DNA of 64,000 nt from Gammaproteobacteria bacterium (GTDB taxonomy: Bacteria > Pseudomonadota > Gammaproteobacteria > Nevskiales > Nevskiaceae). Shown here piece by piece: positions 1 to 64,000 of the stretch (within the stretch, counting starts at the first letter, position 1; the number at the start of each line of letters is the position of its first letter). The translations under genes and the position numbers were made by a program. The notes below the pieces were generated by a model, which saw nothing but the letters and a program-made list of their open reading frames with translations, had not been told where the DNA came from and made no database searches. The stretch is taken from assembly GCA_016182805.1 (NCBI GenBank), contig JACPFV010000008.1, forward strand, positions 1 through 64,000, in the 5' to 3' direction.

Positions 1-62
1 GCAAGAGCTGGCGCCTCAAGGAAGCGGCCGAGCGCGTTGCCAAGCAGGCGGCAACCGCGTAA
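1..62 (+). CDS. C-terminal end of a truncated (by window edge) transposition protein, possibly IstB
   Basis: Only the last 19 codons are in the window. They read KSWRLKEAAERVAKQAATA and end at TAA 60-62. The tail is basic and helical. It is followed directly by a pair of near-identical 15-bp repeats (87-101 and 112-126) of the kind found as multiple terminal repeats in IS21-family elements. On that basis the fragment is tentatively the end of the IS21 helper ATPase IstB. The peptide itself is too short to prove the family, so the assignment rests mostly on context. Confidence 0.35.
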   Translation, partial: KSWRLKEAAERVAKQAATA

Positions 63-86
63 TCATCCACCCGTCCCGCTGCGTCC

Positions 87-126
87 GGTGGACCAATTTG
101 ACCCGGCCACGGGTGGACCACTTTGA
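87..126. repeat. Tandem terminal repeats at an insertion-sequence end
   Basis: GGTGGACCAATTTGA at 87-101 and GGTGGACCACTTTGA at 112-126 differ at one base and are spaced 25 bp apart. Multiple direct repeats of this size near the end are typical of IS21-family insertion sequences. The exact outer end of the element cannot be set from one side only. Confidence 0.4.
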
Positions 127-145
127 GGTGGCCGCCAGGGGGAAC

Positions 146-398
146 GGTCGTCGGCGGCGGCGTCGGAAATGCAAGCCGCGACGTCCTGCTGGCGAGGCCG
201 ACCCGTCTTGCGTTCGACGCCGTCGAACTGGAAGTCAATTTGACCGGGATCGACAGCCATAGCCTGAACGAACCGCAAGCGCGTTTCGTCGTTCGGCTCT
301 ACGAATTCTGCAGCTAACCCGCCCCCCGCGGCTTGAACCGCGCCGGCACATCGGGCGCATAATGCCCCCGACAACAAGGCACATGGTTGGGGGAACCT
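146..398. other. Intergenic stretch between IS end and degV; no supported gene
   Basis: A 64-codon open frame (123-317, +) runs through this stretch, but it begins inside the IS-end repeats, has no visible ribosome-binding site and matches no family I recognise. It could be the disrupted tail of a gene cut by the insertion sequence. The last bases (389-395, GGGGGAA) form the ribosome-binding site of the next gene. Confidence 0.4.
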
Positions 399-1343
399 AT
401 GCGCATCGGAGTGGTGGCTGACGCCACCTGCGATCTGCCGCACGAGTACATCCAGAAGCACCGCATCCACATCCTGCCGATCGGCATCCGGCTGGGCGAG
501 GAACTGATGCTCGACGAGCGCGACCCGGAGGCCACGGCGCGCTTCTACTCCGAGCACCTCGACGCCAAGGGCCTGGACGCCGAAACCGTGCCGCCGACGC
601 CGGAGCAGATCCGCCAGCGCTTCCTCGACCGCATCGTGCTGGAACACGACTACGTGCTGGTCATCACCGTGACCTCCACGCGCAGCCCGATCTTCGAGCA
701 CGCGACCAAGGCCTCGTTCCAGATCCTCAACGACTACAAGGCGCCGCGCGCCAAGGCCGGCATCAACGTGCCGTTCTCGATGCGGGTGATGGACAGCCAG
801 ACCCTGTTCTCCGGCTCCGCCGTGCTGGCGGCCGAGGCGGTCAAGCTCGCCGCCCAGCAGCGCACGCCCAACGACATGCGCAAGCGCCTGGAGGAGGTGC
901 GCGACAACATCTGCGCCTACATGGTCCCCGGCGACCTGTTCTACATCCGCAACCGCGGCATGAAGAAGGGCGAGAAGAGCGTCGGCCTGCTGACCTACGC
1001 GATCGGCACCGCGCTGGACATCAAGCCGGTGATCCAGGCCTACCGCGGCGAGACCCAGCCGGTGGCCAAGGTGCGCCACTACGGCAGCGCGGTCGAGAAG
1101 ATGCTCAGGCACGTGGAGCGGCAGATCGAGGAAGGCCTGATCGCCAAGCACGTCTGCCTGAGCTACGGCGGCGACCTGGCCGAGGTGCCCAAGCTGCCCG
1201 GCTACGCCGCGCTGAGCCACAAGGCGCGCGGCGCCGGCGTGGATCTGCTGCTCGCGACCATGAGCGCCACCGCCGCGGTCAACGCCGGCGCCGGCTGCCT
1301 GGCGGTGGCGTACTCGGCGGAGCTGCGCGACTTCGCCGGTTAG
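399..1343 (+). CDS. DegV family protein (fatty-acid-binding)
   Basis: 314 aa. The N-terminus carries the DegV pattern: MRIGVVADATCDLP followed by a beta-alpha region with IHILPIGIRLG. A TSTRSPIFEHA segment (about residues 90-100) matches the conserved fatty-acid contact region, and a VMDSQTLFSGSA segment follows. DegV proteins bind a fatty acyl chain and deliver it for phosphorylation in some bacteria; a function outside FakA/FakB systems is not established. The ATG at 399 has a GGGGGAA ribosome-binding site 4-10 bases upstream, so it is preferred to an upstream in-frame TTG at 387. The stop codon overlaps that of the convergent transporter gene by 3 bases. Confidence 0.85.
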   Translation: MRIGVVADATCDLPHEYIQKHRIHILPIGIRLGEELMLDERDPEATARFYSEHLDAKGLDAETVPPTPEQIRQRFLDRIVLEHDYVLVITVTSTRSPIFEHATKASFQILNDYKAPRAKAGINVPFSMRVMDSQTLFSGSAVLAAEAVKLAAQQRTPNDMRKRLEEVRDNICAYMVPGDLFYIRNRGMKKGEKSVGLLTYAIGTALDIKPVIQAYRGETQPVAKVRHYGSAVEKMLRHVERQIEEGLIAKHVCLSYGGDLAEVPKLPGYAALSHKARGAGVDLLLATMSATAAVNAGAGCLAVAYSAELRDFAG

Positions 1344-2191
1344 CGCGCCTTGAGCGACTCGTACAGCGCCGCGCTCACGATCAGCGCGCCGCCCGCCAGC
1401 ACGTTCCAGTCCGCCGCCTCGTCGAGCAGCAGCCAGGCGAAAACGGTGGCGTAGAGCGGCATCAGCGAGTTGATCAGCCCCATGCTCTTGGCGGTCAGCG
1501 CCTTCAGGCCGGACACGAACAGCAGGTGCGGCGCGGCGGTGAAGACGGTCCCGAACAGCAGCAGCTTCCACCACAGGCCGCCGGCATCCAGCGGCACCCC
1601 CGGATTCAGCGTCGGCAGCAGCACCGCGCCGACGATCAGGAACTGCCAGCCCATCATGCTGTACGGCGAGTGGTCGCGCAGGTGGTGCCGGTACAGCACG
1701 TTGCGCAGCGCGTAGCAGAAGCCGGAGAACACGCTGAGCCAGGCCGCGCCCCAGGCGGCGCCGGCGTCCGGCCGCGCCACCAGCGCCACGCCGCCGAGCA
1801 CCAGCAGGCCGGCAACGAAATCGCCGCGCTGCAGGCGCGTCCGGCCGAACAGCGGCTCCAGCAGCACGGTGAGGATCGGGTAGGTGTAAAGGCAGACCAC
1901 CGCCAGCGCGACGCCCGCGGTCTGGATCGCCTGGTAGTAGGTCACCCAGTGCAGGCCCATCAGCAGGCCGCAGAGCGCGAGCCAGCCCGCCTCGGCGCGG
2001 CTGCGCAGGCGGAACGTGGCGCCGGTCGCGCGCGCGATGGCGATCAGTATCGCCGCCGCGATCAGCGAGCGGTACAGCACGATCTGGTCGGCGGGCAGCG
2101 GCAGGATGCGCGGGAACAGCGCGGTGCCGGCCAGCAGCAGCGAGCCCAGGTGCACCTGCGCGAGCGCCCAGCGCCGGGCGGACGGGTCCAT
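1340..2191 (-). CDS. EamA/DMT-family transporter
   Basis: 283 aa, strongly hydrophobic, about ten membrane segments arranged as two repeated EamA halves. Each half contains the typical short polar turn, for example YRSLIAAAILIAIAR near residue 45 and LRNVLYRHHLRDHSPY near residue 170. This drug/metabolite-transporter superfamily exports amino acids or metabolites from the cytoplasm; the substrate cannot be told. The start ATG at 2191 (MDPSARRW) lies 26 bp downstream of the purK stop on the same strand, so it may be the third gene of the purE-purK unit. It converges on degV with overlapping stop codons. Confidence 0.85.
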   Translation of the reverse strand: MDPSARRWALAQVHLGSLLLAGTALFPRILPLPADQIVLYRSLIAAAILIAIARATGATFRLRSRAEAGWLALCGLLMGLHWVTYYQAIQTAGVALAVVCLYTYPILTVLLEPLFGRTRLQRGDFVAGLLVLGGVALVARPDAGAAWGAAWLSVFSGFCYALRNVLYRHHLRDHSPYSMMGWQFLIVGAVLLPTLNPGVPLDAGGLWWKLLLFGTVFTAAPHLLFVSGLKALTAKSMGLINSLMPLYATVFAWLLLDEAADWNVLAGGALIVSAALYESLKAR

Positions 2192-2217
2192 GGATGGTGC
2201 GGTCGGCGCGCCGCGGC

Positions 2218-3309
2218 TCAGGCTTCGCTCGCCGCCACCAGCGCGTTCAGCCGGTCGAGCGCCGCGCGCAGCTCCGCCGCGCCGTCGGCGCACACCGTGG
2301 CGTGGCCGAGCTTGCGCGAGGGCTTGGGCGTCTTGCCGTACAGGTGCACGTGCACGCCGGGGATCTGCGCCATCGCGGCCAGCGCCGGCACGCCGCCGAT
2401 GAAGTTGACCATGGTGGAGTGGCCGCGCAGCGCGGTCGACCCCAGCGGCAGGCCGGTGATGGCGCGCAGGTGGTTTTCGAACTGCGAGCACACCGCGCCC
2501 TCGATGCTCCAGTGGCCGGAGTTGTGCACGCGCGGCGCGATCTCGTTGGCCAGCAGGCGGCCGCCGGAGACGAAGAACTCGAAGGCCAGCACGCCGACGT
2601 AATCCAGGCTCTCCACCACGCGCCGCGCGTAGTCCTCCCCCTCCCTCTGCAGCGGGTCGCCGCGCTGCGGAGTTGCGGTGCGGATGATGCCCTCGCGGTG
2701 CACGTTCTCCACCAGCGGGTAAAACGCCAGCTCGCCGCCGCGCGAGCGCACCGCCAGGCAGGACACCTCGCGCTCGAAGGGCACGAACGCTTCCAGGATC
2801 AGCGGCTGGCGGCCGAGCCGGTCCCAGGCCGGCGCAACGTCGTCGGGCGTGCGCAGCACCGCCTGGCCCTTGCCGTCGTAGCCCAGGCGCCGGGTCTTGA
2901 GCACCGCCGGCAGGCCGACGGTCTTGACCGCCAGCTCCAGCGCCTCGCGCGTGTTGACCGGCAGGTAACGCGGCACCGGAATGCCGAGCTGGTCGAACAG
3001 CTTCTTCTCGGACAGGCGGTCCTGCCCCGTGACCAGCGCCGCCTCGCCCGGCAGCAGCGGCTTGCGCTGGGACACGAACCGCGCGGCCGCGGCCGGCACG
3101 TTCTCGAACTCGTAGGTGACGACATCGCAGCGCCGGCACAGCTCCGCCAGCGCGGCCTCGTCGTCGTACGGCGCATGCAGATGATCGCCCAGCGGCGCGG
3201 CGCAGGCCTCCGGCGCCGGATCGAGGAACACAAAGTCGAAGTCGAGCGGATAGCCCGCCAAACCCAGCATGCGGCCGAGCTGGCCGGCGCCCAGGATCCC
3301 GATCTTCAC
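2218..3309 (-). CDS. purK: N5-carboxyaminoimidazole ribonucleotide synthase
   Basis: 363 aa, the usual length. PurK carboxylates AIR with bicarbonate and ATP in de novo purine synthesis. The N-terminal dinucleotide-like loop [15 protein letters not shown], the ATP-grasp core ([15 protein letters not shown] near residue 140) and the metal/ATP site [24 protein letters not shown] are all present. Its ATG overlaps the purE stop by 4 bp (ATGA), so translation is coupled and the two enzymes, which act consecutively, are made together. Confidence 0.97.
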
Positions 3310-3806
3310 GGCAGCTGCGAGTCCTTGAGCACCCTGGCGGTCTGCTCGCTGCGGAACGCCTCCAGGGCCGCCGCGACGGTCTTGTCGTGCAGCGCCAGTA
3401 TGGAAGCGGCCAGCAGCGCGGCATTGATCGCGCCGGCCTTGCCGATCGCCAGCGTGCCGACCGGCACTCCGGCGGGCATCTGCACGATCGACAGCAGCGA
3501 GTCCACGCCGTTGAGCGGGTGCGACTGCACCGGCACGCCCAGCACCGGCAGCCGGGTCTTGGACGCCGCCATGCCCGGCAGGTGCGCGGCGCCGCCGGCG
3601 CCGGCGACGATGACCTGCAGCCCGCGCGCCTCGGCGCTGCCGGCGTACTCGAACAGCAGGTCGGGCGTGCGGTGCGCGGACACGACGCGCGCCTCGTAGG
3701 CGACGCCGAGCTGGTCGAGGGTCACGGCCGCATGCTGCAAGGTGTCCCAGTCGTTGCGGGACCCCATGATGATGCCGACGGCCGGCTTCACGGTGCTTTC
3801 AGCCAA
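3306..3806 (-). CDS. purE: N5-carboxyaminoimidazole ribonucleotide mutase
   Basis: 166 aa. Converts N5-CAIR to CAIR, the step after PurK. The active-site loops [45 protein letters not shown] and [14 protein letters not shown] are intact. The start appears to be TTG at 3806, supported by GGAGAG five bases upstream. That ribosome-binding site lies in a small hairpin (ACGCTC/GAGCGT arms, 3809-3825), which could lower initiation. The next in-frame GTG would remove only five residues. First gene of the purE-purK pair. Confidence 0.96.
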
Positions 3807-3848
3807 GGACGCTCTCCGGGAGCGTGGGAAAGCGCCTGATTATTCCAT

Positions 3849-3875
3849 CGCCGGGGCTGGATTTCACCCCCGGCG
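3849..3875 (-). terminator. GC-rich inverted repeat downstream of the SIMPL gene
   Basis: CGCCGGGG (3849-3856) and CCCCGGCG (3868-3875) form an 8-bp stem around an 11-base loop just past the stop of the minus-strand SIMPL gene and before purE. There is no long T-run, so it is at best a weak or Rho-assisted terminator. The loop contains GGATTTCACCC, which recurs in the terminator at 53691. Confidence 0.45.
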
Positions 3876-3878
3876 GTC

Positions 3879-4601
3879 TCAGGGGGCCAAGTCGAACTCC
3901 ACCTGGACGTTCGCCGCATAGCGGATCTCGCCCAGGGCGATGCCCATCTCCTGGTTGCCGGAATCGAAAGCCTCGGCGCGCATCGCCATGGCTTTCATCG
4001 GTACCGGTGGCGGGCCGGCGTCGTGGCTGGCGATCTGGCGCGGCGCGCCGAGCTTGACGCCCAGGGTCTCGCACAGCGCCTGCGCCTTGGCGCGCGCGTC
4101 CTCCGCCGCCCGCGCCAGGGCCTGGCGCTGCAACTCCTTGGCGCGGCTCGACTCCAGCACCGGCGGGTTGACCTGGTTGACGCCGACGCGCGCGGCCTCC
4201 AGCAGGTAGTCGCCGAGTTGGTCCAGATTCGTCACCAGCAGCGCGATCTCGCGGCGCACGCGGTAGCCGACCAGCCGCTGGCGCCGCTCGCGCTCCTCCC
4301 ACTGGTACTCCGGCTGGACGCTCACGCCGGCGGTGCCGATGTGCTCCGGCTTCACGCCCAGGGCGCGTGCCGCGTCGAGGTAGGCGCGCACGATCTTGCC
4401 GACCTCGGCCTGCGCGACCTTCAGGTCCGGGCTCAGGCGGTCCACCGCCATGACCAGGCGCGCGCGGTCCGGCGCCGTCGTCACCTCGCCGTCCCCGCCG
4501 ACGGACACGGTGCGCGGAGGCGGCGGCGCCTCGTGCGCGGATGCGACCGAGGCCAGAAGCGTCAGGGCGCCGATAACGGCGAAGCCGATTTTGTGGTCCA
4601 T
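3879..4601 (-). CDS. Periplasmic SIMPL-domain (DUF541) protein
   Basis: 240 aa. An N-terminal signal peptide (MDHKIGFAVIGALTLLASVASA, cleavage likely after ASA) is followed by a SIMPL/DUF541 domain, recognisable by RTVSVGGDGEVTTAPDRARL and the C-terminal IRYAANVQVEFDL strand. Relatives are exported oligomeric proteins linked to oxidative stress and outer-membrane homeostasis; no enzymatic activity is established. The ATG at 4601 was chosen because it starts the signal peptide; the open frame continues upstream to 4775 without support. Divergent from sufT across a region with an 11-bp inverted repeat. Confidence 0.85.
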   Translation of the reverse strand: MDHKIGFAVIGALTLLASVASAHEAPPPPRTVSVGGDGEVTTAPDRARLVMAVDRLSPDLKVAQAEVGKIVRAYLDAARALGVKPEHIGTAGVSVQPEYQWEERERRQRLVGYRVRREIALLVTNLDQLGDYLLEAARVGVNQVNPPVLESSRAKELQRQALARAAEDARAKAQALCETLGVKLGAPRQIASHDAGPPPVPMKAMAMRAEAFDSGNQEMGIALGEIRYAANVQVEFDLAP

Positions 4602-4652
4602 GCCGTGCGCCGTCCGATGATGTCGAGAGGCTGGCCATGATGCAGGCTTTCG

Positions 4653-4697
4653 CGGCCGCACACCACGACTCACGCTTTTCAGGTGCGTGTGCGGCCG
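4653..4697. promoter_or_regulatory. 11-bp inverted repeat between divergent SIMPL and sufT genes
   Basis: CGGCCGCACAC (4653-4663) and GTGTGCGGCCG (4687-4697) are perfect reverse complements separated by 23 bases. They lie between two divergent start codons (4601 and 4748). This could be a regulator-binding site or a structured leader; nothing further is visible. Confidence 0.45.
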
Positions 4698-4747
4698 TCG
4701 GAGTTTAAGATGTTCAGCTTGGTAGCGATTCCCCCAATCCTCAGCAG

Positions 4748-5296
4748 ATGCACGGACCCCAGGAAACGGTCGCACTGACCCGCGACGTCATCGGAACCTT
4801 GATCCCGGCCGGCACCAAAGTCGAGTTGCCGGAAGGCGCCAGCGCGACCGTCACCCAGGCCCTGGGCGGCAGCTTCACCGTCATCGTGCAGGGCCACATG
4901 TTCCGCATCGAGGGCAAGGACGCCGACGCCCTGGGCAGGGAGATCGCCGCCGGACCGCAGGTCGCCGCCGACGCCAGCGACGCCGAACTGGAGAAGGCCG
5001 TCTGGGACCAGCTCCACACCTGCTTCGACCCGGAGATTCCGGTCGACATCGTGGAGCTGGGCCTGGTCTACGAAAGCAAGCTGGAACCTCTCCCCGACGG
5101 CAACCGCAAGGCCGTGATCCGCATGACGCTGACCGCGCCCGGCTGCGGCATGGGCGACATCCTGGTCGCCGACGTGCGCGACAAGGTCCTGCAGATCCCA
5201 AAGATCGCCGAGGCCGACGTGCAACTGGTGTTCGACCCGCCGTGGACCCGGGACATGATGTCGGAGGCCGCCAGGCTCCAAGTGGGCATGTACTGA
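4748..5296 (+). CDS. sufT: Fe-S cluster assembly protein SufT (DUF59/MIP18 family)
   Basis: 182 aa. The N-terminal half matches the SufT-specific extension ([21 protein letters not shown]). The C-terminal half is the DUF59/MIP18 domain with [17 protein letters not shown] and LTAPGCGMG; the conserved Cys of TAPGCGMG is present. Such proteins assist maturation or transfer of iron-sulfur clusters. Unusually, no other suf/isc genes are adjacent. The stop overlaps the apaG start (TGATG), so the two are probably co-expressed. Confidence 0.92.
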
Positions 5297-5682
5297 TGTC
5301 GGACACCACGACGCGCGGGGTGCGCATCCAGGTGCGGCCGCAGTACGTGCCGGAGCAGTCGGACGCCGGCAACAGCCAGTACCTGTTCGCCTACCACGTC
5401 CGCATCACCAACCTCGGCGAGGACACCGTGCAGCTCCTGTCGCGCCACTGGGTCATCACCAACGGCCAGGGCAAGACCGAGGAAGTGCGCGGCCCCGGCG
5501 TGGTCGGCTACCAGCCCACGCTCAAGAGCGGCGAGACCTTCGAGTACACCAGCGCCTGCCCGCTGACGACGCCGGTGGGCACCATGCACGGCGAGTTCAA
5601 CATGGTGATTCCCGCCACCGGCGAGAAGTTCGACGCCGGGATCGCCCCCTTCCGCCTCGCCGTGCCCCGAGCCCTCAACTAG
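5296..5682 (+). CDS. apaG: ApaG domain protein
   Basis: 128 aa, full length. It is an all-beta protein with the ApaG signatures [37 protein letters not shown], and [17 protein letters not shown]. ApaG is linked to cobalt/magnesium tolerance, and the fold is also found in F-box proteins; its biochemical role is unclear. The start ATG at 5296 overlaps the sufT stop codon, and fbp follows 20 bp downstream, so sufT-apaG-fbp may be one transcript. Confidence 0.93.
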
Positions 5683-5702
5683 AGCACGCCCGTCCCGCCG
5701 CC

Positions 5703-6707
5703 ATGAAATCCATCTCGCTGACCCGCTTCCTGATCGAAGAACAACGCCACCAGCATCACATCGGCGCCGACCTGCGCCTGCTGATCGAAGTGGTGGCGCG
5801 CGCCTGCAAGAGCATCTCCATCGCCATCGGCAAGGGCGCGCTCGACGGCGTCCTGGGCAACGCCGGCACCGACAACGTGCAGGGCGAGGCGCAGAAGAAG
5901 CTGGACGTGCTGTCCAACGAAATCCTGCTGGAAGCCAACGAATGGGGCGGCCACCTGGCCGGCCTGGCGTCCGAGGAGATGGACGGGCCGCACACGATCC
6001 CCACCGAGTACCCGCGCGGCGGCTACCTGCTGGTGTTCGACCCGCTGGACGGCTCCAGCAACATCGACGTCAACATCTCGGTCGGCACCATCTTCTCCGT
6101 GCTGCGCTGCCCCAACGGCATCAACGGCGACGAGGAACGCGCCTTCCTGCAACCCGGCGCGAAGCAGGTCGCTGCCGGCTACACCGTCTACGGGCCCAGC
6201 ACCACGCTGGTGCTCACGGTCGGCAGCGGCGTGCACATGTTCACGCTCGACCGCGAGGTCGGCAGCTTCGTGCTAACGCAGCGCGACGTGAAGATCCCGG
6301 CGGACACCAAGGAGTTCGCCATCAACATGTCCAACCAGCGCTTCTGGGAGGCCCCGGTGCATCGCTACATTTCCGAGTGTGTCGCCGGCAAGGAAGGCCC
6401 GCGCGGCAAGGACTTCAACATGCGCTGGGTCGCCTCCATGGTCGCCGACGTGCACCGCATCCTCACCCGCGGCGGCATCTTCATGTACCCGCTCGACAGC
6501 AAGACGAAGGACAAGGGCGGCAAGCTGCGCCTGCTGTATGAAGCCAATCCCATGAGCTTCATCGTCGAACAAGCCGGCGGCGCCGCCACCACCGGCCGCC
6601 AGCGGATTCTCGACGTGCCGCCGACCAGCCTGCACCAGCGGGTGCCGGTGATTCTCGGTTCGAAGAACGAGGTGGAGAGGGTGACCGCGTATCACGCGGG
6701 CACGTGA
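5703..6707 (+). CDS. fbp: Fructose-1,6-bisphosphatase class I
   Basis: 334 aa. Hydrolyses fructose 1,6-bisphosphate to fructose 6-phosphate in gluconeogenesis. The metal-binding core [20 protein letters not shown] (about residues 114-133) is intact, as are the upstream EEMDGPH acidic motif and the substrate-binding [11 protein letters not shown] segment. It follows apaG directly on the same strand. Confidence 0.97.
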
Positions 6708-6713
6708 CCGCCG

Positions 6714-7115
6714 CTACGGCGCGATGAGGCGGAGTTCCGGAAAGTAGCTGCGATATCGCGCCGCATCGCGGGTAAGCAGCGGCATCCCAACCAAGGCCGC
6801 GTGCGCACCGATGAAAAAATCCGGCAAAGGCGAACGCCGTGCGCCGCCGCGCTGGCGGTAGGCGAGAAACGCCTTGCCGGCAAGGAAGGCCGCCTCTCGG
6901 GGGATATCGAGCCACCGCAGGTCGGCCTTCTTCACCACTTCATCGAGCTGTCGGACCTGGACGAAACCGATGGATACCTCTGCATAAACCATCGCGTTGA
7001 GAAAAACCGGCCCGCGCTCCTGGGCATCCAGGAGCGAGTTGAAGGACCAGTCGTGCCATTGCGGGTCGCGTTCGACGATGTCCAGCAGGACGTTCGAATC
7101 CACCAGCGTTGCCAC
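6714..7115 (-). CDS. PIN-domain toxin, VapC-like
   Basis: 133 aa. A PIN nuclease fold: N-terminal acidic residue in ATLVDSNVLLDIVER, the central acidic region around MVYAEVS, and the C-terminal LPDFFIGAHAALVGMPLLTRDAARYR segment carrying the last catalytic Asp residues. VapC toxins cleave tRNA or rRNA and are neutralised by a partner antitoxin. Translation begins at GTG 7115, four bases after the stop of the AbrB-type antitoxin gene, a standard antitoxin-first operon. Confidence 0.88.
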   Translation of the reverse strand: MATLVDSNVLLDIVERDPQWHDWSFNSLLDAQERGPVFLNAMVYAEVSIGFVQVRQLDEVVKKADLRWLDIPREAAFLAGKAFLAYRQRGGARRSPLPDFFIGAHAALVGMPLLTRDAARYRSYFPELRLIAP

Positions 7116-7119
7116 CGTC

Positions 7120-7356
7120 TCAGTCCTCGCCGCGCGTCATCGCAAGTATCGCATCGGTGCTCATCCGAACCGTCGCGCTTCCGCTCACCGCGCGCAGCCG
7201 CCGGGCGTATTCCTCGCGGCTGGGGCGCTTTTGAACGGGCCGCAAATAGGCGCGACCGTCTTCCTGGATGAACTCGACCTGGGAGTATGGCTTGATGCCC
7301 AGCGCCTTGCGGATGGCAAGCGGTATGGTGACCTGACCTTTGGTGGTGACGCGCAT
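7120..7356 (-). CDS. AbrB/MazE-type antitoxin
   Basis: 78 aa. The N-terminal half is a swapped-hairpin AbrB DNA-binding domain (MRVTTKGQVTIPLAIRKALG), and the C-terminal tail should wrap the toxin. The ATG at 7356 is chosen because it starts the DNA-binding motif; the open frame runs further upstream into the promoter. A perfect 7-bp inverted repeat (7379-7397) lies 22 bp upstream and is the probable autoregulatory operator. Partner of the PIN toxin at 6714-7115. Confidence 0.88.
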   Translation of the reverse strand: MRVTTKGQVTIPLAIRKALGIKPYSQVEFIQEDGRAYLRPVQKRPSREEYARRLRAVSGSATVRMSTDAILAMTRGED

Positions 7357-7378
7357 GACGGTCCCAGGAAGCGATTGC

Positions 7379-7397
7379 GTAATACCAATAGTATTAC
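7379..7397 (-). promoter_or_regulatory. Palindromic operator upstream of the AbrB/PIN module
   Basis: GTAATAC (7379-7385), five spacer bases, then GTATTAC (7391-7397): perfect inverted arms in an otherwise GC-rich region, 22 bp upstream of the antitoxin start. AbrB-type antitoxins bind such AT-rich palindromes in their own promoters. Confidence 0.6.
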
Positions 7398-7403
7398 TGA
7401 TGA

Positions 7404-7508
7404 TCGTCCTGGACAAACTGCGGACGCGCGCGGTTCTGTGTAGCGACCATTCACGCATCGGCGGTTTGCCGATGTGAAGACATCTTTAACGATCCAGACC
7501 TCAAGTGA
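7404..7508 (+). pseudogene. Possible antitoxin remnant before the PIN gene
   Basis: An open frame without a good start ends RCEDIFNDPDLK and stops at TGA 7506-7508, overlapping the GTG start of the PIN toxin at 7505. An acidic, short C-terminus overlapping a toxin start is what an antitoxin end looks like. The upstream part is closed by a stop at 7401-7403 and lacks a recognisable DNA-binding domain, so if real it is the remaining tail of an antitoxin gene cut away by the neighbouring AbrB/PIN module. Confidence 0.25.
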
Positions 7509-7918
7509 AGGTCTGCCTCGATACGAACGTCGTCGTCAGCGCGTTCGCCACGCAGGGCGTCTGCAATCGGTTGCTCGAGTGGATCGTGACGGAGCGCGCC
7601 CTTTGTCTCACCACGTATGTCCTGGATGAGCTTCTGCAGAAGCTGAGTCGCAAGCTTCGATTCACGGACGATGAAGTCAAGACGGCACAGGCGCTCCTGA
7701 CTCCCTTTGTCGTCAATACGCCCGTCGGCGCCCATCCTGCCGTCCCGCGCGTTCGAGACGCCGATGACCGACCCGTCTTGGATCATGCGGCGGCAGTCAA
7801 GGCCGACTTCCTGATCACCGGCGACAAGGACTTGCTGGTTCTTGCCGGACAGTCACCCGTGCCGATTCTTTCTCCCCGCGATTTCTGGATGCGCTACTGC
7901 TGGCAGCCCGGGCAGTAG
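7505..7918 (+). CDS. PIN-domain toxin of a putative toxin-antitoxin system
   Basis: 137 aa, GTG start. It has the PIN_3/COG1569 layout: KVCLDTNVVVSAFATQG at the N-terminus, LDELLQKLSRK, and RDADDRPVLDHAAAVKADFLITGDKDLL with the catalytic acidic residues. It should be a metal-dependent RNase. No intact antitoxin precedes it; only a possible tail of one overlaps its start. Its last 25 bp overlap the convergent mutM gene. Confidence 0.85.
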   Translation: MKVCLDTNVVVSAFATQGVCNRLLEWIVTERALCLTTYVLDELLQKLSRKLRFTDDEVKTAQALLTPFVVNTPVGAHPAVPRVRDADDRPVLDHAAAVKADFLITGDKDLLVLAGQSPVPILSPRDFWMRYCWQPGQ

Positions 7919-8709
7919 AAGCTGGACCGCTGTCCGATCACCAATCGCTTGATCGCGGTGCCGCAGCGCAGGCAGGGCTCGCCGGCGCGGCCGTAGACGA
8001 ACAGCTTCTGCCGGAAGTAGCCCGGCGCGCCATCGGCGCCGGCGAAGTCGCGCAGCGTCGTGCCGCCCTGTGCCACCGCCTCGACCAGTACCTCGCGCAC
8101 GGCGGCGGCGAGCCGCGCGCAATCGGCGCGCGTGAGGCGGCCGGCGGCGCGGCCGGGGCGGATGCCGGCGCGGAACAGGGCTTCGGCGGCGTAGATGTTG
8201 CCGGCGCCGACCACGACGCGGCCGTCCATCAAAAAGTTCTTCACCGCGGCGCTGCGGCCGCGCGACAGCTCGAACAGGTACTCGCCGGAGAATTCGTCGG
8301 AGAACGGCTCGGGACCGAGGTTTTCCAGCAAGGGGTGGCTCGCTTGGCCGCGCGGCCACAGCAGCGCGGCGCCGAAACGGCGCGGGTCGTTCAGGCGCAG
8401 CAGGACGCCGCCGGACAGTCGCACGTCCAGATGGTCGTGCTTGCGCAGCGGATGTCCCGGCTCCAGCACCAGCAGCCGGCCGGACATGCCCAGGTGCAGG
8501 ATCAGCCGGTCTTCACCCAGATCCAGCAGCAGGTACTTCGCGCGCCGCTCGACCGAGCGTACGCGGCGGCCTTCCAGGCGCCGGGCGAAATCCGCGGGGA
8601 CCGGCCAGCGCAGGCGCCGCTCGCGCACCGTGACCTGTTCGATGGTGCGGCCGAGCACGTGCGGCTCGATGCCGCGGCGGACGGTCTCGACTTCCGGGAG
8701 TTCGGGCAT
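7894..8709 (-). CDS. mutM: Formamidopyrimidine-DNA glycosylase
   Basis: 271 aa. Removes 8-oxoguanine and other oxidised purines and nicks the abasic site. The catalytic N-terminal Pro2-Glu3 (MPELPEVETVRRG), the helix-two-turn-helix loop (VVVGAGNIYAAEALFRAGI) and the C-terminal zinc finger (CLRCGT ... YCPGCQQ) are all present. The ATG at 8709 gives the required Pro2, so longer frames upstream are wrong. Confidence 0.97.
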   Translation of the reverse strand: MPELPEVETVRRGIEPHVLGRTIEQVTVRERRLRWPVPADFARRLEGRRVRSVERRAKYLLLDLGEDRLILHLGMSGRLLVLEPGHPLRKHDHLDVRLSGGVLLRLNDPRRFGAALLWPRGQASHPLLENLGPEPFSDEFSGEYLFELSRGRSAAVKNFLMDGRVVVGAGNIYAAEALFRAGIRPGRAAGRLTRADCARLAAAVREVLVEAVAQGGTTLRDFAGADGAPGYFRQKLFVYGRAGEPCLRCGTAIKRLVIGQRSSFYCPGCQQ

Positions 8710-8737
8710 GGACGAAAGTTTGGCACGGCAGCGCCGC

Positions 8738-8769
8738 AATAAAGAAAAGGGCGCGCCCAAGGCGCGCCC
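8738..8769 (-). terminator. Rho-independent terminator of the ABC/DUF4340 operon
   Basis: Perfect 9-bp arms GGGCGCGCC (8749-8757) and GGCGCGCCC (8761-8769) with a 3-base loop. On the minus strand the stem is followed by CTTTTCTTTATT. It lies 27 bp past the stop of the DUF4340 gene and just before mutM, so it ends the four-gene operon upstream. Confidence 0.85.
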
Positions 8770-8795
8770 GATCGGTTCGGCTTGCCGCGAGACCG

Positions 8796-9707
8796 CTATT
8801 TCTTCTCGGCCGGCGCTTCGTCGGGTTTCACCGGTTCCGCTTTTTTCTCCTCGGCCGCCGCCGGCTCTTCCTTCTTCGGCTCCGGCAGCTTCAGCAACTC
8901 GTCCTGCAGCGCCTTGGACAGCACGTAGCGGATGCGCGCGTCCGGCGAATACAGCTTGAACTGCGGGTCGCGCTCGGCGACGACCAGCTTGATCGTGCGG
9001 TCCTTGAGCGTCAGCGTAACCGCGTCGCCGGCGGGAACCTTGGCGTCGGCCTGCTCGTTCCACATGGAGCGCGCGTTCTTCCAGCCGTCGACCACCTTCT
9101 GGACCGCCTCCGGCGTGGCCTTGGCGTCGGCCGGCGACGCGCTCCATTTGCCGTCGTCGCCCTTCGCCAGCGTGAGGCCCGGCGCCTCGATCTTCAGCAG
9201 TTCGCCGTCCTGCGGGACGAGCTGCTTGGCGACGAGATCGGCCCAGTCCTTGTCCAGCGCGGCGCCGGGCGGGTCGTCCACCAGGTACACCTTGTCTCCG
9301 GCCTTGACGTAGCGCCGGTAGTTGAGCGGCTCGACGCCGCCGAAGGCGATGCGCCGGTCGTTGAGCAGGACCTCGTACTGCGACGGGTCCAGCGACAGCT
9401 CCGACAGCTTCACCTGCGCCGCGTCCAGCGTCTGCTTGGTCTCCAGCTCGGCGACGCCCAGCACGGAGTTGATCTCGAAGCCGTCCACCTCGGCGGACAC
9501 CGGTGCCACCAGCTTCCAGCCGCCGTCCTTGCGCTCCAGCTTGATTGTCTCGGCGCCGGGGTGCTCCAGCGCGATGGTGTCGATGGCGGCCGCCTTGAGG
9601 CTGGTCAGCGGCGGGCCCTTCTCTTCCTTCTCCTGGCTGAAGTAGACCGCCACGCCCAGGCCGGCGACGAGCGCGGCCAGTGCCAGATTGAGCTGGGTGC
9701 GGCGCAT
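8796..9707 (-). CDS. DUF4340 domain protein, last gene of the ABC operon
   Basis: 303 aa. One N-terminal membrane anchor (LALAALVAGLGVAVYF) followed by a periplasmic beta-rich DUF4340 domain (TLEHPG-like strands, GGWKLVAPVSAEVDGF, RRYVKAGDKVYLVDD). The C-terminus is a low-complexity KEEPAAAEEKKAEP tail. DUF4340 proteins are usually encoded after GldG-type proteins, as here, and are thought to be part of the same envelope complex. The ATG at 9707 overlaps the upstream stop (TGATG). Confidence 0.85.
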   Translation of the reverse strand: MRRTQLNLALAALVAGLGVAVYFSQEKEEKGPPLTSLKAAAIDTIALEHPGAETIKLERKDGGWKLVAPVSAEVDGFEINSVLGVAELETKQTLDAAQVKLSELSLDPSQYEVLLNDRRIAFGGVEPLNYRRYVKAGDKVYLVDDPPGAALDKDWADLVAKQLVPQDGELLKIEAPGLTLAKGDDGKWSASPADAKATPEAVQKVVDGWKNARSMWNEQADAKVPAGDAVTLTLKDRTIKLVVAERDPQFKLYSPDARIRYVLSKALQDELLKLPEPKKEEPAAAEEKKAEPVKPDEAPAEKK

Positions 9708-11083
9708 CAGCGTCTCCGGCGGACCGCCCAGCGCGCGACGCCGAAGCCGAGCAGCAGCGCGGGCAGCAGGAAGGCGAAGCCGACGTAGATCGAGTACAGG
9801 CCCCAGACCGGCATCACCAGGTCGCGGTCGGGCGCCTTGGGCACGTCGATGTTGAGCTGCGCGTCGCGCGAGGCCAGCCACTGCGCCAGGTTCAGGCCCA
9901 GCAGGCTGTTGCCGAGCTGGCCGAGGTAGGCGTTGGACAGGAAGTCGCTGTCGCCGATCGCCGCCACGCGCTGCGGGCGCGTTTCCTCCTTGGCCGCCCC
10001 GGACTCCGATCCGGGGTCGTCGACCTTGACCTTTGCGTCGCGCGTCAGCGTGACGCCGATGGTCAGCGGGCCCTGCACGTCGCCCTTGGCCTGATCCATT
10101 TGCAGCTCGCCCTCCAGCGGACCGGTTTCGAGCCAGGCCTGGTCCGAGGTCGTCAGCAGCGGCTGCACGGTGTAGCCGGCGTCGGTCTTGTAGGTGAGCG
10201 TACGCACCAGCGGGAACAGCGCGTTCTCCGGGAAATCCTTCGTCACCGGGTTGGGTGGATAGTGCGCGGTGATGTAGACGAAGGGCGGCAGGCCCAGCGC
10301 CGCCGACTCCAGCAGAATGGCGGTGCCGTTCTGCCAGGCGATGCCCAGGGCTTGCGCCACCGGCGCCATCCCCGGCGCGTTCTCCGGGTCGGCCAGCCAC
10401 AGCAGGTTGCCGCCCTTGGCGACGTACTCGGCGACGATCCTGGCCTCGCCTTCGAGCAACTGCCGCGTCGGGCCGGCGATCACCAGCGCCGAGGTGTTGT
10501 CCGGGATGGTCCGGTCCTGCGCCAGGTTCAGCGCGCGCACCTTCAGGCCCTTGTCGCGCAGCAGGCCGGCGAACTGCGCGTAGCCCTGCTGGTCGTTGTC
10601 CTCGATGCCGCGCTCGCCGTGGCCTTCCAGGAACACGACCCAGCGGTCGCCCGAGTACGCCAGGCGCTGCAGCGCGGTGGTCACCGCCTGCTCGGTGGTC
10701 GCCGACAGGTTCTCGCGGCGGCCCTGGTACTCGACGACGACCTCGCCGGCGCGGGAGATGTTGTACTCGCGCACCTTCTGCGGCTGCGCCGACGGGTCGA
10801 CGAACTCGACCGCGATGTCCGGCTTCACGCGGCGGAACTTCTCGAAATCGGACTCGATCGCCTGGCGCTGCTCCGAGCGCGGGTACAGGAACACCAGGAA
10901 CTTCACCGGGTCGGGCATCGCCTCGAGCTGCTTGCGGCTGGCCTCGGTGAGCGTGTTGCGGTTGCCGGCGGTCCAGTCCAGCTCCAGCTTGTGGCGCGTG
11001 GACAGCCAGCCGAGCATCGCCAGCACGGCCAGGAACAGCAGGCCGCTGACAACTTGTTGTACGAGAGTCTGGTTCTTGGTCAT
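9707..11083 (-). CDS. GldG-family ABC transporter auxiliary protein
   Basis: 458 aa. An N-terminal membrane helix (VVSGLLFLAVLAMLGWLS), a large periplasmic GldG/ABC_transp_aux domain (VKFLVFLYPRSEQRQ, VVFLEGHGERGIED, NLLWLADPENAPG) and a C-terminal membrane helix (YSIYVGFAFLLPALLLGFGV). GldG acts with an ABC ATPase and permease in gliding Bacteroidetes; in proteobacteria the substrate of the homologous system is unknown. It starts at ATG 11083, five bases after the permease gene. Confidence 0.88.
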   Translation of the reverse strand: MTKNQTLVQQVVSGLLFLAVLAMLGWLSTRHKLELDWTAGNRNTLTEASRKQLEAMPDPVKFLVFLYPRSEQRQAIESDFEKFRRVKPDIAVEFVDPSAQPQKVREYNISRAGEVVVEYQGRRENLSATTEQAVTTALQRLAYSGDRWVVFLEGHGERGIEDNDQQGYAQFAGLLRDKGLKVRALNLAQDRTIPDNTSALVIAGPTRQLLEGEARIVAEYVAKGGNLLWLADPENAPGMAPVAQALGIAWQNGTAILLESAALGLPPFVYITAHYPPNPVTKDFPENALFPLVRTLTYKTDAGYTVQPLLTTSDQAWLETGPLEGELQMDQAKGDVQGPLTIGVTLTRDAKVKVDDPGSESGAAKEETRPQRVAAIGDSDFLSNAYLGQLGNSLLGLNLAQWLASRDAQLNIDVPKAPDRDLVMPVWGLYSIYVGFAFLLPALLLGFGVARWAVRRRR

Positions 11084-11088
11084 GGCGG

Positions 11089-11832
11089 TCAGTTGCGTTC
11101 CAGGTCCAGGCGCTGCACGGTCAGCCACAGGAACAGGGCCGTGAACAGCAGGTAGTAGACGACGTCGGACGAGTCGAACAGGCCGCGGCGCAGGTCCTCG
11201 TAGTGGCCGATCAGGGACAGGTAGCCGAACACCTCCGCGAACGGGATGTCCTGGTACGACAGGATCTGGATCAGCCACACCAGCAGCAGCAGGCCGAAGC
11301 TGCCGACCGCGGCGATGGTCGGCTCGCGCGTCAGCGAGGACACGAACAGGCCGGCGGCGCCGAAGGCCAGCATGATGAGGAACACGCCCAAGAGGCCCGC
11401 GCCGATGCGGCCCAGGTCCAGGTCGGTGCCCGGCAGCAGCGACAGCGGCATCGCCGCGAGCAGCGCCAGCAGCGCCAGCATGAAGCCGACCAGGCCCAGG
11501 TACTTGCCCAGGACGACCTCGGTCAGCGAGGCCGGCGAGGACAGCAGCAGCGTCAGGCTGCCGCTCTTGCGCTCCTCCGAGAACAGCCGCATGGTCATCA
11601 GCGGCATCACCAGCAGCAGCACGATGGTGGCGAAGCCGTACAGCGCCCCGCCCATGTAGTCGGCCACGCCGGTGAACTGGTCGCCGTACTCCGCGTTGCG
11701 TGCGTAGTCGATCAGCAGGTTGATGAACACGAAGCCCAGGATCAGCTGGACCACGGCCAGCACCGCCCAGGCCAGCGGCGACACGAAGATGCGCTTCAGC
11801 TCGTGACGCGCGATGACAAATACGTTGCTCAT
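11089..11832 (-). CDS. ABC-2 type permease (GldF-like)
   Basis: 247 aa with six predicted membrane segments and the ABC-2 permease pattern: an N-terminal amphipathic ELKRIFVSPLAW, then FSEERKSGSLTLLLSSP, the family's coupling segment. Forms the membrane channel with the ATPase encoded immediately upstream, whose stop overlaps this ATG by 4 bp. Confidence 0.9.
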   Translation of the reverse strand: MSNVFVIARHELKRIFVSPLAWAVLAVVQLILGFVFINLLIDYARNAEYGDQFTGVADYMGGALYGFATIVLLLVMPLMTMRLFSEERKSGSLTLLLSSPASLTEVVLGKYLGLVGFMLALLALLAAMPLSLLPGTDLDLGRIGAGLLGVFLIMLAFGAAGLFVSSLTREPTIAAVGSFGLLLLVWLIQILSYQDIPFAEVFGYLSLIGHYEDLRRGLFDSSDVVYYLLFTALFLWLTVQRLDLERN

Positions 11833-12797
11833 GCGGCTTTCGCCTCCCCCATCGTTTCGTTGCGCGGCTCCTCGCCCGAGGTCAGCTCCACGAACATCTC
11901 TTCCAGCGTCTTCTGCACGGCGCGCAGCTCGATCAGGCCCCAGCCGCCGCGCACCGCGGCCTCGGCGATCGCCTCGCGCGGGTCGGCGCCGGCGGCCACG
12001 CCCAGGCGCCAGCGGCCCTCGCCCAGCTCCTCGACGCGGGCCACGCCCGGCAGCGCCGCCAGCTCCGCGGCCTGCGGCGCGCGGCGCAGGCGCACGGCCA
12101 CGCTGTCGAAGCGCATGTCCTGCGACACGACGTCGTCGAACACGACGCGGCCGCGGTTGACGATCATCACGCGCTGGCAGGTCGCCTGGATCTCCGGAAG
12201 GATGTGGCTGGACAGGATCACCGAGTGCGACCGGCCCAGTTCGGCGATGAGGCCGCGGATCTCGCGGATCTGGATCGGGTCCAGGCCCACGGTCGGCTCG
12301 TCCAGGATCACGACCGGCGGCCGGTGGATGATGGCCTGCGCCAGGCCGACGCGCTGCTGGTAGCCCTTGGACAGGTTGCCGATGACGCGGCCGGAGACGC
12401 CGGTGAGGCCGCAGGCCTGCTTGGCCTGCGCCGCCGCGGCGGCGCGTGCCGCGCGCGGGATGCCGTGCAGGCCGGCGCAGAACGCCAGGTACTCGTCCAC
12501 GGTCAGCTCCGGATACAGCGGCGGCTGCTCCGGCAGGTAGCCCAGGTGGCGCTTGGCCAGGTTCGGGTTCTCGCGCAGGCTCACGCCCTTGATGCGGACT
12601 TCGCCGGCGGTCGGCGCCAGGCAGCCGGCCAGCATCTTGAGCGTAGTGGACTTGCCGGCGCCGTTCGGCCCCAGCAGGCCCAGGATCTCGCCCTTGCGCA
12701 GGGTCAGGTTCAGGTCGGCCACGGCCAGCGTCGGGCCGTAGCGGCGCGACAGGTGGCGCGCTTCGATCAGCGTTTCGTTGCGGATTTCGCTTTCCAT
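11829..12797 (-). CDS. ABC transporter ATP-binding protein (GldA-like)
   Basis: 322 aa. Walker A GPNGAGKST, signature LSKGYQQRVGLAQA, Walker B VVILDEPTVGLD and switch His in SVILSSHIL are intact. A C-terminal extension after residue 225 is typical of GldA-type ATPases. First gene of the operon GldA-GldF-GldG-DUF4340, which together should form an ATP-driven envelope machine of unknown cargo. Confidence 0.93.
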   Translation of the reverse strand: MESEIRNETLIEARHLSRRYGPTLAVADLNLTLRKGEILGLLGPNGAGKSTTLKMLAGCLAPTAGEVRIKGVSLRENPNLAKRHLGYLPEQPPLYPELTVDEYLAFCAGLHGIPRAARAAAAAQAKQACGLTGVSGRVIGNLSKGYQQRVGLAQAIIHRPPVVILDEPTVGLDPIQIREIRGLIAELGRSHSVILSSHILPEIQATCQRVMIVNRGRVVFDDVVSQDMRFDSVAVRLRRAPQAAELAALPGVARVEELGEGRWRLGVAAGADPREAIAEAAVRGGWGLIELRAVQKTLEEMFVELTSGEEPRNETMGEAKAA

Positions 12798-12907
12798 GAT
12801 TCTCTTTCTGGTGGGCGGGAAGCGCGCGGTACGACAGTGCTCGGCGCGCGGAGTTCCCGGCGGCCGCGAATTTTACGAAACGGGGCCGATCCCGCAAGCT
12901 AGCGCAA

Positions 12908-13569
12908 ATGTCCCCGCAACTTTATCTCGCGTCCCGCTCGCCGCGCCGGCAGGAGCTGCTGCTCCAGCTCGGCCTGCGCTTCGAAACCGTGCCGGCGGAC
13001 GTGGTCGAGCGGCCGCGGCCGGGGCAGGACGCACGCGAGTATGCGCTCGAAACCGCCCTGGCCAAGGCGCGCGCCGCGCGCCTGCCGGCCGCAGCGACCG
13101 CGCCGGTGCTGGGCGCCGACACTGACGTCGTGGTGGACGGGCAAATCCTGGGCAAGCCCGCCGGCCGCGAGGCGGCGGTGGCGATGCTGCTGCGTCTGGC
13201 CGGCCGCCGCCATGAAGTCGTGAGCGCCGTGGCGGTGGTGCGGGGCGCGCAGGTCGAAACCGCACTGTCGATTACCGAGGTCGAGTTCGGCCCGATCGCG
13301 CGCGGCGAGGCCGCGGCGTACTGGGCCACCGGCGAACCGGCCGACAAGGCCGGCGCCTACGCGATCCAGGGCCTGGGCGCGCGCTTCGTGCGCAGCATTT
13401 CCGGCAGCTACAGCGGCGTGGTCGGCCTGCCCCTGTACGAAACCGGCGCGTTGCTCGCACGCTTCGGCATCGAGGTCCTTTCCCCGACTCCCGACTCCGC
13501 AGCGTCGGGCGTGAGTGCCGGCGGCACGCTTCAAATGGGTTCGCCGGCCCGACCCTCGACCCCCGAAAA

Positions 13570-13573
<4 letters not shown>
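12908..13573 (+). CDS. maf: Maf-family nucleoside triphosphate pyrophosphatase
   Basis: 221 aa. Housecleaning enzyme that hydrolyses non-canonical or excess dTTP/UTP (YhdE type). The motifs LASRSPRRQELL, GADTDVVVDGQILGKP and YAIQGLGARFVRSISGSYSGVVGLPLYE are present. The C-terminus extends about 20 residues beyond the usual end before its stop overlaps the rng ATG (ATGA), so the maf-rng pair is coupled as in other gammaproteobacteria. Confidence 0.93.
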
Positions 13574-15075
<1,502 letters not shown>

Positions 15076-15267
15076 GAGCCCGTTATGCCGTTGTCGACCA
15101 CTGCGACGCCCCTGGGAAGGCCCAGGGGCGTCCCTGCGGGTGGCGCCCCCAAGCGCGCCATGCGTTGTTGCTCGGGTCCTTGCATAGAGTCTATGCGGCG
15201 TCCCTCGCGCCTAGCCTGGCGCGCTTGGGGGCAGCCACGCAGCGACCGGCAACGGCATAACGGGCTC
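15076..15267. repeat. 192-bp nested palindromic element between rng and yhdP
   Basis: It starts the base after the rng stop and ends 5 bp before the yhdP ATG. Outer arms: perfect 18-bp inverted repeat, 15076-15093 with 15250-15267. Inside it lies a perfect 12-bp hairpin (15105-15116 with 15121-15132, loop AAGG). A second long stem pairs 15145-15160 with 15217-15232 (16 bp perfect, continued by 5 bp after a bulge). At its tip is a small GCATAG/CTATGC hairpin (15182-15196). The whole folds as a branched, cloverleaf-like structure. It could be a non-autonomous palindromic repeat (MITE/REP class) or a structured RNA in the rng-yhdP transcript. Confidence 0.85.
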
Positions 15268-15271
15268 TAAA

Positions 15272-18200
15272 ATGGAACGCAGCCGCCGCCGCCTCTGGAC
15301 CCGCCTCATCACCGCGACCGCCATCCTCATGGTGGCGGCCGCGGTGCTGTCCGGCCTGTTCCAGATCGCGGTGCTGGCGGTGCCCGGCTACCGCCAGGAC
15401 CTGGCGGGCTGGGTCAGCCGCCTGGCCGGCCGGCCGGTGCGCATCGGCACCCTGGCCCTGACCTGGCGCGGCTACTACCCCAGCCTGGACCTGGGGCAAG
15501 TCGAGATCCGCAGCCCGGACGACCGGCGCACCGTGCTGGTGCTGGAGCGCGTCCGCCTGGGCCTGGGCTTCACGCGCCTGGTCGCCGGCGACTTCACGCC
15601 GCGGCGCCTGGAGCTGAGCGGCATCGCGCTGCGCGCGCGCCTGGATCGCGACGGGCGCTTTCACCTGCTCGGCCTGGACGAGGCGGGCGGGCCGGACGCC
15701 GATTTCGCCGAGGCCCTGGCGCAGCTCGAGCGCTTCAGCCGCGTGCAAGTCCTGCGCTGCACCCTGGAGCTGCGCGACGAGCGGCGCGACGGCGAGACGC
15801 AGCTCTACACCCTGACCGAGGCCGCGCTGGAAAGCGGCCTGCTCGGCCGCGAGTTCGAGGCGGAGCTGCGCCTGCCGTCGGCGTTGGGCGAGACCCTGCG
15901 CCTGGACGCGGATTTCACCGGCGCGCTGCCGCGCTGGGAAACCTGGGACGGGAGCTACCGCGCCGAGCTGCGGCGCCTGGCCGGCGCGGGCTGGCTGCGC
16001 CCCTGGCTCGCGCCGGGCGCGCACGTGGAAGTCGAGGACGCCGTCCTGCGCAGCCAGGGCCGTTTTGCCGCCGGGCGGCTCGAGGACGCCTGGCTGAGCC
16101 TGTCCGCGCGCGCCATCCGCGCGCAGCGCGCCGGCCACGGCGCCGAGCTGCGCCGCCTGGCGGCCTGGGCGCAGCTGCGCCGGCAGGAGCCGGGCTGGGA
16201 GCTGACGCTGCAGCGCCTGTCGGCCGAGGGCGCGCAGGGTTCCTGGCCGGAGATCCGCGGCCGCGCCGGCTTCGAGCTGGCGGATGGGCATCCGCGCGCG
16301 CTCGACGCCGAGCTGAGCCACCTGCCGCTGCACGACCTCGCGCCCTGGCTGGCGATCCTGCGCACGCCGTCCTGGCTGTCCGACCTGCACGACGTGTCCG
16401 GCCTGGTGCGCGGCCTGCGCCTGCGCTGGACGCCGGGGGCCGCGCCGCCGCTGGCGGTGCGCGCGGAATTCGACGGCCTGCGCCTGCCGGCGGCGGGCCG
16501 CCGCGTCGGCTTCGACGGCCTGTCCGGCAACTTCGCCGTCGACGAGACCGGCGGCCGCCTGGTGCTCGAGGAGCGGCCGCTGCAACTGGAGCTGCCGGAC
16601 GCGATGAGCGAGGCCGTCGCCTTCGATCGCCTGTCGGCCGAGGCGCAGTGGCGGCAGGACGAGCAGGGCTGGAGCGTGGTGGCGCCGCGCCTGGCCTTCG
16701 CCGTGGCCGGCGCCGAAGGCCAGGCGCAGTTCGAGCTGCGTCTGCCGCCGGAGCGCTCGCCCGAGCTGAAGCTGCACGCGCAGTTCGCCGCCGCCGACGC
16801 CACGCGCCTGAAGCGCTACATGCCGCGCCGCTGGGGCGAGGGCCTGCGCGGCTGGCTGGACCGCGCGATCCGCGCCGCGCGCGTGCCCCGGGGCGAACTG
16901 GCGATCGAGGGCGCGCTGCACGACTTTCCGTTCCGGGACAAGCCGGGCCGCTTCGCCCTGGACCTGGAGGTGGCCGACGCCGAGCTGGCGTTCTCGCCGG
17001 ACTGGCCGGCGATCCTGGGCCTGCACGCGCAGCTCGCCTTCCGCGGCAACAGCCTGACCATCGCCGGCGACGCCGGCACCCTGGCCGGCACCTCGATCCA
17101 GGCGGTGAGTGCGCGCTTCGCCGACTTCGCCGAGGCGCGCCTGGAGATCGACGGTCGGGTCGCCGGCGAGCTGCCGCAGTACTACGAGGTGCTGCGCGCG
17201 AGCCCGCTCGCCGCGCGCTTCGCCGGCCTCACCGAGCACAGCAGCGGCGCCGGGCCGGCGCGGGTGGACCTGCACCTGGACATCCCGCTGCACGACGCCC
17301 ACAAGACCGCGACGCGCGGCAGCGTGAGCCTGGACCAGGTCGAGCTGCGCTACGGCGCGCTCGACGAGCCGCTGCGCGCGATCCGCGGCGTACTGGCGTT
17401 CGACGACCACGGCGTCACCGCCGAGCGCATCGGCGGGCGCTTCCACGAGCTGGAGCTGGTCGGCCGCATGAGCGCGCAGGACGGCGTGAGCACGCTGGAC
17501 GCGGATTTCGAGTTCGCGCCCAAGGCCGGCGGCGAGGGCGCGAGCGGCCTGGTCCCGGCCTGGCTGCGCCGCGCGCTGTCGGGCAAGAGCCGCTGGCAGG
17601 CGCGGATGGCCTTCGGCGGCGCGGCGGCCGGGGGCCTGCTGCTCTCCTCCGAGCTGGAAGGCACCGCCATCGCCCTGCCGGCGCCGCTCAACAAGCCGGC
17701 GGAGGCGGTGAGCCCGCTGCGCCTGCGTTTTCTCACCGACGACAAGTCGCCGCTGCGGCTGGCGGTCGACTACGAGCTGCGCCTGGGCGCCGACCTGCGC
17801 TTCGCGGCCGCGCGCGGCGGCGGACTGACGCTGGCGCGCGGGGCGCTGCGCCTGGGGCCCGGCGAGCCGCCCGCGGCACAGGGGCCGGGGCTGGTGCTGT
17901 CCGGCAGCGTGCCGCAGCTCGATCTGTTTGCCTGGTCGGCCGCTCTGCGCGGTGCCGGCCTGGAGCAGCAGGCCGGCGCGCTCAAGCACGCCGAACTGCG
18001 CGCCAACCTCACCCTGCTCGGCGACTACGCCCTGCGCGACAGCGCCCTGGTCCTGGACCCGGTGCCTTCGGGCTGGCGCATCCAGCTTTCCGGTGCCGGC
18101 GCCGAGGGCGAGCTGAACTGGCGCGACCCCGGCGCCAAGGCCGGCGGCCCGGCGCTCAGCGCGCGGCTGGCGCGGCTGGCGCTGGACCATCGCGGCCTGG

Positions 18201-19060
18201 CGGAGGAGGCGGGCGCGGCCGAGGGCGCGCCGCTGCACCCGGGCGAGCTGCCGACGCTGGACCTGGAGGTCGGCCGCCTCACCATCGGCAAGACCGAGCT
18301 GGGCCGCGTCGCGGTGCTGACGCAGCGCATCGCCGACGGCCAGAAGCTGCTGGCGCTGCGCGCCGGCGGCGGCATCGCCACGCTGGAGGGCAGCGGCGCC
18401 TGGACCCGGGCGCAAGGCAAGTCCGCCGCCGAGTTCGATTTCGACCTCGCCAGCAGCGACATCGCCGGGTTGCTGCGCTCGTTCGGCTTTGCGCCCAACC
18501 TCGACGCGAAACAAAGCCGCGTGCGCGCCAGCCTGGCCTGGACGCCGGCGGCGGCCGGCGTGTCCTGGACCCAGGCGCGCGGCAGCGTCGACCTGGAATT
18601 CGGCAACGGCCAGTTGCGCGCGGTGGAGCCGGGCGCCGGCCGCGTGCTGGGCCTGATCAACTTCTACGCGCTGCCGCGCCGGCTGTCGCTCAACTTCCGC
18701 GACGTGGTGTCCAAGGGCCTGGGCTTCGACCGCATCCAGGGCCGCTTCCAGCTCGCCGACGGCAACGCCATGACCGACAAGATCGACATCGCCGCGCCGT
18801 CGCTGCGCATGGAGATGCGCGGCCGCATCGGCCTGGCCGCGCGCGACTACGACCAGTTCGTGCGCGTCTATCCCGACGTTTCCGCCGGCGTCACGCTGGG
18901 CGCCGCGCTGCTCGGCGGCCCGGCGCTGGGCGCCATCGCCCTGGTCGCGCAGGAAGTGCTGAACAAGCCGCTGGACCAGGCCACGCAGCTTTTCTACCGC
19001 CTCACCGGCAGCTGGGACAACCCAAAGCTGGAGCCGGTGCGCAACGGCAATTCCGGATGA
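15272..19060 (+). CDS. yhdP: YhdP family AsmA-like phospholipid-transport protein
   Basis: 1262 aa. One N-terminal membrane helix (ITATAILMVAAAVLSGLFQIAVLAV) anchors a very long periplasmic beta-strand repeat region of the AsmA/TamB/YhdP type. The conserved C-terminal block NFRDVVSKGLGFDRIQGRF and MRGRIGLAARDYDQ is present. In E. coli YhdP bridges the inner and outer membranes and carries phospholipids outwards, redundantly with TamB and YdbH. The length matches E. coli YhdP, and the position between rng and tldD is conserved. Confidence 0.95.
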   Translation: MERSRRRLWTRLITATAILMVAAAVLSGLFQIAVLAVPGYRQDLAGWVSRLAGRPVRIGTLALTWRGYYPSLDLGQVEIRSPDDRRTVLVLERVRLGLGFTRLVAGDFTPRRLELSGIALRARLDRDGRFHLLGLDEAGGPDADFAEALAQLERFSRVQVLRCTLELRDERRDGETQLYTLTEAALESGLLGREFEAELRLPSALGETLRLDADFTGALPRWETWDGSYRAELRRLAGAGWLRPWLAPGAHVEVEDAVLRSQGRFAAGRLEDAWLSLSARAIRAQRAGHGAELRRLAAWAQLRRQEPGWELTLQRLSAEGAQGSWPEIRGRAGFELADGHPRALDAELSHLPLHDLAPWLAILRTPSWLSDLHDVSGLVRGLRLRWTPGAAPPLAVRAEFDGLRLPAAGRRVGFDGLSGNFAVDETGGRLVLEERPLQLELPDAMSEAVAFDRLSAEAQWRQDEQGWSVVAPRLAFAVAGAEGQAQFELRLPPERSPELKLHAQFAAADATRLKRYMPRRWGEGLRGWLDRAIRAARVPRGELAIEGALHDFPFRDKPGRFALDLEVADAELAFSPDWPAILGLHAQLAFRGNSLTIAGDAGTLAGTSIQAVSARFADFAEARLEIDGRVAGELPQYYEVLRASPLAARFAGLTEHSSGAGPARVDLHLDIPLHDAHKTATRGSVSLDQVELRYGALDEPLRAIRGVLAFDDHGVTAERIGGRFHELELVGRMSAQDGVSTLDADFEFAPKAGGEGASGLVPAWLRRALSGKSRWQARMAFGGAAAGGLLLSSELEGTAIALPAPLNKPAEAVSPLRLRFLTDDKSPLRLAVDYELRLGADLRFAAARGGGLTLARGALRLGPGEPPAAQGPGLVLSGSVPQLDLFAWSAALRGAGLEQQAGALKHAELRANLTLLGDYALRDSALVLDPVPSGWRIQLSGAGAEGELNWRDPGAKAGGPALSARLARLALDHRGLAEEAGAAEGAPLHPGELPTLDLEVGRLTIGKTELGRVAVLTQRIADGQKLLALRAGGGIATLEGSGAWTRAQGKSAAEFDFDLASSDIAGLLRSFGFAPNLDAKQSRVRASLAWTPAAAGVSWTQARGSVDLEFGNGQLRAVEPGAGRVLGLINFYALPRRLSLNFRDVVSKGLGFDRIQGRFQLADGNAMTDKIDIAAPSLRMEMRGRIGLAARDYDQFVRVYPDVSAGVTLGAALLGGPALGAIALVAQEVLNKPLDQATQLFYRLTGSWDNPKLEPVRNGNSG

Positions 19061-19067
19061 GATCGCC

Positions 19068-19922
19068 ATGACCGCCGCCGTCATCCAGATGTGCTCGCAG
19101 GACTCGGTCGGCGCCAACCTGGCCGCCGCCGGCCGCCTGCTGCAACAGGCCGCCGGGCGCGGCGCGCGGCTTGCCGTGCTGCCGGAGAACTTCGCCTACA
19201 TGGGCGTGCGCGAGGCCGACAAGCTGGCGCAGGCCGAGCTGGAAGGCGCCGGGCCGATCCAGGACTTCCTGCGCGCCGCGGCGCAGCGCCTTGCCCTGTG
19301 GGTCGTCGCCGGCACCATCCCCCTGAAGGCGACGCCGCAGGACACGCGCGTGCGCGCCGCCTGCGTGGTCTACGACGCGCACGGCGAGCGCGTGGTGCGC
19401 TACGACAAGATGCACCTGTTCGACGTCGAGGTGCCGGCGATGGCCCGGCACCACGGCGACGCGACCGGCGCCGGGGGCGGCGAGCGCTACCAGGAGTCCG
19501 CCATCATCGAGCCGGGCGCCGACGCCGCGGTCGTCGTCGCCACGCCGGTCGGCCGGCTGGGCCTGTCGGTGTGCTACGACCTGCGTTTTCCCGAGCTGTA
19601 CCGCCGCCTGGCCGAGGCCGGCGCCGAGCTGCTGGCCGTGCCCTCCGCCTTCACCCGCCGCACCGGCGAGGCGCACTGGGAGGTGCTGCTGCGCGCCCGC
19701 GCCATCGAGAACCAGTGCTACGTGCTGGCGCCCAACCAGTCCGGCACCCATCCCGGCGGGCGCCAGACCTGGGGCCACAGCCTGATCGCCGACCCCTGGG
19801 GGCAGGTGCTGGCGCAGTGCGAAAGCGGCGAAGGCGTCGCCGTCGCCGAGATTTCGCAGGACCGCCTGCACCAGTTGCGCCAGTCCTTCCCGGTCCTCAC
19901 GCATCGGCGGATCCGGACATAA
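19068..19922 (+). CDS. Carbon-nitrogen hydrolase (Nit1/Nit2-type amidase)
   Basis: 284 aa nitrilase-superfamily enzyme. The catalytic triad is visible: Glu in [10 protein letters not shown], Lys in [11 protein letters not shown], Cys in [14 protein letters not shown]. The closest functional class is the deaminated-glutathione/omega-amidase repair group; the exact substrate is not determined by sequence. It starts 7 bp after yhdP and precedes tldD, as in many gammaproteobacteria. Confidence 0.9.
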
Positions 19923-19932
19923 ACCGATTTCG

Positions 19933-19987
19933 CACGGAGACACCGGAGGAAGAAAAGCAGAGAATGATTTTTCTTCGTGGCTCCGTG
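19933..19987. repeat. Imperfect hairpin element between nit and tldD
   Basis: CACGGAG (19933-19939) pairs with CTCCGTG (19981-19987), and inside them GAAGAAAA pairs with TTTTCTTC. The stretch is much more A+T-rich than the genes on either side. It has the make-up of small dispersed inverted-repeat elements built on CACGGAG / CTCCGTG ends. It lies directly upstream of tldD and could affect its expression. Confidence 0.6.
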
Positions 19988-20016
19988 TTTCACCTGTACG
20001 AGATCGCCGTTTCGCA

Positions 20017-21459
20017 ATGACCGACGCAATTTCCCTCGCCCGCAGCACCCTGCTCGCGCCCGCCGACCTGTCCGAGCGCAGCCTGGAGCAGGCGCTCGGC
20101 CGGCTGATGAAGCCGGGCATCGACGCCGCCGACCTCTACTTCCAGTACGCGCGCAGCGAGAGCTGGTTCCTGGAGGACGGCATCGTCAAGTCCGGCTCGC
20201 ACCATATCGAGCAGGGCGTGGGCGTGCGCGCCATGAGCGGCGAGAAGCAGGGCTTCGCGTACTCCGACGAGATCGCCCTGCCGGCGCTGATGGACGCCGC
20301 CGGCACCGCACCGGCCATCGTGCGCGCGGGCCAGCAGGGCCGCGTGCAGGCCTGGCACGCGCGCTCGGCGGCTGCGCTGTATGCCGCGGACAACCCGCTC
20401 GCCAGCCTGCCCGACGCCGCCAAGATCGAGCTGCTGCGCCGCGCCGACCGCGCCGCGCGCGCCGCCGACCCGCACGTCGCCCAGGTCATGGTCACGCTCG
20501 CCGCCACCCACGACACCGTGCTGGTGGCGGCCGCCGACGGCACCCTGGCCGCCGACGTGCGGCCGCTGGTGCGGCTCAACGTGAGCGTGATCGTCGAGCG
20601 CGACGGCAAGCGCGAGCAGGCGCAGGCCGGCGGTGGCGGCCGCACCGACTACCGGGTGTTTCTGCAGGGCAATCTGCCGGAAACCTACGCGAAGGAAGCC
20701 GTGCGCCAGGCCCTGGTGCGGCTGGATGCCGCGCCGGCACCGGCCGGCAGCATGACCGTGGTGCTGGGCCCCGGCTGGCCCGGCGTGCTGCTGCACGAGG
20801 CGGTCGGCCACGGCCTGGAAGGCGATTTCAACCGCAAGGGCACCTCCGCGTTCACCGGCCGCATCGGCCAGAAGGTCGCCTCGGACCTGTGCACCATCGT
20901 CGACGACGGCAGCATCGCCGGGCGCCGCGGTTCGCTCACCCTGGACGACGAGGGCACGCCCACGCAGTGCACCGTGCTGATCGAGAACGGCATCCTGCGC
21001 GGCTACCTCCAGGACAAGCTCAACGCGCGCCTGATGGGCATGGCGCCCACCGGCAACGGCCGGCGCGAGTCCTTCGCGCACCTGCCGATGCCGCGCATGA
21101 CCAACACCTACATGCGGCCCGGCCCGCACGACCCGGCCGAGATCGTCGCCTCGGTCGAGCGCGGCCTCTACGCCGTCAACTTCGCCGGCGGGCAGGTCGA
21201 CATCACTTCCGGCAACTTCGTGTTTTCCGCCAGCGAGGCGTACCTGATCGAGCACGGCAAGGTCACGCGCCCGGTCAAGGGCGCGACCCTGATCGGCAAC
21301 GGCCCCGACGTGCTGACGCGCGTGACCATGGTCGGCAACGACCTTGCGCTCGACAGCGGCATCGGCGTCTGCGGCAAGGACGGCCAGAGCGTGCCGGTGG
21401 GCGTGGGGCAGCCCACGCTCAAGATCGAGGGCATCACCGTCGGCGGCACGCAGAGTTAG
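20017..21459 (+). CDS. tldD: Metalloprotease TldD
   Basis: 480 aa. The TldD half of the TldD/TldE zinc protease, which processes peptides such as microcins and clears unfolded polypeptides. The metal motif is in [18 protein letters not shown] (HExxxH), with the second conserved block [20 protein letters not shown] and the C-terminal [21 protein letters not shown]. The tldE/pmbA partner is not in the window, as is common. Confidence 0.97.
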
Positions 21460-21528
21460 GCGCGCACTCTTGCGCGCCGGGCGGCGGTACGGAACAGAAT
21501 AAAGACGCGACAAGAAGGGGCTGAAACC

Positions 21529-22110
21529 ATGGCCAAGCGCCCACCCGGCAAGCTGCGCATCATCGGCGGCCAGCACCGCAGCCGCGTCATCGAGTTCGAT
21601 CCGGACAGCGGCGTGCGGCCGACGCCGGACCGCGTGCGCCAGACCGTGTTCGACTGGCTGACGCCGGCGATCGACGGCGCGCGCTGCCTGGACCTGTTCG
21701 CCGGCAGCGGCGCGCTGGGACTGGAGGCGATCTCGCGCGGCGCGTCCAAGGTGACATTCGTCGAGTACAGCCGCCGCCAGGTGGAGCTGATCCGCGCCAA
21801 CCTCGCGACGCTGCGCGAGGACGCCAGGGCGGACCTGGTGCCGACCGACGGCATCACCTACCTGGAACTCTCGCCGGGGCTGTTCGACGTGGTGTTCCTC
21901 GACCCGCCGTTCGGCAGCCCGCTGCTGCCGCGCGCGCTGGAGCTGCTGCCGCAGCGCCTGGCGCCCGGCAACCGCGTGTACCTGGAGTGGCCCGCGCGCG
22001 CCAAGCCTTCGCTTCCGCCCGGCTTCACCCTGCTGCGCGAAAAGCAGGCCGGGCAAGTAAGCTACGGCCTGGCCACCTACGCAGAATCCGCGGCGGAGAA
22101 AACCAAGTGA
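21529..22110 (+). CDS. rsmD: 16S rRNA (guanine966-N2)-methyltransferase
   Basis: 193 aa. Methylates G966 of 16S rRNA. The RsmD start LRIIGGQHRSRVIEF, the SAM loop CLDLFAGSGALGLEAISRGA and the catalytic VVFLDPPFGSPLLPRAL are intact. The stop overlaps the GTG start of coaD (GTGA); rsmD-coaD is a widespread pair. Confidence 0.96.
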   Translation: MAKRPPGKLRIIGGQHRSRVIEFDPDSGVRPTPDRVRQTVFDWLTPAIDGARCLDLFAGSGALGLEAISRGASKVTFVEYSRRQVELIRANLATLREDARADLVPTDGITYLELSPGLFDVVFLDPPFGSPLLPRALELLPQRLAPGNRVYLEWPARAKPSLPPGFTLLREKQAGQVSYGLATYAESAAEKTK

Positions 22111-22604
22111 GCGCGAACGTGATCGCGGCGTATTCCGGCACCTTCGACCCCGTCACCTTCGGCCACACCGACATCATCGGCCGCGCGGCCAAGATGTTCC
22201 CGAAGCTGATCGTGGCGGTGGGCCTCAACCCCTCCAAGAACCCGCGCTTCACCCTGGGCGAGCGCATCGAGCTGATCGAGATGACGGTCAGGCAGCTCGG
22301 CCTGAGCAACGTCACGGTCAAAGGCTTCAACGGCCTGATTGTCGACTTCGCACGCGAGAACGACGTGCAGGTGCTGGTGCGCGGCGTGCGCAGCGTCGGC
22401 GACTTCGACTACGAGAAGCAGATGGCGGTGATGAACCGCGACCTCTACCCCAAGCTCGACACAGTGATGCTCGTGCCCTCGCCCGAGTACGCGCACCTGT
22501 CGTCCTCGCTGGTGCGCGAACTGGCCAGCCTGGGCGCGCCGGTGGAAAAGCTGGTGCCGGCGCCGGTGGTGCCGCCGCTGCTGGACCGTATCGGCCGCAA
22601 GTAA
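22107..22604 (+). CDS. coaD: Phosphopantetheine adenylyltransferase
   Basis: 165 aa, GTG start overlapping the rsmD stop. Transfers AMP to 4'-phosphopantetheine, the penultimate step of coenzyme A synthesis. Nucleotidyltransferase motif GTFDPVTFGHTDIIGRAAK and the C-terminal HLSSSLVRELASLG (the ISSS/TxVR motif) are present, as is LVRGVRSVGDFDYEKQMAVMNR. Confidence 0.97.
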   Translation: MSANVIAAYSGTFDPVTFGHTDIIGRAAKMFPKLIVAVGLNPSKNPRFTLGERIELIEMTVRQLGLSNVTVKGFNGLIVDFARENDVQVLVRGVRSVGDFDYEKQMAVMNRDLYPKLDTVMLVPSPEYAHLSSSLVRELASLGAPVEKLVPAPVVPPLLDRIGRK

Positions 22605-24643
<2,039 letters not shown>

Positions 24644-24648
24644 AGCGG

Positions 24649-25701
24649 CTACGTCGGCACGAACTGGCCGGGATTCGCCGCGCGCGCCGCCAGCGGCGCA
24701 TGCGGGTGCGGCGCCGCCGGGCGGCGGCGCGGCCGCGCCTCGGCAAGCCGTACGTTGAGGATGCCGCGCAGCACGCGCGCGTTGACGATGCGCGGCCGCC
24801 GGCGCAGGCCGGCGAGGCTGCCGGACTCGATGATCTGGAGCACGTAGCCGAGGTGGCCGCGGATCTCCGACAGGTACGGGTTGGGGCCGCCGAAGTGCTT
24901 TTCCAGGTACCGGTAGCAGCCCTCGAAATAGCCGTCCAGGCGCTCGTCGAACAGCTTCTTGGCGAATTCCGGCGTCTTGCGGATCAGGTCCTCCGGCGAG
25001 CTGTAGATCGGCTTGGGGCCGCCGGGGATGCCGTGCCCGGCCAGGCCGCAGGCGCGGAACTCGTGGAACAGGAACTTGTGGCACTTCTCCGGGTAACAGC
25101 GGTCGGCCATCTGCGCGACGATGTCGGCGGTGCCCAGCAGGTAGCCGATCCAGCGGTCCTTGGCGTGCTGCACCTCGATGCGGTCCAGCGCCATCTCGTA
25201 GCCGGTGAAATGCACCAGCCGCGCCGCCAGCGCCGCCTCCGGCGCGAAGCCGATGGCCGGCAGGTAGTCTTGCAGGAACTCGCCGCTGCGGGTCACGTGG
25301 TACAGCGTGAACTCGGCGCCGTTGTGGTACGCGGTCTCGTCCAGGCGGCGGATGTAGCCGGCGTCGTGGAACAGGGCGCAGATCACGCCCAGCACCGCGC
25401 GCCGCGCGCCGACGCGCTGCGCCGGGGTCACGCTGCGCTCGTAGCCGTCCAGCAGGCGCGCCATCGCCAGCGCGCAGTCCAGCGAGTGCTGGGCGTCGTG
25501 GTACCAGGTGTCGCAGCCGTGGTAGCCGGGCAGGATGCCGGCGTACAGGCGGCCAAAGGTTTCGTGGGCCTGCCGCACCGGCCGCAGGTCCACGCCCGGA
25601 TACAGTGCCGACAGGAGTCCGCAGATCGCCGCGCAGACCTCGGCCGGGTCCGAAATGTTGACGGTGTTGGTGACGTCGTAGTGGCTGCGGCGTTCGCGCA
25701 T
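24649..25701 (-). CDS. HD-domain phosphohydrolase
   Basis: 350 aa. HD-type metal motifs: WYHDAQHSLDCALAMARLL (about residues 66-84) and ALFHDAGYIRRLDE (about 109-122), then conserved His/Asp positions in YLLGTADIVAQMADR. The layout resembles cyclic-nucleotide phosphodiesterases more than (p)ppGpp hydrolases. The substrate is unknown. A basic, proline/arginine-rich tail of about 40 residues ends the protein. It converges on ggt with 5 bp between stop codons. Confidence 0.78.
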   Translation of the reverse strand: MRERRSHYDVTNTVNISDPAEVCAAICGLLSALYPGVDLRPVRQAHETFGRLYAGILPGYHGCDTWYHDAQHSLDCALAMARLLDGYERSVTPAQRVGARRAVLGVICALFHDAGYIRRLDETAYHNGAEFTLYHVTRSGEFLQDYLPAIGFAPEAALAARLVHFTGYEMALDRIEVQHAKDRWIGYLLGTADIVAQMADRCYPEKCHKFLFHEFRACGLAGHGIPGGPKPIYSSPEDLIRKTPEFAKKLFDERLDGYFEGCYRYLEKHFGGPNPYLSEIRGHLGYVLQIIESGSLAGLRRRPRIVNARVLRGILNVRLAEARPRRRPAAPHPHAPLAARAANPGQFVPT

Positions 25702-25803
25702 CGGCGGCCTATCCCCATCGCGGGCATGCGGCCATCTTAGTTCGCCGCCGGACGGCCCCGCGAGATTCAGTTCACAACGGGCGCCGCGTCCACCCGCCGC
25801 CGT

Positions 25804-26571
25804 CTACTCGCCGAATTCCGCCGTGACCGGCGCGTGGTCCGAGGGCCGTTCCAGCTTGCGCGGGGCGGGGTCGACCCGGCAGGCGCGGCATCGGTCCGCC
25901 AGCGCCGGCGAGGCCAGGATGTGGTCGATGCGCAGCCCCAGGTTGCGGCGGAACGCCGCCTGGCGGTAGTCCCACCAGGTGTACGACTGCGGCGCCTGCG
26001 GGAAGCGCCGGAAGCAGTCGGCCAGGCCCAGCTCCAGCAGCGCGCGGAAGGCGGCGCGCTCCGGCTCCGAGCACAGCACCTGGCCGGCCCAGAGCTGCGG
26101 GTCGTGCACGTCCTCGTCCGCCGGCGCGACGTTGAAGTCGCCGGTGACGGCGAGCAGCGGGTGCGCGGCCAGTTCGTCCTTCAGGTAGTCGCGCAGCGAG
26201 GCCAGCCAGCCGAGCTTGTACGCGTATTTCTCGCTGCCCACCGCCTGGCCGTTGGGCACGTAGATGTTGACCAGGCGCACGCCGCCGACGGTCGCCGCGA
26301 TCACGCGCTTCTGCTCGTCGGTCAGCCCCGGTATGTCGCGCGACACGTCGGCGACCGGTTCACGCGCCAGGATCGCCACGCCGTTGTAGGTCTTCTGGCC
26401 GTTGACCGCCGCGTGGTAGCCGGCCGCCTCCAGCTCGACGTGCGGAAAGTCCGCCTCCTGCAGCTTCAGCTCCTGCAAGCCGACCGCGTCCGCCGGGTTG
26501 GCGCGCAGCCAGTCCAGCAGGTGCGGCAGGCGCACGCGCAGGGAGTTGACGTTCCAGGTGGCGATTTTCAT
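25804..26571 (-). CDS. xthA: Exodeoxyribonuclease III
   Basis: 255 aa. AP endonuclease and 3'-5' exonuclease of base-excision repair. Metal/catalytic motifs: [58 protein letters not shown] and RPSDHAPV. The ATG overlaps the stop of the upstream PIN-toxin gene by 4 bp, an odd arrangement that places a repair enzyme in the same transcript as a toxin-antitoxin module. Confidence 0.96.
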
Positions 26572-26972
26572 GGCAGGGCCAGGAACTCCGCGGGCGTGAG
26601 GATTCGGCAGGACGCATGGCCCTTCAAGGCCAGCAAGTCGCCGTCGCCGGAGACGAGCATGTCCGCGCGGCCGGCTTCGGCAAGGTCCAGGAATGGCTGA
26701 TCCTTCGGGTCGCGGCAGGCGAGTTTCGAGGCCGGAACGGATTCGACCACTTCCGCGTATGGCAGATAAAGCGCCAGCGCCTCCGCCAGCTCGGCGGGAG
26801 ACAGGTTGAAACGGCCGTAGTTGAGGACGCGGGCCAACTCGGCAACCGTCTGCGCGCTCGCGAGTGGGGTGCACGCGGCCTGCCAGCGTGCGCGCAAGGC
26901 GCTCAGGCGTCCCTGGCGGAACAGCAGCGCCGATACGATGGTGTTGGTATCGAAAACGACGCGGGGTTTCAC
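26568..26972 (-). CDS. PIN-domain toxin
   Basis: 134 aa. PIN fold with catalytic Asp in [18 protein letters not shown], a middle Glu in TVAELARVL, and [28 protein letters not shown] near the end. The GTG at 26972 overlaps the antitoxin stop (GTGA) and is preferred to a longer frame starting at 26990. The stop overlaps the xthA start. Confidence 0.88.
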
Positions 26973-27193
26973 GCGCGCTCGCGCGCCCATCGAACCGCGT
27001 CTTCGACATCCTTCTCGGTGATGCCGAGCTTTTCCAGCTTGTCCCAGACTTCCTCGACGCGGCTCTTGCGCAGCGGCTTGAGGATGATCCGATCACCCTC
27101 CTTGCTCACCTCGAAGTAATTCACGCCCGGAAGCTCTTTGACCAACGCCTTGGGCAAGGTCACTTGGTTCTTGCTCGTCATCTTTGCCAGCAT
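26969..27193 (-). CDS. AbrB-type antitoxin
   Basis: 74 aa. Swapped-hairpin DNA-binding start [19 protein letters not shown] and an acidic/basic C-terminal tail expected to bind the PIN toxin. The ATG at 27193 has GGAG five bases upstream; a second ATG four codons later is also possible. The promoter side contains two short GTAAGGAA direct repeats (27203-27218), which may be the operator. Confidence 0.85.
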
Positions 27194-27238
27194 GACCGCT
27201 CCAGGTAAGGAAGTAAGGAAACAAGTATATCCGGGTTG

Positions 27239-29290
27239 CTACGCCGCCTCCAAAAGCCCCGAATGCCGCAGCAAAGGATCGATCGACGGCTTGCGCCCGC
27301 GGAACGCCACGAACAGTTCCATCGCCTCGCGCGAGCCGCCCTGGGCCAGGATGGTGTCGCGGAAGCGCTGGCCGACGGCGGGGTTGAACAGGCCTTCCTC
27401 CTCGAACGCGGCGAAGGCGTCGGCCGACAGCACCTCGGCCCACTTGTAGCTGTAGTACCCGGCCGCGTAGCCGCCGGCGAAGATGTGCGAGAACGAGTGC
27501 GGCATGCGATTCCAGGCCGGCGGGCGCAGCACCGCGACCTCGTCGCGCACCCGGTTCAGGGTCTCCAGCACGCGGGGGCCGCGCGCCGGGTCGTAGTCGC
27601 GGTGCAGGCGCAGGTCGAACAGCGCGAACTCGAGCTGGCGCACGGTGGACAGGCCGGCGTGGAAGCTGCGGCTGGCGCGCAGGCGCTCCAGCAGCGCGTC
27701 CGGCAGCGGCGCGCCGGTCTGGAAATGGCGTGCGATCGGGCCCAGCGGCTCGCGCTCGTAGCACCAGTTCTCCATGAACTGGCTGGGCAGCTCGACCGCG
27801 TCCCAGGCCACGCCATGGATGCCGGCGACGGACGCCTCGTCCACCCGCGTCAGCAGGTGGTGCAGGCCGTGGCCGAACTCGTGGAACAGGGTCAGCACTT
27901 CGTCGTGCGTCAGCAGCGCCGGCTGGCCGGGCAACGGCGGGTTGAAGTTGCACACCAGAAACGCCACCGGCTCCTGCACGCCGGCCGCGGTGCGGCGCCG
28001 GCCGATGCACTCGTCCATCCAGGCGCCGCCGCGCTTGTGCTCGCGCGCGTACGGGTCCAGGTAGAAGCGCGCGAAGCGCCGGCCGCTGTCGTCGGCCAGC
28101 GCGTAGACCGTCACGTCCGGGTGCCACACCGGCGCCTGCATGGCCTCGATGCGCAGGCCGTACAGGCGCTCGACCAGCTTGAACATGCCGGCGATCGCCT
28201 GCGGCGCCGGGAAGTACGGGCGCAGCTCGTCGTCCGACAGGCCCAGCTTTTCCTGCTTCAGCTTCTCCGCGTAATAGGCCAGGTCCCAGGGCTCCGGCGC
28301 CTGCGGCCCGCCCCGCTCGCGCGCGAAGGCGGCGAGTTCGTCCAGCTCGGCCAGGGCGCGCCGGCGGGCGCGGGCGGCGAGGTCCTTCAGGAACCGCTCG
28401 ACCTCGTCCGCCGACTCCGCCATCTTCGGCTCCAGCGACAGCTCGGCGTAGTTGGCAAAGCCCAGCAGCCGCGCCTCCTCGTGGCGCAGGGCGAGGATTT
28501 CCTCCATCAGCGCACTGTTGTCGAAGGTGCCGGCCTGCGGGCCCTGGTCGGAGGCGCGGGTGGCGTAGGCCTCGTAGATTTCGCGCCGCAGGGTGCGGTC
28601 GTCGGCGTAGGTGATGACCGCGTCGTAGCTGGGGAAGTCCAGCGTCAGCAGCCAGCCGTCCAGGCCTTTGGCCTTGGCCTTTTCCGCCGCCGCGTGCTTG
28701 CCGCTGGCGGTCATGCCGGCGAGCCGCGACTCGTCCGTGACGTGCTTGCTCCAGGCCTGGATGGCGTCGAGCAGGTGCTCCTCGAATTTGGTGGAGAGTT
28801 CCGACAGGCGCAGCGAGATCCGCTTGAAGCGCTCCTTCTGCTCCGGCGGCAGCGCCACGCCCGACAGGCGAAAGTCGCGCAGCGCGTCGCGCACCGCCTT
28901 CTGCCGCGCCGGGCCGTAGCCGGAGAACTCGGAGCCGGCGGCCAGCGACTCGTACGCGCGGAACAGCGGCTCGGACTGCGCCAGCTCCAGGCCGTATTCC
29001 GTGATCTTGGGCAGACAGGCGTTGTACGCCGCGCGCCAGGCCTCGCTGTTGGTCACGCTCCACAGGTGCGAGCAGGCCGACCACACGCGCGCCAGCCGGT
29101 CGCTCATCTCCTCCAGCGGGTGCACCAGCGTGTCCCAGCCCGGCGCGGCGTCCGCGGCGAGCAGCGCCGCCAGCTCGGCGCGGTTCTGCGCCAGCACGGC
29201 GTCGATGGCCGGCCCGGCGTGCTCGGGGCGGATGCGGTCGAACGCCGGCAGCCGGGCGCTCGGGACGAGATCAAGCAGGGGGTTGGTCAT
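27239..29290 (-). CDS. prlC: Oligopeptidase A (M3 family zinc metallopeptidase)
   Basis: 683 aa, full length. Cytoplasmic zinc endopeptidase that degrades signal peptides and short peptides. The zinc motif is LTLFHEFGHGLHHLLTRVDE, followed by SVAGIHGVAWDAVELPSQFME with the third ligand. C-terminal FAGGYAAGYYSYKWAEVLSADAF is typical of the family. Confidence 0.97.
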   Translation of the reverse strand: MTNPLLDLVPSARLPAFDRIRPEHAGPAIDAVLAQNRAELAALLAADAAPGWDTLVHPLEEMSDRLARVWSACSHLWSVTNSEAWRAAYNACLPKITEYGLELAQSEPLFRAYESLAAGSEFSGYGPARQKAVRDALRDFRLSGVALPPEQKERFKRISLRLSELSTKFEEHLLDAIQAWSKHVTDESRLAGMTASGKHAAAEKAKAKGLDGWLLTLDFPSYDAVITYADDRTLRREIYEAYATRASDQGPQAGTFDNSALMEEILALRHEEARLLGFANYAELSLEPKMAESADEVERFLKDLAARARRRALAELDELAAFARERGGPQAPEPWDLAYYAEKLKQEKLGLSDDELRPYFPAPQAIAGMFKLVERLYGLRIEAMQAPVWHPDVTVYALADDSGRRFARFYLDPYAREHKRGGAWMDECIGRRRTAAGVQEPVAFLVCNFNPPLPGQPALLTHDEVLTLFHEFGHGLHHLLTRVDEASVAGIHGVAWDAVELPSQFMENWCYEREPLGPIARHFQTGAPLPDALLERLRASRSFHAGLSTVRQLEFALFDLRLHRDYDPARGPRVLETLNRVRDEVAVLRPPAWNRMPHSFSHIFAGGYAAGYYSYKWAEVLSADAFAAFEEEGLFNPAVGQRFRDTILAQGGSREAMELFVAFRGRKPSIDPLLRHSGLLEAA

Positions 29291-29390
29291 GGGGCGGTCC
29301 AGCGTAGCGGCCGTGGGCGCGAAACTGCGGCGGGGCGGGAATTCTACCGAGCCGCCGCCGCCGGTTGATGGCTATTTTTTGCCCTGCTAC

Positions 29391-29414
29391 GATGCATCTG
29401 ATGCATTTGCATCA
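29391..29414 (+). promoter_or_regulatory. Palindromic operator upstream of vapBC
   Basis: GATGCATC (29391-29398) is itself a palindrome, and TGATGCATTTGCATCA (29399-29414) is a perfect 7-bp inverted repeat with a 2-base centre. They end 14 bp before the antitoxin start. The repeated GATGCAT core suggests several sites for cooperative binding by the VapB dimer. Confidence 0.6.
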
Positions 29415-29428
29415 AATGATGGGGCATC

Positions 29429-29665
29429 ATGCGCACGACGCTGGATATTGACCGCGACGTGCTGGCCGCCGCCAAGGAACTGGCGCAGCGCCAGCACAAG
29501 ACCGCCGGGCAGGTGATTTCGGAGCTGGCACGCCGGGCGCTCACCACGCCCACGGCCGCGATTGCCGAACCGACCCCGGTGCATGGATTCCGGCCCTTCG
29601 CCTCGCGTGGCGCGGTGGTGACGGACGAGGCCGTCGGCCGGCTGCGCGACGAGGCCGGCATCTGA
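29429..29665 (+). CDS. VapB-type ribbon-helix-helix antitoxin
   Basis: 78 aa. The N-terminus MRTTLDIDRDVLAAAKELA with GQVISELARRAL is a ribbon-helix-helix DNA-binding domain; the C-terminal half should neutralise the toxin. Preceded by a palindromic operator. The stop overlaps the start of the PIN toxin gene (TGATG). Confidence 0.88.
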   Translation: MRTTLDIDRDVLAAAKELAQRQHKTAGQVISELARRALTTPTAAIAEPTPVHGFRPFASRGAVVTDEAVGRLRDEAGI

Positions 29666-30093
29666 TGCGGGCGCTGCTGGACGTCAATGTCCTGATCGCC
29701 CTGCTGGACGCCGATCACGTGCAGCACGCCGCCGCCAGCCGCTGGCTGTCCGGGAACCTGGCGCACGGCTGGGCGTCCTGCCCGATCACGCAGAACGGCT
29801 GCGTGCGCATCATGTCCCAGCCCGGCTACCCGAACGCCCTGCCCGCCGCCGAGGTCGCAGCAAGGCTGGCGGAGGCCGCCGCCACGCCGCATCACGAGTT
29901 CTGGGCCGACCGCGTAAGCCTGCTCGACGACCACGTTATCGACCGGCGCTACCTGCTCGGCCCGCGCCAGGTGACGGCTGCTTACCTGCTGGCGCTGGCC
30001 GTGCGCGAAAACGGCCGCTTCGTCACCTTCGACCGCTCGGTTTCGCTGGCTGCCGCCCGCGGCGCGGCGGCGCGGCATTTGTGCGTGCTATAG
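29665..30093 (+). CDS. VapC-type PIN toxin
   Basis: 142 aa. PIN nuclease with MRALLDVNVLIALLDADH, the mid-protein WASCPITQNGCVRIMSQPGYPN (a hallmark of the TA_Mtu37Kd-like VapC subgroup) and the C-terminal FVTFDRSVSLAA. It should cleave structured RNA in the absence of antitoxin. Coupled to the ribbon-helix-helix gene. Confidence 0.88.
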   Translation: MRALLDVNVLIALLDADHVQHAAASRWLSGNLAHGWASCPITQNGCVRIMSQPGYPNALPAAEVAARLAEAAATPHHEFWADRVSLLDDHVIDRRYLLGPRQVTAAYLLALAVRENGRFVTFDRSVSLAAARGAAARHLCVL

Positions 30094-30107
30094 CGGCGGC
30101 CGGTCTT

Positions 30108-31025
30108 TCACGCGAAGCCCCGCACGCCCAGCAGCCACGCTGCCGCCAGCCACAGCGCGGCGCCCAGCAGGAACGCGAGCAGCGCGTAGCCGCGCGCGCG
30201 CCGGATCAACGCCTCCTGCGTGCCGGAGTGGATCAGGTAGGGCCGCCGGTCGGGCGGGCGGCACAGCACGTGCAGGTCGGGGTCGGTGGCGCGCTGCAGT
30301 TGCTCGCGTCGCACCTGTTGCAGCGCGACGCGGCGCGCGGCCTCCCACTCCTTCAGATCCACTTGGCCGTCTTTATTGACGTCGAACAGCGCCATCTTCT
30401 GCTTGTCGCGCTTCCACTCGGCGAGCAGCAGGCCGACCTCGGCGGCCTCGTCCAGCGTGCCGGCAACGGTGGTCTGGCTGCGGAACCAGCCGAGCATGTA
30501 GACCGGGTCGCCGGCGTGGATCAGCTCTTCCACGTACTTGAACGGGCGGGTCATGGCGTTCCACGGGCCGGAACCGAACTTCGGCCCCACGCGCGGCTTC
30601 CAGAAATCGCCGTACCAGGTCCAGCGCCGCGTCGGCGTGACGTTCGCGCCCTCCGCATCCACGATGCAGGCGCCGCTGTCGTCGTCGAGCAGGAACAGGT
30701 CGTCACTGGCGTGCTCCTCGACCAGCGTCCAGGTGCCGTCGCGGTCGCGGCCGCCGCGCTCGTAGATGGCGTAGCGCCACCACACGCAGGGCGTGTGCGT
30801 GAGCGGCGCGACGATCTTCGGCCCCGGCATCAGCCGGACGATGCCTTCGAGCTCGACATAGCCCTGCGCCGCGGAGCGGATGCGCGAGGTCGGCAGGTCC
30901 TCGGCGCGCCGCGCGCGCATCGAGAAATACAGGGCGCCGAGCAGGGCGATCAGGCCGCCGGCGGCGCAGACCGACAGCAGCCCGAAGTAGGCTTCGGGCG
31001 TCGCCTCGACGATGAACTCGCGCAA
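30108..31025 (-). CDS. Membrane protein with a GIDE (Mulan-like) domain and an EF-hand
   Basis: 305 aa. N-terminal membrane helix (about residues 13-35), then a GIDE-type domain with GYVELEGIVRLMPGPKIVAPLTHTPCVWWRYAIYE and a DDSGACIVDAEGANV strand. A single EF-hand-like loop DVNKDGQVDLKE follows near residue 217, and a C-terminal membrane hairpin ends the protein. GIDE domains occur in eukaryotic Mulan without its RING in bacteria; the function is unknown. It starts at TTG directly after the lemA stop with no gap, so it depends on lemA translation. Confidence 0.75.
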   Translation of the reverse strand: MREFIVEATPEAYFGLLSVCAAGGLIALLGALYFSMRARRAEDLPTSRIRSAAQGYVELEGIVRLMPGPKIVAPLTHTPCVWWRYAIYERGGRDRDGTWTLVEEHASDDLFLLDDDSGACIVDAEGANVTPTRRWTWYGDFWKPRVGPKFGSGPWNAMTRPFKYVEELIHAGDPVYMLGWFRSQTTVAGTLDEAAEVGLLLAEWKRDKQKMALFDVNKDGQVDLKEWEAARRVALQQVRREQLQRATDPDLHVLCRPPDRRPYLIHSGTQEALIRRARGYALLAFLLGAALWLAAAWLLGVRGFA

Positions 31026-31595
31026 TCAGGTGCGGAACAGCGCGCGCAGGTCCGGGTCCTTCTTCTCCTCCGCGCCGAACTCCAGCAGCTCGGCCGGCCG
31101 GAAGCCGGCCAGCCGCGCCACGACCAGGTCCGGGAACTGCTCGATGCGCACGTTGTTGAGGTTGACGCTCTCGTTGTAGAACTCGCGCCGGTCGGCGATG
31201 GCGTTCTCCAGGCCCGTGATGCGCGACAGCAGCTGCATGATGGCCTGGTTGGCCTTCAGCTCCGGGTAGGCCTCGACCGTGGCCAGGATGCCGCCCAGCC
31301 CGGCGCGGATCGCGCCCTCGGCCGCGCCGACGCCTTTCACGTCGCCCTGCTGGCGCGCCGTGTTGGCCTGGCCGCGCGCCTGCATGACGCGCTCCAGGGT
31401 GGCGCGCTCGAACTGCATATACTGCTTGCAGGTTTCCACCAGCTTGGGCAGCTCGTCGTGGCGCTGCTTGAGCAACACATCGATGTTGCTCCAGCTCTTC
31501 CCCACGCCGTGCTTGAGCGTGACCAGGCCGTTGTAGATCGCGATGCCGTACACCAGCAGCACGGCGACCGCTGCAAGCAGGACAATTTGTCCCAT
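31026..31595 (-). CDS. lemA: LemA family protein
   Basis: 189 aa. Membrane helix at the N-terminus ([21 protein letters not shown]), then the antiparallel helical LemA domain with [26 protein letters not shown] and [18 protein letters not shown]. LemA proteins are membrane-anchored helical bundles of unclear function, often next to GIDE-domain or TPM-domain proteins, as here. Confidence 0.93.
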
Positions 31596-31642
31596 ACCCT
31601 GTTCCCCCGAAACCGGCGTTTTCCGAGTCTAACGGAACTTCG

Positions 31643-32980
31643 ATGGACTACGACCTGATCGTCCTGGGCGGCGGCAGCGGCGGCCTGGCCGCGGCGCGGC
31701 GCGCGGCGCGCCACGGCGCCCGCGTGGCGCTGATCGAGCAGGGCCGCCTGGGCGGCACCTGCGTGAACCTGGGCTGCGTGCCGAAGAAGGTGATGTGGCA
31801 CGCCGCGCAGATCGCGGAAACGCTGCACGACGCCGCCGCGTACGGCTTCGCGGCCGGCGAGGGCGGGCACGACTGGGCGCTGCTGCGCGAGCGGCGCGAG
31901 GCGTACATCCGGCGGCTCAACGGCATCTACCGCGCCAACCTGGACCAGGACGGCGTGGAACTGGTCGAGGGCCGCGGCCTGCTGTGCTCGGCGCGCGAGG
32001 TCGCGGTCGGAGCGCGCCGCCTGTCCGCGCGCCACCTGCTCGTCGCCACCGGCAGCCGGCCGCTGCGACCGGCGGTCCCCGGCGCCGAGCTGGGCGCCGT
32101 GTCGGACGACTTCTTCGCCTGGGAGCGGCGGCCGCGGCGCGTGGCGGTCGCGGGCAGCGGCTACATCGCGGTGGAGCTGGCCGGCATGCTGCGCGCGCTG
32201 GGCGCCGAGGTCGTGCTCGCCGCGCGCGGCCCGCGCCTGCTGTCGCATTTCGACGAGATGCTGGGCGAGGTGCTGGCCGACGAAATGCGCGCGCAGGGCA
32301 TCGGGCTGCGCGTCGCGGCGCCGGTGCAAAGCGTCGAGCCGGCCGGCGCGGGCCTGCGCCTGCGCTATGCCGACGGTCGCGACGATTCCTGCGACGCCCT
32401 GATCTGGGCGGTCGGCCGCGCGCCCAACACCGAGGGGATCGGCCTGGACGCGGCCGGCGTCGCGCTGGACGGGCAGGGCGCCGTCGCGGTGGACGCCTGG
32501 CAGGCGACGAGTGCGCCGGGCGTGTTCGCGGTGGGCGACGTCGCCGGCCATCACATGCTGACGCCGGTCGCCATCGCCGCCGGCCGGCGGCTGGCGGACC
32601 GCCTGTTCCGCGGGCGGGCCGGGCGCCGGCTGGACTACGAGAACATCCCGACGGTGGTGTTCTCGCACCCGCCGGTCGGCACCGTCGGCCTGACCGAGGC
32701 GCAGGCGCGCGCGCGCCACGGCGACGCGGTGAAGGTCTACCGGACGCGCTTCAAGGCGCTTTACTATGGCGTGCTGGAGCGCAAGGTGCAGAGCGCGATG
32801 AAGCTGGTCTGCGTCGGGCCGGACGAGCGCATCGTCGGCCTGCACTCCATCGGACCGGGCTCCGACGAGATGCTGCAAGGCTTTGCCGTCGCCCTGCGCA
32901 TGGGCGCGACCAGGAAGGACTTCGACGACACCGTGGCCATCCACCCGACCTGCGCGGAAGAGATGGTCACCATGACCTGA
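31643..32980 (+). CDS. gor: Glutathione-disulfide reductase
   Basis: 445 aa. FAD motif [21 protein letters not shown], redox disulfide [24 protein letters not shown] motif [19 protein letters not shown], and C-terminal [11 protein letters not shown] with the catalytic His. Reduces GSSG to GSH with NADPH. First gene of a tightly packed five-gene run. Confidence 0.93.
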
Positions 32981-32989
32981 TACGAGAGG

Positions 32990-33913
32990 ATGCACGTGCG
33001 CACGCCGATCGCCGCACTTACCGCGCTGTTTCTGCTCGCCGGCTGCACCGGCCCGCAGCTGCTCAACTCGATGACGCCGACCCGCGGCTACGCCTGGGCC
33101 TCGAACCTGGTCTACGACGAGGCCACCGGCCTGCGCCTGGACGTGTTCACGCCGGACCAGACGCGCAACGCGCCGGTGATCGTGTTCTTCTTCGGCAACC
33201 GCTGGACCGAGGGCGACAAGGAGCAGTACCGCTTCGTCGGCGAGGCGCTGGCCTCGCAGGGCTTCGTCGCCGTCGTCCCCAACTACCGCATGTACCCGCA
33301 GGTGCGCTTCCCGGCCTTCGTCCAGGACGGCGCGCGCGCGGTGGCCTGGGCGCGCGCCAACGCCGCGCGCTACGGCGGCGACCCGAAGAAGCTGTTCGTG
33401 ATGGGCCACTCGGCCGGCGCGCACATCGCCGCCATGCTGGCGCTCAACGAGGAATACCTGAAAGGCGTCGGCGGCACGCGCTACTGGCTCAAGGGCATGA
33501 TCGGCCTGGCCGGCCCGTACGACTTCCTGCCGATCGTCGCGCCGGACCTGCGCGACATCTTCGGCCCGGAAGACCGCTTCGAGCTGTCGCAGCCGCTCAA
33601 CTTCGCCGACGGCGAGAACCCGCCGCTGCTGCTGGTGCACGCCGAGGACGATCCCAAGATCCCGATCAGGAACACGCGCAACCTCGCCGACCGCGTGCGC
33701 CACGAGGGCGGCTGGGTGGACCTGGTGGTCTACCCGGAGCTGAAGTGCATGTTCGGCGTCGACAGCCATTCCTGCCTCGTCGCCGCGCTGTCCTCGCCGC
33801 TGCGCCAGCGCAGCGACCTGCTGGGCCACATCGCCGACTTCGTGCGCGTGCACGCCGAGGCGCCGGACCGCGAGCAACCCGGCATCAAGGCCTCGCCTAT
33901 CGGGAGCCGCTGA
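32990..33913 (+). CDS. Lipoprotein alpha/beta hydrolase (esterase family)
   Basis: 307 aa. A lipoprotein signal with lipobox LLAGC places Cys19 at the mature N-terminus. The alpha/beta-hydrolase fold shows the nucleophile Ser141 in FVMGHSAGAHIAAML, and HAEDDPKIPI carries the likely acid. The usual HGGGW oxyanion-hole motif of this esterase family is replaced by FFFGNRW (about residues 66-72), so activity or specificity may differ. The stop overlaps the next gene's ATG. Confidence 0.8.
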   Translation: MHVRTPIAALTALFLLAGCTGPQLLNSMTPTRGYAWASNLVYDEATGLRLDVFTPDQTRNAPVIVFFFGNRWTEGDKEQYRFVGEALASQGFVAVVPNYRMYPQVRFPAFVQDGARAVAWARANAARYGGDPKKLFVMGHSAGAHIAAMLALNEEYLKGVGGTRYWLKGMIGLAGPYDFLPIVAPDLRDIFGPEDRFELSQPLNFADGENPPLLLVHAEDDPKIPIRNTRNLADRVRHEGGWVDLVVYPELKCMFGVDSHSCLVAALSSPLRQRSDLLGHIADFVRVHAEAPDREQPGIKASPIGSR

Positions 33914-34440
33914 TGATCCGCAGCTTCCAGGGCATCGCGCCGCAGCTCGGCGGCGGCGTGTACGTGGACGAGCAGGGCCTGGTGCTGGGCGACGTCGTCC
34001 TGGGCGACGACTGCTCCGTGTGGCCGATGGCGGTGGTGCGCGGCGACGTCAACCGCATCCGCATCGGCTGCCGCACCAACGTGCAGGACAACGCCGTGCT
34101 GCACGTCACGCACGACGGCCCGTACACGCCCGGCGGCACCGGCCTCGTCGTCGGCGACGACGTGACGGTCGGCCACGGCGCGATCCTGCACGCCTGCCAG
34201 GTCGGCAACCGCTGCCTGATCGGCATGCACGCCACCGTGCTGGACCGCGCGGTGCTGGAGGACGAGTGCTTCATCGCCGCCGGCAGCGTGGTCACGCCCG
34301 GCAAGGTGCTGAAGGGCGGCTACCTGTACCGCGGCTCGCCGGCGCAGCCCTCGCGCGAGCTGACCGCGGACGAGCGCGCCATGCTGAAGTACTCCGCGGA
34401 GCATTACGTGCGGCTCAAGAACAAGTACCTCGCGCCATGA
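33913..34440 (+). CDS. Gamma-class carbonic anhydrase-like protein
   Basis: 175 aa left-handed beta-helix built of hexapeptide repeats. The metal-ligand His residues appear in NAVLHVTHDG and DDVTVGHGAILHACQVGNRCLIGMHA, with the RGDVNRIRIG start. YrdA/CaiE-type proteins bind zinc, and some hydrate CO2. It overlaps both neighbours by a few bases. Confidence 0.9.
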   Translation: MIRSFQGIAPQLGGGVYVDEQGLVLGDVVLGDDCSVWPMAVVRGDVNRIRIGCRTNVQDNAVLHVTHDGPYTPGGTGLVVGDDVTVGHGAILHACQVGNRCLIGMHATVLDRAVLEDECFIAAGSVVTPGKVLKGGYLYRGSPAQPSRELTADERAMLKYSAEHYVRLKNKYLAP

Positions 34441-35326
34441 GTGAAGCGGTCCGCATCGTCGAAGTCGGCCCGCGCGACGGCCTGCAGAACGAGCCGCGGT
34501 CCATCCCCGCCGCGGTCAAGATCGAGCTGATCGAGCGTCTCGCCGCCGCCGGCCTGAGCACCATCGAGGCCGGCAGCTTCGTCAGCCCCAAGTGGGTGCC
34601 GCAGATGGCGGATAGCGACGCGGTGCTGGCCGGCCTCAGGCGCCGGCCCGGCGTGCGCTACCCGGTGCTGGTGCCCAATTTGCAGGGCCTGGAGCGCGCG
34701 CTGGCCGCGGGCGTCGACGAGATCGCGGTGTTCACGGCGGCGTCCGACGCCTTCAACCGCAAGAACATCAACGCCGGCGTCGACGAATCGCTGCAACGCC
34801 TGCAGCCCGTGGTCGGGCAGGCGCTGGCCAAGGGCCTGCGCGTGCGCGCCTACGTCTCCACCGTGCTGGGCTGCCCGTACCAGGGCGAGGTCGCGCCGGC
34901 CGAGGTGGTGCGCGTCGCCCAGGCGATGGCGGACATGGGCTGCTACGAGGTTTCGCTGGGCGACACCATCGGCGTCGGCACGCCGGGCAAGGCGCGCGCG
35001 CTGCTGCGCGCCTGCGCGCAGGCGGTCGGCATGCCGCGCCTGGCGGTGCACTTCCACGACACGCGCGGGCAGGCGCTGGCCAACGTCTACGCTTGCCTGG
35101 AAGAAGGCGTGCGCGTGGTCGACGCCTCGGTCGCCGGGCTGGGCGGCTGCCCGTACGCCAACGGCGCTTCCGGCAACGTCGCCACCGAGGATCTGGTCTA
35201 CATGCTGGACGGCCTGGGCCTGGCCAGCGGCGTCGCGCTGGAGCCGCTGGTGGAGACCGGCCGCTGGATCAGCGAGCAACTCGGGCGCGAGCCGCAGTCC
35301 AAGCTCGGCCGCATACGGAGGACCGC

Positions 35327-35330
<4 letters not shown>
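34437..35330 (+). CDS. Hydroxymethylglutaryl-CoA lyase
   Basis: 297 aa TIM-barrel enzyme that splits HMG-CoA into acetyl-CoA and acetoacetate, the last step of leucine breakdown. Motifs: VEVGPRDGLQNEP, AVHFHDTRGQALANVYACL and the signature loop GLGGCPYANGASGNVATEDL with the catalytic Cys. The acetoacetate it makes is the substrate of the next enzyme, encoded immediately downstream with a GTGA overlap. Confidence 0.95.
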
Positions 35331-37297
<1,967 letters not shown>

Positions 37298-37362
37298 CGC
37301 GGGTGCCGCGCGTTGCGGCGAACCTGGTATTGAGACATTGCAGAAAAAACTGACCGCATCGA

Positions 37363-38091
37363 ATGTTCGAAAAAATCAAGAAGAAGGGGTTTCAGGTCCT
37401 CGCTCTGCATCACGCCGAAGCGATTCTTACGCACGACATGGCGGGCGCGGCCGCAGAGCTGGAAGACGTTTTGCTCGACGTAAAAATTCCCGCCGAGGAA
37501 CTGGTCCGGGGCGGCGGCGGGGAAGGCGAGCTGACACAGCGCCTGCGGCATGCGCTCGCCGACGATCTGGGCTGGAGAAAGCACAACTTCGAGATCAAGA
37601 AGATCGTGGACGGCGAGGAAAAGGAATCCATTTCGCACGAAATCGACCACGTGAAGCGATTTCCCAACGGGACGTTCGCGCTGGAGATCGAGTGGAACAA
37701 CAAGGATCCGTTCTTCGACCGGGACCTGGAAAATTTCAAACGCTTGCATGCCGATGGCGTGATCTCGATTGGCGCGATCGTCACGCGGGGATCCGGCCTT
37801 CAGGACGCGCTACGCGACGTGATCGCGCAGGTCGCCCGTTTGAATGGAGTGAACGGCGCTGCCGCGTTGACGGAGTACTACTCGCCTACGGCGCGGCAGC
37901 TCGACATAATTGCCAAGGCGGCGAAGGCGAAGGACTCGTTTGAGGAGGGTTGGGCGCACGCCTTCGTCTCCGACAAATTCGGCGAGGCGACGACGCACTG
38001 GCGGAAACTCGAAGATCGGGTTCGGCGCGGTGTCGGCAATCCTTGCCCGCTGCTGCTGATCGGAATTCCCAGACAGGCCATCGTGTTGTAG
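37363..38091 (+). CDS. BglII/BstYI-family type II restriction endonuclease
   Basis: 242 aa. The central block SHEIDHVKRFPNGTFALEIE followed by WNNKDPFFDRDLENFKRLHADG and GAIVTRGSGLQDAL matches the BglII/BstYI endonuclease family. Candidate metal ligands are Asp95, Glu108 and Glu110. Family members cut AGATCT or RGATCY; the specificity of this one is not shown by the sequence. G+C is visibly lower than in the flanking genes, consistent with transfer. It is paired with the methylase gene 19 bp downstream. Confidence 0.82.
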   Translation: MFEKIKKKGFQVLALHHAEAILTHDMAGAAAELEDVLLDVKIPAEELVRGGGGEGELTQRLRHALADDLGWRKHNFEIKKIVDGEEKESISHEIDHVKRFPNGTFALEIEWNNKDPFFDRDLENFKRLHADGVISIGAIVTRGSGLQDALRDVIAQVARLNGVNGAAALTEYYSPTARQLDIIAKAAKAKDSFEEGWAHAFVSDKFGEATTHWRKLEDRVRRGVGNPCPLLLIGIPRQAIVL

Positions 38092-38110
38092 AGCTTCCGG
38101 ACCCCCTGCC

Positions 38111-38800
38111 ATGACTGCGAAGGTTTACAACATCGCCGAACCGAATCCCTCGGAAGATCTTCTCGCCAAGGTCGCCGGGCAGTACTCCACGGTCCTGGCC
38201 GATCCGCCCTGGCAATTTCAGAACCGGACGGGAAAGGTCGCGCCGGAGCATCGGCGTTTGCTGCGCTATCCGACCATGGAACTCAAGGAGATCATGGAGC
38301 TGCCGGTCGGCAAGCTGGCGGCGGCTAAGTCGCACCTTTATCTCTGGGTGCCGAACGCGCTGTTGCAGGAGGGCCTTCGGGTGATGGAAGCCTGGGGCTA
38401 CACGTACAAGTCGAACCTCGTTTGGTACAAGGTCCGCAAGGACGGCGGGCCGGACGGCCGCGGCGTTGGCTTCTACTTCCGGAATGTGACGGAACTGCTG
38501 CTGTTCGGCGTCCGCGGGAGCATGCGCACCTTGGCGCCGGGGCGCACGCAGGTGAACATCCTGTCGACGCGGAAGCGCGAGCACTCGCGCAAACCCGACG
38601 AGATCTACGATATCGTTGAAGCCTGCTCCCCGGGCCCGTACCTGGAGGTGTTCGCGCGCTTTCGCCGCCCGGGTTGGCACCAATGGGGCAACGAGGACGT
38701 CGAGGAGAATTCGTACTACGGCGTCGCCCGTCGCAAAGGGCACGAGGCCCCACAGTTGCGCTTGCTCGAAACGCCGCGCGGCTACGGCACTCGCGGCTGA
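38111..38800 (+). CDS. MT-A70 family DNA adenine methyltransferase
   Basis: 229 aa. The MT-A70 catalytic motif DPPW is at residues 31-34 (VLADPPWQF), followed by [23 protein letters not shown] and the SAM-site region [34 protein letters not shown]. As the partner of the BglII-like nuclease it should protect the A of the recognition site as N6-methyladenine. The cassette lies between acetoacetyl-CoA synthetase and gpmA and looks like a simple insertion. Confidence 0.88.
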
Positions 38801-38862
38801 TCCAGCCCGTCAACGATGAGCGCCCCTACGTCCGCAATCCACCGTACCTTGAGTCTCCCCTC

Positions 38863-39612
38863 ATGACCCACAAACTCGTCCTGCTGCGCCACGGCCAAAG
38901 CCAATGGAACCTGGATAACCGCTTCACCGGCTGGGTGGACGTGGACATCAGCGCGCTGGGCGAGCAGGAGGCGCGCCAGGCCGGGCAGATGATGAAGGAC
39001 GAGGGTTTGCGCTTCGACGTCGCGCACACCTCGGTGCTCAAGCGCGCAATCCGCACTCTCAACGCGGCGCTGGACGTGCTGGACCAGGCCTGGATTCCGG
39101 TGCACAAGACCTGGCGCCTGAACGAGCGCCACTACGGCGCGCTGCAGGGGCTGGACAAGGCGCAGACCGCGGCCAAGCACGGCGAGGCGCAGGTCAAGGT
39201 CTGGCGCCGCTCGTACGACATTCCGCCGCCGGCGATGCCGGAGTCCGACCCCGGCCATCCGCGCAAGGACCCGCGCTACGCCAAGCTCGACGCCAGCGTG
39301 CTGCCGGCGACCGAGTCGCTGAAGACCACGCTGGAGCGCGTGCTGCCGTACTGGCACGACGCCGTCGCGCCGCAGCTCAAGTCCGGCCAGGCCGTGCTGG
39401 TCGCGGCGCACGGCAACAGCCTGCGCGCGCTCTACAAGTATCTGAACCAGGTGCCGGACGGCGAAATCGTGGAGCTGAACATCCCGACCGGCATCCCGCT
39501 GCTGTTCGAACTGGACGCGAACCTGAAGCCGAAGAAGCATCGCTACCTGGGCGACCCGGAGGCCGCCAAGCGCGCCGCCGAGACCGTGGCGAAGCAGGCG
39601 CAGGCGCGGTAG
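38863..39612 (+). CDS. gpmA: 2,3-bisphosphoglycerate-dependent phosphoglycerate mutase
   Basis: 249 aa. Interconverts 3- and 2-phosphoglycerate. The phospho-His motif [12 protein letters not shown], then [23 protein letters not shown] and [17 protein letters not shown] are intact. The ATG at 38863 starts the catalytic strand; the open frame extends upstream into the methylase. Confidence 0.96.
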
Positions 39613-39676
39613 TCTCCGCCTGCTGGGCGCCCTCAGCCGCCACCGGCGGGCGGGCGCATGCGTTCCGGGGGGAGGA

Positions 39677-41266
39677 ATGCAGCACGACCGCTTCAACGAA
39701 ACCCGCTATCGCACGCTCGTGGTGGCGATGGCCCTGGCGGTCGGGCTGTGCCTGGTCGCGGCGCTCATCGCCTTGCGCATCCCCGGCAGCCACTGGGCCG
39801 GCGCGGCGGTCTTCCTCGCCGCCGCGCTGCTGATCCTGGCCCTGCTCCCGGCCGTCTTCGCCGCGCGCCGGCGCGGCGACCGCGCCGCGCTGGAGCGCCT
39901 GGGCGTGACGCTCCTGGCGATCGCCTTCCTGGCGATGCTCCAACGGGTCGGCTGGGCGGCGCTGTTCCACTGGCCGGCGCATCCTCGCGAAAGCCCGTTC
40001 CGGCCGGTGCTGCACTTCCTGCCGTTCCTGTTCATCGCCGCCGTCGCCCTGCTCAACGCGCGGCAGGGTCTCAAGCTGTGCTGGGCGGCGTGGGGCGCGG
40101 TCGCGCTGACCACCGTCGTCGGCCTGGTGCGCGCGGGGGTCGATCCCGGCCACGAGGGGACGATCACGCTGCTGGCCTACCTGCTGCTGGGCATGCCGCT
40201 GTTCCTGGCGCTGCTGCACGCGCTGCCGCGCTACGAGGACGCGCTGGAGCGATCCGAGCAGGAGATGGCGCGGATGCGCGAGCGCGCCGAGCTGATGGAC
40301 CGCCTGGCCGAGAGCGAGCGGCGCTTCAACCTGGTGGTGGACGGCCTGCAGGTCGGCGTCTGGGACCGCTGGATCGGGCCGCCGGAGCGGCGCTGGTGGT
40401 CGCCGCGGTTCTACGAGCTGCTCGGCTACACGCCGGACGAGCTGCCCTCCACCGAGGAGGCGCTGAAGAACCTGCTGCATCCCGACGACCGCGACAGCGT
40501 GTGGGAGCTGGGTACCGGGCAGTTGCGCCAGGGCGATTTCCTCGACGTGAACTTCCGCCTGCTGACCAAGCACCGCGGCTACCGCTGGTTCAATTCCCAC
40601 GCCAAGGCCGAGCGCGACGCCGGCGGCCGCATGCGGCGCATCGCCGGCGCCATCGCCGACATCCACGACCGGCGCAGCGCCGAGCAGGCCCTGCGCGAGG
40701 CGCAGGCCGAGCTGACCCAGCTCGCCTACCGCGACACCCTGACCCATCTGCACAACCGCCGCGCCTTCGACGAGCACTTCGAGCGCGAATGGCGCCGCGT
40801 GCGCCGCTTGCAGGAGCCGATGTCGCTGCTCCTGGTCGACCTCGACTACTTCAAGTTCTTCAACGACTGCTACGGCCACATCGCCGGCGACCAGTGCCTG
40901 CAGCAGATCGCCGAGCAACTGGAATGCGGCGTGCGCCGCGGCACCGACTTCGTCGCGCGCCTCGGCGGCGAGGAGTTCGGCATCCTGCTGCCGGACACGC
41001 CGGCGGAAGGTGCGCTGCGCGTGGGCGGCAACCTGCTGGACAGCCTGCGCAGCGTCAACATCCGCCACGATGCCGCGCCGCTGGGGCAGGTCACCATCAG
41101 CATCGGCGTGGCCACCACCGAGCTGCCGCCGTCGGGCGATCCGCGCACACTGTTCGAGCAGGCCGACAAGGCGCTCTACGAGGTCAAGCGCCGCGGCCGC
41201 AACGGCGTGCTGCACGCGCGCGAGCTGTCCAGCCCCATCGCCCCGGCCGTCGCCGCCCGGTCCTGA
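39677..41266 (+). CDS. Membrane-bound PAS-GGDEF diguanylate cyclase
   Basis: 529 aa. Five or six N-terminal membrane helices (to about residue 185), a coiled coil (about 190-215), a PAS domain (RFNLVVDGLQVGVWDRW ... LLHPDDRDSVWE ... WFNSHAKAERD, about 215-335), and a C-terminal GGDEF domain with the active signature GGEEF in FVARLGGEEFGILLPD. It should synthesise cyclic di-GMP in response to a signal sensed by the PAS or membrane part. No EAL domain is fused. Confidence 0.92.
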   Translation: MQHDRFNETRYRTLVVAMALAVGLCLVAALIALRIPGSHWAGAAVFLAAALLILALLPAVFAARRRGDRAALERLGVTLLAIAFLAMLQRVGWAALFHWPAHPRESPFRPVLHFLPFLFIAAVALLNARQGLKLCWAAWGAVALTTVVGLVRAGVDPGHEGTITLLAYLLLGMPLFLALLHALPRYEDALERSEQEMARMRERAELMDRLAESERRFNLVVDGLQVGVWDRWIGPPERRWWSPRFYELLGYTPDELPSTEEALKNLLHPDDRDSVWELGTGQLRQGDFLDVNFRLLTKHRGYRWFNSHAKAERDAGGRMRRIAGAIADIHDRRSAEQALREAQAELTQLAYRDTLTHLHNRRAFDEHFEREWRRVRRLQEPMSLLLVDLDYFKFFNDCYGHIAGDQCLQQIAEQLECGVRRGTDFVARLGGEEFGILLPDTPAEGALRVGGNLLDSLRSVNIRHDAAPLGQVTISIGVATTELPPSGDPRTLFEQADKALYEVKRRGRNGVLHARELSSPIAPAVAARS

Positions 41267-41281
41267 ACGGTCTCCCTCGCG

Positions 41282-41566
41282 TCAAACCACCGCCTTGAGC
41301 ACGGCGGCCATGCGCGTTTGCCAGCCCGGGCCGGTCGCTTTCCATTTCTTGATCGTGTCCGGGTCCACGCGCAGCGTGAGCAGCTCCTTGGGCTTGTCCA
41401 GCTTCGGGCGCCCGCGCTTCAGAAGCTGCCGCATGTGGCGCGACGCATCGGGCGAATCGCGGTCGGACGCGGGCTCGATGCCCATGCGGGCATTGCGCCG
41501 CACGCGCACCCGGTCGGTCTTGCTCTCGCCGCGTTCGCACGCAGCGCGCATCTCATCGAGTGTCAT
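41282..41566 (-). CDS. brnA: BrnA-type antitoxin
   Basis: 94 aa. The C-terminal half GRPKLDKPKELLTLRVDPDTIKKWKATGPGWQTRM is the BrnA/DUF4415 DNA-binding region that also neutralises BrnT. The ATG at 41566 (MTLDEMRAACERGE) overlaps the end of the toxin gene, as in intact brnTA operons. The partner toxin gene is damaged, so the antitoxin is probably an orphan. Confidence 0.8.
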   Translation of the reverse strand: MTLDEMRAACERGESKTDRVRVRRNARMGIEPASDRDSPDASRHMRQLLKRGRPKLDKPKELLTLRVDPDTIKKWKATGPGWQTRMAAVLKAVV

Positions 41567-41739
41567 TGAAGTCGTTTTCGAGCCACGCATAGTACGCCTC
41601 GCGTTCCGGCCGCTTTGCCGGTCGAAAGCTGACGATGCGCGTCGGCTTTCCCGGCACATAAACCACCGTCAGCGAGGAAGTCGAGGCCATGCTTTTGCAG
41701 GTTTTTCGCCCGCTTTTCCTCATCCCAGGCGTAGCGCAT
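41553..41739 (-). pseudogene. brnT: Broken BrnT toxin gene (internal deletion and frameshift)
   Basis: The start ATG at 41739 gives MRYAWDEEKRAKNLQKHGLDF, a normal BrnT N-terminus. After about 23 codons the reading frame is lost. The C-terminal block TVVYVPGKPTRIVSFRPAKR and AYYAWLEND lies in another frame and ends at 41553. BrnT proteins are about 90 aa, so roughly 35-40 codons of the nuclease core are missing between the two parts. The toxin should be inactive. Confidence 0.75.
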
Positions 41740-41821
41740 GAGTTATTGTAGTTACGTTTAATGCCCCGCACAAAACCGCGGACGAACCTCGGTGTGATTC
41801 CGGCTTGTGCGCTGTCCGGTT

Positions 41822-42346
41822 TCAGCCAGTCGCAATTCCAAGTACTGCACCAAGCCGATATCCGCCCTCCGCAGCGGTGAGGAACCCGCGCGCCAGGAGC
41901 CAGCCTTGGGCATCGTCGGAATCTTCGGCGAACCAGCGCCCGGGGGAGCCGAGCCGGAAGCTATATCCCCACGCCGTCATGTCGGCGAAGAGGCGTTCCC
42001 GGCTGTATCCGGGCAGCAGATCGGCCAGGAGGCACTGGAGATAGCAGACGGCGACTTCTTCGAGGTCATCCCCGCCGGCATTGGTGTGGACCGAGACGCG
42101 CCGGGCGTCATCCATGCACAGCCAGTGGCAGGCGGTGTGGAGAATCGAATGGACCGGCGTGTCCGGGCGGATGTAAAGCCGGTTGCCAATGAGGCCGGCT
42201 TCCGGGGCGCCCCAGTAGCTGCCGGGGAGATCGGCGCCGTCGGGGAGAAGTACGGGAGCAAGCCGGCGCGCGGTGAGGAAGGCTATAACGGCCTCCGCAT
42301 TCAGATCGCGCAGGCAGGTTACGTTGTCTGGAGGTTGAGACTTCAC
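41822..42346 (-). CDS. Conserved hypothetical protein with HTACH motif
   Basis: 174 aa, GTG start. I do not recognise a named family. Features: LPDGADLPGSYWGAPEAGLIGNRLYIR in the first half, then VHSILHTACHWLCMDD. HTACH has the shape of a zincin HExxH motif with Glu replaced by Thr, so a non-catalytic metal-protease-like fold is possible but unproven. A truncated relative of the same family lies at 50122-50310, on the other side of the accessory region. Confidence 0.6.
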   Translation of the reverse strand: MKSQPPDNVTCLRDLNAEAVIAFLTARRLAPVLLPDGADLPGSYWGAPEAGLIGNRLYIRPDTPVHSILHTACHWLCMDDARRVSVHTNAGGDDLEEVAVCYLQCLLADLLPGYSRERLFADMTAWGYSFRLGSPGRWFAEDSDDAQGWLLARGFLTAAEGGYRLGAVLGIATG

Positions 42347-42452
42347 GATTGCTGCTCGTTCGTGCGTTCACCGGAATGCGGCGCGGCACTGTATCGCCGA
42401 AGCGCTCGGCGGTCTTTGCATGGTTTCGTTCATATTCACCAGAGCACCCCCG

Positions 42453-42989
42453 CTACGACAGCAGTTGCAGCCAACCCAGCAGTCCCGAGTCGTACACCCA
42501 CGTATAGGTGCCCGGAACAAACGTGGAGAACGTAAGCCGTCCAGTGAGCTTTCCAATCTTTCCGATATCGGCCAGATGAACCCTTCCGTCGTCGTCAACG
42601 CGATAGGGAATCGGAAGCCGAAACCGTTTTGTTTGCACTTCAATTCGTACGGGTGCCTCGAATTTTTTTACGCCCGCAACCGCCAAGACGAGAAAAACAC
42701 CGCTGCCGGCACCGGCATGAAGCTGAGCGGTTCTATTGCAATAGCCGAGCGACGCAACTGCTGGGGTACTGAGGGCACCCGGCGGGAATACGACGCGCGC
42801 GTCAGCGATAGGGGAATCATCGCTTGGGGCGAGCAACTCGCCACCCTCCGCGCCAATCGGTGTGGATGCAACAACTTCGCACTCATCCGCGGCGAGCGAG
42901 TTTTGCCGATCGCCTCCGCTGCCAACCATCACGACGACTCCAACAGCGACCGCTAAGACTCCGATCCTCCCTATCGTCATAAGCGCCAT
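42453..42989 (-). CDS. Exported ZU5-like domain protein
   Basis: 178 aa. Signal peptide (MALMTIGRIGVLAVAVGVVVMVGSG) and then a ZU5-like beta domain (ARVVFPPGALSTPAVASLGY ... IPYRVDDDGRVHLADIG ... FVPGTYTWVYD). It is clearly related to residues 45-175 of the 668-aa lipoprotein encoded just upstream on the same strand, but lacks that protein's other domains. Probably a shortened duplicate. Confidence 0.65.
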   Translation of the reverse strand: MALMTIGRIGVLAVAVGVVVMVGSGGDRQNSLAADECEVVASTPIGAEGGELLAPSDDSPIADARVVFPPGALSTPAVASLGYCNRTAQLHAGAGSGVFLVLAVAGVKKFEAPVRIEVQTKRFRLPIPYRVDDDGRVHLADIGKIGKLTGRLTFSTFVPGTYTWVYDSGLLGWLQLLS

Positions 42990-43065
42990 GCCACCACACT
43001 ACCACTCAGCGTGACGGAGCTCGGTGGCCTCCTGTGTATAGCGGTGCGTCCCCACTCCTTGGTCG

Positions 43066-45072
43066 CTACTTTCGCCGCTGTTCCTGTGGTGGAACGGGGG
43101 CGCGAATCCGCCACGATCCGCTGGACTTTGACTGAATCGCCATCGCACGACTTGCGGCGCGAGCATTCTGGGCTTGCCGCGGCACGACGAGCACGACATC
43201 GGCCCAGTCGGGTCCCTCTGCGTCGGGTGCAGTATTACTTCCGTTACTCGCCGAAAGCGTGCCGCGATAGTACGAAGTCACGGCGCGCGGGCCGTCGTAG
43301 AGCTGGACCCCCACCGTGTAGTTGGTCGGCCCACGCCCGCGGCTGTTGTAGTAGTGAACGCGGACCAAGTACGGCTCGTCCCACCGTATGGTGTTGGCGG
43401 TGGTGAGGAGCCAATTTTCGGGGCCATAGCCTGTTGTGACGTCATGATCGAGGAAACCGCCATCCCCGGTGGTTGGGTGGTAGTACGCCGAGTAGTCACC
43501 GACGGGATCGATGACATACAAGTCAACGTCCGTGTCGTTGGTATCCCAGGTGAGGTTGATGCGGATCACGGACTCCACGAAAAGGCCATCAAGCGTGAAA
43601 TCCTCGGTCCGCATATTGTTCGGAACCTCGATCAGATCGGCACGGTTTTCCTGTGAATTGAAGTCGCGACCGAAAGTTTCAAATCGCAGATGATTTACGC
43701 CCGAGGCAATCGACACGACGATCCGAAAGGCCCCGTCCTCGGCAACTGTGGTCTTGTATGCAGTGGACCCGACATACACCGTTAGTTGTTCCACCAGAAC
43801 CTGTGAGCTTTCGATGGTGCCTGCCAGCGATACGATCCGCTCGGAAACCTGCTGGCCGCTGTGGTGCGAGGAAACCGAAATGGTCGCATCGGCGGACGAA
43901 TGAAAGTTGTCCTTTGCGTCAGCCAGGATGTTTTCGTATGGCTCCGTGAGGTAGAGCGAGCCATCGCCGCTGTAGTTGACGCGGTCAAACGACACGGAAC
44001 CGCTCGCGTAGGGAAGAAAGGAGTCGCTCGCCGAGTCGTACGCGATCGTCCTCACGGAGTTTGGAAAATTCACGTCATAAATGCTGATCTCGCCGTGATC
44101 GTACGCCGTAGCGAGAACGGAATGCGCAGCCTGTCCGTCGGATCGCCAGAGATAAAGCAGGACGGGGCTCTGTGTCGTTTGAAGGGCGTTCGTGATAACC
44201 ACGTAATTGAGTAGGCCGTTGAGGGGCAGTGCCAGCTCGTCTCGGACGATGGTGTTGTAGTAGGTCGTCCACTGCTGGGCGATCGAGGTAAAAGCCCGGG
44301 TGGCAATCACGTGCTGGCCCACTCGCGTTTGCCCCTCGGAGTCAGTTCCGACGGGATTCATGAAGCGCGGGTAGAGGTTACCTTCGCGCGACCTCATGTT
44401 CTCGAAGTACCAGAGCGAAAACGACGAAATGCCGAAACATTCGCCCTCACGGTTGTACTCTGAGCCGCTGTTGGCAATTTGGAAGCCGTCTTCTCCAACA
44501 GCAAATGATGTGCGAAAGCTGCCGTCGAGCGCATCGCGGATCGAGGCGAGAATCCACGTGAAGGTGGAGGCATGGAACGTATCGAACGTTGCGGTCCGGT
44601 TCTCGAGGTCGAGTGCCGTCAACTGCGCCAGTTGCAGGTTGCCCGCATCATCGACGTAGTAGGGAACGGGTATCGTGTCCTCGTCCCGATAAGGAATCGT
44701 GATGCGCACTGGCCGCTCAAAGGTCGCGGGACCATCTGTATCAAGGACAAGCGCCGGACCCGGAACGCCTTCAGGAGTGCTGACCGTTCCGCTGTCGAGC
44801 GAAAGACCGATTTCACGATCTTCGGACAGAGCGCCGGGGGGTATTTCGACCGTCACGCCGGCAAGGGCACTGCCCTCGGGAGCGATAAGCACTGCGCCAT
44901 CCGCGCCGATCGTGTCGGCTGGCACGACCATGGTGGTGGTTCCCGGCGTAAAGTGTGCCGCTTGGCGACGCGCTTGCTTTGACCCGCCTCCACCACCACA
45001 TGCGACGAGTGCGATGGTGCAGACGACCCCCAACAACACAGTGACAACTTTCTCTTGATTTGAAAAACGCAT
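43066..45072 (-). CDS. Lipoprotein with ZU5, papain-like and DUF2135 domains
   Basis: 668 aa. Lipobox LVAC with Cys25. Residues 45-175: ZU5-like domain (VTVEIPPGALSEDREIGLSL). Residues 205-340: a papain-like segment with GECFGISSFSLWYFE (Cys212), AAHSVLATAYDHG (His317) and IYDVNFP (Asp333), which resembles a C39/papain catalytic triad. Residues 415-490: carboxypeptidase-regulatory-like strands. Residues 505-600: DUF2135/YfaP domain (LTWDTNDTDVDLYVIDP, GGFLDHDVTTGYGPENW). A GGGGGA ribosome-binding site precedes the ATG. The domain order is unusual; a surface protease or transglutaminase-like role is inferred, not proven. Confidence 0.7.
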   Translation of the reverse strand: MRFSNQEKVVTVLLGVVCTIALVACGGGGGSKQARRQAAHFTPGTTTMVVPADTIGADGAVLIAPEGSALAGVTVEIPPGALSEDREIGLSLDSGTVSTPEGVPGPALVLDTDGPATFERPVRITIPYRDEDTIPVPYYVDDAGNLQLAQLTALDLENRTATFDTFHASTFTWILASIRDALDGSFRTSFAVGEDGFQIANSGSEYNREGECFGISSFSLWYFENMRSREGNLYPRFMNPVGTDSEGQTRVGQHVIATRAFTSIAQQWTTYYNTIVRDELALPLNGLLNYVVITNALQTTQSPVLLYLWRSDGQAAHSVLATAYDHGEISIYDVNFPNSVRTIAYDSASDSFLPYASGSVSFDRVNYSGDGSLYLTEPYENILADAKDNFHSSADATISVSSHHSGQQVSERIVSLAGTIESSQVLVEQLTVYVGSTAYKTTVAEDGAFRIVVSIASGVNHLRFETFGRDFNSQENRADLIEVPNNMRTEDFTLDGLFVESVIRINLTWDTNDTDVDLYVIDPVGDYSAYYHPTTGDGGFLDHDVTTGYGPENWLLTTANTIRWDEPYLVRVHYYNSRGRGPTNYTVGVQLYDGPRAVTSYYRGTLSASNGSNTAPDAEGPDWADVVLVVPRQAQNARAASRAMAIQSKSSGSWRIRAPVPPQEQRRK

Positions 45073-45186
45073 GGCGTCCCCCGCTTACTCTTCCAAACGA
45101 CCTGTCCGGCGCTGTGTTCCATCCCTGGATCAGCGCCGGGAACCGCACCTCCTCTCCCACAGCCTATGCGACGGCATTGGGCGTCA

Positions 45187-46158
45187 CTACCTGGATCTAA
45201 CCTGCGCCCGCCAGATGTCCGCCTGCCCGCCGGCATCCGAGACGAAATAGATGTCGCCCGTAGACGACCACGTGGGCGAGCGGTCGTTGGTCGGTCCCTG
45301 GGTAATCTGCACCAAGGAACCGCCGTCCTCGCCAATCGTGTAGAGGTCTTCGTTGCCGTTTCGTGTGGTTACGAAGACGAGTCGGCGACCGTCCGGCGAC
45401 CATGCGGGATCGAAGTTGTTGAAGTCGCCGAACGTGATTTGCGTGAGCTGGTTCTTCGACTCGTCGAACGTAAAAATCTGGCTTCGCCCATTCACGCCGC
45501 GTGCAAATGCGAACCTCGACCCCGACGGCGCCCATTGCGGCGTGGAGCCGCCAAACAGCATCTTGCACTTCGACTCGGACGCCTTGAGGTCCATGAGCGC
45601 AATCGTTCCGGCCTCACTCGGCTTGGTTATCGTCACGAACAAGACCTTCGCGCCACTGGGCGACACCGACGGAGACTGGTCATAGGCGGTGCACGGCGTC
45701 GGCGAGATGAATTGAATCGCGGCAATGCCTTCGCCTACGGTGGAGCGGGCAAGAAGCGACTGACTGCCTTGCTCCATGGAAAATGCGAAGCCGCGACTGT
45801 CGGAAAACCACGCCGGGTCACGTGCGCCCTGCTGGCTGAGCATCGTCTTGCCGGGTTTCCCAAGCTCCATAAGCACGATCGCGGCAGGACCGCCGTTTCG
45901 GCTGCGGCCGGCGAGAAATCCTGAGCGGCCCGCACCGCTTCCTTGATTGAAGATCAGATGCTGTCCATTGGGCGCGACCCGAAGGCCGTACTCCGCCTCA
46001 GCATCGTTGGTGACCGATTCAATGGAAACCTGTCCAACACCGGAGGGAACCTTGGGCATTTCTTCGCGTTTGCCGAGCTGCATCTGTGTGCAGCCGGTAA
46101 GGAAGGGGAGCGCGAGAAGCGGCGCGATGCGGCAAATCGAAAACGGCGTGAGGCTCAT
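45187..46158 (-). CDS. TolB-like beta-propeller lipoprotein
   Basis: 323 aa. Signal peptide with lipobox LTGC (ICRIAPLLALPFLTGCTQ). The remainder is PD40/WD40-like repeats of the TolB type: DPAWFSDSRGFAFSM, SPSVSPSGAKVLFVT, TPQWAPSGSRFAFARG, DPAWSPDGRRLVFVTTRNGNEDLYTI, SPTWSSTGDIYFVSDAGG. The ATG at 46158 starts the signal peptide and has AGGGAG upstream; the frame runs on to 46359 without support. Likely a periplasmic binding scaffold, in line with the neighbouring exported proteins. Confidence 0.8.
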   Translation of the reverse strand: MSLTPFSICRIAPLLALPFLTGCTQMQLGKREEMPKVPSGVGQVSIESVTNDAEAEYGLRVAPNGQHLIFNQGSGAGRSGFLAGRSRNGGPAAIVLMELGKPGKTMLSQQGARDPAWFSDSRGFAFSMEQGSQSLLARSTVGEGIAAIQFISPTPCTAYDQSPSVSPSGAKVLFVTITKPSEAGTIALMDLKASESKCKMLFGGSTPQWAPSGSRFAFARGVNGRSQIFTFDESKNQLTQITFGDFNNFDPAWSPDGRRLVFVTTRNGNEDLYTIGEDGGSLVQITQGPTNDRSPTWSSTGDIYFVSDAGGQADIWRAQVRSR

Positions 46159-46205
46159 GCGAAGCGACTCCCTGGGAGATCGGAGGAGGGTGGCGAGCGA
46201 AAAGA

Positions 46206-46228
46206 GGCCTCCCGCAACGCGGGAGGCC
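46206..46228 (-). terminator. Rho-independent terminator after the beta-barrel gene
   Basis: Perfect 10-bp arms GGCCTCCCGC (46206-46215) and GCGGGAGGCC (46219-46228) with a 3-base loop, followed on the minus strand by TCTTTTC. It ends transcription from the 188-aa barrel gene before the TolB-like gene, so the two may be separately transcribed. Confidence 0.8.
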
Positions 46229-46283
46229 AGGTCCCTGACGTGGAGGCTGGCGTGCCTAACGCCTGGGAGAGACACGGTGCGGC

Positions 46284-46850
46284 TCAGTTGAAGAAGTAGA
46301 TGAGCTTGCCGCCGATGGAGAAGCCGCCGTAGTCGCCTTTTACCGTGACGTCTGTACATTCCTCAGTTTCGAAATCGATCGGGTAGCATGACTCCCCCAA
46401 GTTGGCCTCCGTCTCGACGTTGGAGTAGGCGAACTCAAGACCCCAGGCGAGGTTTGGATTATCAAATGCATTGAGCGCCTGGAATCCACCGACCAATTCC
46501 AAGCCGTTCCCGTCCGCATCCACGCCGTCAATGCTTTCCTTAACGGAGGAGTACCCGAGTGCAGCGTACGGCCGGGTCTCGACGCCAAACAGCGCGAACG
46601 GGCCATCAAAAAGCTTCATTACCCGCACGCCGTACGTCGTGAAGTCGCCGACCACACCCACGCTGCCGCTGACGCCAAACTCATCCGACAGCCAGTATTC
46701 CGCCGTCGGACCAAGCCCGAAGTTCAAGGCGTTTGTTGAGACGCCAGCCCCAAAGCGGCCCGTCATGTCGTCCGCCGCGACTGCTGAGCCCGCGGCCATA
46801 GCCACGCCGAGCGCGAGGGCTCGGCCAATTCCTCTCCTGTATCGCTTCAT
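46284..46850 (-). CDS. Small outer-membrane beta-barrel protein
   Basis: 188 aa. Signal peptide (IGRALALGVAMAAGSAVAA) and alternating amphipathic strands (FGAGVSTNALNFGLGPTAEYWL, FGVSGSVGVVGDFTTYGVRV, AWGLEFAYSNVETEA, GGFSIGGKLIYFFN). The size and aromatic C-terminus fit an 8-strand barrel. A Cys pair in GESCYPIDFETEECTDV suggests an external disulfide loop. AGGGGAAAC lies upstream of the ATG. Role unknown. Confidence 0.75.
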   Translation of the reverse strand: MKRYRRGIGRALALGVAMAAGSAVAADDMTGRFGAGVSTNALNFGLGPTAEYWLSDEFGVSGSVGVVGDFTTYGVRVMKLFDGPFALFGVETRPYAALGYSSVKESIDGVDADGNGLELVGGFQALNAFDNPNLAWGLEFAYSNVETEANLGESCYPIDFETEECTDVTVKGDYGGFSIGGKLIYFFN

Positions 46851-47015
46851 GTGTTTCCCCTAGTGGTTTTGCTGCCTTGGAACCCGCCCCGAAAGTCACG
46901 CACCTCCCCGAGCGGCCGGGGGTCGAATATGCCGCAGTGTGCACAGCTGCGCAAGCACAATTGTTTTCTTGTTGTGTGCCTGTTGTTTCTAAATGGATTT
47001 TCTAGACTCGCCTGC

Positions 47016-47381
47016 ATGAAGCGACGCTCTAAAGTTTCTCAGGCAGCGGCAGGGAAGGCGGCAGAATCGCCCGCCGTCCTCAGCGTGGGTGCGACCAAGG
47101 GCCTGGTGGCTCCGATTCCGTCGAAGACGATCACGGTGACGTTGCGGCTATCGGGGCCGTGGCACGTGCTGTGGGAGCGCCTGCGCGCCGCGGTCCCAAC
47201 GACCAACGATGCTGAGCTGCTTCGTCAGGGCGTTGCCCTTCGCATGGCCCTCGCGGCGCTTGATTCCAAGGGGCAGAAGCCCCGCGCTGCGATCACGTTC
47301 CATGATGAGAACGGAGAACTGGTGACGGTGGATTTGGAGGAGTACGTGGGGATACGCCCGGACGACGAGCCGGACGCATAG
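47016..47381 (+). CDS. Hypothetical protein, 121 aa
   Basis: I do not recognise a family. A basic N-terminus (MKRRSKVSQAAAGKAAE) precedes ITVTLRLSGPWHVLWERLRAAVP and a helical AELLRQGVALRMALAALDSKG segment, and an acidic C-terminus ends it. The beta-strand followed by two helices is loosely like ribbon-helix-helix proteins. Codon composition is poorer in G+C than in the core genes. It is divergent from the beta-barrel gene across a comparatively A+T-rich 165-bp spacer. Confidence 0.5.
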   Translation: MKRRSKVSQAAAGKAAESPAVLSVGATKGLVAPIPSKTITVTLRLSGPWHVLWERLRAAVPTTNDAELLRQGVALRMALAALDSKGQKPRAAITFHDENGELVTVDLEEYVGIRPDDEPDA

Positions 47382-47390
47382 TTATCCACA
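47382..47390 (+). promoter_or_regulatory. Consensus DnaA-box sequence
   Basis: TTATCCACA, a perfect DnaA-box 9-mer, starts right after the stop of the 121-aa gene. It is a single copy; no array or A+T-rich unwinding region was seen, so it may be chance or a relic of a replicon carried into this accessory region. Confidence 0.3.
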
Positions 47391-48172
47391 TTGACAGCCT
47401 GAGGAAGGCGTCATAACAATGAAATAGGCACACGAAAGACGACGAGGAGGATCGTCGTAGCGGATCGGGGACATGCGCTGAACGCTTCAAGCCAATGGAG
47501 CCGCCTTGCAAGGCATCGGCCTGGAGCGTACGAACGCATGAAGAAAGCCCCTCACGACCGTGCACCGCTATCGCTACGAGACGTAAAGAAGTTGTTGCTT
47601 CGCAAGTCAAACACGCGTGGCTTCGAAGCGGCGACCAAGACCACCAGCAACCGCGCCCGCCGGAGCCGTTAAATCCGAGCCTGTTGAGTACCACTGACCG
47701 TGTCCCACTGGGACCAGGGGGATCGGAGCGCAGCTCCACCCCGCAGCACCTGGCAGCACCCATGATGACTGCGAAGGCGTAATCGGCGCGTCCGCAGTGC
47801 CGATCATCGGCGGTGGATCGCCAGTATCGAGAATTGGCCCATCCATCCGGCAAAGCCGGAACTCGAAGCCCCGTTGGGTCGCTCCCACCGGGGCTTCACT
47901 CTTTGAGCGAGCGATATCGCTTGCCGGGAGGTCGGAATTATCCAGCTCCAAACAAACACGACCGCCGCACGGCTCCCGTCGGATGGTGTAAAGCATTTCG
48001 TCAAGCCGCCCGCCAAGACCGTCAGGAATAATTTCCTCGTCCTTGTCGATGAGGCAAGCGCGCTGCCACGGAGGGCCCCACGGCATGTAAGAAAAGCAAT
48101 AATGACCCGTGGCTGCATTCAGGGTCCGAGAAAGGCCAGATTGAAGATGGCAGGTAAATTGACGGAGGCATT
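47391..48172. other. 782-bp gene-poor stretch in the accessory region
   Basis: No convincing gene is present. A 44-codon basic open frame (47538-47672, beginning MKKAPHDRAPLSLRDVKKLL) has no ribosome-binding site and stays unsupported. A strong hairpin is present at 47865-47897, listed separately. The stretch may be remnants of mobile DNA. Confidence 0.5.
47865..47897. terminator. Strong hairpin, probable terminator
   Basis: GAAGCCCCG (47865-47873) and CGGGGCTTC (47889-47897) are perfect 9-bp arms, with TGGG/CCCA pairing further inside and a short loop. ACTCTTT follows on the plus strand. It has the form of plasmid or phage terminators, but no adjacent coding gene shows which transcript it ends. 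Confidence 0.55.
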
Positions 48173-48352
48173 ATGTCCAGCAACCGCGATAAGAAGGACC
48201 GTAACGACCGTCGCGACACCAAGCATGACGACAGGCGCGAGTCCGCAACTTGTCGAATACCGGCAGGGGTGCCAATAGTTGGCTGCCCAAACTGTGGGCA
48301 GATTTTGCTCCCTGGGCAGTCATGCCCCTGTAGCCGCGGGCCATATGACTGA
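48173..48352 (+). CDS. Small zinc-ribbon protein, 59 aa
   Basis: It is short and easily missed. ATG 48173 follows GGAGG with four bases between, a strong ribosome-binding site. The N-terminal half is highly charged (MSSNRDKKDRNDRRDTKHDD). The C-terminal half holds a four-Cys ribbon, GCPNCGQILLPGQSCPC, with one further Cys upstream. Stop at 48350-48352. It lies 127 bp before the 431-aa helix-turn-helix gene on the same strand and could belong with it. Function unknown. Confidence 0.55.
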   Translation: MSSNRDKKDRNDRRDTKHDDRRESATCRIPAGVPIVGCPNCGQILLPGQSCPCSRGPYD

Positions 48353-48479
48353 GTAGCGGAGCAAGCCGCAAAACGACGGGGTTCGCCGCGAAAGCCGCGG
48401 AAGAGATGACTTTGCTGGTGAATATCGGTTGCCGGTTCATGAATCCGAGAGGTCGGCTTTCGGATATCGTGTTGTAGGT

Positions 48480-49775
48480 ATGCCAGATAGGGATCAAATC
48501 GCAGACCGCATGAATTTTCCCGCCTCGCCGTCCAGGAAGACCGGTCGTGAAGCAGCGGCGAAGCGCATCGTGGAATGGATCGGCGCTTTCGTGAAGCAAT
48601 GCCGGAAAAACGGCGAAGGCGTGCAGGGTGCCGCACGCTGCCTCGGCGTGACTCGACAGCATTTGTACTATTTCGTCTCAGATCAAACCCGTGATGTCGC
48701 TTGGCGCACTTTCGTCCGCGGCGGGCAAAGCAAGATTCTGAAAGGCGTTCGAAATTCCGGGTTCGCGGACGAACAAACCATCCATGACCTCGCTCTCCTT
48801 GCGCCAGCGATCGATGAAAGCGGTGCCGAACGAATCGCTGATGAACGCGAGCCGGGTGGACGCCTCGTGCTCATGGTGCTGGCCGCGCTACTGCGGTACG
48901 CGTGCGCGCTTGACCGCCTCGGATGGCTGAAAGCGAAATTTGGGCTCGACGTGGTGGGTTCTGCCGAACACCCACCGATTTGGGGCGCCTTGGTCGCACG
49001 CTTCCACGAGATCGCGAGTGCGTCAAATTATGGCGATTTCGATGCCGGCAACCTTATTGCATTCCTGCGACACCAGGTCGAAGGTATATTGGTTCGACAG
49101 CAAGTCGCACACATCTTGGTTCGCGATGTGCTACCGATAATTCCTGGCCGAGCTCCGCCACAGAATTGGTTGTGGCGCGGACATGACACCTCCCGTGCCA
49201 GTCGTCCGAAGGATTCGGACGATACAATCGTGCGCTTATGCGCCGCGGAAATGGCCCACCTTTTTCTGCACGATGTCATTTCTCTGAATCCTTCGTCCCC
49301 GACCTATGAAACGTTGAGTTCAATAGTGGTTGCTCACGCGGAGCGGAAGACGCCGCTTCCGACGTCGGCGTTCCTTCTGGCGAGGCGAATGGCCGATGCC
49401 CGACGTAAGCACCTGATAGACCTGAGCCTGCTGATCGGCTCGTTGGCGACGTCGGCGATGGAATCTCGGAGACGAGTTCTCCTGCCGAGGAGCTACATCT
49501 CCGGATCCATCGCCGCCGAGTATGAAATCTGGAGAAACTCCGGGACTCACTTTAACTTTCCGCTCGTTGACCATCGCCAAGTGCAAGTTCCAAAGCCGGA
49601 TGGAACCGGTTTTGAAAACCGATGGGTTCCGAATGATTACTTCACCGAAAATCCCGTCAACGAAGCCGCATGGATAAGGCAGTTTAGGATCGATCATGCT
49701 GCATGGTGTCGCAGTGAGGTGCGGCGCGAACGGCTGCGAACCAAAAGGAAATATGCCCCGACACCGCCGTATTAG
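48480..49775 (+). CDS. Unfamiliar 431-aa protein with N-terminal Fis-type helix-turn-helix
   Basis: No known family recognised. Residues about 20-65 (AAKRIVEWIGAFVKQCRKNG then EGVQGAARCLGVTRQHLYYF) look like a Fis/NtrC-type DNA-binding helix-turn-helix. The remaining 360 residues are mainly helical without a motif I can name, ending in a basic tail (RSEVRRERLRTKRKY). The ATG at 48480 (MPDRDQIADRM) is preferred to an upstream TTG at 48429. Base composition is clearly less G+C-rich than the core genome, so recent acquisition is likely. Confidence 0.55.
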   Translation: MPDRDQIADRMNFPASPSRKTGREAAAKRIVEWIGAFVKQCRKNGEGVQGAARCLGVTRQHLYYFVSDQTRDVAWRTFVRGGQSKILKGVRNSGFADEQTIHDLALLAPAIDESGAERIADEREPGGRLVLMVLAALLRYACALDRLGWLKAKFGLDVVGSAEHPPIWGALVARFHEIASASNYGDFDAGNLIAFLRHQVEGILVRQQVAHILVRDVLPIIPGRAPPQNWLWRGHDTSRASRPKDSDDTIVRLCAAEMAHLFLHDVISLNPSSPTYETLSSIVVAHAERKTPLPTSAFLLARRMADARRKHLIDLSLLIGSLATSAMESRRRVLLPRSYISGSIAAEYEIWRNSGTHFNFPLVDHRQVQVPKPDGTGFENRWVPNDYFTENPVNEAAWIRQFRIDHAAWCRSEVRRERLRTKRKYAPTPPY

Positions 49776-49900
49776 TTCCAGTTGGCTGTCGTGCGACGCG
49801 GGGTGTGTAAAGGGAATCGTCAAGCCACACCTGCGCTTTGTCGGACACACTCGTCCCCAACCCGAATTGCCCGAAGATCGAAACGGGGGCCGGCGAAGGC

Positions 49901-50146
49901 ATGAAGAGGCAAACTCAGCGTCCACCTGTTTTACGCATAAAAGACACTGCCGGTCTTGGCCGACTAGGACGGTTTGCGACGGGGTTTGTCGTGTCGATTG
50001 AGCGCGATTCGGGCAAGCCTTCGCCGTCCAGTGCGGTGCCGAACTCGGACGATTCGTTCGACGAAATGGCGCACGGCCAAGGGGTCGCGCCGTCGAAGAA
50101 CAAAAACGTCAGATCGCCCTCTCAAACCCTTTCGTCGAAGCGATAG
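49901..50146 (+). CDS. Hypothetical small ORF, 81 aa
   Basis: MKRQTQRPPVLRIKDTAGLG followed by a Ser/Pro-rich, low-complexity C-terminus. A weak GAAGG precedes the ATG. No family is recognised, and its last 25 bases run antisense over the truncated gene at 50122. It may be coding, but the support is thin. Confidence 0.3.
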   Translation: MKRQTQRPPVLRIKDTAGLGRLGRFATGFVVSIERDSGKPSPSSAVPNSDDSFDEMAHGQGVAPSKNKNVRSPSQTLSSKR

Positions 50147-50310
50147 ACGATGCCGCTCTCCGGCGCGCCCCAGTAGCTGCCGGGGATCGGGGCGCCGTCC
50201 GGTACCGCCGCCAGTTCCAGCCCGAAGCGCGCGAGCAGAGCGCCGATGTCGCCGAACGCGAGGTCCGCCAGGCGCAGCACCGGCGGGGTTCCGCCGGCGA
50301 CGGTGAGGCT
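50122..50310 (-). pseudogene. Truncated relative of the HTACH-motif protein
   Basis: The frame reads VLRLADLAFGDIGALLARFG ... LAAVPDGAPIPGSYWGAPES and then GIVYRFDERV before a stop. It aligns with the first half of the 174-aa protein at 41822-42346, sharing PGSYWGAPE and the spacing before it. The second half, including the HxxxH motif, is missing. The break at about 50150 coincides with the return from the A+T-richer accessory region to core-like composition. Confidence 0.6.
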
Positions 50311-50389
50311 TGGGTCGCGCGGGGCTGGATTAGAATCCGCGCTGGCCGAAGGGCGCGCAGCGGAGTGCGCGTCCGGCTGGGGGAAAATC

Positions 50390-53300
50390 ATGATCGGGAA
50401 GACGGTGCGAGTGCCGGCGCTATTGTGCGCCGGTTTGCTGGTGGCCTGCGCGAAGCAGGGCGATGGCGACGACGGCGCCCTCGGCGGCGGCGCGCGCAAG
50501 CCGGGGCCGAGCGTTTATCTCAACGTGGTGCCGCCGGGCCAGAACGGCAACAGCGCCGGCGGCGGGGCGCAGGGCCAGGGGCCGTATCCGGCTAACTTCC
50601 GCGACCAGCTCGATCTCTACGGCAACCTGGCGTACGCCGCGCAGGGACTCAAGGCATCGCCGTGCACGCCGCCGGCCAGCCTGGACGACCATGCGGCGGC
50701 CTCCGACCTGGCCTGCAACTACTTCAAGGAAGCGCGCCTGACGCCGCCGGCCGACGCCACCTGCATCACGCCCTCCGGCCTGCCGGAGGGCATGGAGGCC
50801 ACGATCTGCCGCGACGGCTGGGGCGTGCCGTACGTGCAGGCCAAGGACCGCGCCTCGGCGATGTTCGGCGTCGGCTACGTGTCGGCGCAGGACCGCCTGT
50901 TCCAGCACGACGTGCTGCGCAACATCGGCCGCGGCCGCCTGTCGGAATTCTTCGGCCCGGCGGCGGGCTTCTACGACTTCGACGAAAGCCTGGCGCGCGT
51001 GGCCGGCTACAGCGAGGACGAGCTGCAAGCGATGCTGGAAGGCGCGCACAGCAAGTTCGGCACGCTGGGCGACCTGATTATTGCCGACGTCGACAGCCTC
51101 ACCCAGGGCATTAACGCCTACATCGCCTTTTTGCAGACGCCGGAGGGCGCGGGCGAGGTTCCGCCGGAGTACGAGTCGCTGGCCCCCGGCCAGTTCCCGC
51201 CGCGCGACTGGAACGCGCGCGACATCGTCGCCTCCGCCATCCTGATCCAGTCGATCTTCGCGGTCGGCGGCGGCAGCGAGCACAACGCGCTGTTGCTGTT
51301 GCAGAAGCTCGACCCGTCCTTCGGCCCGGGCGACGCCCAGATCCCGCAGGCGGCCTGCGAGTTCTGGCGCGACGTACGCCACGCCAACGATCCCGACACG
51401 CCGTACACCATCGAGGCCTCGTTCCCCACGCAGTCGCCGGCCACGGTTAGCGAGACCTGCCCGCAGACGCTGCCGGCGGGCGCGGCGGTATGGGACGTGG
51501 ACAGCTTCGCCGCGCTCGACCCGTTCGAGCACAGCGCCATGCTGCCGCTGGCCAAGGCCGCGCCGGCCAAGGCGCGCACGCGGCTGGCGCGGGCCGGCCG
51601 GCCGACGCCGGCGCAGCGCCGCGCGGTGGCGCAGGCGCTGGAGCCGTTCGTGATGCTGCGCAAGGCGCTGCACGTGCCGCAGACCGCGTCCAACTTCATC
51701 GCGGTGAACGCGGACCGCACCACCGACGGCTACCCGATCGCGGTCATGGGCCCGCAGACCAGCTACTTCCTGCCGCAACTGCTGTGGGAGGTGGCGGTGG
51801 TGTCCAACGGCGGCACGCCGCTGGACTTCGCCGGCCGCGGCATCGTGTTCGCCGACCTGCCGTACATCAACATCGGCCGCGGCATCGACTACGCCTGGAG
51901 CGCCACCTCCGGCAGCTCCGACATCATCGACATCCGCGTCTCCCGCCTGTGCAACATCGAGGGCAGCGCGCTGGACGGCGGCGCCCTGCTCAACAACCCG
52001 CCCTCGCGCAACGACGCCAGGAACAACAACACCGGCGCCGGCGGCGCCGACGGCTATCCCGACGCCGACGGCTACCTCTACAGCACCGACAACGGCGCGA
52101 CCTTCCAGTGCCGGCGCTTCTACCGCCGCACCGACGCCTGGACCGCGGCGCCCACCCCGGCGAGCCTCGCCTCCAACGGCCCGCTCTCGCCGGAAAGCGT
52201 CACCCGGCGCGTGCTGCGCACGCACTACGGCCCGGTGATCGCCACCGCCCTGGTCGGCGGCCAGCCGGTGGCGGTGTCGCTGGAACGCTCGACCTTTTTC
52301 GGCGAGCTGGAGACCGCCCCGCCGTTCGCGCTCGCCAGCACCCGGCTGGTCAAGGACCCGCAGAGCTTCCGCCGCGTGTTCAACAGCGTCACCGGCACCT
52401 TCAACTGGCTGTACGTGGACCGCGACAACGTCGGCTACATCCACAGCGGCCTGTATCCCAAGCGCCACCCGCAGGGCCACGCCGAGCTGCCGGTGTGGGG
52501 CGACGGGCGCTTCGAATGGGAGAACGGCCGCGACCTCGACAACGCCTTCTTCGCCACCTACGGCGGCTTCGACGACGAGGACAGCAGCGACGGCAACGAC
52601 GACGGCCCGATCAAGGGCTACCCCAACCGCGCGCGGCCGGTGGCGCAGGGCGATCCGCTGAACGGCTACTTCGAGTGGGCCGGCTATCTCACGCTGGCCG
52701 AGCACCCGCAGGCGACCAACCCGGCGAAGGGCTACATCCATAGCTGGAACAACGCGCCGGCGCGCGACTGGTGGGCGGCCGACTTCAACGGCTCGTACGG
52801 CCCCACGCACCGCGCCGACATGCTCGCCAAGCGCCTGGCCGCCTTCGCCGACACCGGCCGCAAGCACGACATCGGCACCATGACCGAGATCATGGCCGAC
52901 GCCGCCTTCACCGACCTGCGCGGCCAGGAAGTGCTGCCGCTGCTGCTGGAGGTGCTGCGCACCCAGGCCGCCAGTCCGGGCCTGAGCGAGATCCCGGACC
53001 TGGCCGCGCTGAACCAGCTCGTCGCGCTGATGCAGGACTGGCTGGACGACGGCTCCGCCGCCTGGATCGAGGGCGACGCCGCCAAGGGCCTGGGCGCGTA
53101 CCGGCGCGACCGCGACCGGAGCGGCACCTACGACCATCGCGCCGCCGTGGTGCTGATGGACGCCTGGTACCCGCGCCTGATCGACAGGATCCTTCCGCAG
53201 CTCGACGGCGACACCCCCAACATCCGCGGCCTGGTCGGCCAGGGCAGCTACGACGCGCCGCGCGAGCAGGGCTCCGCCTACCAGTTCGGCTGGTTCCAGA

Positions 53301-53671
53301 ACATGAAGCGCGTGCTGGAGATGGCGCTGGACAAGCCCGGCCACACGCCGTACCGGCGCCTCAAGTGCGCCGGCACGGGCGGCCTGGCCGCCTGTCGCGC
53401 TGCGGTGCTGGAGGCGCTGAACCAGGCCGTGGCCGACGCCGGCGGTCTCGCCAACATCGACGATTGGGACGGCTCCGGCTTCGGCGCCACCTTCGCCGGC
53501 CAGGAAGGCCGCCCCAACCAGGCCGCCGGCGAGGACAGCGCCGCGGTCGAGGCCTACAGCGACGTCGAGCACACCGCCATCAGCACGCAGGCGGTCCCGT
53601 CGATCCACTGGACCAACCGCCCGACCTTCCAGCAGGCGATCCAGGTCAAGAAGACGCGCAGCGAGGAGTAG
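50390..53671 (+). CDS. Penicillin acylase family lipoprotein (S45 Ntn-hydrolase)
   Basis: 1093 aa. Lipobox LLVAC (Cys20). The S45 pattern includes RDGWGVPYVQAKDRASAMFGVGYVSAQDRLFQ in the alpha part and, after a linker peptide, the likely nucleophile Ser434 in HVPQTASNFIAVN, which becomes the N-terminus of the beta chain after self-cleavage. Later motifs: YINIGRGIDYAWSATSGSSDI, NWLYVDRDNVGYIHSGLYP. Members hydrolyse acyl-homoserine lactones, beta-lactam side chains or aculeacin-type amides. This one is long, and its substrate is unknown. The ATG at 50390 has GGGGG upstream; the frame from 50246 is not needed. Confidence 0.88.
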   Translation: MIGKTVRVPALLCAGLLVACAKQGDGDDGALGGGARKPGPSVYLNVVPPGQNGNSAGGGAQGQGPYPANFRDQLDLYGNLAYAAQGLKASPCTPPASLDDHAAASDLACNYFKEARLTPPADATCITPSGLPEGMEATICRDGWGVPYVQAKDRASAMFGVGYVSAQDRLFQHDVLRNIGRGRLSEFFGPAAGFYDFDESLARVAGYSEDELQAMLEGAHSKFGTLGDLIIADVDSLTQGINAYIAFLQTPEGAGEVPPEYESLAPGQFPPRDWNARDIVASAILIQSIFAVGGGSEHNALLLLQKLDPSFGPGDAQIPQAACEFWRDVRHANDPDTPYTIEASFPTQSPATVSETCPQTLPAGAAVWDVDSFAALDPFEHSAMLPLAKAAPAKARTRLARAGRPTPAQRRAVAQALEPFVMLRKALHVPQTASNFIAVNADRTTDGYPIAVMGPQTSYFLPQLLWEVAVVSNGGTPLDFAGRGIVFADLPYINIGRGIDYAWSATSGSSDIIDIRVSRLCNIEGSALDGGALLNNPPSRNDARNNNTGAGGADGYPDADGYLYSTDNGATFQCRRFYRRTDAWTAAPTPASLASNGPLSPESVTRRVLRTHYGPVIATALVGGQPVAVSLERSTFFGELETAPPFALASTRLVKDPQSFRRVFNSVTGTFNWLYVDRDNVGYIHSGLYPKRHPQGHAELPVWGDGRFEWENGRDLDNAFFATYGGFDDEDSSDGNDDGPIKGYPNRARPVAQGDPLNGYFEWAGYLTLAEHPQATNPAKGYIHSWNNAPARDWWAADFNGSYGPTHRADMLAKRLAAFADTGRKHDIGTMTEIMADAAFTDLRGQEVLPLLLEVLRTQAASPGLSEIPDLAALNQLVALMQDWLDDGSAAWIEGDAAKGLGAYRRDRDRSGTYDHRAAVVLMDAWYPRLIDRILPQLDGDTPNIRGLVGQGSYDAPREQGSAYQFGWFQNMKRVLEMALDKPGHTPYRRLKCAGTGGLAACRAAVLEALNQAVADAGGLANIDDWDGSGFGATFAGQEGRPNQAAGEDSAAVEAYSDVEHTAISTQAVPSIHWTNRPTFQQAIQVKKTRSEE

Positions 53672-53690
53672 GGCGTCCGCAGGCAAAGAC

Positions 53691-53720
53691 TCGGCCGGGA
53701 TTTCACCCGGCCGACTTTTT
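53691..53720 (+). terminator. Rho-independent terminator after the penicillin acylase gene
   Basis: TCGGCCGGG (53691-53699) and CCCGGCCGA (53706-53714) are perfect 9-bp arms with a 6-base loop, followed by CTTTTT. It lies 19 bp past the acylase stop and ends only four bases before the ROK gene start remnant. Confidence 0.9.
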
Positions 53721-53724
53721 CAAT

Positions 53725-53814
53725 ATGCGTATCGGTATCGACCTCGGCGGCACAAAAGGCGATACCCGTTGCGAGTCGTCGCGAGTAGTCTCCGCAACTG
53801 ACGCAAGTCCCTGA
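53725..53814 (+). pseudogene. 5' remnant of the ROK kinase gene split by the type I R-M island
   Basis: ATG 53725 encodes MRIGIDLGGTK, identical to the first 11 residues of the intact ROK kinase at 63081. It then continues in unrelated sequence to a stop at 53812-53814. The two 33-base starts differ at only six positions, all third codon positions. The remnant marks the left border of the inserted island. Confidence 0.8.
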
Positions 53815-54019
53815 CTGGGCGTTTGTTTTGCACGAAACGGGAAAGCCGAACGCGGATGTCCGGCGCTGGCTCCTATTGCCGTCGGCAATACCGATTGCCC
53901 TACCTGTCAGTGGAAGCTTGAGTAAGGCAAGTTGACCCGGCGACGCAGTTTGCGGCCAGTCCTCCGGCCGCCGGCGGATGCACATAAACTAGGCGTTGCC
54001 ATAACTACGAAAATCGGCA
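53815..54019. other. Left-end non-coding part of the island
   Basis: No gene is visible. Just before this stretch are the short direct repeats GCGAGTCGTC/GCGAGTAGTC (53770-53790) within a GTTGCG...CGCAAC inverted repeat, which could be recombinase-binding sites or chance. The end of the stretch should hold the hsdM promoter; CACATAAACT near 53981 is the only A+T-rich segment. Confidence 0.35.
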
Positions 54020-55672
54020 ATGAACCAGCCAGAACTGTCCGCCTTCATCTGGTCGGTCGCCGACCTACTGCGCGGCGACTACAAGCAATCCGAGTACGGG
54101 AAGGTCATCCTGCCGTTCACGGTTCTTCGCCGTCTGGATTGCGTGCTGGAGCCGTCCAAGAAGGCGGTTCTGGCCGAATTTGAGGCCAAGGCCAAGGCAG
54201 GGCTGAATCCCGAACCCTTCCTGCTCCGCAAGGCCGGGCAGAGTTTCTACAACACCTCGCCGCTGGACCTGAAGAAACTGGTCGGCGACCAGGACCACAT
54301 CCGAGAAAACCTCTACAGCTACCTTCAGGGCTTCTCGCCGAACGTCCGGGATATTTTCGAGCGGTTCGAATTCCACGCACAGATCGACCGCCTGGCCAAG
54401 GCGCGCTTGCTGTACCAAGTTACGGAAAAGTTTGCCGGCATCGATCTGCACCCGGAGGCGGTCGACAACCACCAGATGGGGCTGGTCTTCGAGGAGCTGA
54501 TCCGCAAGTTTGCGGAAATCTCCAACGAGACCGCCGGTGAGCACTTCACCCCGCGCGAAGTCATCCGCCTGATGGTCAACCTGATCTTCGTCGAGGACGA
54601 CGACGTGTTATCCAAGCCCGGCGTCGTACGCACGATTTATGACCCAACGGCCGGCACGGGTGGCATGCTCAGCATCGCCGGCGAGTACCTGGAAGAGCAC
54701 AACCCCAAGGCCCGGCTTACCGTCTTCGGCCAGGAACTCAACCCCGAGTCCTACGCCATCTGCAAGGCGGACATGCTCATCAAGGGCCAGGACGTGGCCA
54801 ATATCGCTTTCGGCAATACGCTATCCGAGGACGGACACCACGGCTGGCACTTCGACTACATGCTGTCCAATCCGCCGTTCGGCGTGGAATGGAAGAAGGT
54901 CGAGAAAGAAGTCCGCAAGGAACACGAGCAGCAGGGTTTCAACGGCCGCTTCGGCCCCGGCCTGCCGCGCGTCTCCGACGGCTCGATGCTGTTCCTGCTG
55001 CACCTGCTCGCAAAAATGCGCCCGGCCAAGGACGGAGGCAGCCGCTTCGGCATCGTCCTCAACGGCTCGCCGCTGTTCACCGGCGGCGCGTGTTCGGGCT
55101 TATCCGAAATGCGCCGCGACGTGCTGGCGATCGACCTGCTTGATGCCATCGTCGGCCTGCCGACCGACCTGTGCTACAACACGGGGACTTCCACCTACGT
55201 CTGGGGCAGCAAGCGCAAGGAACTGTCGGATGCGCATATCGAGCGCATCACCCGCCTGTTCGGCGAGTTCGCCGAAGCGAGCAAGGACGGCAAGCCCATC
55301 AGCCGCATCTTCCGCAACGAGGACTTCGGCTACCGCACGATCACCGTCGAGCGACCGCTGAAGGACGAGCACGGCAAGCCGGTACTCGGAGCCAAGGGCA
55401 AGCAGAAAGGCAAACCGCAAGCGGACGCCAGCCTGCGCGATACCGAGAACGTCCCGCTGAAGGAAGACGTGGAAGCGTATTTCCGTCGTGAGGTGCTGCC
55501 GCACGCGCCAGACGCCTGGATAGACCATGACAAGACGAAGGTGGGCTACGAAATCCCGTTCAACCGGCACTTCTACGTGTTCAAGCCGCCGCGGCCGCTG
55601 GCGGAGATTGACGCCGAGCTGAAGGCCTGCACGGATCGGATCAAATCGATGATCGAGGGATTGTCGACATGA
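54020..55672 (+). CDS. hsdM: Type I restriction-modification methyltransferase subunit HsdM (internal gap)
   Basis: 550 aa. N-terminal HsdM helices ([32 protein letters not shown]), the SAM loop [15 protein letters not shown] and the catalytic [12 protein letters not shown] are intact. After [10 protein letters not shown] (55204) the protein jumps directly to [20 protein letters not shown]. Relatives have about 30 more residues here (a VQLIDATSFW-containing strand). [12 protein letters not shown] also departs from the usual GGAGSGESEIRR. The subunit normally modifies adenine with HsdS; these changes may impair it. Confidence 0.9.
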
Positions 55673-55731
55673 GGCCTTCGCGCCCGGCCGCCGCGATTGC
55701 CCGCCTGTAGTCGCTCGAATACACTGCCGTC

Positions 55732-56028
55732 GTGTTCACGGTCAAACTCACCGGCGAGTTCAACGCCTGGTTTTCCGGGGTCAAGGACGGCATGACGCGC
55801 CGCCGTCTCGGTCGCCGGCTGGAAAAGGCGCAGTTGGGCCAGCTTGGCGATGTCAAACCGGTGGGTAGGGGCGTCATGGAGATGCGCGAATTCTTCGGTC
55901 CCGGCTGGCGCATGTATTACGTGCTGCGCGGCAAGACCCTGATCGTGATGCTCGGCGGCGGTGACAAGTCAACGCAAGCCGCCGATATCGCCAAGGCCGT
56001 CAAGCTGGCGGCCCTGCTTGAGGATTGA
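55732..56028 (+). CDS. RelE/HigB-type addiction-module toxin
   Basis: 98 aa, GTG start. Matches the COG3657 phage-derived killer family: FNAWFSGVKDGMTRRRLGRRLEKAQLGQLGDVKPVGRGVMEMREFF and the C-terminal YVLRGKTLIVMLGGGDKSTQ. These are ribosome-dependent mRNA interferases. The antitoxin gene follows 4 bp downstream (toxin-first order, as in higBA). Confidence 0.88.
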   Translation: MFTVKLTGEFNAWFSGVKDGMTRRRLGRRLEKAQLGQLGDVKPVGRGVMEMREFFGPGWRMYYVLRGKTLIVMLGGGDKSTQAADIAKAVKLAALLED

Positions 56029-56032
56029 GGCC

Positions 56033-56332
56033 ATGAGAAAGCGAATCAAGGTTTCCAAACTTCCGGAGTTCGATATGGCCGAGCACCTGGAAGACGAGCG
56101 CGCCGTCGCCGAATACCTGAGCGTCGTGATGGAGGAGAACGATCCCTCCGCGCTGGCGCAGGCGCTCGGCACCGTCGCCCGCGCGCGCGGGATGAGCGAG
56201 ATCGCCAAGGCCACCGGCCTGGGGCGCGAAGCCTTGTACAAGGCCCTGCGTCCCGGCGCCCAGCCGCGCTTCGACACCGTGCAGCGCGTCTGCGCCGCGC
56301 TCGGCGTGCGGCTGACGGCGGTGCCGAGTTAA
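56033..56332 (+). CDS. HigA-like antitoxin
   Basis: 99 aa. Acidic N-terminus (FDMAEHLEDERAVAEYLSVVMEEND) and a helix-turn-helix (MSEIAKATGLGREALYKALRPGAQPRFDTVQRVCAALGVRL) of the COG3636 probable addiction-module antidote family. The ATG at 56033 follows the toxin stop by 4 bp. The pair sits between hsdM and hsdS and could stabilise the island. Confidence 0.88.
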   Translation: MRKRIKVSKLPEFDMAEHLEDERAVAEYLSVVMEENDPSALAQALGTVARARGMSEIAKATGLGREALYKALRPGAQPRFDTVQRVCAALGVRLTAVPS

Positions 56333-56384
56333 AGGCCGGCGCTTCGCGATCGTGACAGGCGCCCCTTACACCGCCGGCAACAAC

Positions 56385-56428
56385 ACCCGCCACGCCTCTC
56401 CACGGAAGCGCACCAGGGCGGGTTTTTT
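56385..56428 (+). terminator. Rho-independent terminator between HigA and hsdS
   Basis: ACCCGCC (56385-56391) pairs with GGCGGGT (56417-56423), with a shorter internal pairing in the loop, followed by six T. It should stop most transcription from hsdM-higBA before hsdS, implying that hsdS has its own promoter or relies on read-through. Confidence 0.8.
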
Positions 56429-56446
56429 CTTGGTCGGAGACGCTCA

Positions 56447-57778
56447 ATGAGCTTTCCGCGCTATCCCGAATACAAGGACAGCGGCGTCGAGTGGTTAGGG
56501 GCGGTGCCGGCGCATTGGGCTGTTTGGTCGGTCAAGCGCGTCGCGATGCTTGCATCCGGTGACTCGATCAGCAGTGATTCGATTCGAGCAGACGGCGAGT
56601 TTCCGGTATTCGGAGGAAACGGCCTTCGCGGATACACAGAAAGTTTCACGCACGAAGGCACATACCCGTTGATCGGCAGGCAGGGAGCCCTTTGTGGAAA
56701 CGTCAACTATGCAAGTGGAAGATTTTGGGCTTCGGAGCACGCCGTCGTAGTGAGACCCGTCGAGGGCGTAAACCCCTTCTGGTTGGGCGAGACGCTCCGC
56801 GCGATGAATCTGAATCAGTACTCGGTCTCTGCCGCTCAGCCAGGACTCGCTGTTGAGGCAATAGGCAAACTGCGATTGCCAGTGCCTCCGACTGCCGAGC
56901 AAACCGCCATCGCCGCCTTCCTCGACCGCGAAACTGCCAAGATTGACGCGCTGGTGGCGGAGCAGGAAAAGCTGATCGCGCTGCTCAAGGGGAAGCGTCA
57001 GGCCGTAATTTCCCACGCCGTCACCAAGGGCCTGGCAAATTTGCCGGGAGCAAATTTGAACGCCGCCGCAGGCGGCGGCCCGAAGGGCGAGGGCACGGAT
57101 AGCCCGAGTAATCCCGATGCGCCGATGAAGCCCTCCGGTATCGAGTGGTTGGGGGATGTACCGGCGCATTGGGAGGTTGTTCGCATGGCGACTCTGTTTC
57201 GAGAGGCGTCCGATATCGGCGGCGACAATCTGCCAATTCTCAGCGTTTCAATTCATGACGGCGTGTCTGACAAAGAACTTGATGCCGATGAAATGGAGCG
57301 CAAGGTGACGCGGAGTGACGACCGCTCAATGTACAAGGCGGTCCGTCCTGGCGATCTTGCGTACAACATGATGCGCGCGTGGCAGGGAGGTTTTGGTTCT
57401 GTGACTGTTCCGGGCCAAGTCAGTCCCGCGTACATTGTTGCTAGGCCCGTACGCGAAATACGCACGGCCTTCGTCGAGCAATTACTGAGAACGCCTCAGG
57501 CCGTCGAGCAAATGCGCCGGCACTCCCGTGGCATCACTGACTTCCGCCTGCGCCTTTACTGGGAGGAGTTCAAGAACATTTACTTGGCACTGCCAAGTCT
57601 GTCGGAGCAAGACGAAATTCTTCGGGCAATCTCAGTTCAGGTAAAACGGTTTGACGGCTTGGTGGAAGAGGCACAGAAAGCCATCACCCTCCTCAAAGAA
57701 CGCCGCTCCGCCCTGATTTCCGCCGCCGTCACCGGCCAGATCGACGTGCGCGGACTCGCGATTGCAGAGGCCACATGA
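56447..57778 (+). CDS. hsdS: Type I restriction-modification specificity subunit HsdS (central insertion)
   Basis: 443 aa. Two target-recognition domains, each preceded by a repeated start (YKDSGVEWLGAVPAHW at 10-25, KPSGIEWLGDVPAHW near 230) and each followed by helical conserved regions (PPTAEQTAIAAFLDRETAKIDAL; LSEQDEILRAISVQVKRFDGLVEEA). It decides which bipartite sequence is modified and cut. Between VTKGL and NPDAPMKPSG lies a Gly/Ala-rich 25-codon insertion (57035-57109) absent from the usual family sequence. The stop overlaps the next ATG. Confidence 0.92.
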   Translation: MSFPRYPEYKDSGVEWLGAVPAHWAVWSVKRVAMLASGDSISSDSIRADGEFPVFGGNGLRGYTESFTHEGTYPLIGRQGALCGNVNYASGRFWASEHAVVVRPVEGVNPFWLGETLRAMNLNQYSVSAAQPGLAVEAIGKLRLPVPPTAEQTAIAAFLDRETAKIDALVAEQEKLIALLKGKRQAVISHAVTKGLANLPGANLNAAAGGGPKGEGTDSPSNPDAPMKPSGIEWLGDVPAHWEVVRMATLFREASDIGGDNLPILSVSIHDGVSDKELDADEMERKVTRSDDRSMYKAVRPGDLAYNMMRAWQGGFGSVTVPGQVSPAYIVARPVREIRTAFVEQLLRTPQAVEQMRRHSRGITDFRLRLYWEEFKNIYLALPSLSEQDEILRAISVQVKRFDGLVEEAQKAITLLKERRSALISAAVTGQIDVRGLAIAEAT

Positions 57779-58653
57779 GCGCGCATCCGCAGACCATTCA
57801 GATCTTCCTGCCTTCCGGAGACCCGCAGGGCATCCGCGTGGCGGGCATCACCACCCGCATCGTTCGCTTGATCGACGTGCCACGCAGTCTTCTGCCGGAT
57901 TTTCTGAAGATGCCGGAGGCGGAGCAGGTCGGCTTGTACTTTCTAGTTGGCGAAAGCGAAGACGGCGCGCAGCCGCTGGTTTACATCGGCCAAACCGGTT
58001 CCCTCGCGGAGCGCCTTGCGAACCACAATCAGAAGAAGGAGTTCTGGAATCGCGTCTTGGTCGCCGTCTCGCTGACGAACAACATGACCGGCACGCATGC
58101 CGGGTTTCTGGAGTGGCTCTCGATCCAACAGGTCGGCAAGGCCGGCCGCTATGCGATGGAAAACGGCAATGCCGGCAGCCGGCCGCACACGCCGGCGCCG
58201 CTGGAAGCCGAGTGCATTGAGCTGCATGACACGATCCGGGTGCTGCTGGCGACACTAGGGCACCCGGTCTTCGAGCCGCTGACTCGGGCGCGCTCGAAGT
58301 CCGACGAACAAGCCTTGTTCTACTGCCGCGCATCCGAGGCCGATGCGCGCGGCCTGTTCACGGAAGAAGGCTTCGTGGTGCTCAAGGGATCGAGCGGCCG
58401 AGCCGGGACCGTTCCTTCGTTTCAGAGACACGGGTACCAGAGGGTGCGGGATCGACTGCTTGAACAAGGCGTGCTGATCGAAAATGACGGGCGGATTCAG
58501 TTTGAGCGCGATCATCTGTTTGCTTCGCCCAGCGCTGCTGCCGCCTGCGTCACGGGCCGGACGGCCAATGGGCTGATCGAGTGGAAGGACGCGAAGGGCC
58601 GGACCCTGAACGAAATCCGTGGAACGCCTGGCGGAGCGTCCGATGAAGCTTGA
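57775..58653 (+). CDS. GIY-YIG nuclease-family protein with DUF4357 domain
   Basis: 292 aa. GIY-YIG core: VGLYFLVGESEDGAQPLVYIGQTGSLAERLANHN with metal-site Glu in GFLEWLSIQQV. C-terminal DUF4357 (FERDHLFASPSAAAACVTGRTANGLIEWKDAKGRTL). Proteins with this architecture are often encoded within type I R-M loci; their task there is unknown. It overlaps hsdS (4 bp) and fic (11 bp), so the three are translated together. Confidence 0.85.
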   Translation: MSAHPQTIQIFLPSGDPQGIRVAGITTRIVRLIDVPRSLLPDFLKMPEAEQVGLYFLVGESEDGAQPLVYIGQTGSLAERLANHNQKKEFWNRVLVAVSLTNNMTGTHAGFLEWLSIQQVGKAGRYAMENGNAGSRPHTPAPLEAECIELHDTIRVLLATLGHPVFEPLTRARSKSDEQALFYCRASEADARGLFTEEGFVVLKGSSGRAGTVPSFQRHGYQRVRDRLLEQGVLIENDGRIQFERDHLFASPSAAAACVTGRTANGLIEWKDAKGRTLNEIRGTPGGASDEA

Positions 58654-59776
58654 AACCTTCACGGCCGGACGCTGGGCGCAGCGGATGCAGTACAAGAGCT
58701 TCGAACCCGTGCCGGTCAACCACGAATGGAGCTGGGAAGACGCGACGATCAACGCGCTGTTGGAGAAAGCCAACCGCGCGCTGGGGGAGTTGAATGCGTT
58801 TTCGCTGATCGTGCCGGACGTGGACCTGTTTATCCGCATGCACGTGGTCAAGGAGGCGCAGACGTCCAGCCGCATCGAAGGCACGCAGACGGGTATCGAT
58901 GAAGCACTGCTACCCGAGGAGGCGATCCTGCCGGAAAAGCGCGACGACTGGCGCGAGGTGCAAAACTACATCCGGGCGATCAACACAGCGGTCGAGGAAC
59001 TTGACCGTCTGCCGCTTTCCAACCGTCTGCTCAAGAAGACGCATTCCATCCTGATGGACGGCGTGCGCGGTGAGCGCAAGGCGCCCGGCGAATTCCGCAG
59101 CAGCCAGAACTGGATTGGCGGCTCCGGACTCGCGGACGCGGCGTTCATTCCGCCTCACCACGAGGGCGTGCCGGCGCTGATGAGCGACCTGGAGAAGTTG
59201 TGGCACAACGAGGCCATCACCGTGCCGAACCTGGTACGGGTGGCGATCAGCCATTACCAGTTCGAGACCATCCACCCATTTCTCGATGGCAACGGTCGCA
59301 TCGGCCGTCTGCTGATCCCGCTGTATCTGATCAGCCATGGCCTTTTGGCCAAGCCTTCGCTGTACCTATCCGATTTCTTCGAGCGCAACCGGGCGAGCTA
59401 CTACGACGCGCTGATGCGGGTGCGGGTTTCGAACGACATGATCCATTGGATCCGCTTCTTCCTGTCCGGTGTGGCGGAGACGGCCGGAAAGGGGCGCGAT
59501 GTTTTCCGCAAGATCTTGGAATTGCGCACGGAAGCGGATCGGTTGGTGCAAGGGCTCGGCAAGCGGGCAGCACTGGCGCAACGCGCGATGCAGGCGTTCT
59601 ACTCGGCGCCGATGATGACGGCGGCGGAGCTGACCGATCGTCTGGACGTCACGCACCCAACCGCCAACAGCCTGATTCGCGAACTCATTCGGCTCGGGCT
59701 GCTGGTCGAGATTACCGGGCAGCGCAAGGGACGAGCGTACTCATTCGAGCGTTACATTGGCCTGTTTCTAATGTAA
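58643..59776 (+). CDS. Fic-family AMPylase/nucleotidyltransferase with winged-helix C-terminus
   Basis: 377 aa. The Fic catalytic motif HPFLDGNGRIGR is intact. An N-terminal inhibitory helix motif SSRIEG (class II, [S/T]xxxE[G/N]) is present, so activity is probably held off by its own Glu. A C-terminal winged helix (MTAAELTDRLDVTHPTANSLIRELIRLGLL) suggests DNA binding. ATG 58643 overlaps the GIY-YIG gene. Fic enzymes transfer AMP to target proteins; the target here is unknown. Confidence 0.9.
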   Translation: MKLETFTAGRWAQRMQYKSFEPVPVNHEWSWEDATINALLEKANRALGELNAFSLIVPDVDLFIRMHVVKEAQTSSRIEGTQTGIDEALLPEEAILPEKRDDWREVQNYIRAINTAVEELDRLPLSNRLLKKTHSILMDGVRGERKAPGEFRSSQNWIGGSGLADAAFIPPHHEGVPALMSDLEKLWHNEAITVPNLVRVAISHYQFETIHPFLDGNGRIGRLLIPLYLISHGLLAKPSLYLSDFFERNRASYYDALMRVRVSNDMIHWIRFFLSGVAETAGKGRDVFRKILELRTEADRLVQGLGKRAALAQRAMQAFYSAPMMTAAELTDRLDVTHPTANSLIRELIRLGLLVEITGQRKGRAYSFERYIGLFLM

Positions 59777-59799
59777 AGAAAAGGCGCCTTCTTTACATT
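59770..59799. promoter_or_regulatory. 30-bp palindrome between fic and hsdR
   Basis: AATGTAAAGAA (59770-59780) and TTCTTTACATT (59789-59799) are perfect 11-bp reverse complements around AAGGCGCC. The left arm contains the fic stop codon, and hsdR starts 35 bp after the right arm. Candidate operator for the Fic winged helix, or an attenuator before hsdR. Confidence 0.6.
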
Positions 59800-59833
59800 G
59801 GAGGTCAGCCAAGGAAAAGTTGGGGAGGGCGGC

Positions 59834-62800
59834 GTGGGGCTGCACAACGAGATCGAGTTCGAGAACGATATTTGCGCCCACCTCGCCGCGCACGGCTGGC
59901 TGTATGCGGAGAAGGATGCCGCCGCCTACGACCGGGCTCGCGCACTGTTTCCGGCAGACGTCGTCGCCTGGGTGCAGGCCTCGCAGCCGAAAGCCTGGGA
60001 GGCCCTGAGCAAGAGTCACGGCGCCGCCGCGGAATCGGTGTTGCTGGATCGCGTCCGCAAACAAATCGATGACCGTGGCGCGCTCGATGTGATCCGCCAC
60101 GGCATCGAAGTGGTCGGGCTTCGGCAGTCCCTGGCCCTGGTGCAGTTCAAGCCGGCGCTGGCGATGAACGCCGACATCGTGGCCAAGTACCAGGCCAATC
60201 GCCTGCGTGTCGTGCGGCAGGTGAAATATTCGTTGCACAACGAGAACTGCACCGACCTGGTGTTGTTTCTCAACGGCATCCCGGTGGCGACGGTCGAACT
60301 CAAAACCGACTTCACGCAGAGCGTTGAAGACGCCGTCGATCAATACCGCTTCGACCGCCACCCACGGCCGAAGGGGCAGCCCGCCACCGAGCCGCTGCTG
60401 GAGTTTCCACGCGGTGCGCTCGTGCACTTCGCGGTCAGCAACAGCGAAGTGCGGATGACGACGAAGCTCGCCGGCCCGGCAACGCAGTTTCTGCCCTTCA
60501 ATCGGGGCGACGGCGGCGCGGCCGGCAATCCGGTGAATCCGAACGGTCATCGCACCGCGTACTTGTGGGAGCGCGTCTGGGCGCGGCAAAGCTGGCTGGA
60601 GATTCTGGGCCGCTACGTCGTCGCGCCCCGTGACGACAGGAAGAAGATCAAGGCCATCGTCTTTCCGCGATTCCATCAGCTCGACGCCACGCGGCAGCTC
60701 GTTGCGGCGGTCACGCGGGAGGGACCCGGGCAGAAGTACCTGATCCAGCACTCCGCCGGTTCCGGCAAGACGAATTCCATCGCCTGGAGCGCGCACTTTC
60801 TTGCCGACCTGCACGATGCCGAGCACCGCAAGATGTTCGATACGGTTCTCGTGGTCAGCGACCGGACCGTGTTGGATTCCCAGCTTCAGGAGGCGATCTT
60901 CGACTTCCAGCGCACGACAGGCGTCGTGGCGACGGTCAACGGCGAAGGCGACTCCAAGAGCGCGCAGCTTGCGCGGGCACTGGCCGAAAACAAGAAGATC
61001 ATCGTCTGCACCATCCAGACGTTTCCGTTCGCGCTGGCGACAGTGCAGGAACTTGCCGCGACGCAGGGCAAGCGCTTTGCCGTGATCGCCGACGAGGCGC
61101 ACAGCTCGCAGACCGGCGAGGCTGCATCGAAGCTCAAGCAGGTACTGTCCGCCGAAGAACTCAAGGCGCTGGAAGACGGTGGCGAAATCAGCGCCGAGGA
61201 CGTGCTTGCCGCACAGATGTCCGCAAGGGTCGCGGACAAGGGCATCACCTATGTCGCCTTCACGGCAACCCCGAAAGCCAAGACTCTGGAGTTGTTCGGG
61301 CGGCGTCCGCAGCCGGAGCGGCCGGTGGGTCCGGACAATCTTCCGGCGCCGTTCCACGTCTATTCGATGCGCCAAGCCATCGAGGAGGGTTTCATCCTCG
61401 ATGTGCTGAAGAACTACACGCCGTACAAGCTGGCCTTCCGGCTTGCGACCGGCGGCCGGGAGTTCGACGACAAGGCGGTCGAGCGCAACGAGGCAATGAA
61501 AGGCCTGATGCGCTGGGTTCGCTTGCATCCCTACAACATTGCCAGCAAGGTGCAGATCGTTGTCGAGCACTTCCGCGAAAACGTCGCGCCGCTACTCGAC
61601 GGCTACGCGAAGGCAATGGTGGTGTTGGCCAGCCGGCAGGAGGCCGTCCGCTGGCAACTCGCGATCGACAAATACATCAAGAGCCAGGGCTACCGGATCG
61701 GCACGCTGGTGGCGTTTTCCGGCGAGGTCCTCGATAAGGAATCGGGCCCGGACTCCTTCACCGAGCATTCGAAAGAGCTGAACCCGAACCTGAAGGGCCG
61801 CGATATCCGGCAGGCCTTTGCCGGCGACGAGTACCAGATTCTGCTCGTCGCAAACAAATTCCAGACCGGTTTTGACCAGCCGTTGCTGTGCGGCATGTAC
61901 GTCGACAAGCGACTGGCCGGCATCCAGGCGGTGCAGACGCTCTCCCGCCTGAACCGCGCCTATCCGGGCAAGGACACGACCTACGTGCTGGACTTCGTGA
62001 ACGATCCGCAAGAAGTGCTCGCGGCGTTCAAGACGTACCACGAAACGGCGGAGCTGGAAGGCGTAACGGATCCCAACCTGGTGTACGACCTGCGCGCCAA
62101 GCTGGATGCGCTGGGCCACTACGACGAGCACGAGGTCGAACGTGTCGTTAAGGCCGAGATCAACCCCAAGGGCACGCAGGCTGAGCTGTCGGCGGCGATC
62201 GAGCCGGTTGCCGACCGACTGCTGAAGCGTTACCGGGCCGCCCGCGATGTGCTGCACGTGGCGCGGACAAAATCGGACGCGAACGCCGAGCAGTCGGCAA
62301 AGAACGAGATGAACGCGCTGGTGATGTTCAAGCGCGACATCGGTACGTTTGGCCGTGTGTACGCATTCCTTTCGCAGATCTTCGATTACGGCAACACCGC
62401 GCTGGAGAAGCGGGCCATCTTCTACAAACGCCTGCTCCCGCTGCTGGAATTCGGTCGAGAACGCGAGACGGTCGATTTATCCAAGGTCGTACTGACGCAC
62501 CACAAGCTGCGCCGCCAAGGTGCTTCGGCGCTGAACCTGTACTCGGTGCAAGCCGAGAAGCTGCTGCCGATGACCGAAGCCGGCGCCGGCGAAGTCCGCG
62601 AGCCGGAAAAGGCGTATCTGAGCGAAATCATCGCGCGGGTCAACGATTTGTTCGAGGGCGAACTGACCGACGATGACAAGCTCGTTTACGTGAACAACGT
62701 GCTCAAGGGCAAGCTTCTGGAGTCGGAAGTGCTTATTGCCCAAGCGAAGAGCAACACGAAAGAGCAGTTCGCGAACTCGCCCGACCTTGCGACCGAGATT

Positions 62801-62974
62801 CTCAACGCGATCATGGACGCCCTGGCCGCGCATACCACAATGAGCAAGCAGGCCCTGGACTCCGAGAAGGTGCGAATCGGCCTCAAGGAGATTCTATTGG
62901 GACCTGCCCACCTTTATGAGGCACTGCTTGAGCGTGGAGCAGAAGTCGAGCGCCGGAAAAGCGAGGTTGGTTAA
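59834..62974 (+). CDS. hsdR: Type I restriction endonuclease subunit HsdR
   Basis: 1046 aa. N-terminal nuclease region with PVATVELKTDFTQSVEDAVDQY (PD-ExK). Translocase motifs follow: Walker A in HSAGSGKTNSIAWSA, VIADEAHSSQTGE, VAFTATPKAKTLELFG, and motif VI region VQTLSRLNRAYPGKDTTYVLDF. Cleaves unmodified DNA after ATP-driven translocation in complex with HsdM and HsdS. GTG 59834 is chosen because GGGGAGGG lies just upstream; a TTG at 59798 would overlap the palindrome. Confidence 0.93.
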   Translation: MGLHNEIEFENDICAHLAAHGWLYAEKDAAAYDRARALFPADVVAWVQASQPKAWEALSKSHGAAAESVLLDRVRKQIDDRGALDVIRHGIEVVGLRQSLALVQFKPALAMNADIVAKYQANRLRVVRQVKYSLHNENCTDLVLFLNGIPVATVELKTDFTQSVEDAVDQYRFDRHPRPKGQPATEPLLEFPRGALVHFAVSNSEVRMTTKLAGPATQFLPFNRGDGGAAGNPVNPNGHRTAYLWERVWARQSWLEILGRYVVAPRDDRKKIKAIVFPRFHQLDATRQLVAAVTREGPGQKYLIQHSAGSGKTNSIAWSAHFLADLHDAEHRKMFDTVLVVSDRTVLDSQLQEAIFDFQRTTGVVATVNGEGDSKSAQLARALAENKKIIVCTIQTFPFALATVQELAATQGKRFAVIADEAHSSQTGEAASKLKQVLSAEELKALEDGGEISAEDVLAAQMSARVADKGITYVAFTATPKAKTLELFGRRPQPERPVGPDNLPAPFHVYSMRQAIEEGFILDVLKNYTPYKLAFRLATGGREFDDKAVERNEAMKGLMRWVRLHPYNIASKVQIVVEHFRENVAPLLDGYAKAMVVLASRQEAVRWQLAIDKYIKSQGYRIGTLVAFSGEVLDKESGPDSFTEHSKELNPNLKGRDIRQAFAGDEYQILLVANKFQTGFDQPLLCGMYVDKRLAGIQAVQTLSRLNRAYPGKDTTYVLDFVNDPQEVLAAFKTYHETAELEGVTDPNLVYDLRAKLDALGHYDEHEVERVVKAEINPKGTQAELSAAIEPVADRLLKRYRAARDVLHVARTKSDANAEQSAKNEMNALVMFKRDIGTFGRVYAFLSQIFDYGNTALEKRAIFYKRLLPLLEFGRERETVDLSKVVLTHHKLRRQGASALNLYSVQAEKLLPMTEAGAGEVREPEKAYLSEIIARVNDLFEGELTDDDKLVYVNNVLKGKLLESEVLIAQAKSNTKEQFANSPDLATEILNAIMDALAAHTTMSKQALDSEKVRIGLKEILLGPAHLYEALLERGAEVERRKSEVG

Positions 62975-63080
62975 CTGCCGTGCTTTCCGAATTCAGCTCC
63001 AGGGCGGCGGCTGAACGTGCGTAGGTGCATGCGTAGCCAGAAAATTTCCGCCGAACAGGTTTTCTTTATGAATCAGCGCC

Positions 63081-63995
63081 ATGCGGATTGGAATTGACCT
63101 CGGCGGCACCAAGATCGAAGGCATCGTCATGGGCCCGCGCGCGGAAATCCTGCGACGCGAGCGCATCGCCACGCCGGCGGGCGACTACGACGCCACGGTG
63201 TGCGCCATCCGCGATCTGGTCGGGCGCCTGGAGGCGGCGGTGGCGGCGCGCGGGCTGCCTGTGGGCGTGGGCACGCCCGGCGCGGTGTCGCCGTTTTCCG
63301 GGCGCATGAAGAACTGCAATTCCACCTGCTTGAACGGCCAGCCGCTGAAGCAGGATCTGGAAGCCGCGCTGGGGCGCGAGCTGCGGCTGGCCAACGACGC
63401 CGACTGCCTGGCGCTGTCGGAGGCGCACGACGGCGCCGCCGCGGGCGCGGCGACGGTGTTCGGGGTTATTCTGGGCACCGGCGTCGGCGGAGGGATCGTG
63501 GTGCACGGTCAACTGCTGTCGGGTCCCAACGCCATCGCCGGCGAATGGGGCCACAACCCGCTGCCCTGGCCGCGCGCGGAGGCGGGCGAACTGCCCGGCC
63601 CGGCCTGCTGGTGCGGGCGCCACGGCTGCATCGAGACCTGGCTGTCCGGGCCGGGCCTTGCGGCGGACCACCGGCGCACGACCGGCGAGCGGCGCGGCGG
63701 CGAGGAGATCGTCGCCCGCGCCGAGCAGGGCGATGCCGCCGCCGCCGCGACGCTGGCGCGCTACGAAGAGCGGCTGGCGCGTGCCCTGGCCCATGTCGTC
63801 AACATCCTGGACCCGCACGCCATCGTGCTGGGCGGCGGCCTGTCGCGCGTGGCGCGCTGGTACCGCGAGGTGCCGGCGCTGTGGGGCCGCTGGATATTCT
63901 CCGACCGGGTGGCGACGCGCCTGCTGCCTTCGCGGCACGGCGACTCCAGCGGGGTGCGCGGCGCGGCCTGGCTGTGGCCGGAGCCTTCCGCGTGA
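63081..63995 (+). CDS. ROK-family sugar kinase
   Basis: 304 aa. ATP-binding start MRIGIDLGGTKIEGIVMG, substrate block NDADCLALSEAHDGAAAGAATVFGVILGTGVGGGIV, EWGHNPLPWP, and zinc motif CWCGRHGCIETWLSGPG. Phosphorylates a hexose such as fructose, glucose or N-acetylglucosamine; which one is not decided. Codons 1-11 occur a second time at 53725 with only synonymous changes, showing that the island's right end provides this gene's start. No clear ribosome-binding site precedes the ATG. Confidence 0.93.
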   Translation: MRIGIDLGGTKIEGIVMGPRAEILRRERIATPAGDYDATVCAIRDLVGRLEAAVAARGLPVGVGTPGAVSPFSGRMKNCNSTCLNGQPLKQDLEAALGRELRLANDADCLALSEAHDGAAAGAATVFGVILGTGVGGGIVVHGQLLSGPNAIAGEWGHNPLPWPRAEAGELPGPACWCGRHGCIETWLSGPGLAADHRRTTGERRGGEEIVARAEQGDAAAAATLARYEERLARALAHVVNILDPHAIVLGGGLSRVARWYREVPALWGRWIFSDRVATRLLPSRHGDSSGVRGAAWLWPEPSA

Positions 63996-64000
63996 CGGCG

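Follow-up and report, generated by a model that had tools for sequence, protein, structure and literature searches.

What is the long palindrome that fills the gap between rng and yhdP in this member of the Nevskiaceae, and is it connected with the RNase G encoded beside it? Within the window, the 64,000-nucleotide stretch of DNA analyzed as a whole, the element occupies 15076-15267 on the plus strand (192 bp, delimited by sequence reading and comparison of copies). Its neighbors are intact reading frames on the same strand, rng upstream (RNase G; 13570-15075, stop codon TGA) and yhdP downstream (15272-19060), and the insertion spares both. The gap is filled bar TAAA (15268-15271), a tight fit that the sequence-only reading had described correctly: the element begins directly after the rng stop at 15075 and ends at 15267, before the yhdP start at 15272. 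Between 12908 and 19922 the gene order is Maf-like, rng, yhdP and nitrilase-like, the cluster familiar from E. coli, and the element is its sole interruption. By its rng (69% identical) the host is placed near Solimonas, and wherever the rng-yhdP gap of relatives was readable, the element was absent.

The branched palindrome itself was recovered in all the parts originally reported. Direct reading gives outer arms of 18 bp without mismatch, at 15076-15093 and 15250-15267; the left terminal inverted repeat (plus strand) reads GAGCCCGTTATGCCGTTG, an end type present at 19 places in the host genome (a reversed control gave 0 matches), and the right one (minus strand) is its perfect complement. 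A side hairpin at 15105-15132 (plus strand) pairs 15105-15116 with 15121-15132 over 12 bp, again without mismatch, around an AAGG loop. The inner stem of 21 bp combines 16 bp (15145-15160 with 15217-15232) and 5 bp (15140-15144 with 15234-15238), interrupted by a single bulged A at 15233, and closes a larger hairpin, H2 (15140-15238, plus strand; arms 15140-15160 and 15217-15238), within which the terminal hairpin GCATAG/CTATGC (15182-15196, plus strand) pairs 15182-15187 with 15191-15196. Folding of 15060-15285 yielded -152 kcal/mol vs -101 +/- 4.6 in dinucleotide shuffles (n=200; z = -11), a stability far beyond chance. No terminator-like or promoter-like pattern was found inside the window element, and no stem followed by a T-run that could serve as an intrinsic terminator.

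A search of the host genome (a 2.07 Mb assembly, about 80% complete) returned about 12 places related to the window element, so the multi-copy nature that the sequence-only reading had proposed to look for is present. They include C2:92464 (86%), C28:17216, C49:13115-13378, C49:70112, C35:23218-23484 and C47:19751-20018, most of the resident copies being 76-88% alike; at five additional places only the two ends are present, spanning about 50 bp. The window copy is flanked on the left by GA (15074-15075) in place of the usual TA, these two bases belonging to the rng stop TGA, and on the right by TA (15268-15269), probably the remnant of the target site. Dispersed copies, sharp ends, TA flanks and the empty site in relatives all speak for the insertion of a palindromic element, as had been suggested; that it happened recently is not evident, since the left TA is degenerate and the copies have diverged to the extent given above.

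Judging from sequence comparison, the window copy is a trimmed member of an element of 263-268 bp; full-length copies measure 264-268 bp in relatives, with sharp ends and unrelated flanks, and 263-268 bp across the class. TA stands on either side of most family and class copies, often with CTA before the element and TAG behind it, as expected of a target-site duplication; the window copy itself has GA and TA. The inverted ends of the full element read GGGYCTGTTRACA, and repeats of the GRGYCTGTTRACA type adjoin the TA target, which is often CTAG. Copies of the family share one order: a terminal repeat GGGTCTGTTGACA, a variable spacer, GATCGCTGCG, hairpin H1, a junction GTCCC-TTCG-GGG, hairpin H2 and the inverse of the start. 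By inspection, H1 (left) and H2 (right) seem to be inverted copies of each other, both imperfect hairpins with an internal-loop motif in common, and the internal-loop positions are near-invariant. Comparison with full-length copies identifies the 12-bp side hairpin of the window as the collapsed remnant of H1, a form shared with C2:92464 in a local 190-bp subfamily, and the core of junction (CCC..GGG) and H2 (15132-15240, plus strand) matches covariance model R1 with 99.9 bits. One resident copy, L004:1501-1762 (the C49:13115-13378 copy of the host genome, G000), carries an extra ~72 bp in the H2 loop region.

The element thus has the attributes of a MITE: it is short (50-268 bp), has no coding capacity, ends in perfect or near-perfect terminal inverted repeats and occurs in several dispersed copies. 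Paired ends in relatives were spaced only 264-268 or 50-53 bp apart, plus a few other spacings such as 159 bp, and no autonomous copies were found between more distant matching ends in these genomes. An autonomous parent with the same interior was likewise not found, and origin of the element from an IS is thus only a possibility. Minimal forms of 50-53 bp, made up of the two ends only, were observed in G019, G007 and G000 (e.g., L191:2547-2598, L147:1503-1555 and L015:548-599); several of those in G000 have their own common spacer, which suggests that minimal forms move on their own.

Ends like those of the element were found on IS5-family (DUF4096/DDE transposase) sequences, namely L292, L263 and IS in the carrier genomes G181, G021 and G018. 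L292 is an 862-bp element in a viral contig (NF033580, E 2.8e-79); the scan of viral contigs with a 14-base end gave mostly chance matches, yet it exposed both L292 and L263. Within single genomes, IS and element ends agree at 15/16 bases in G181 (IS end GGGCGTGTTAACACTA vs element end GGGCCTGTTAACACTA), 15/17 in G021 and 14/16 in G018, and in genus g17 the IS of G041 (GGGCGTGTTGCCGTTTC) is similar to the element of G044 (GGGCCTGTTGCCGTTTC); the resident IS of G335 and G380 have ends unlike those of the element. ISAba31, an IS5-family element of 858 bp with a transposase gene, shares with similar IS5-family (DUF4096/DDE) IS the terminal repeat GGGTSTGTTGACACTT and a 2-bp target duplication, and is in these respects like the element described here (PMC4776018); unlike ISAba31, the present element is gene-less, with a different and palindromic interior. 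Because its ends match those of IS5-family IS (up to 15/16 bases within one genome) and of ISAba31, IS5-type transposases probably mobilize the element in trans. No IS5-type transposase was detected in the 80% complete host genome (PF01609 included) or in several carriers, and co-occurrence is weak (7/28 carriers vs 3/28 non-carriers).

Of 369 genomes drawn evenly from the Gammaproteobacteria, 98 matched a covariance model built on the H2 core (with approximate E-values and without individual inspection of weak matches), and the fold of roughly 265 bp is thus estimated to recur in about a quarter of the sampled species. At most of the class loci inspected, the element measures 264-268 bp, is flanked by TA and has ends of the kind GGGCCTGTTAACACTA; a few others are truncated or longer, or lack recognizable ends. 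The same fold, at about 265 bp, occurs on Azotobacter chroococcum plasmids, on a Pseudomonas aeruginosa plasmid and in Halomonas, and phage records gave no match. On two A. chroococcum plasmids (L235:2960-3268 and L236:2990-4429) the element sits at the end of an IS630-family sequence, at a CTAG site and on opposite sides.

The covariation sought among relatives is strong, at other loci. In the family alignment (17 copies), 70/96 pairs had changed on both sides and kept their pairing, and 96.2% of cells were paired vs 75.4% in shuffles and 37-40% when the structure was slid; in the class-wide alignment (26 copies), 69/88 pairs were double-changed and kept, with 93.3% paired and 0/500 shuffles as high. 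The structures were derived from the same alignments, which inflates the contrast with the slid versions, and related copies inflate that with the shuffles; despite these inflations, double changes lie far above both expectations and covariation is very strong. The feature is therefore neither single-copy nor devoid of covariation, the combination that the sequence-only reading had named as speaking against it. Seven copies in G036 (L022, L033, L037, L042, L154, L167 and L180) have spacer arms that are unlike one another and still complementary, the remainder being nearly identical. At terminal-repeat positions 13-22 in this genome, 76/189 pair comparisons differ, 70 of them on both sides with pairing intact and 3 on one side; in H1 and H2, 74/1428 comparisons differ, merely 6 on both sides. 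Because nearly all differences at positions 13-22 are two-sided, unlike those in H1 and H2, the spacer arms change in concert. The simplest reading is template switching (PMC8794818, PMC8604942), in which one arm serves through a hairpin as the template for the other; en-bloc exchange of ends is another.

The membership of a multi-copy family, the sharp ends, the TA flanks, the empty homologous site in relatives, the IS5-type ends and the strong covariation lead us to regard the window feature as, probably, a non-autonomous, gene-less MITE of a Gammaproteobacteria-wide family, inserted in trans by an IS5-type transposase. Such a DUF4096/DDE enzyme would insert the element at TA, often CTAG, and in an ancestor of the host bacterium it would have landed directly behind the rng stop codon; the window copy belongs to the local 190-bp subfamily in which H1 is reduced to a 12-bp stem. 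Complementarity of the arms would be upheld on DNA, because one arm is copied onto the other via the hairpin, because a cruciform is required, or both.

A functional RNA, whose fold would be selected for processing, stability or regulation and either be spread by mobility or be specific to rng-yhdP, for example as a target of RNase G, draws on the very stable fold, the strong covariation and the near-invariant internal loops. Selection on one RNA strand is expected to favor G-U over A-C, and a structured RNA is recognized by strand-specific covariation that tolerates G-U; here the G-U share of standard pairs is 2.0% in the family and 2.6% in the class, hardly above A-C mismatches, which are nearly as common (31 G-U vs 25 A-C and 54 vs 38, respectively). 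Flanking frames, as crudely called, run 11 ++, 8 --, 12 -+ and 9 +-, with no clear orientation bias, an Rfam search with the element matched no curated family, and the element is not conserved at rng, its other copies adjoining unrelated genes in many genomes. We therefore consider a functional RNA unlikely, and the earlier suggestion of selection for RNA structure is not supported; selection on structure as such is conceivable, with the evidence leaning toward DNA. Rare G-U, concerted arm change and the lack of a clear orientation bias favor upkeep of arm complementarity at the DNA level rather than by selection for RNA. Nothing ties the family to rng, and the proposed RNase G target is not supported: the window palindrome bears no particular relation to RNase G, and there is no reason to invoke it. 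A DNA-level function is conceivable, and we offer it tentatively as the less probable possibility that the element is a class-wide DNA cruciform of fixed length (~265 bp) whose two inverted hairpins have near-invariant internal loops recognized by a transposase or host protein, the fold itself being either what the transposition machinery acts on as substrate or a structure retained in the chromosome.

Other transposases were considered as the movers. The two inverted palindromic units recall REP/BIME/REPIN elements, which are likewise dispersed palindromes with inverted units in pairs, and the host genome has a Y1_Tnp gene outside the window (G000:C2:74959-75285). However, those elements are tagged REPs of 20-40 bp moved by RAYTs (PMC3733652, PMC2817692), whereas the present element has long terminal repeats and TA flanks and lacks a tetranucleotide-tagged REP, and Y1_Tnp was not found in carriers G021 and G001 (both incomplete); mobilization of a REP/REPIN-type element by a Y1 (RAYT) transposase is extremely unlikely. 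Derivation from IS630 (Tc1/mariner-like) elements would fit the TA flanks, the CTAG context and the IS630-family sequences adjoining the Azotobacter copies, but its ends match the IS5 type over 14-16 bases, 6/10 carrier genomes yielded no DDE_3 transposase, and no DDE_3 transposase that was found bears the ends of the element, which makes this origin very unlikely. Neither Y1/RAYT nor IS630 DDE_3 transposases track the presence of the element.

The Correia elements (CREE/NEMIS) of Neisseria duplicate TA. Like the present element, they are short, gene-less, mobile, intergenic and stem-forming, with inverted repeats, and RNase III cuts them in transcripts (PMC10969869, PMC2649163); they differ in having other ends, a shorter length, restriction to one genus and no branched fold shared across a class. 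In Coxiella burnetii, QMITE2 is, like the present element, a gammaproteobacterial MITE with a transcript predicted to fold strongly, but has 7-9 bp duplications, another length and other ends (PMC10969869). Searching the literature by end sequence yielded only ISAba31 and by topic no description of the element; coverage was partial and ISfinder lay outside it, so a name may exist. We file the family as a MITE and consider it a new variety, as its length is fixed and its branched fold conserved across the class. The usual view of bacterial MITEs is of remnants of local insertion sequences that are short-lived and bound to one lineage. Here both length and branched fold stay constant over many gammaproteobacterial families while the sequence drifts by paired changes, which is unexpected of a passive relic. 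The family is a tractable system for studying how palindrome arms evolve in concert, as at positions 13-22 of the terminal repeat in G036, makes it testable whether a DNA cruciform forms part of the transposition substrate, and can be annotated by covariance model.

Locally, the element should form a stable stem-loop in an rng-yhdP transcript, which, by analogy with other MITEs (PMC10969869), could be cleaved by RNase III. With its right arm ending five bases short of the yhdP start, the hairpin may occlude the ribosome site and could hinder yhdP translation. In carrier genome G021, many contigs (C35, C37, C42, C69, C80 and C106) terminate about 130 bases into an element, and since they end mid-element, such palindromes seem to break short-read assemblies.
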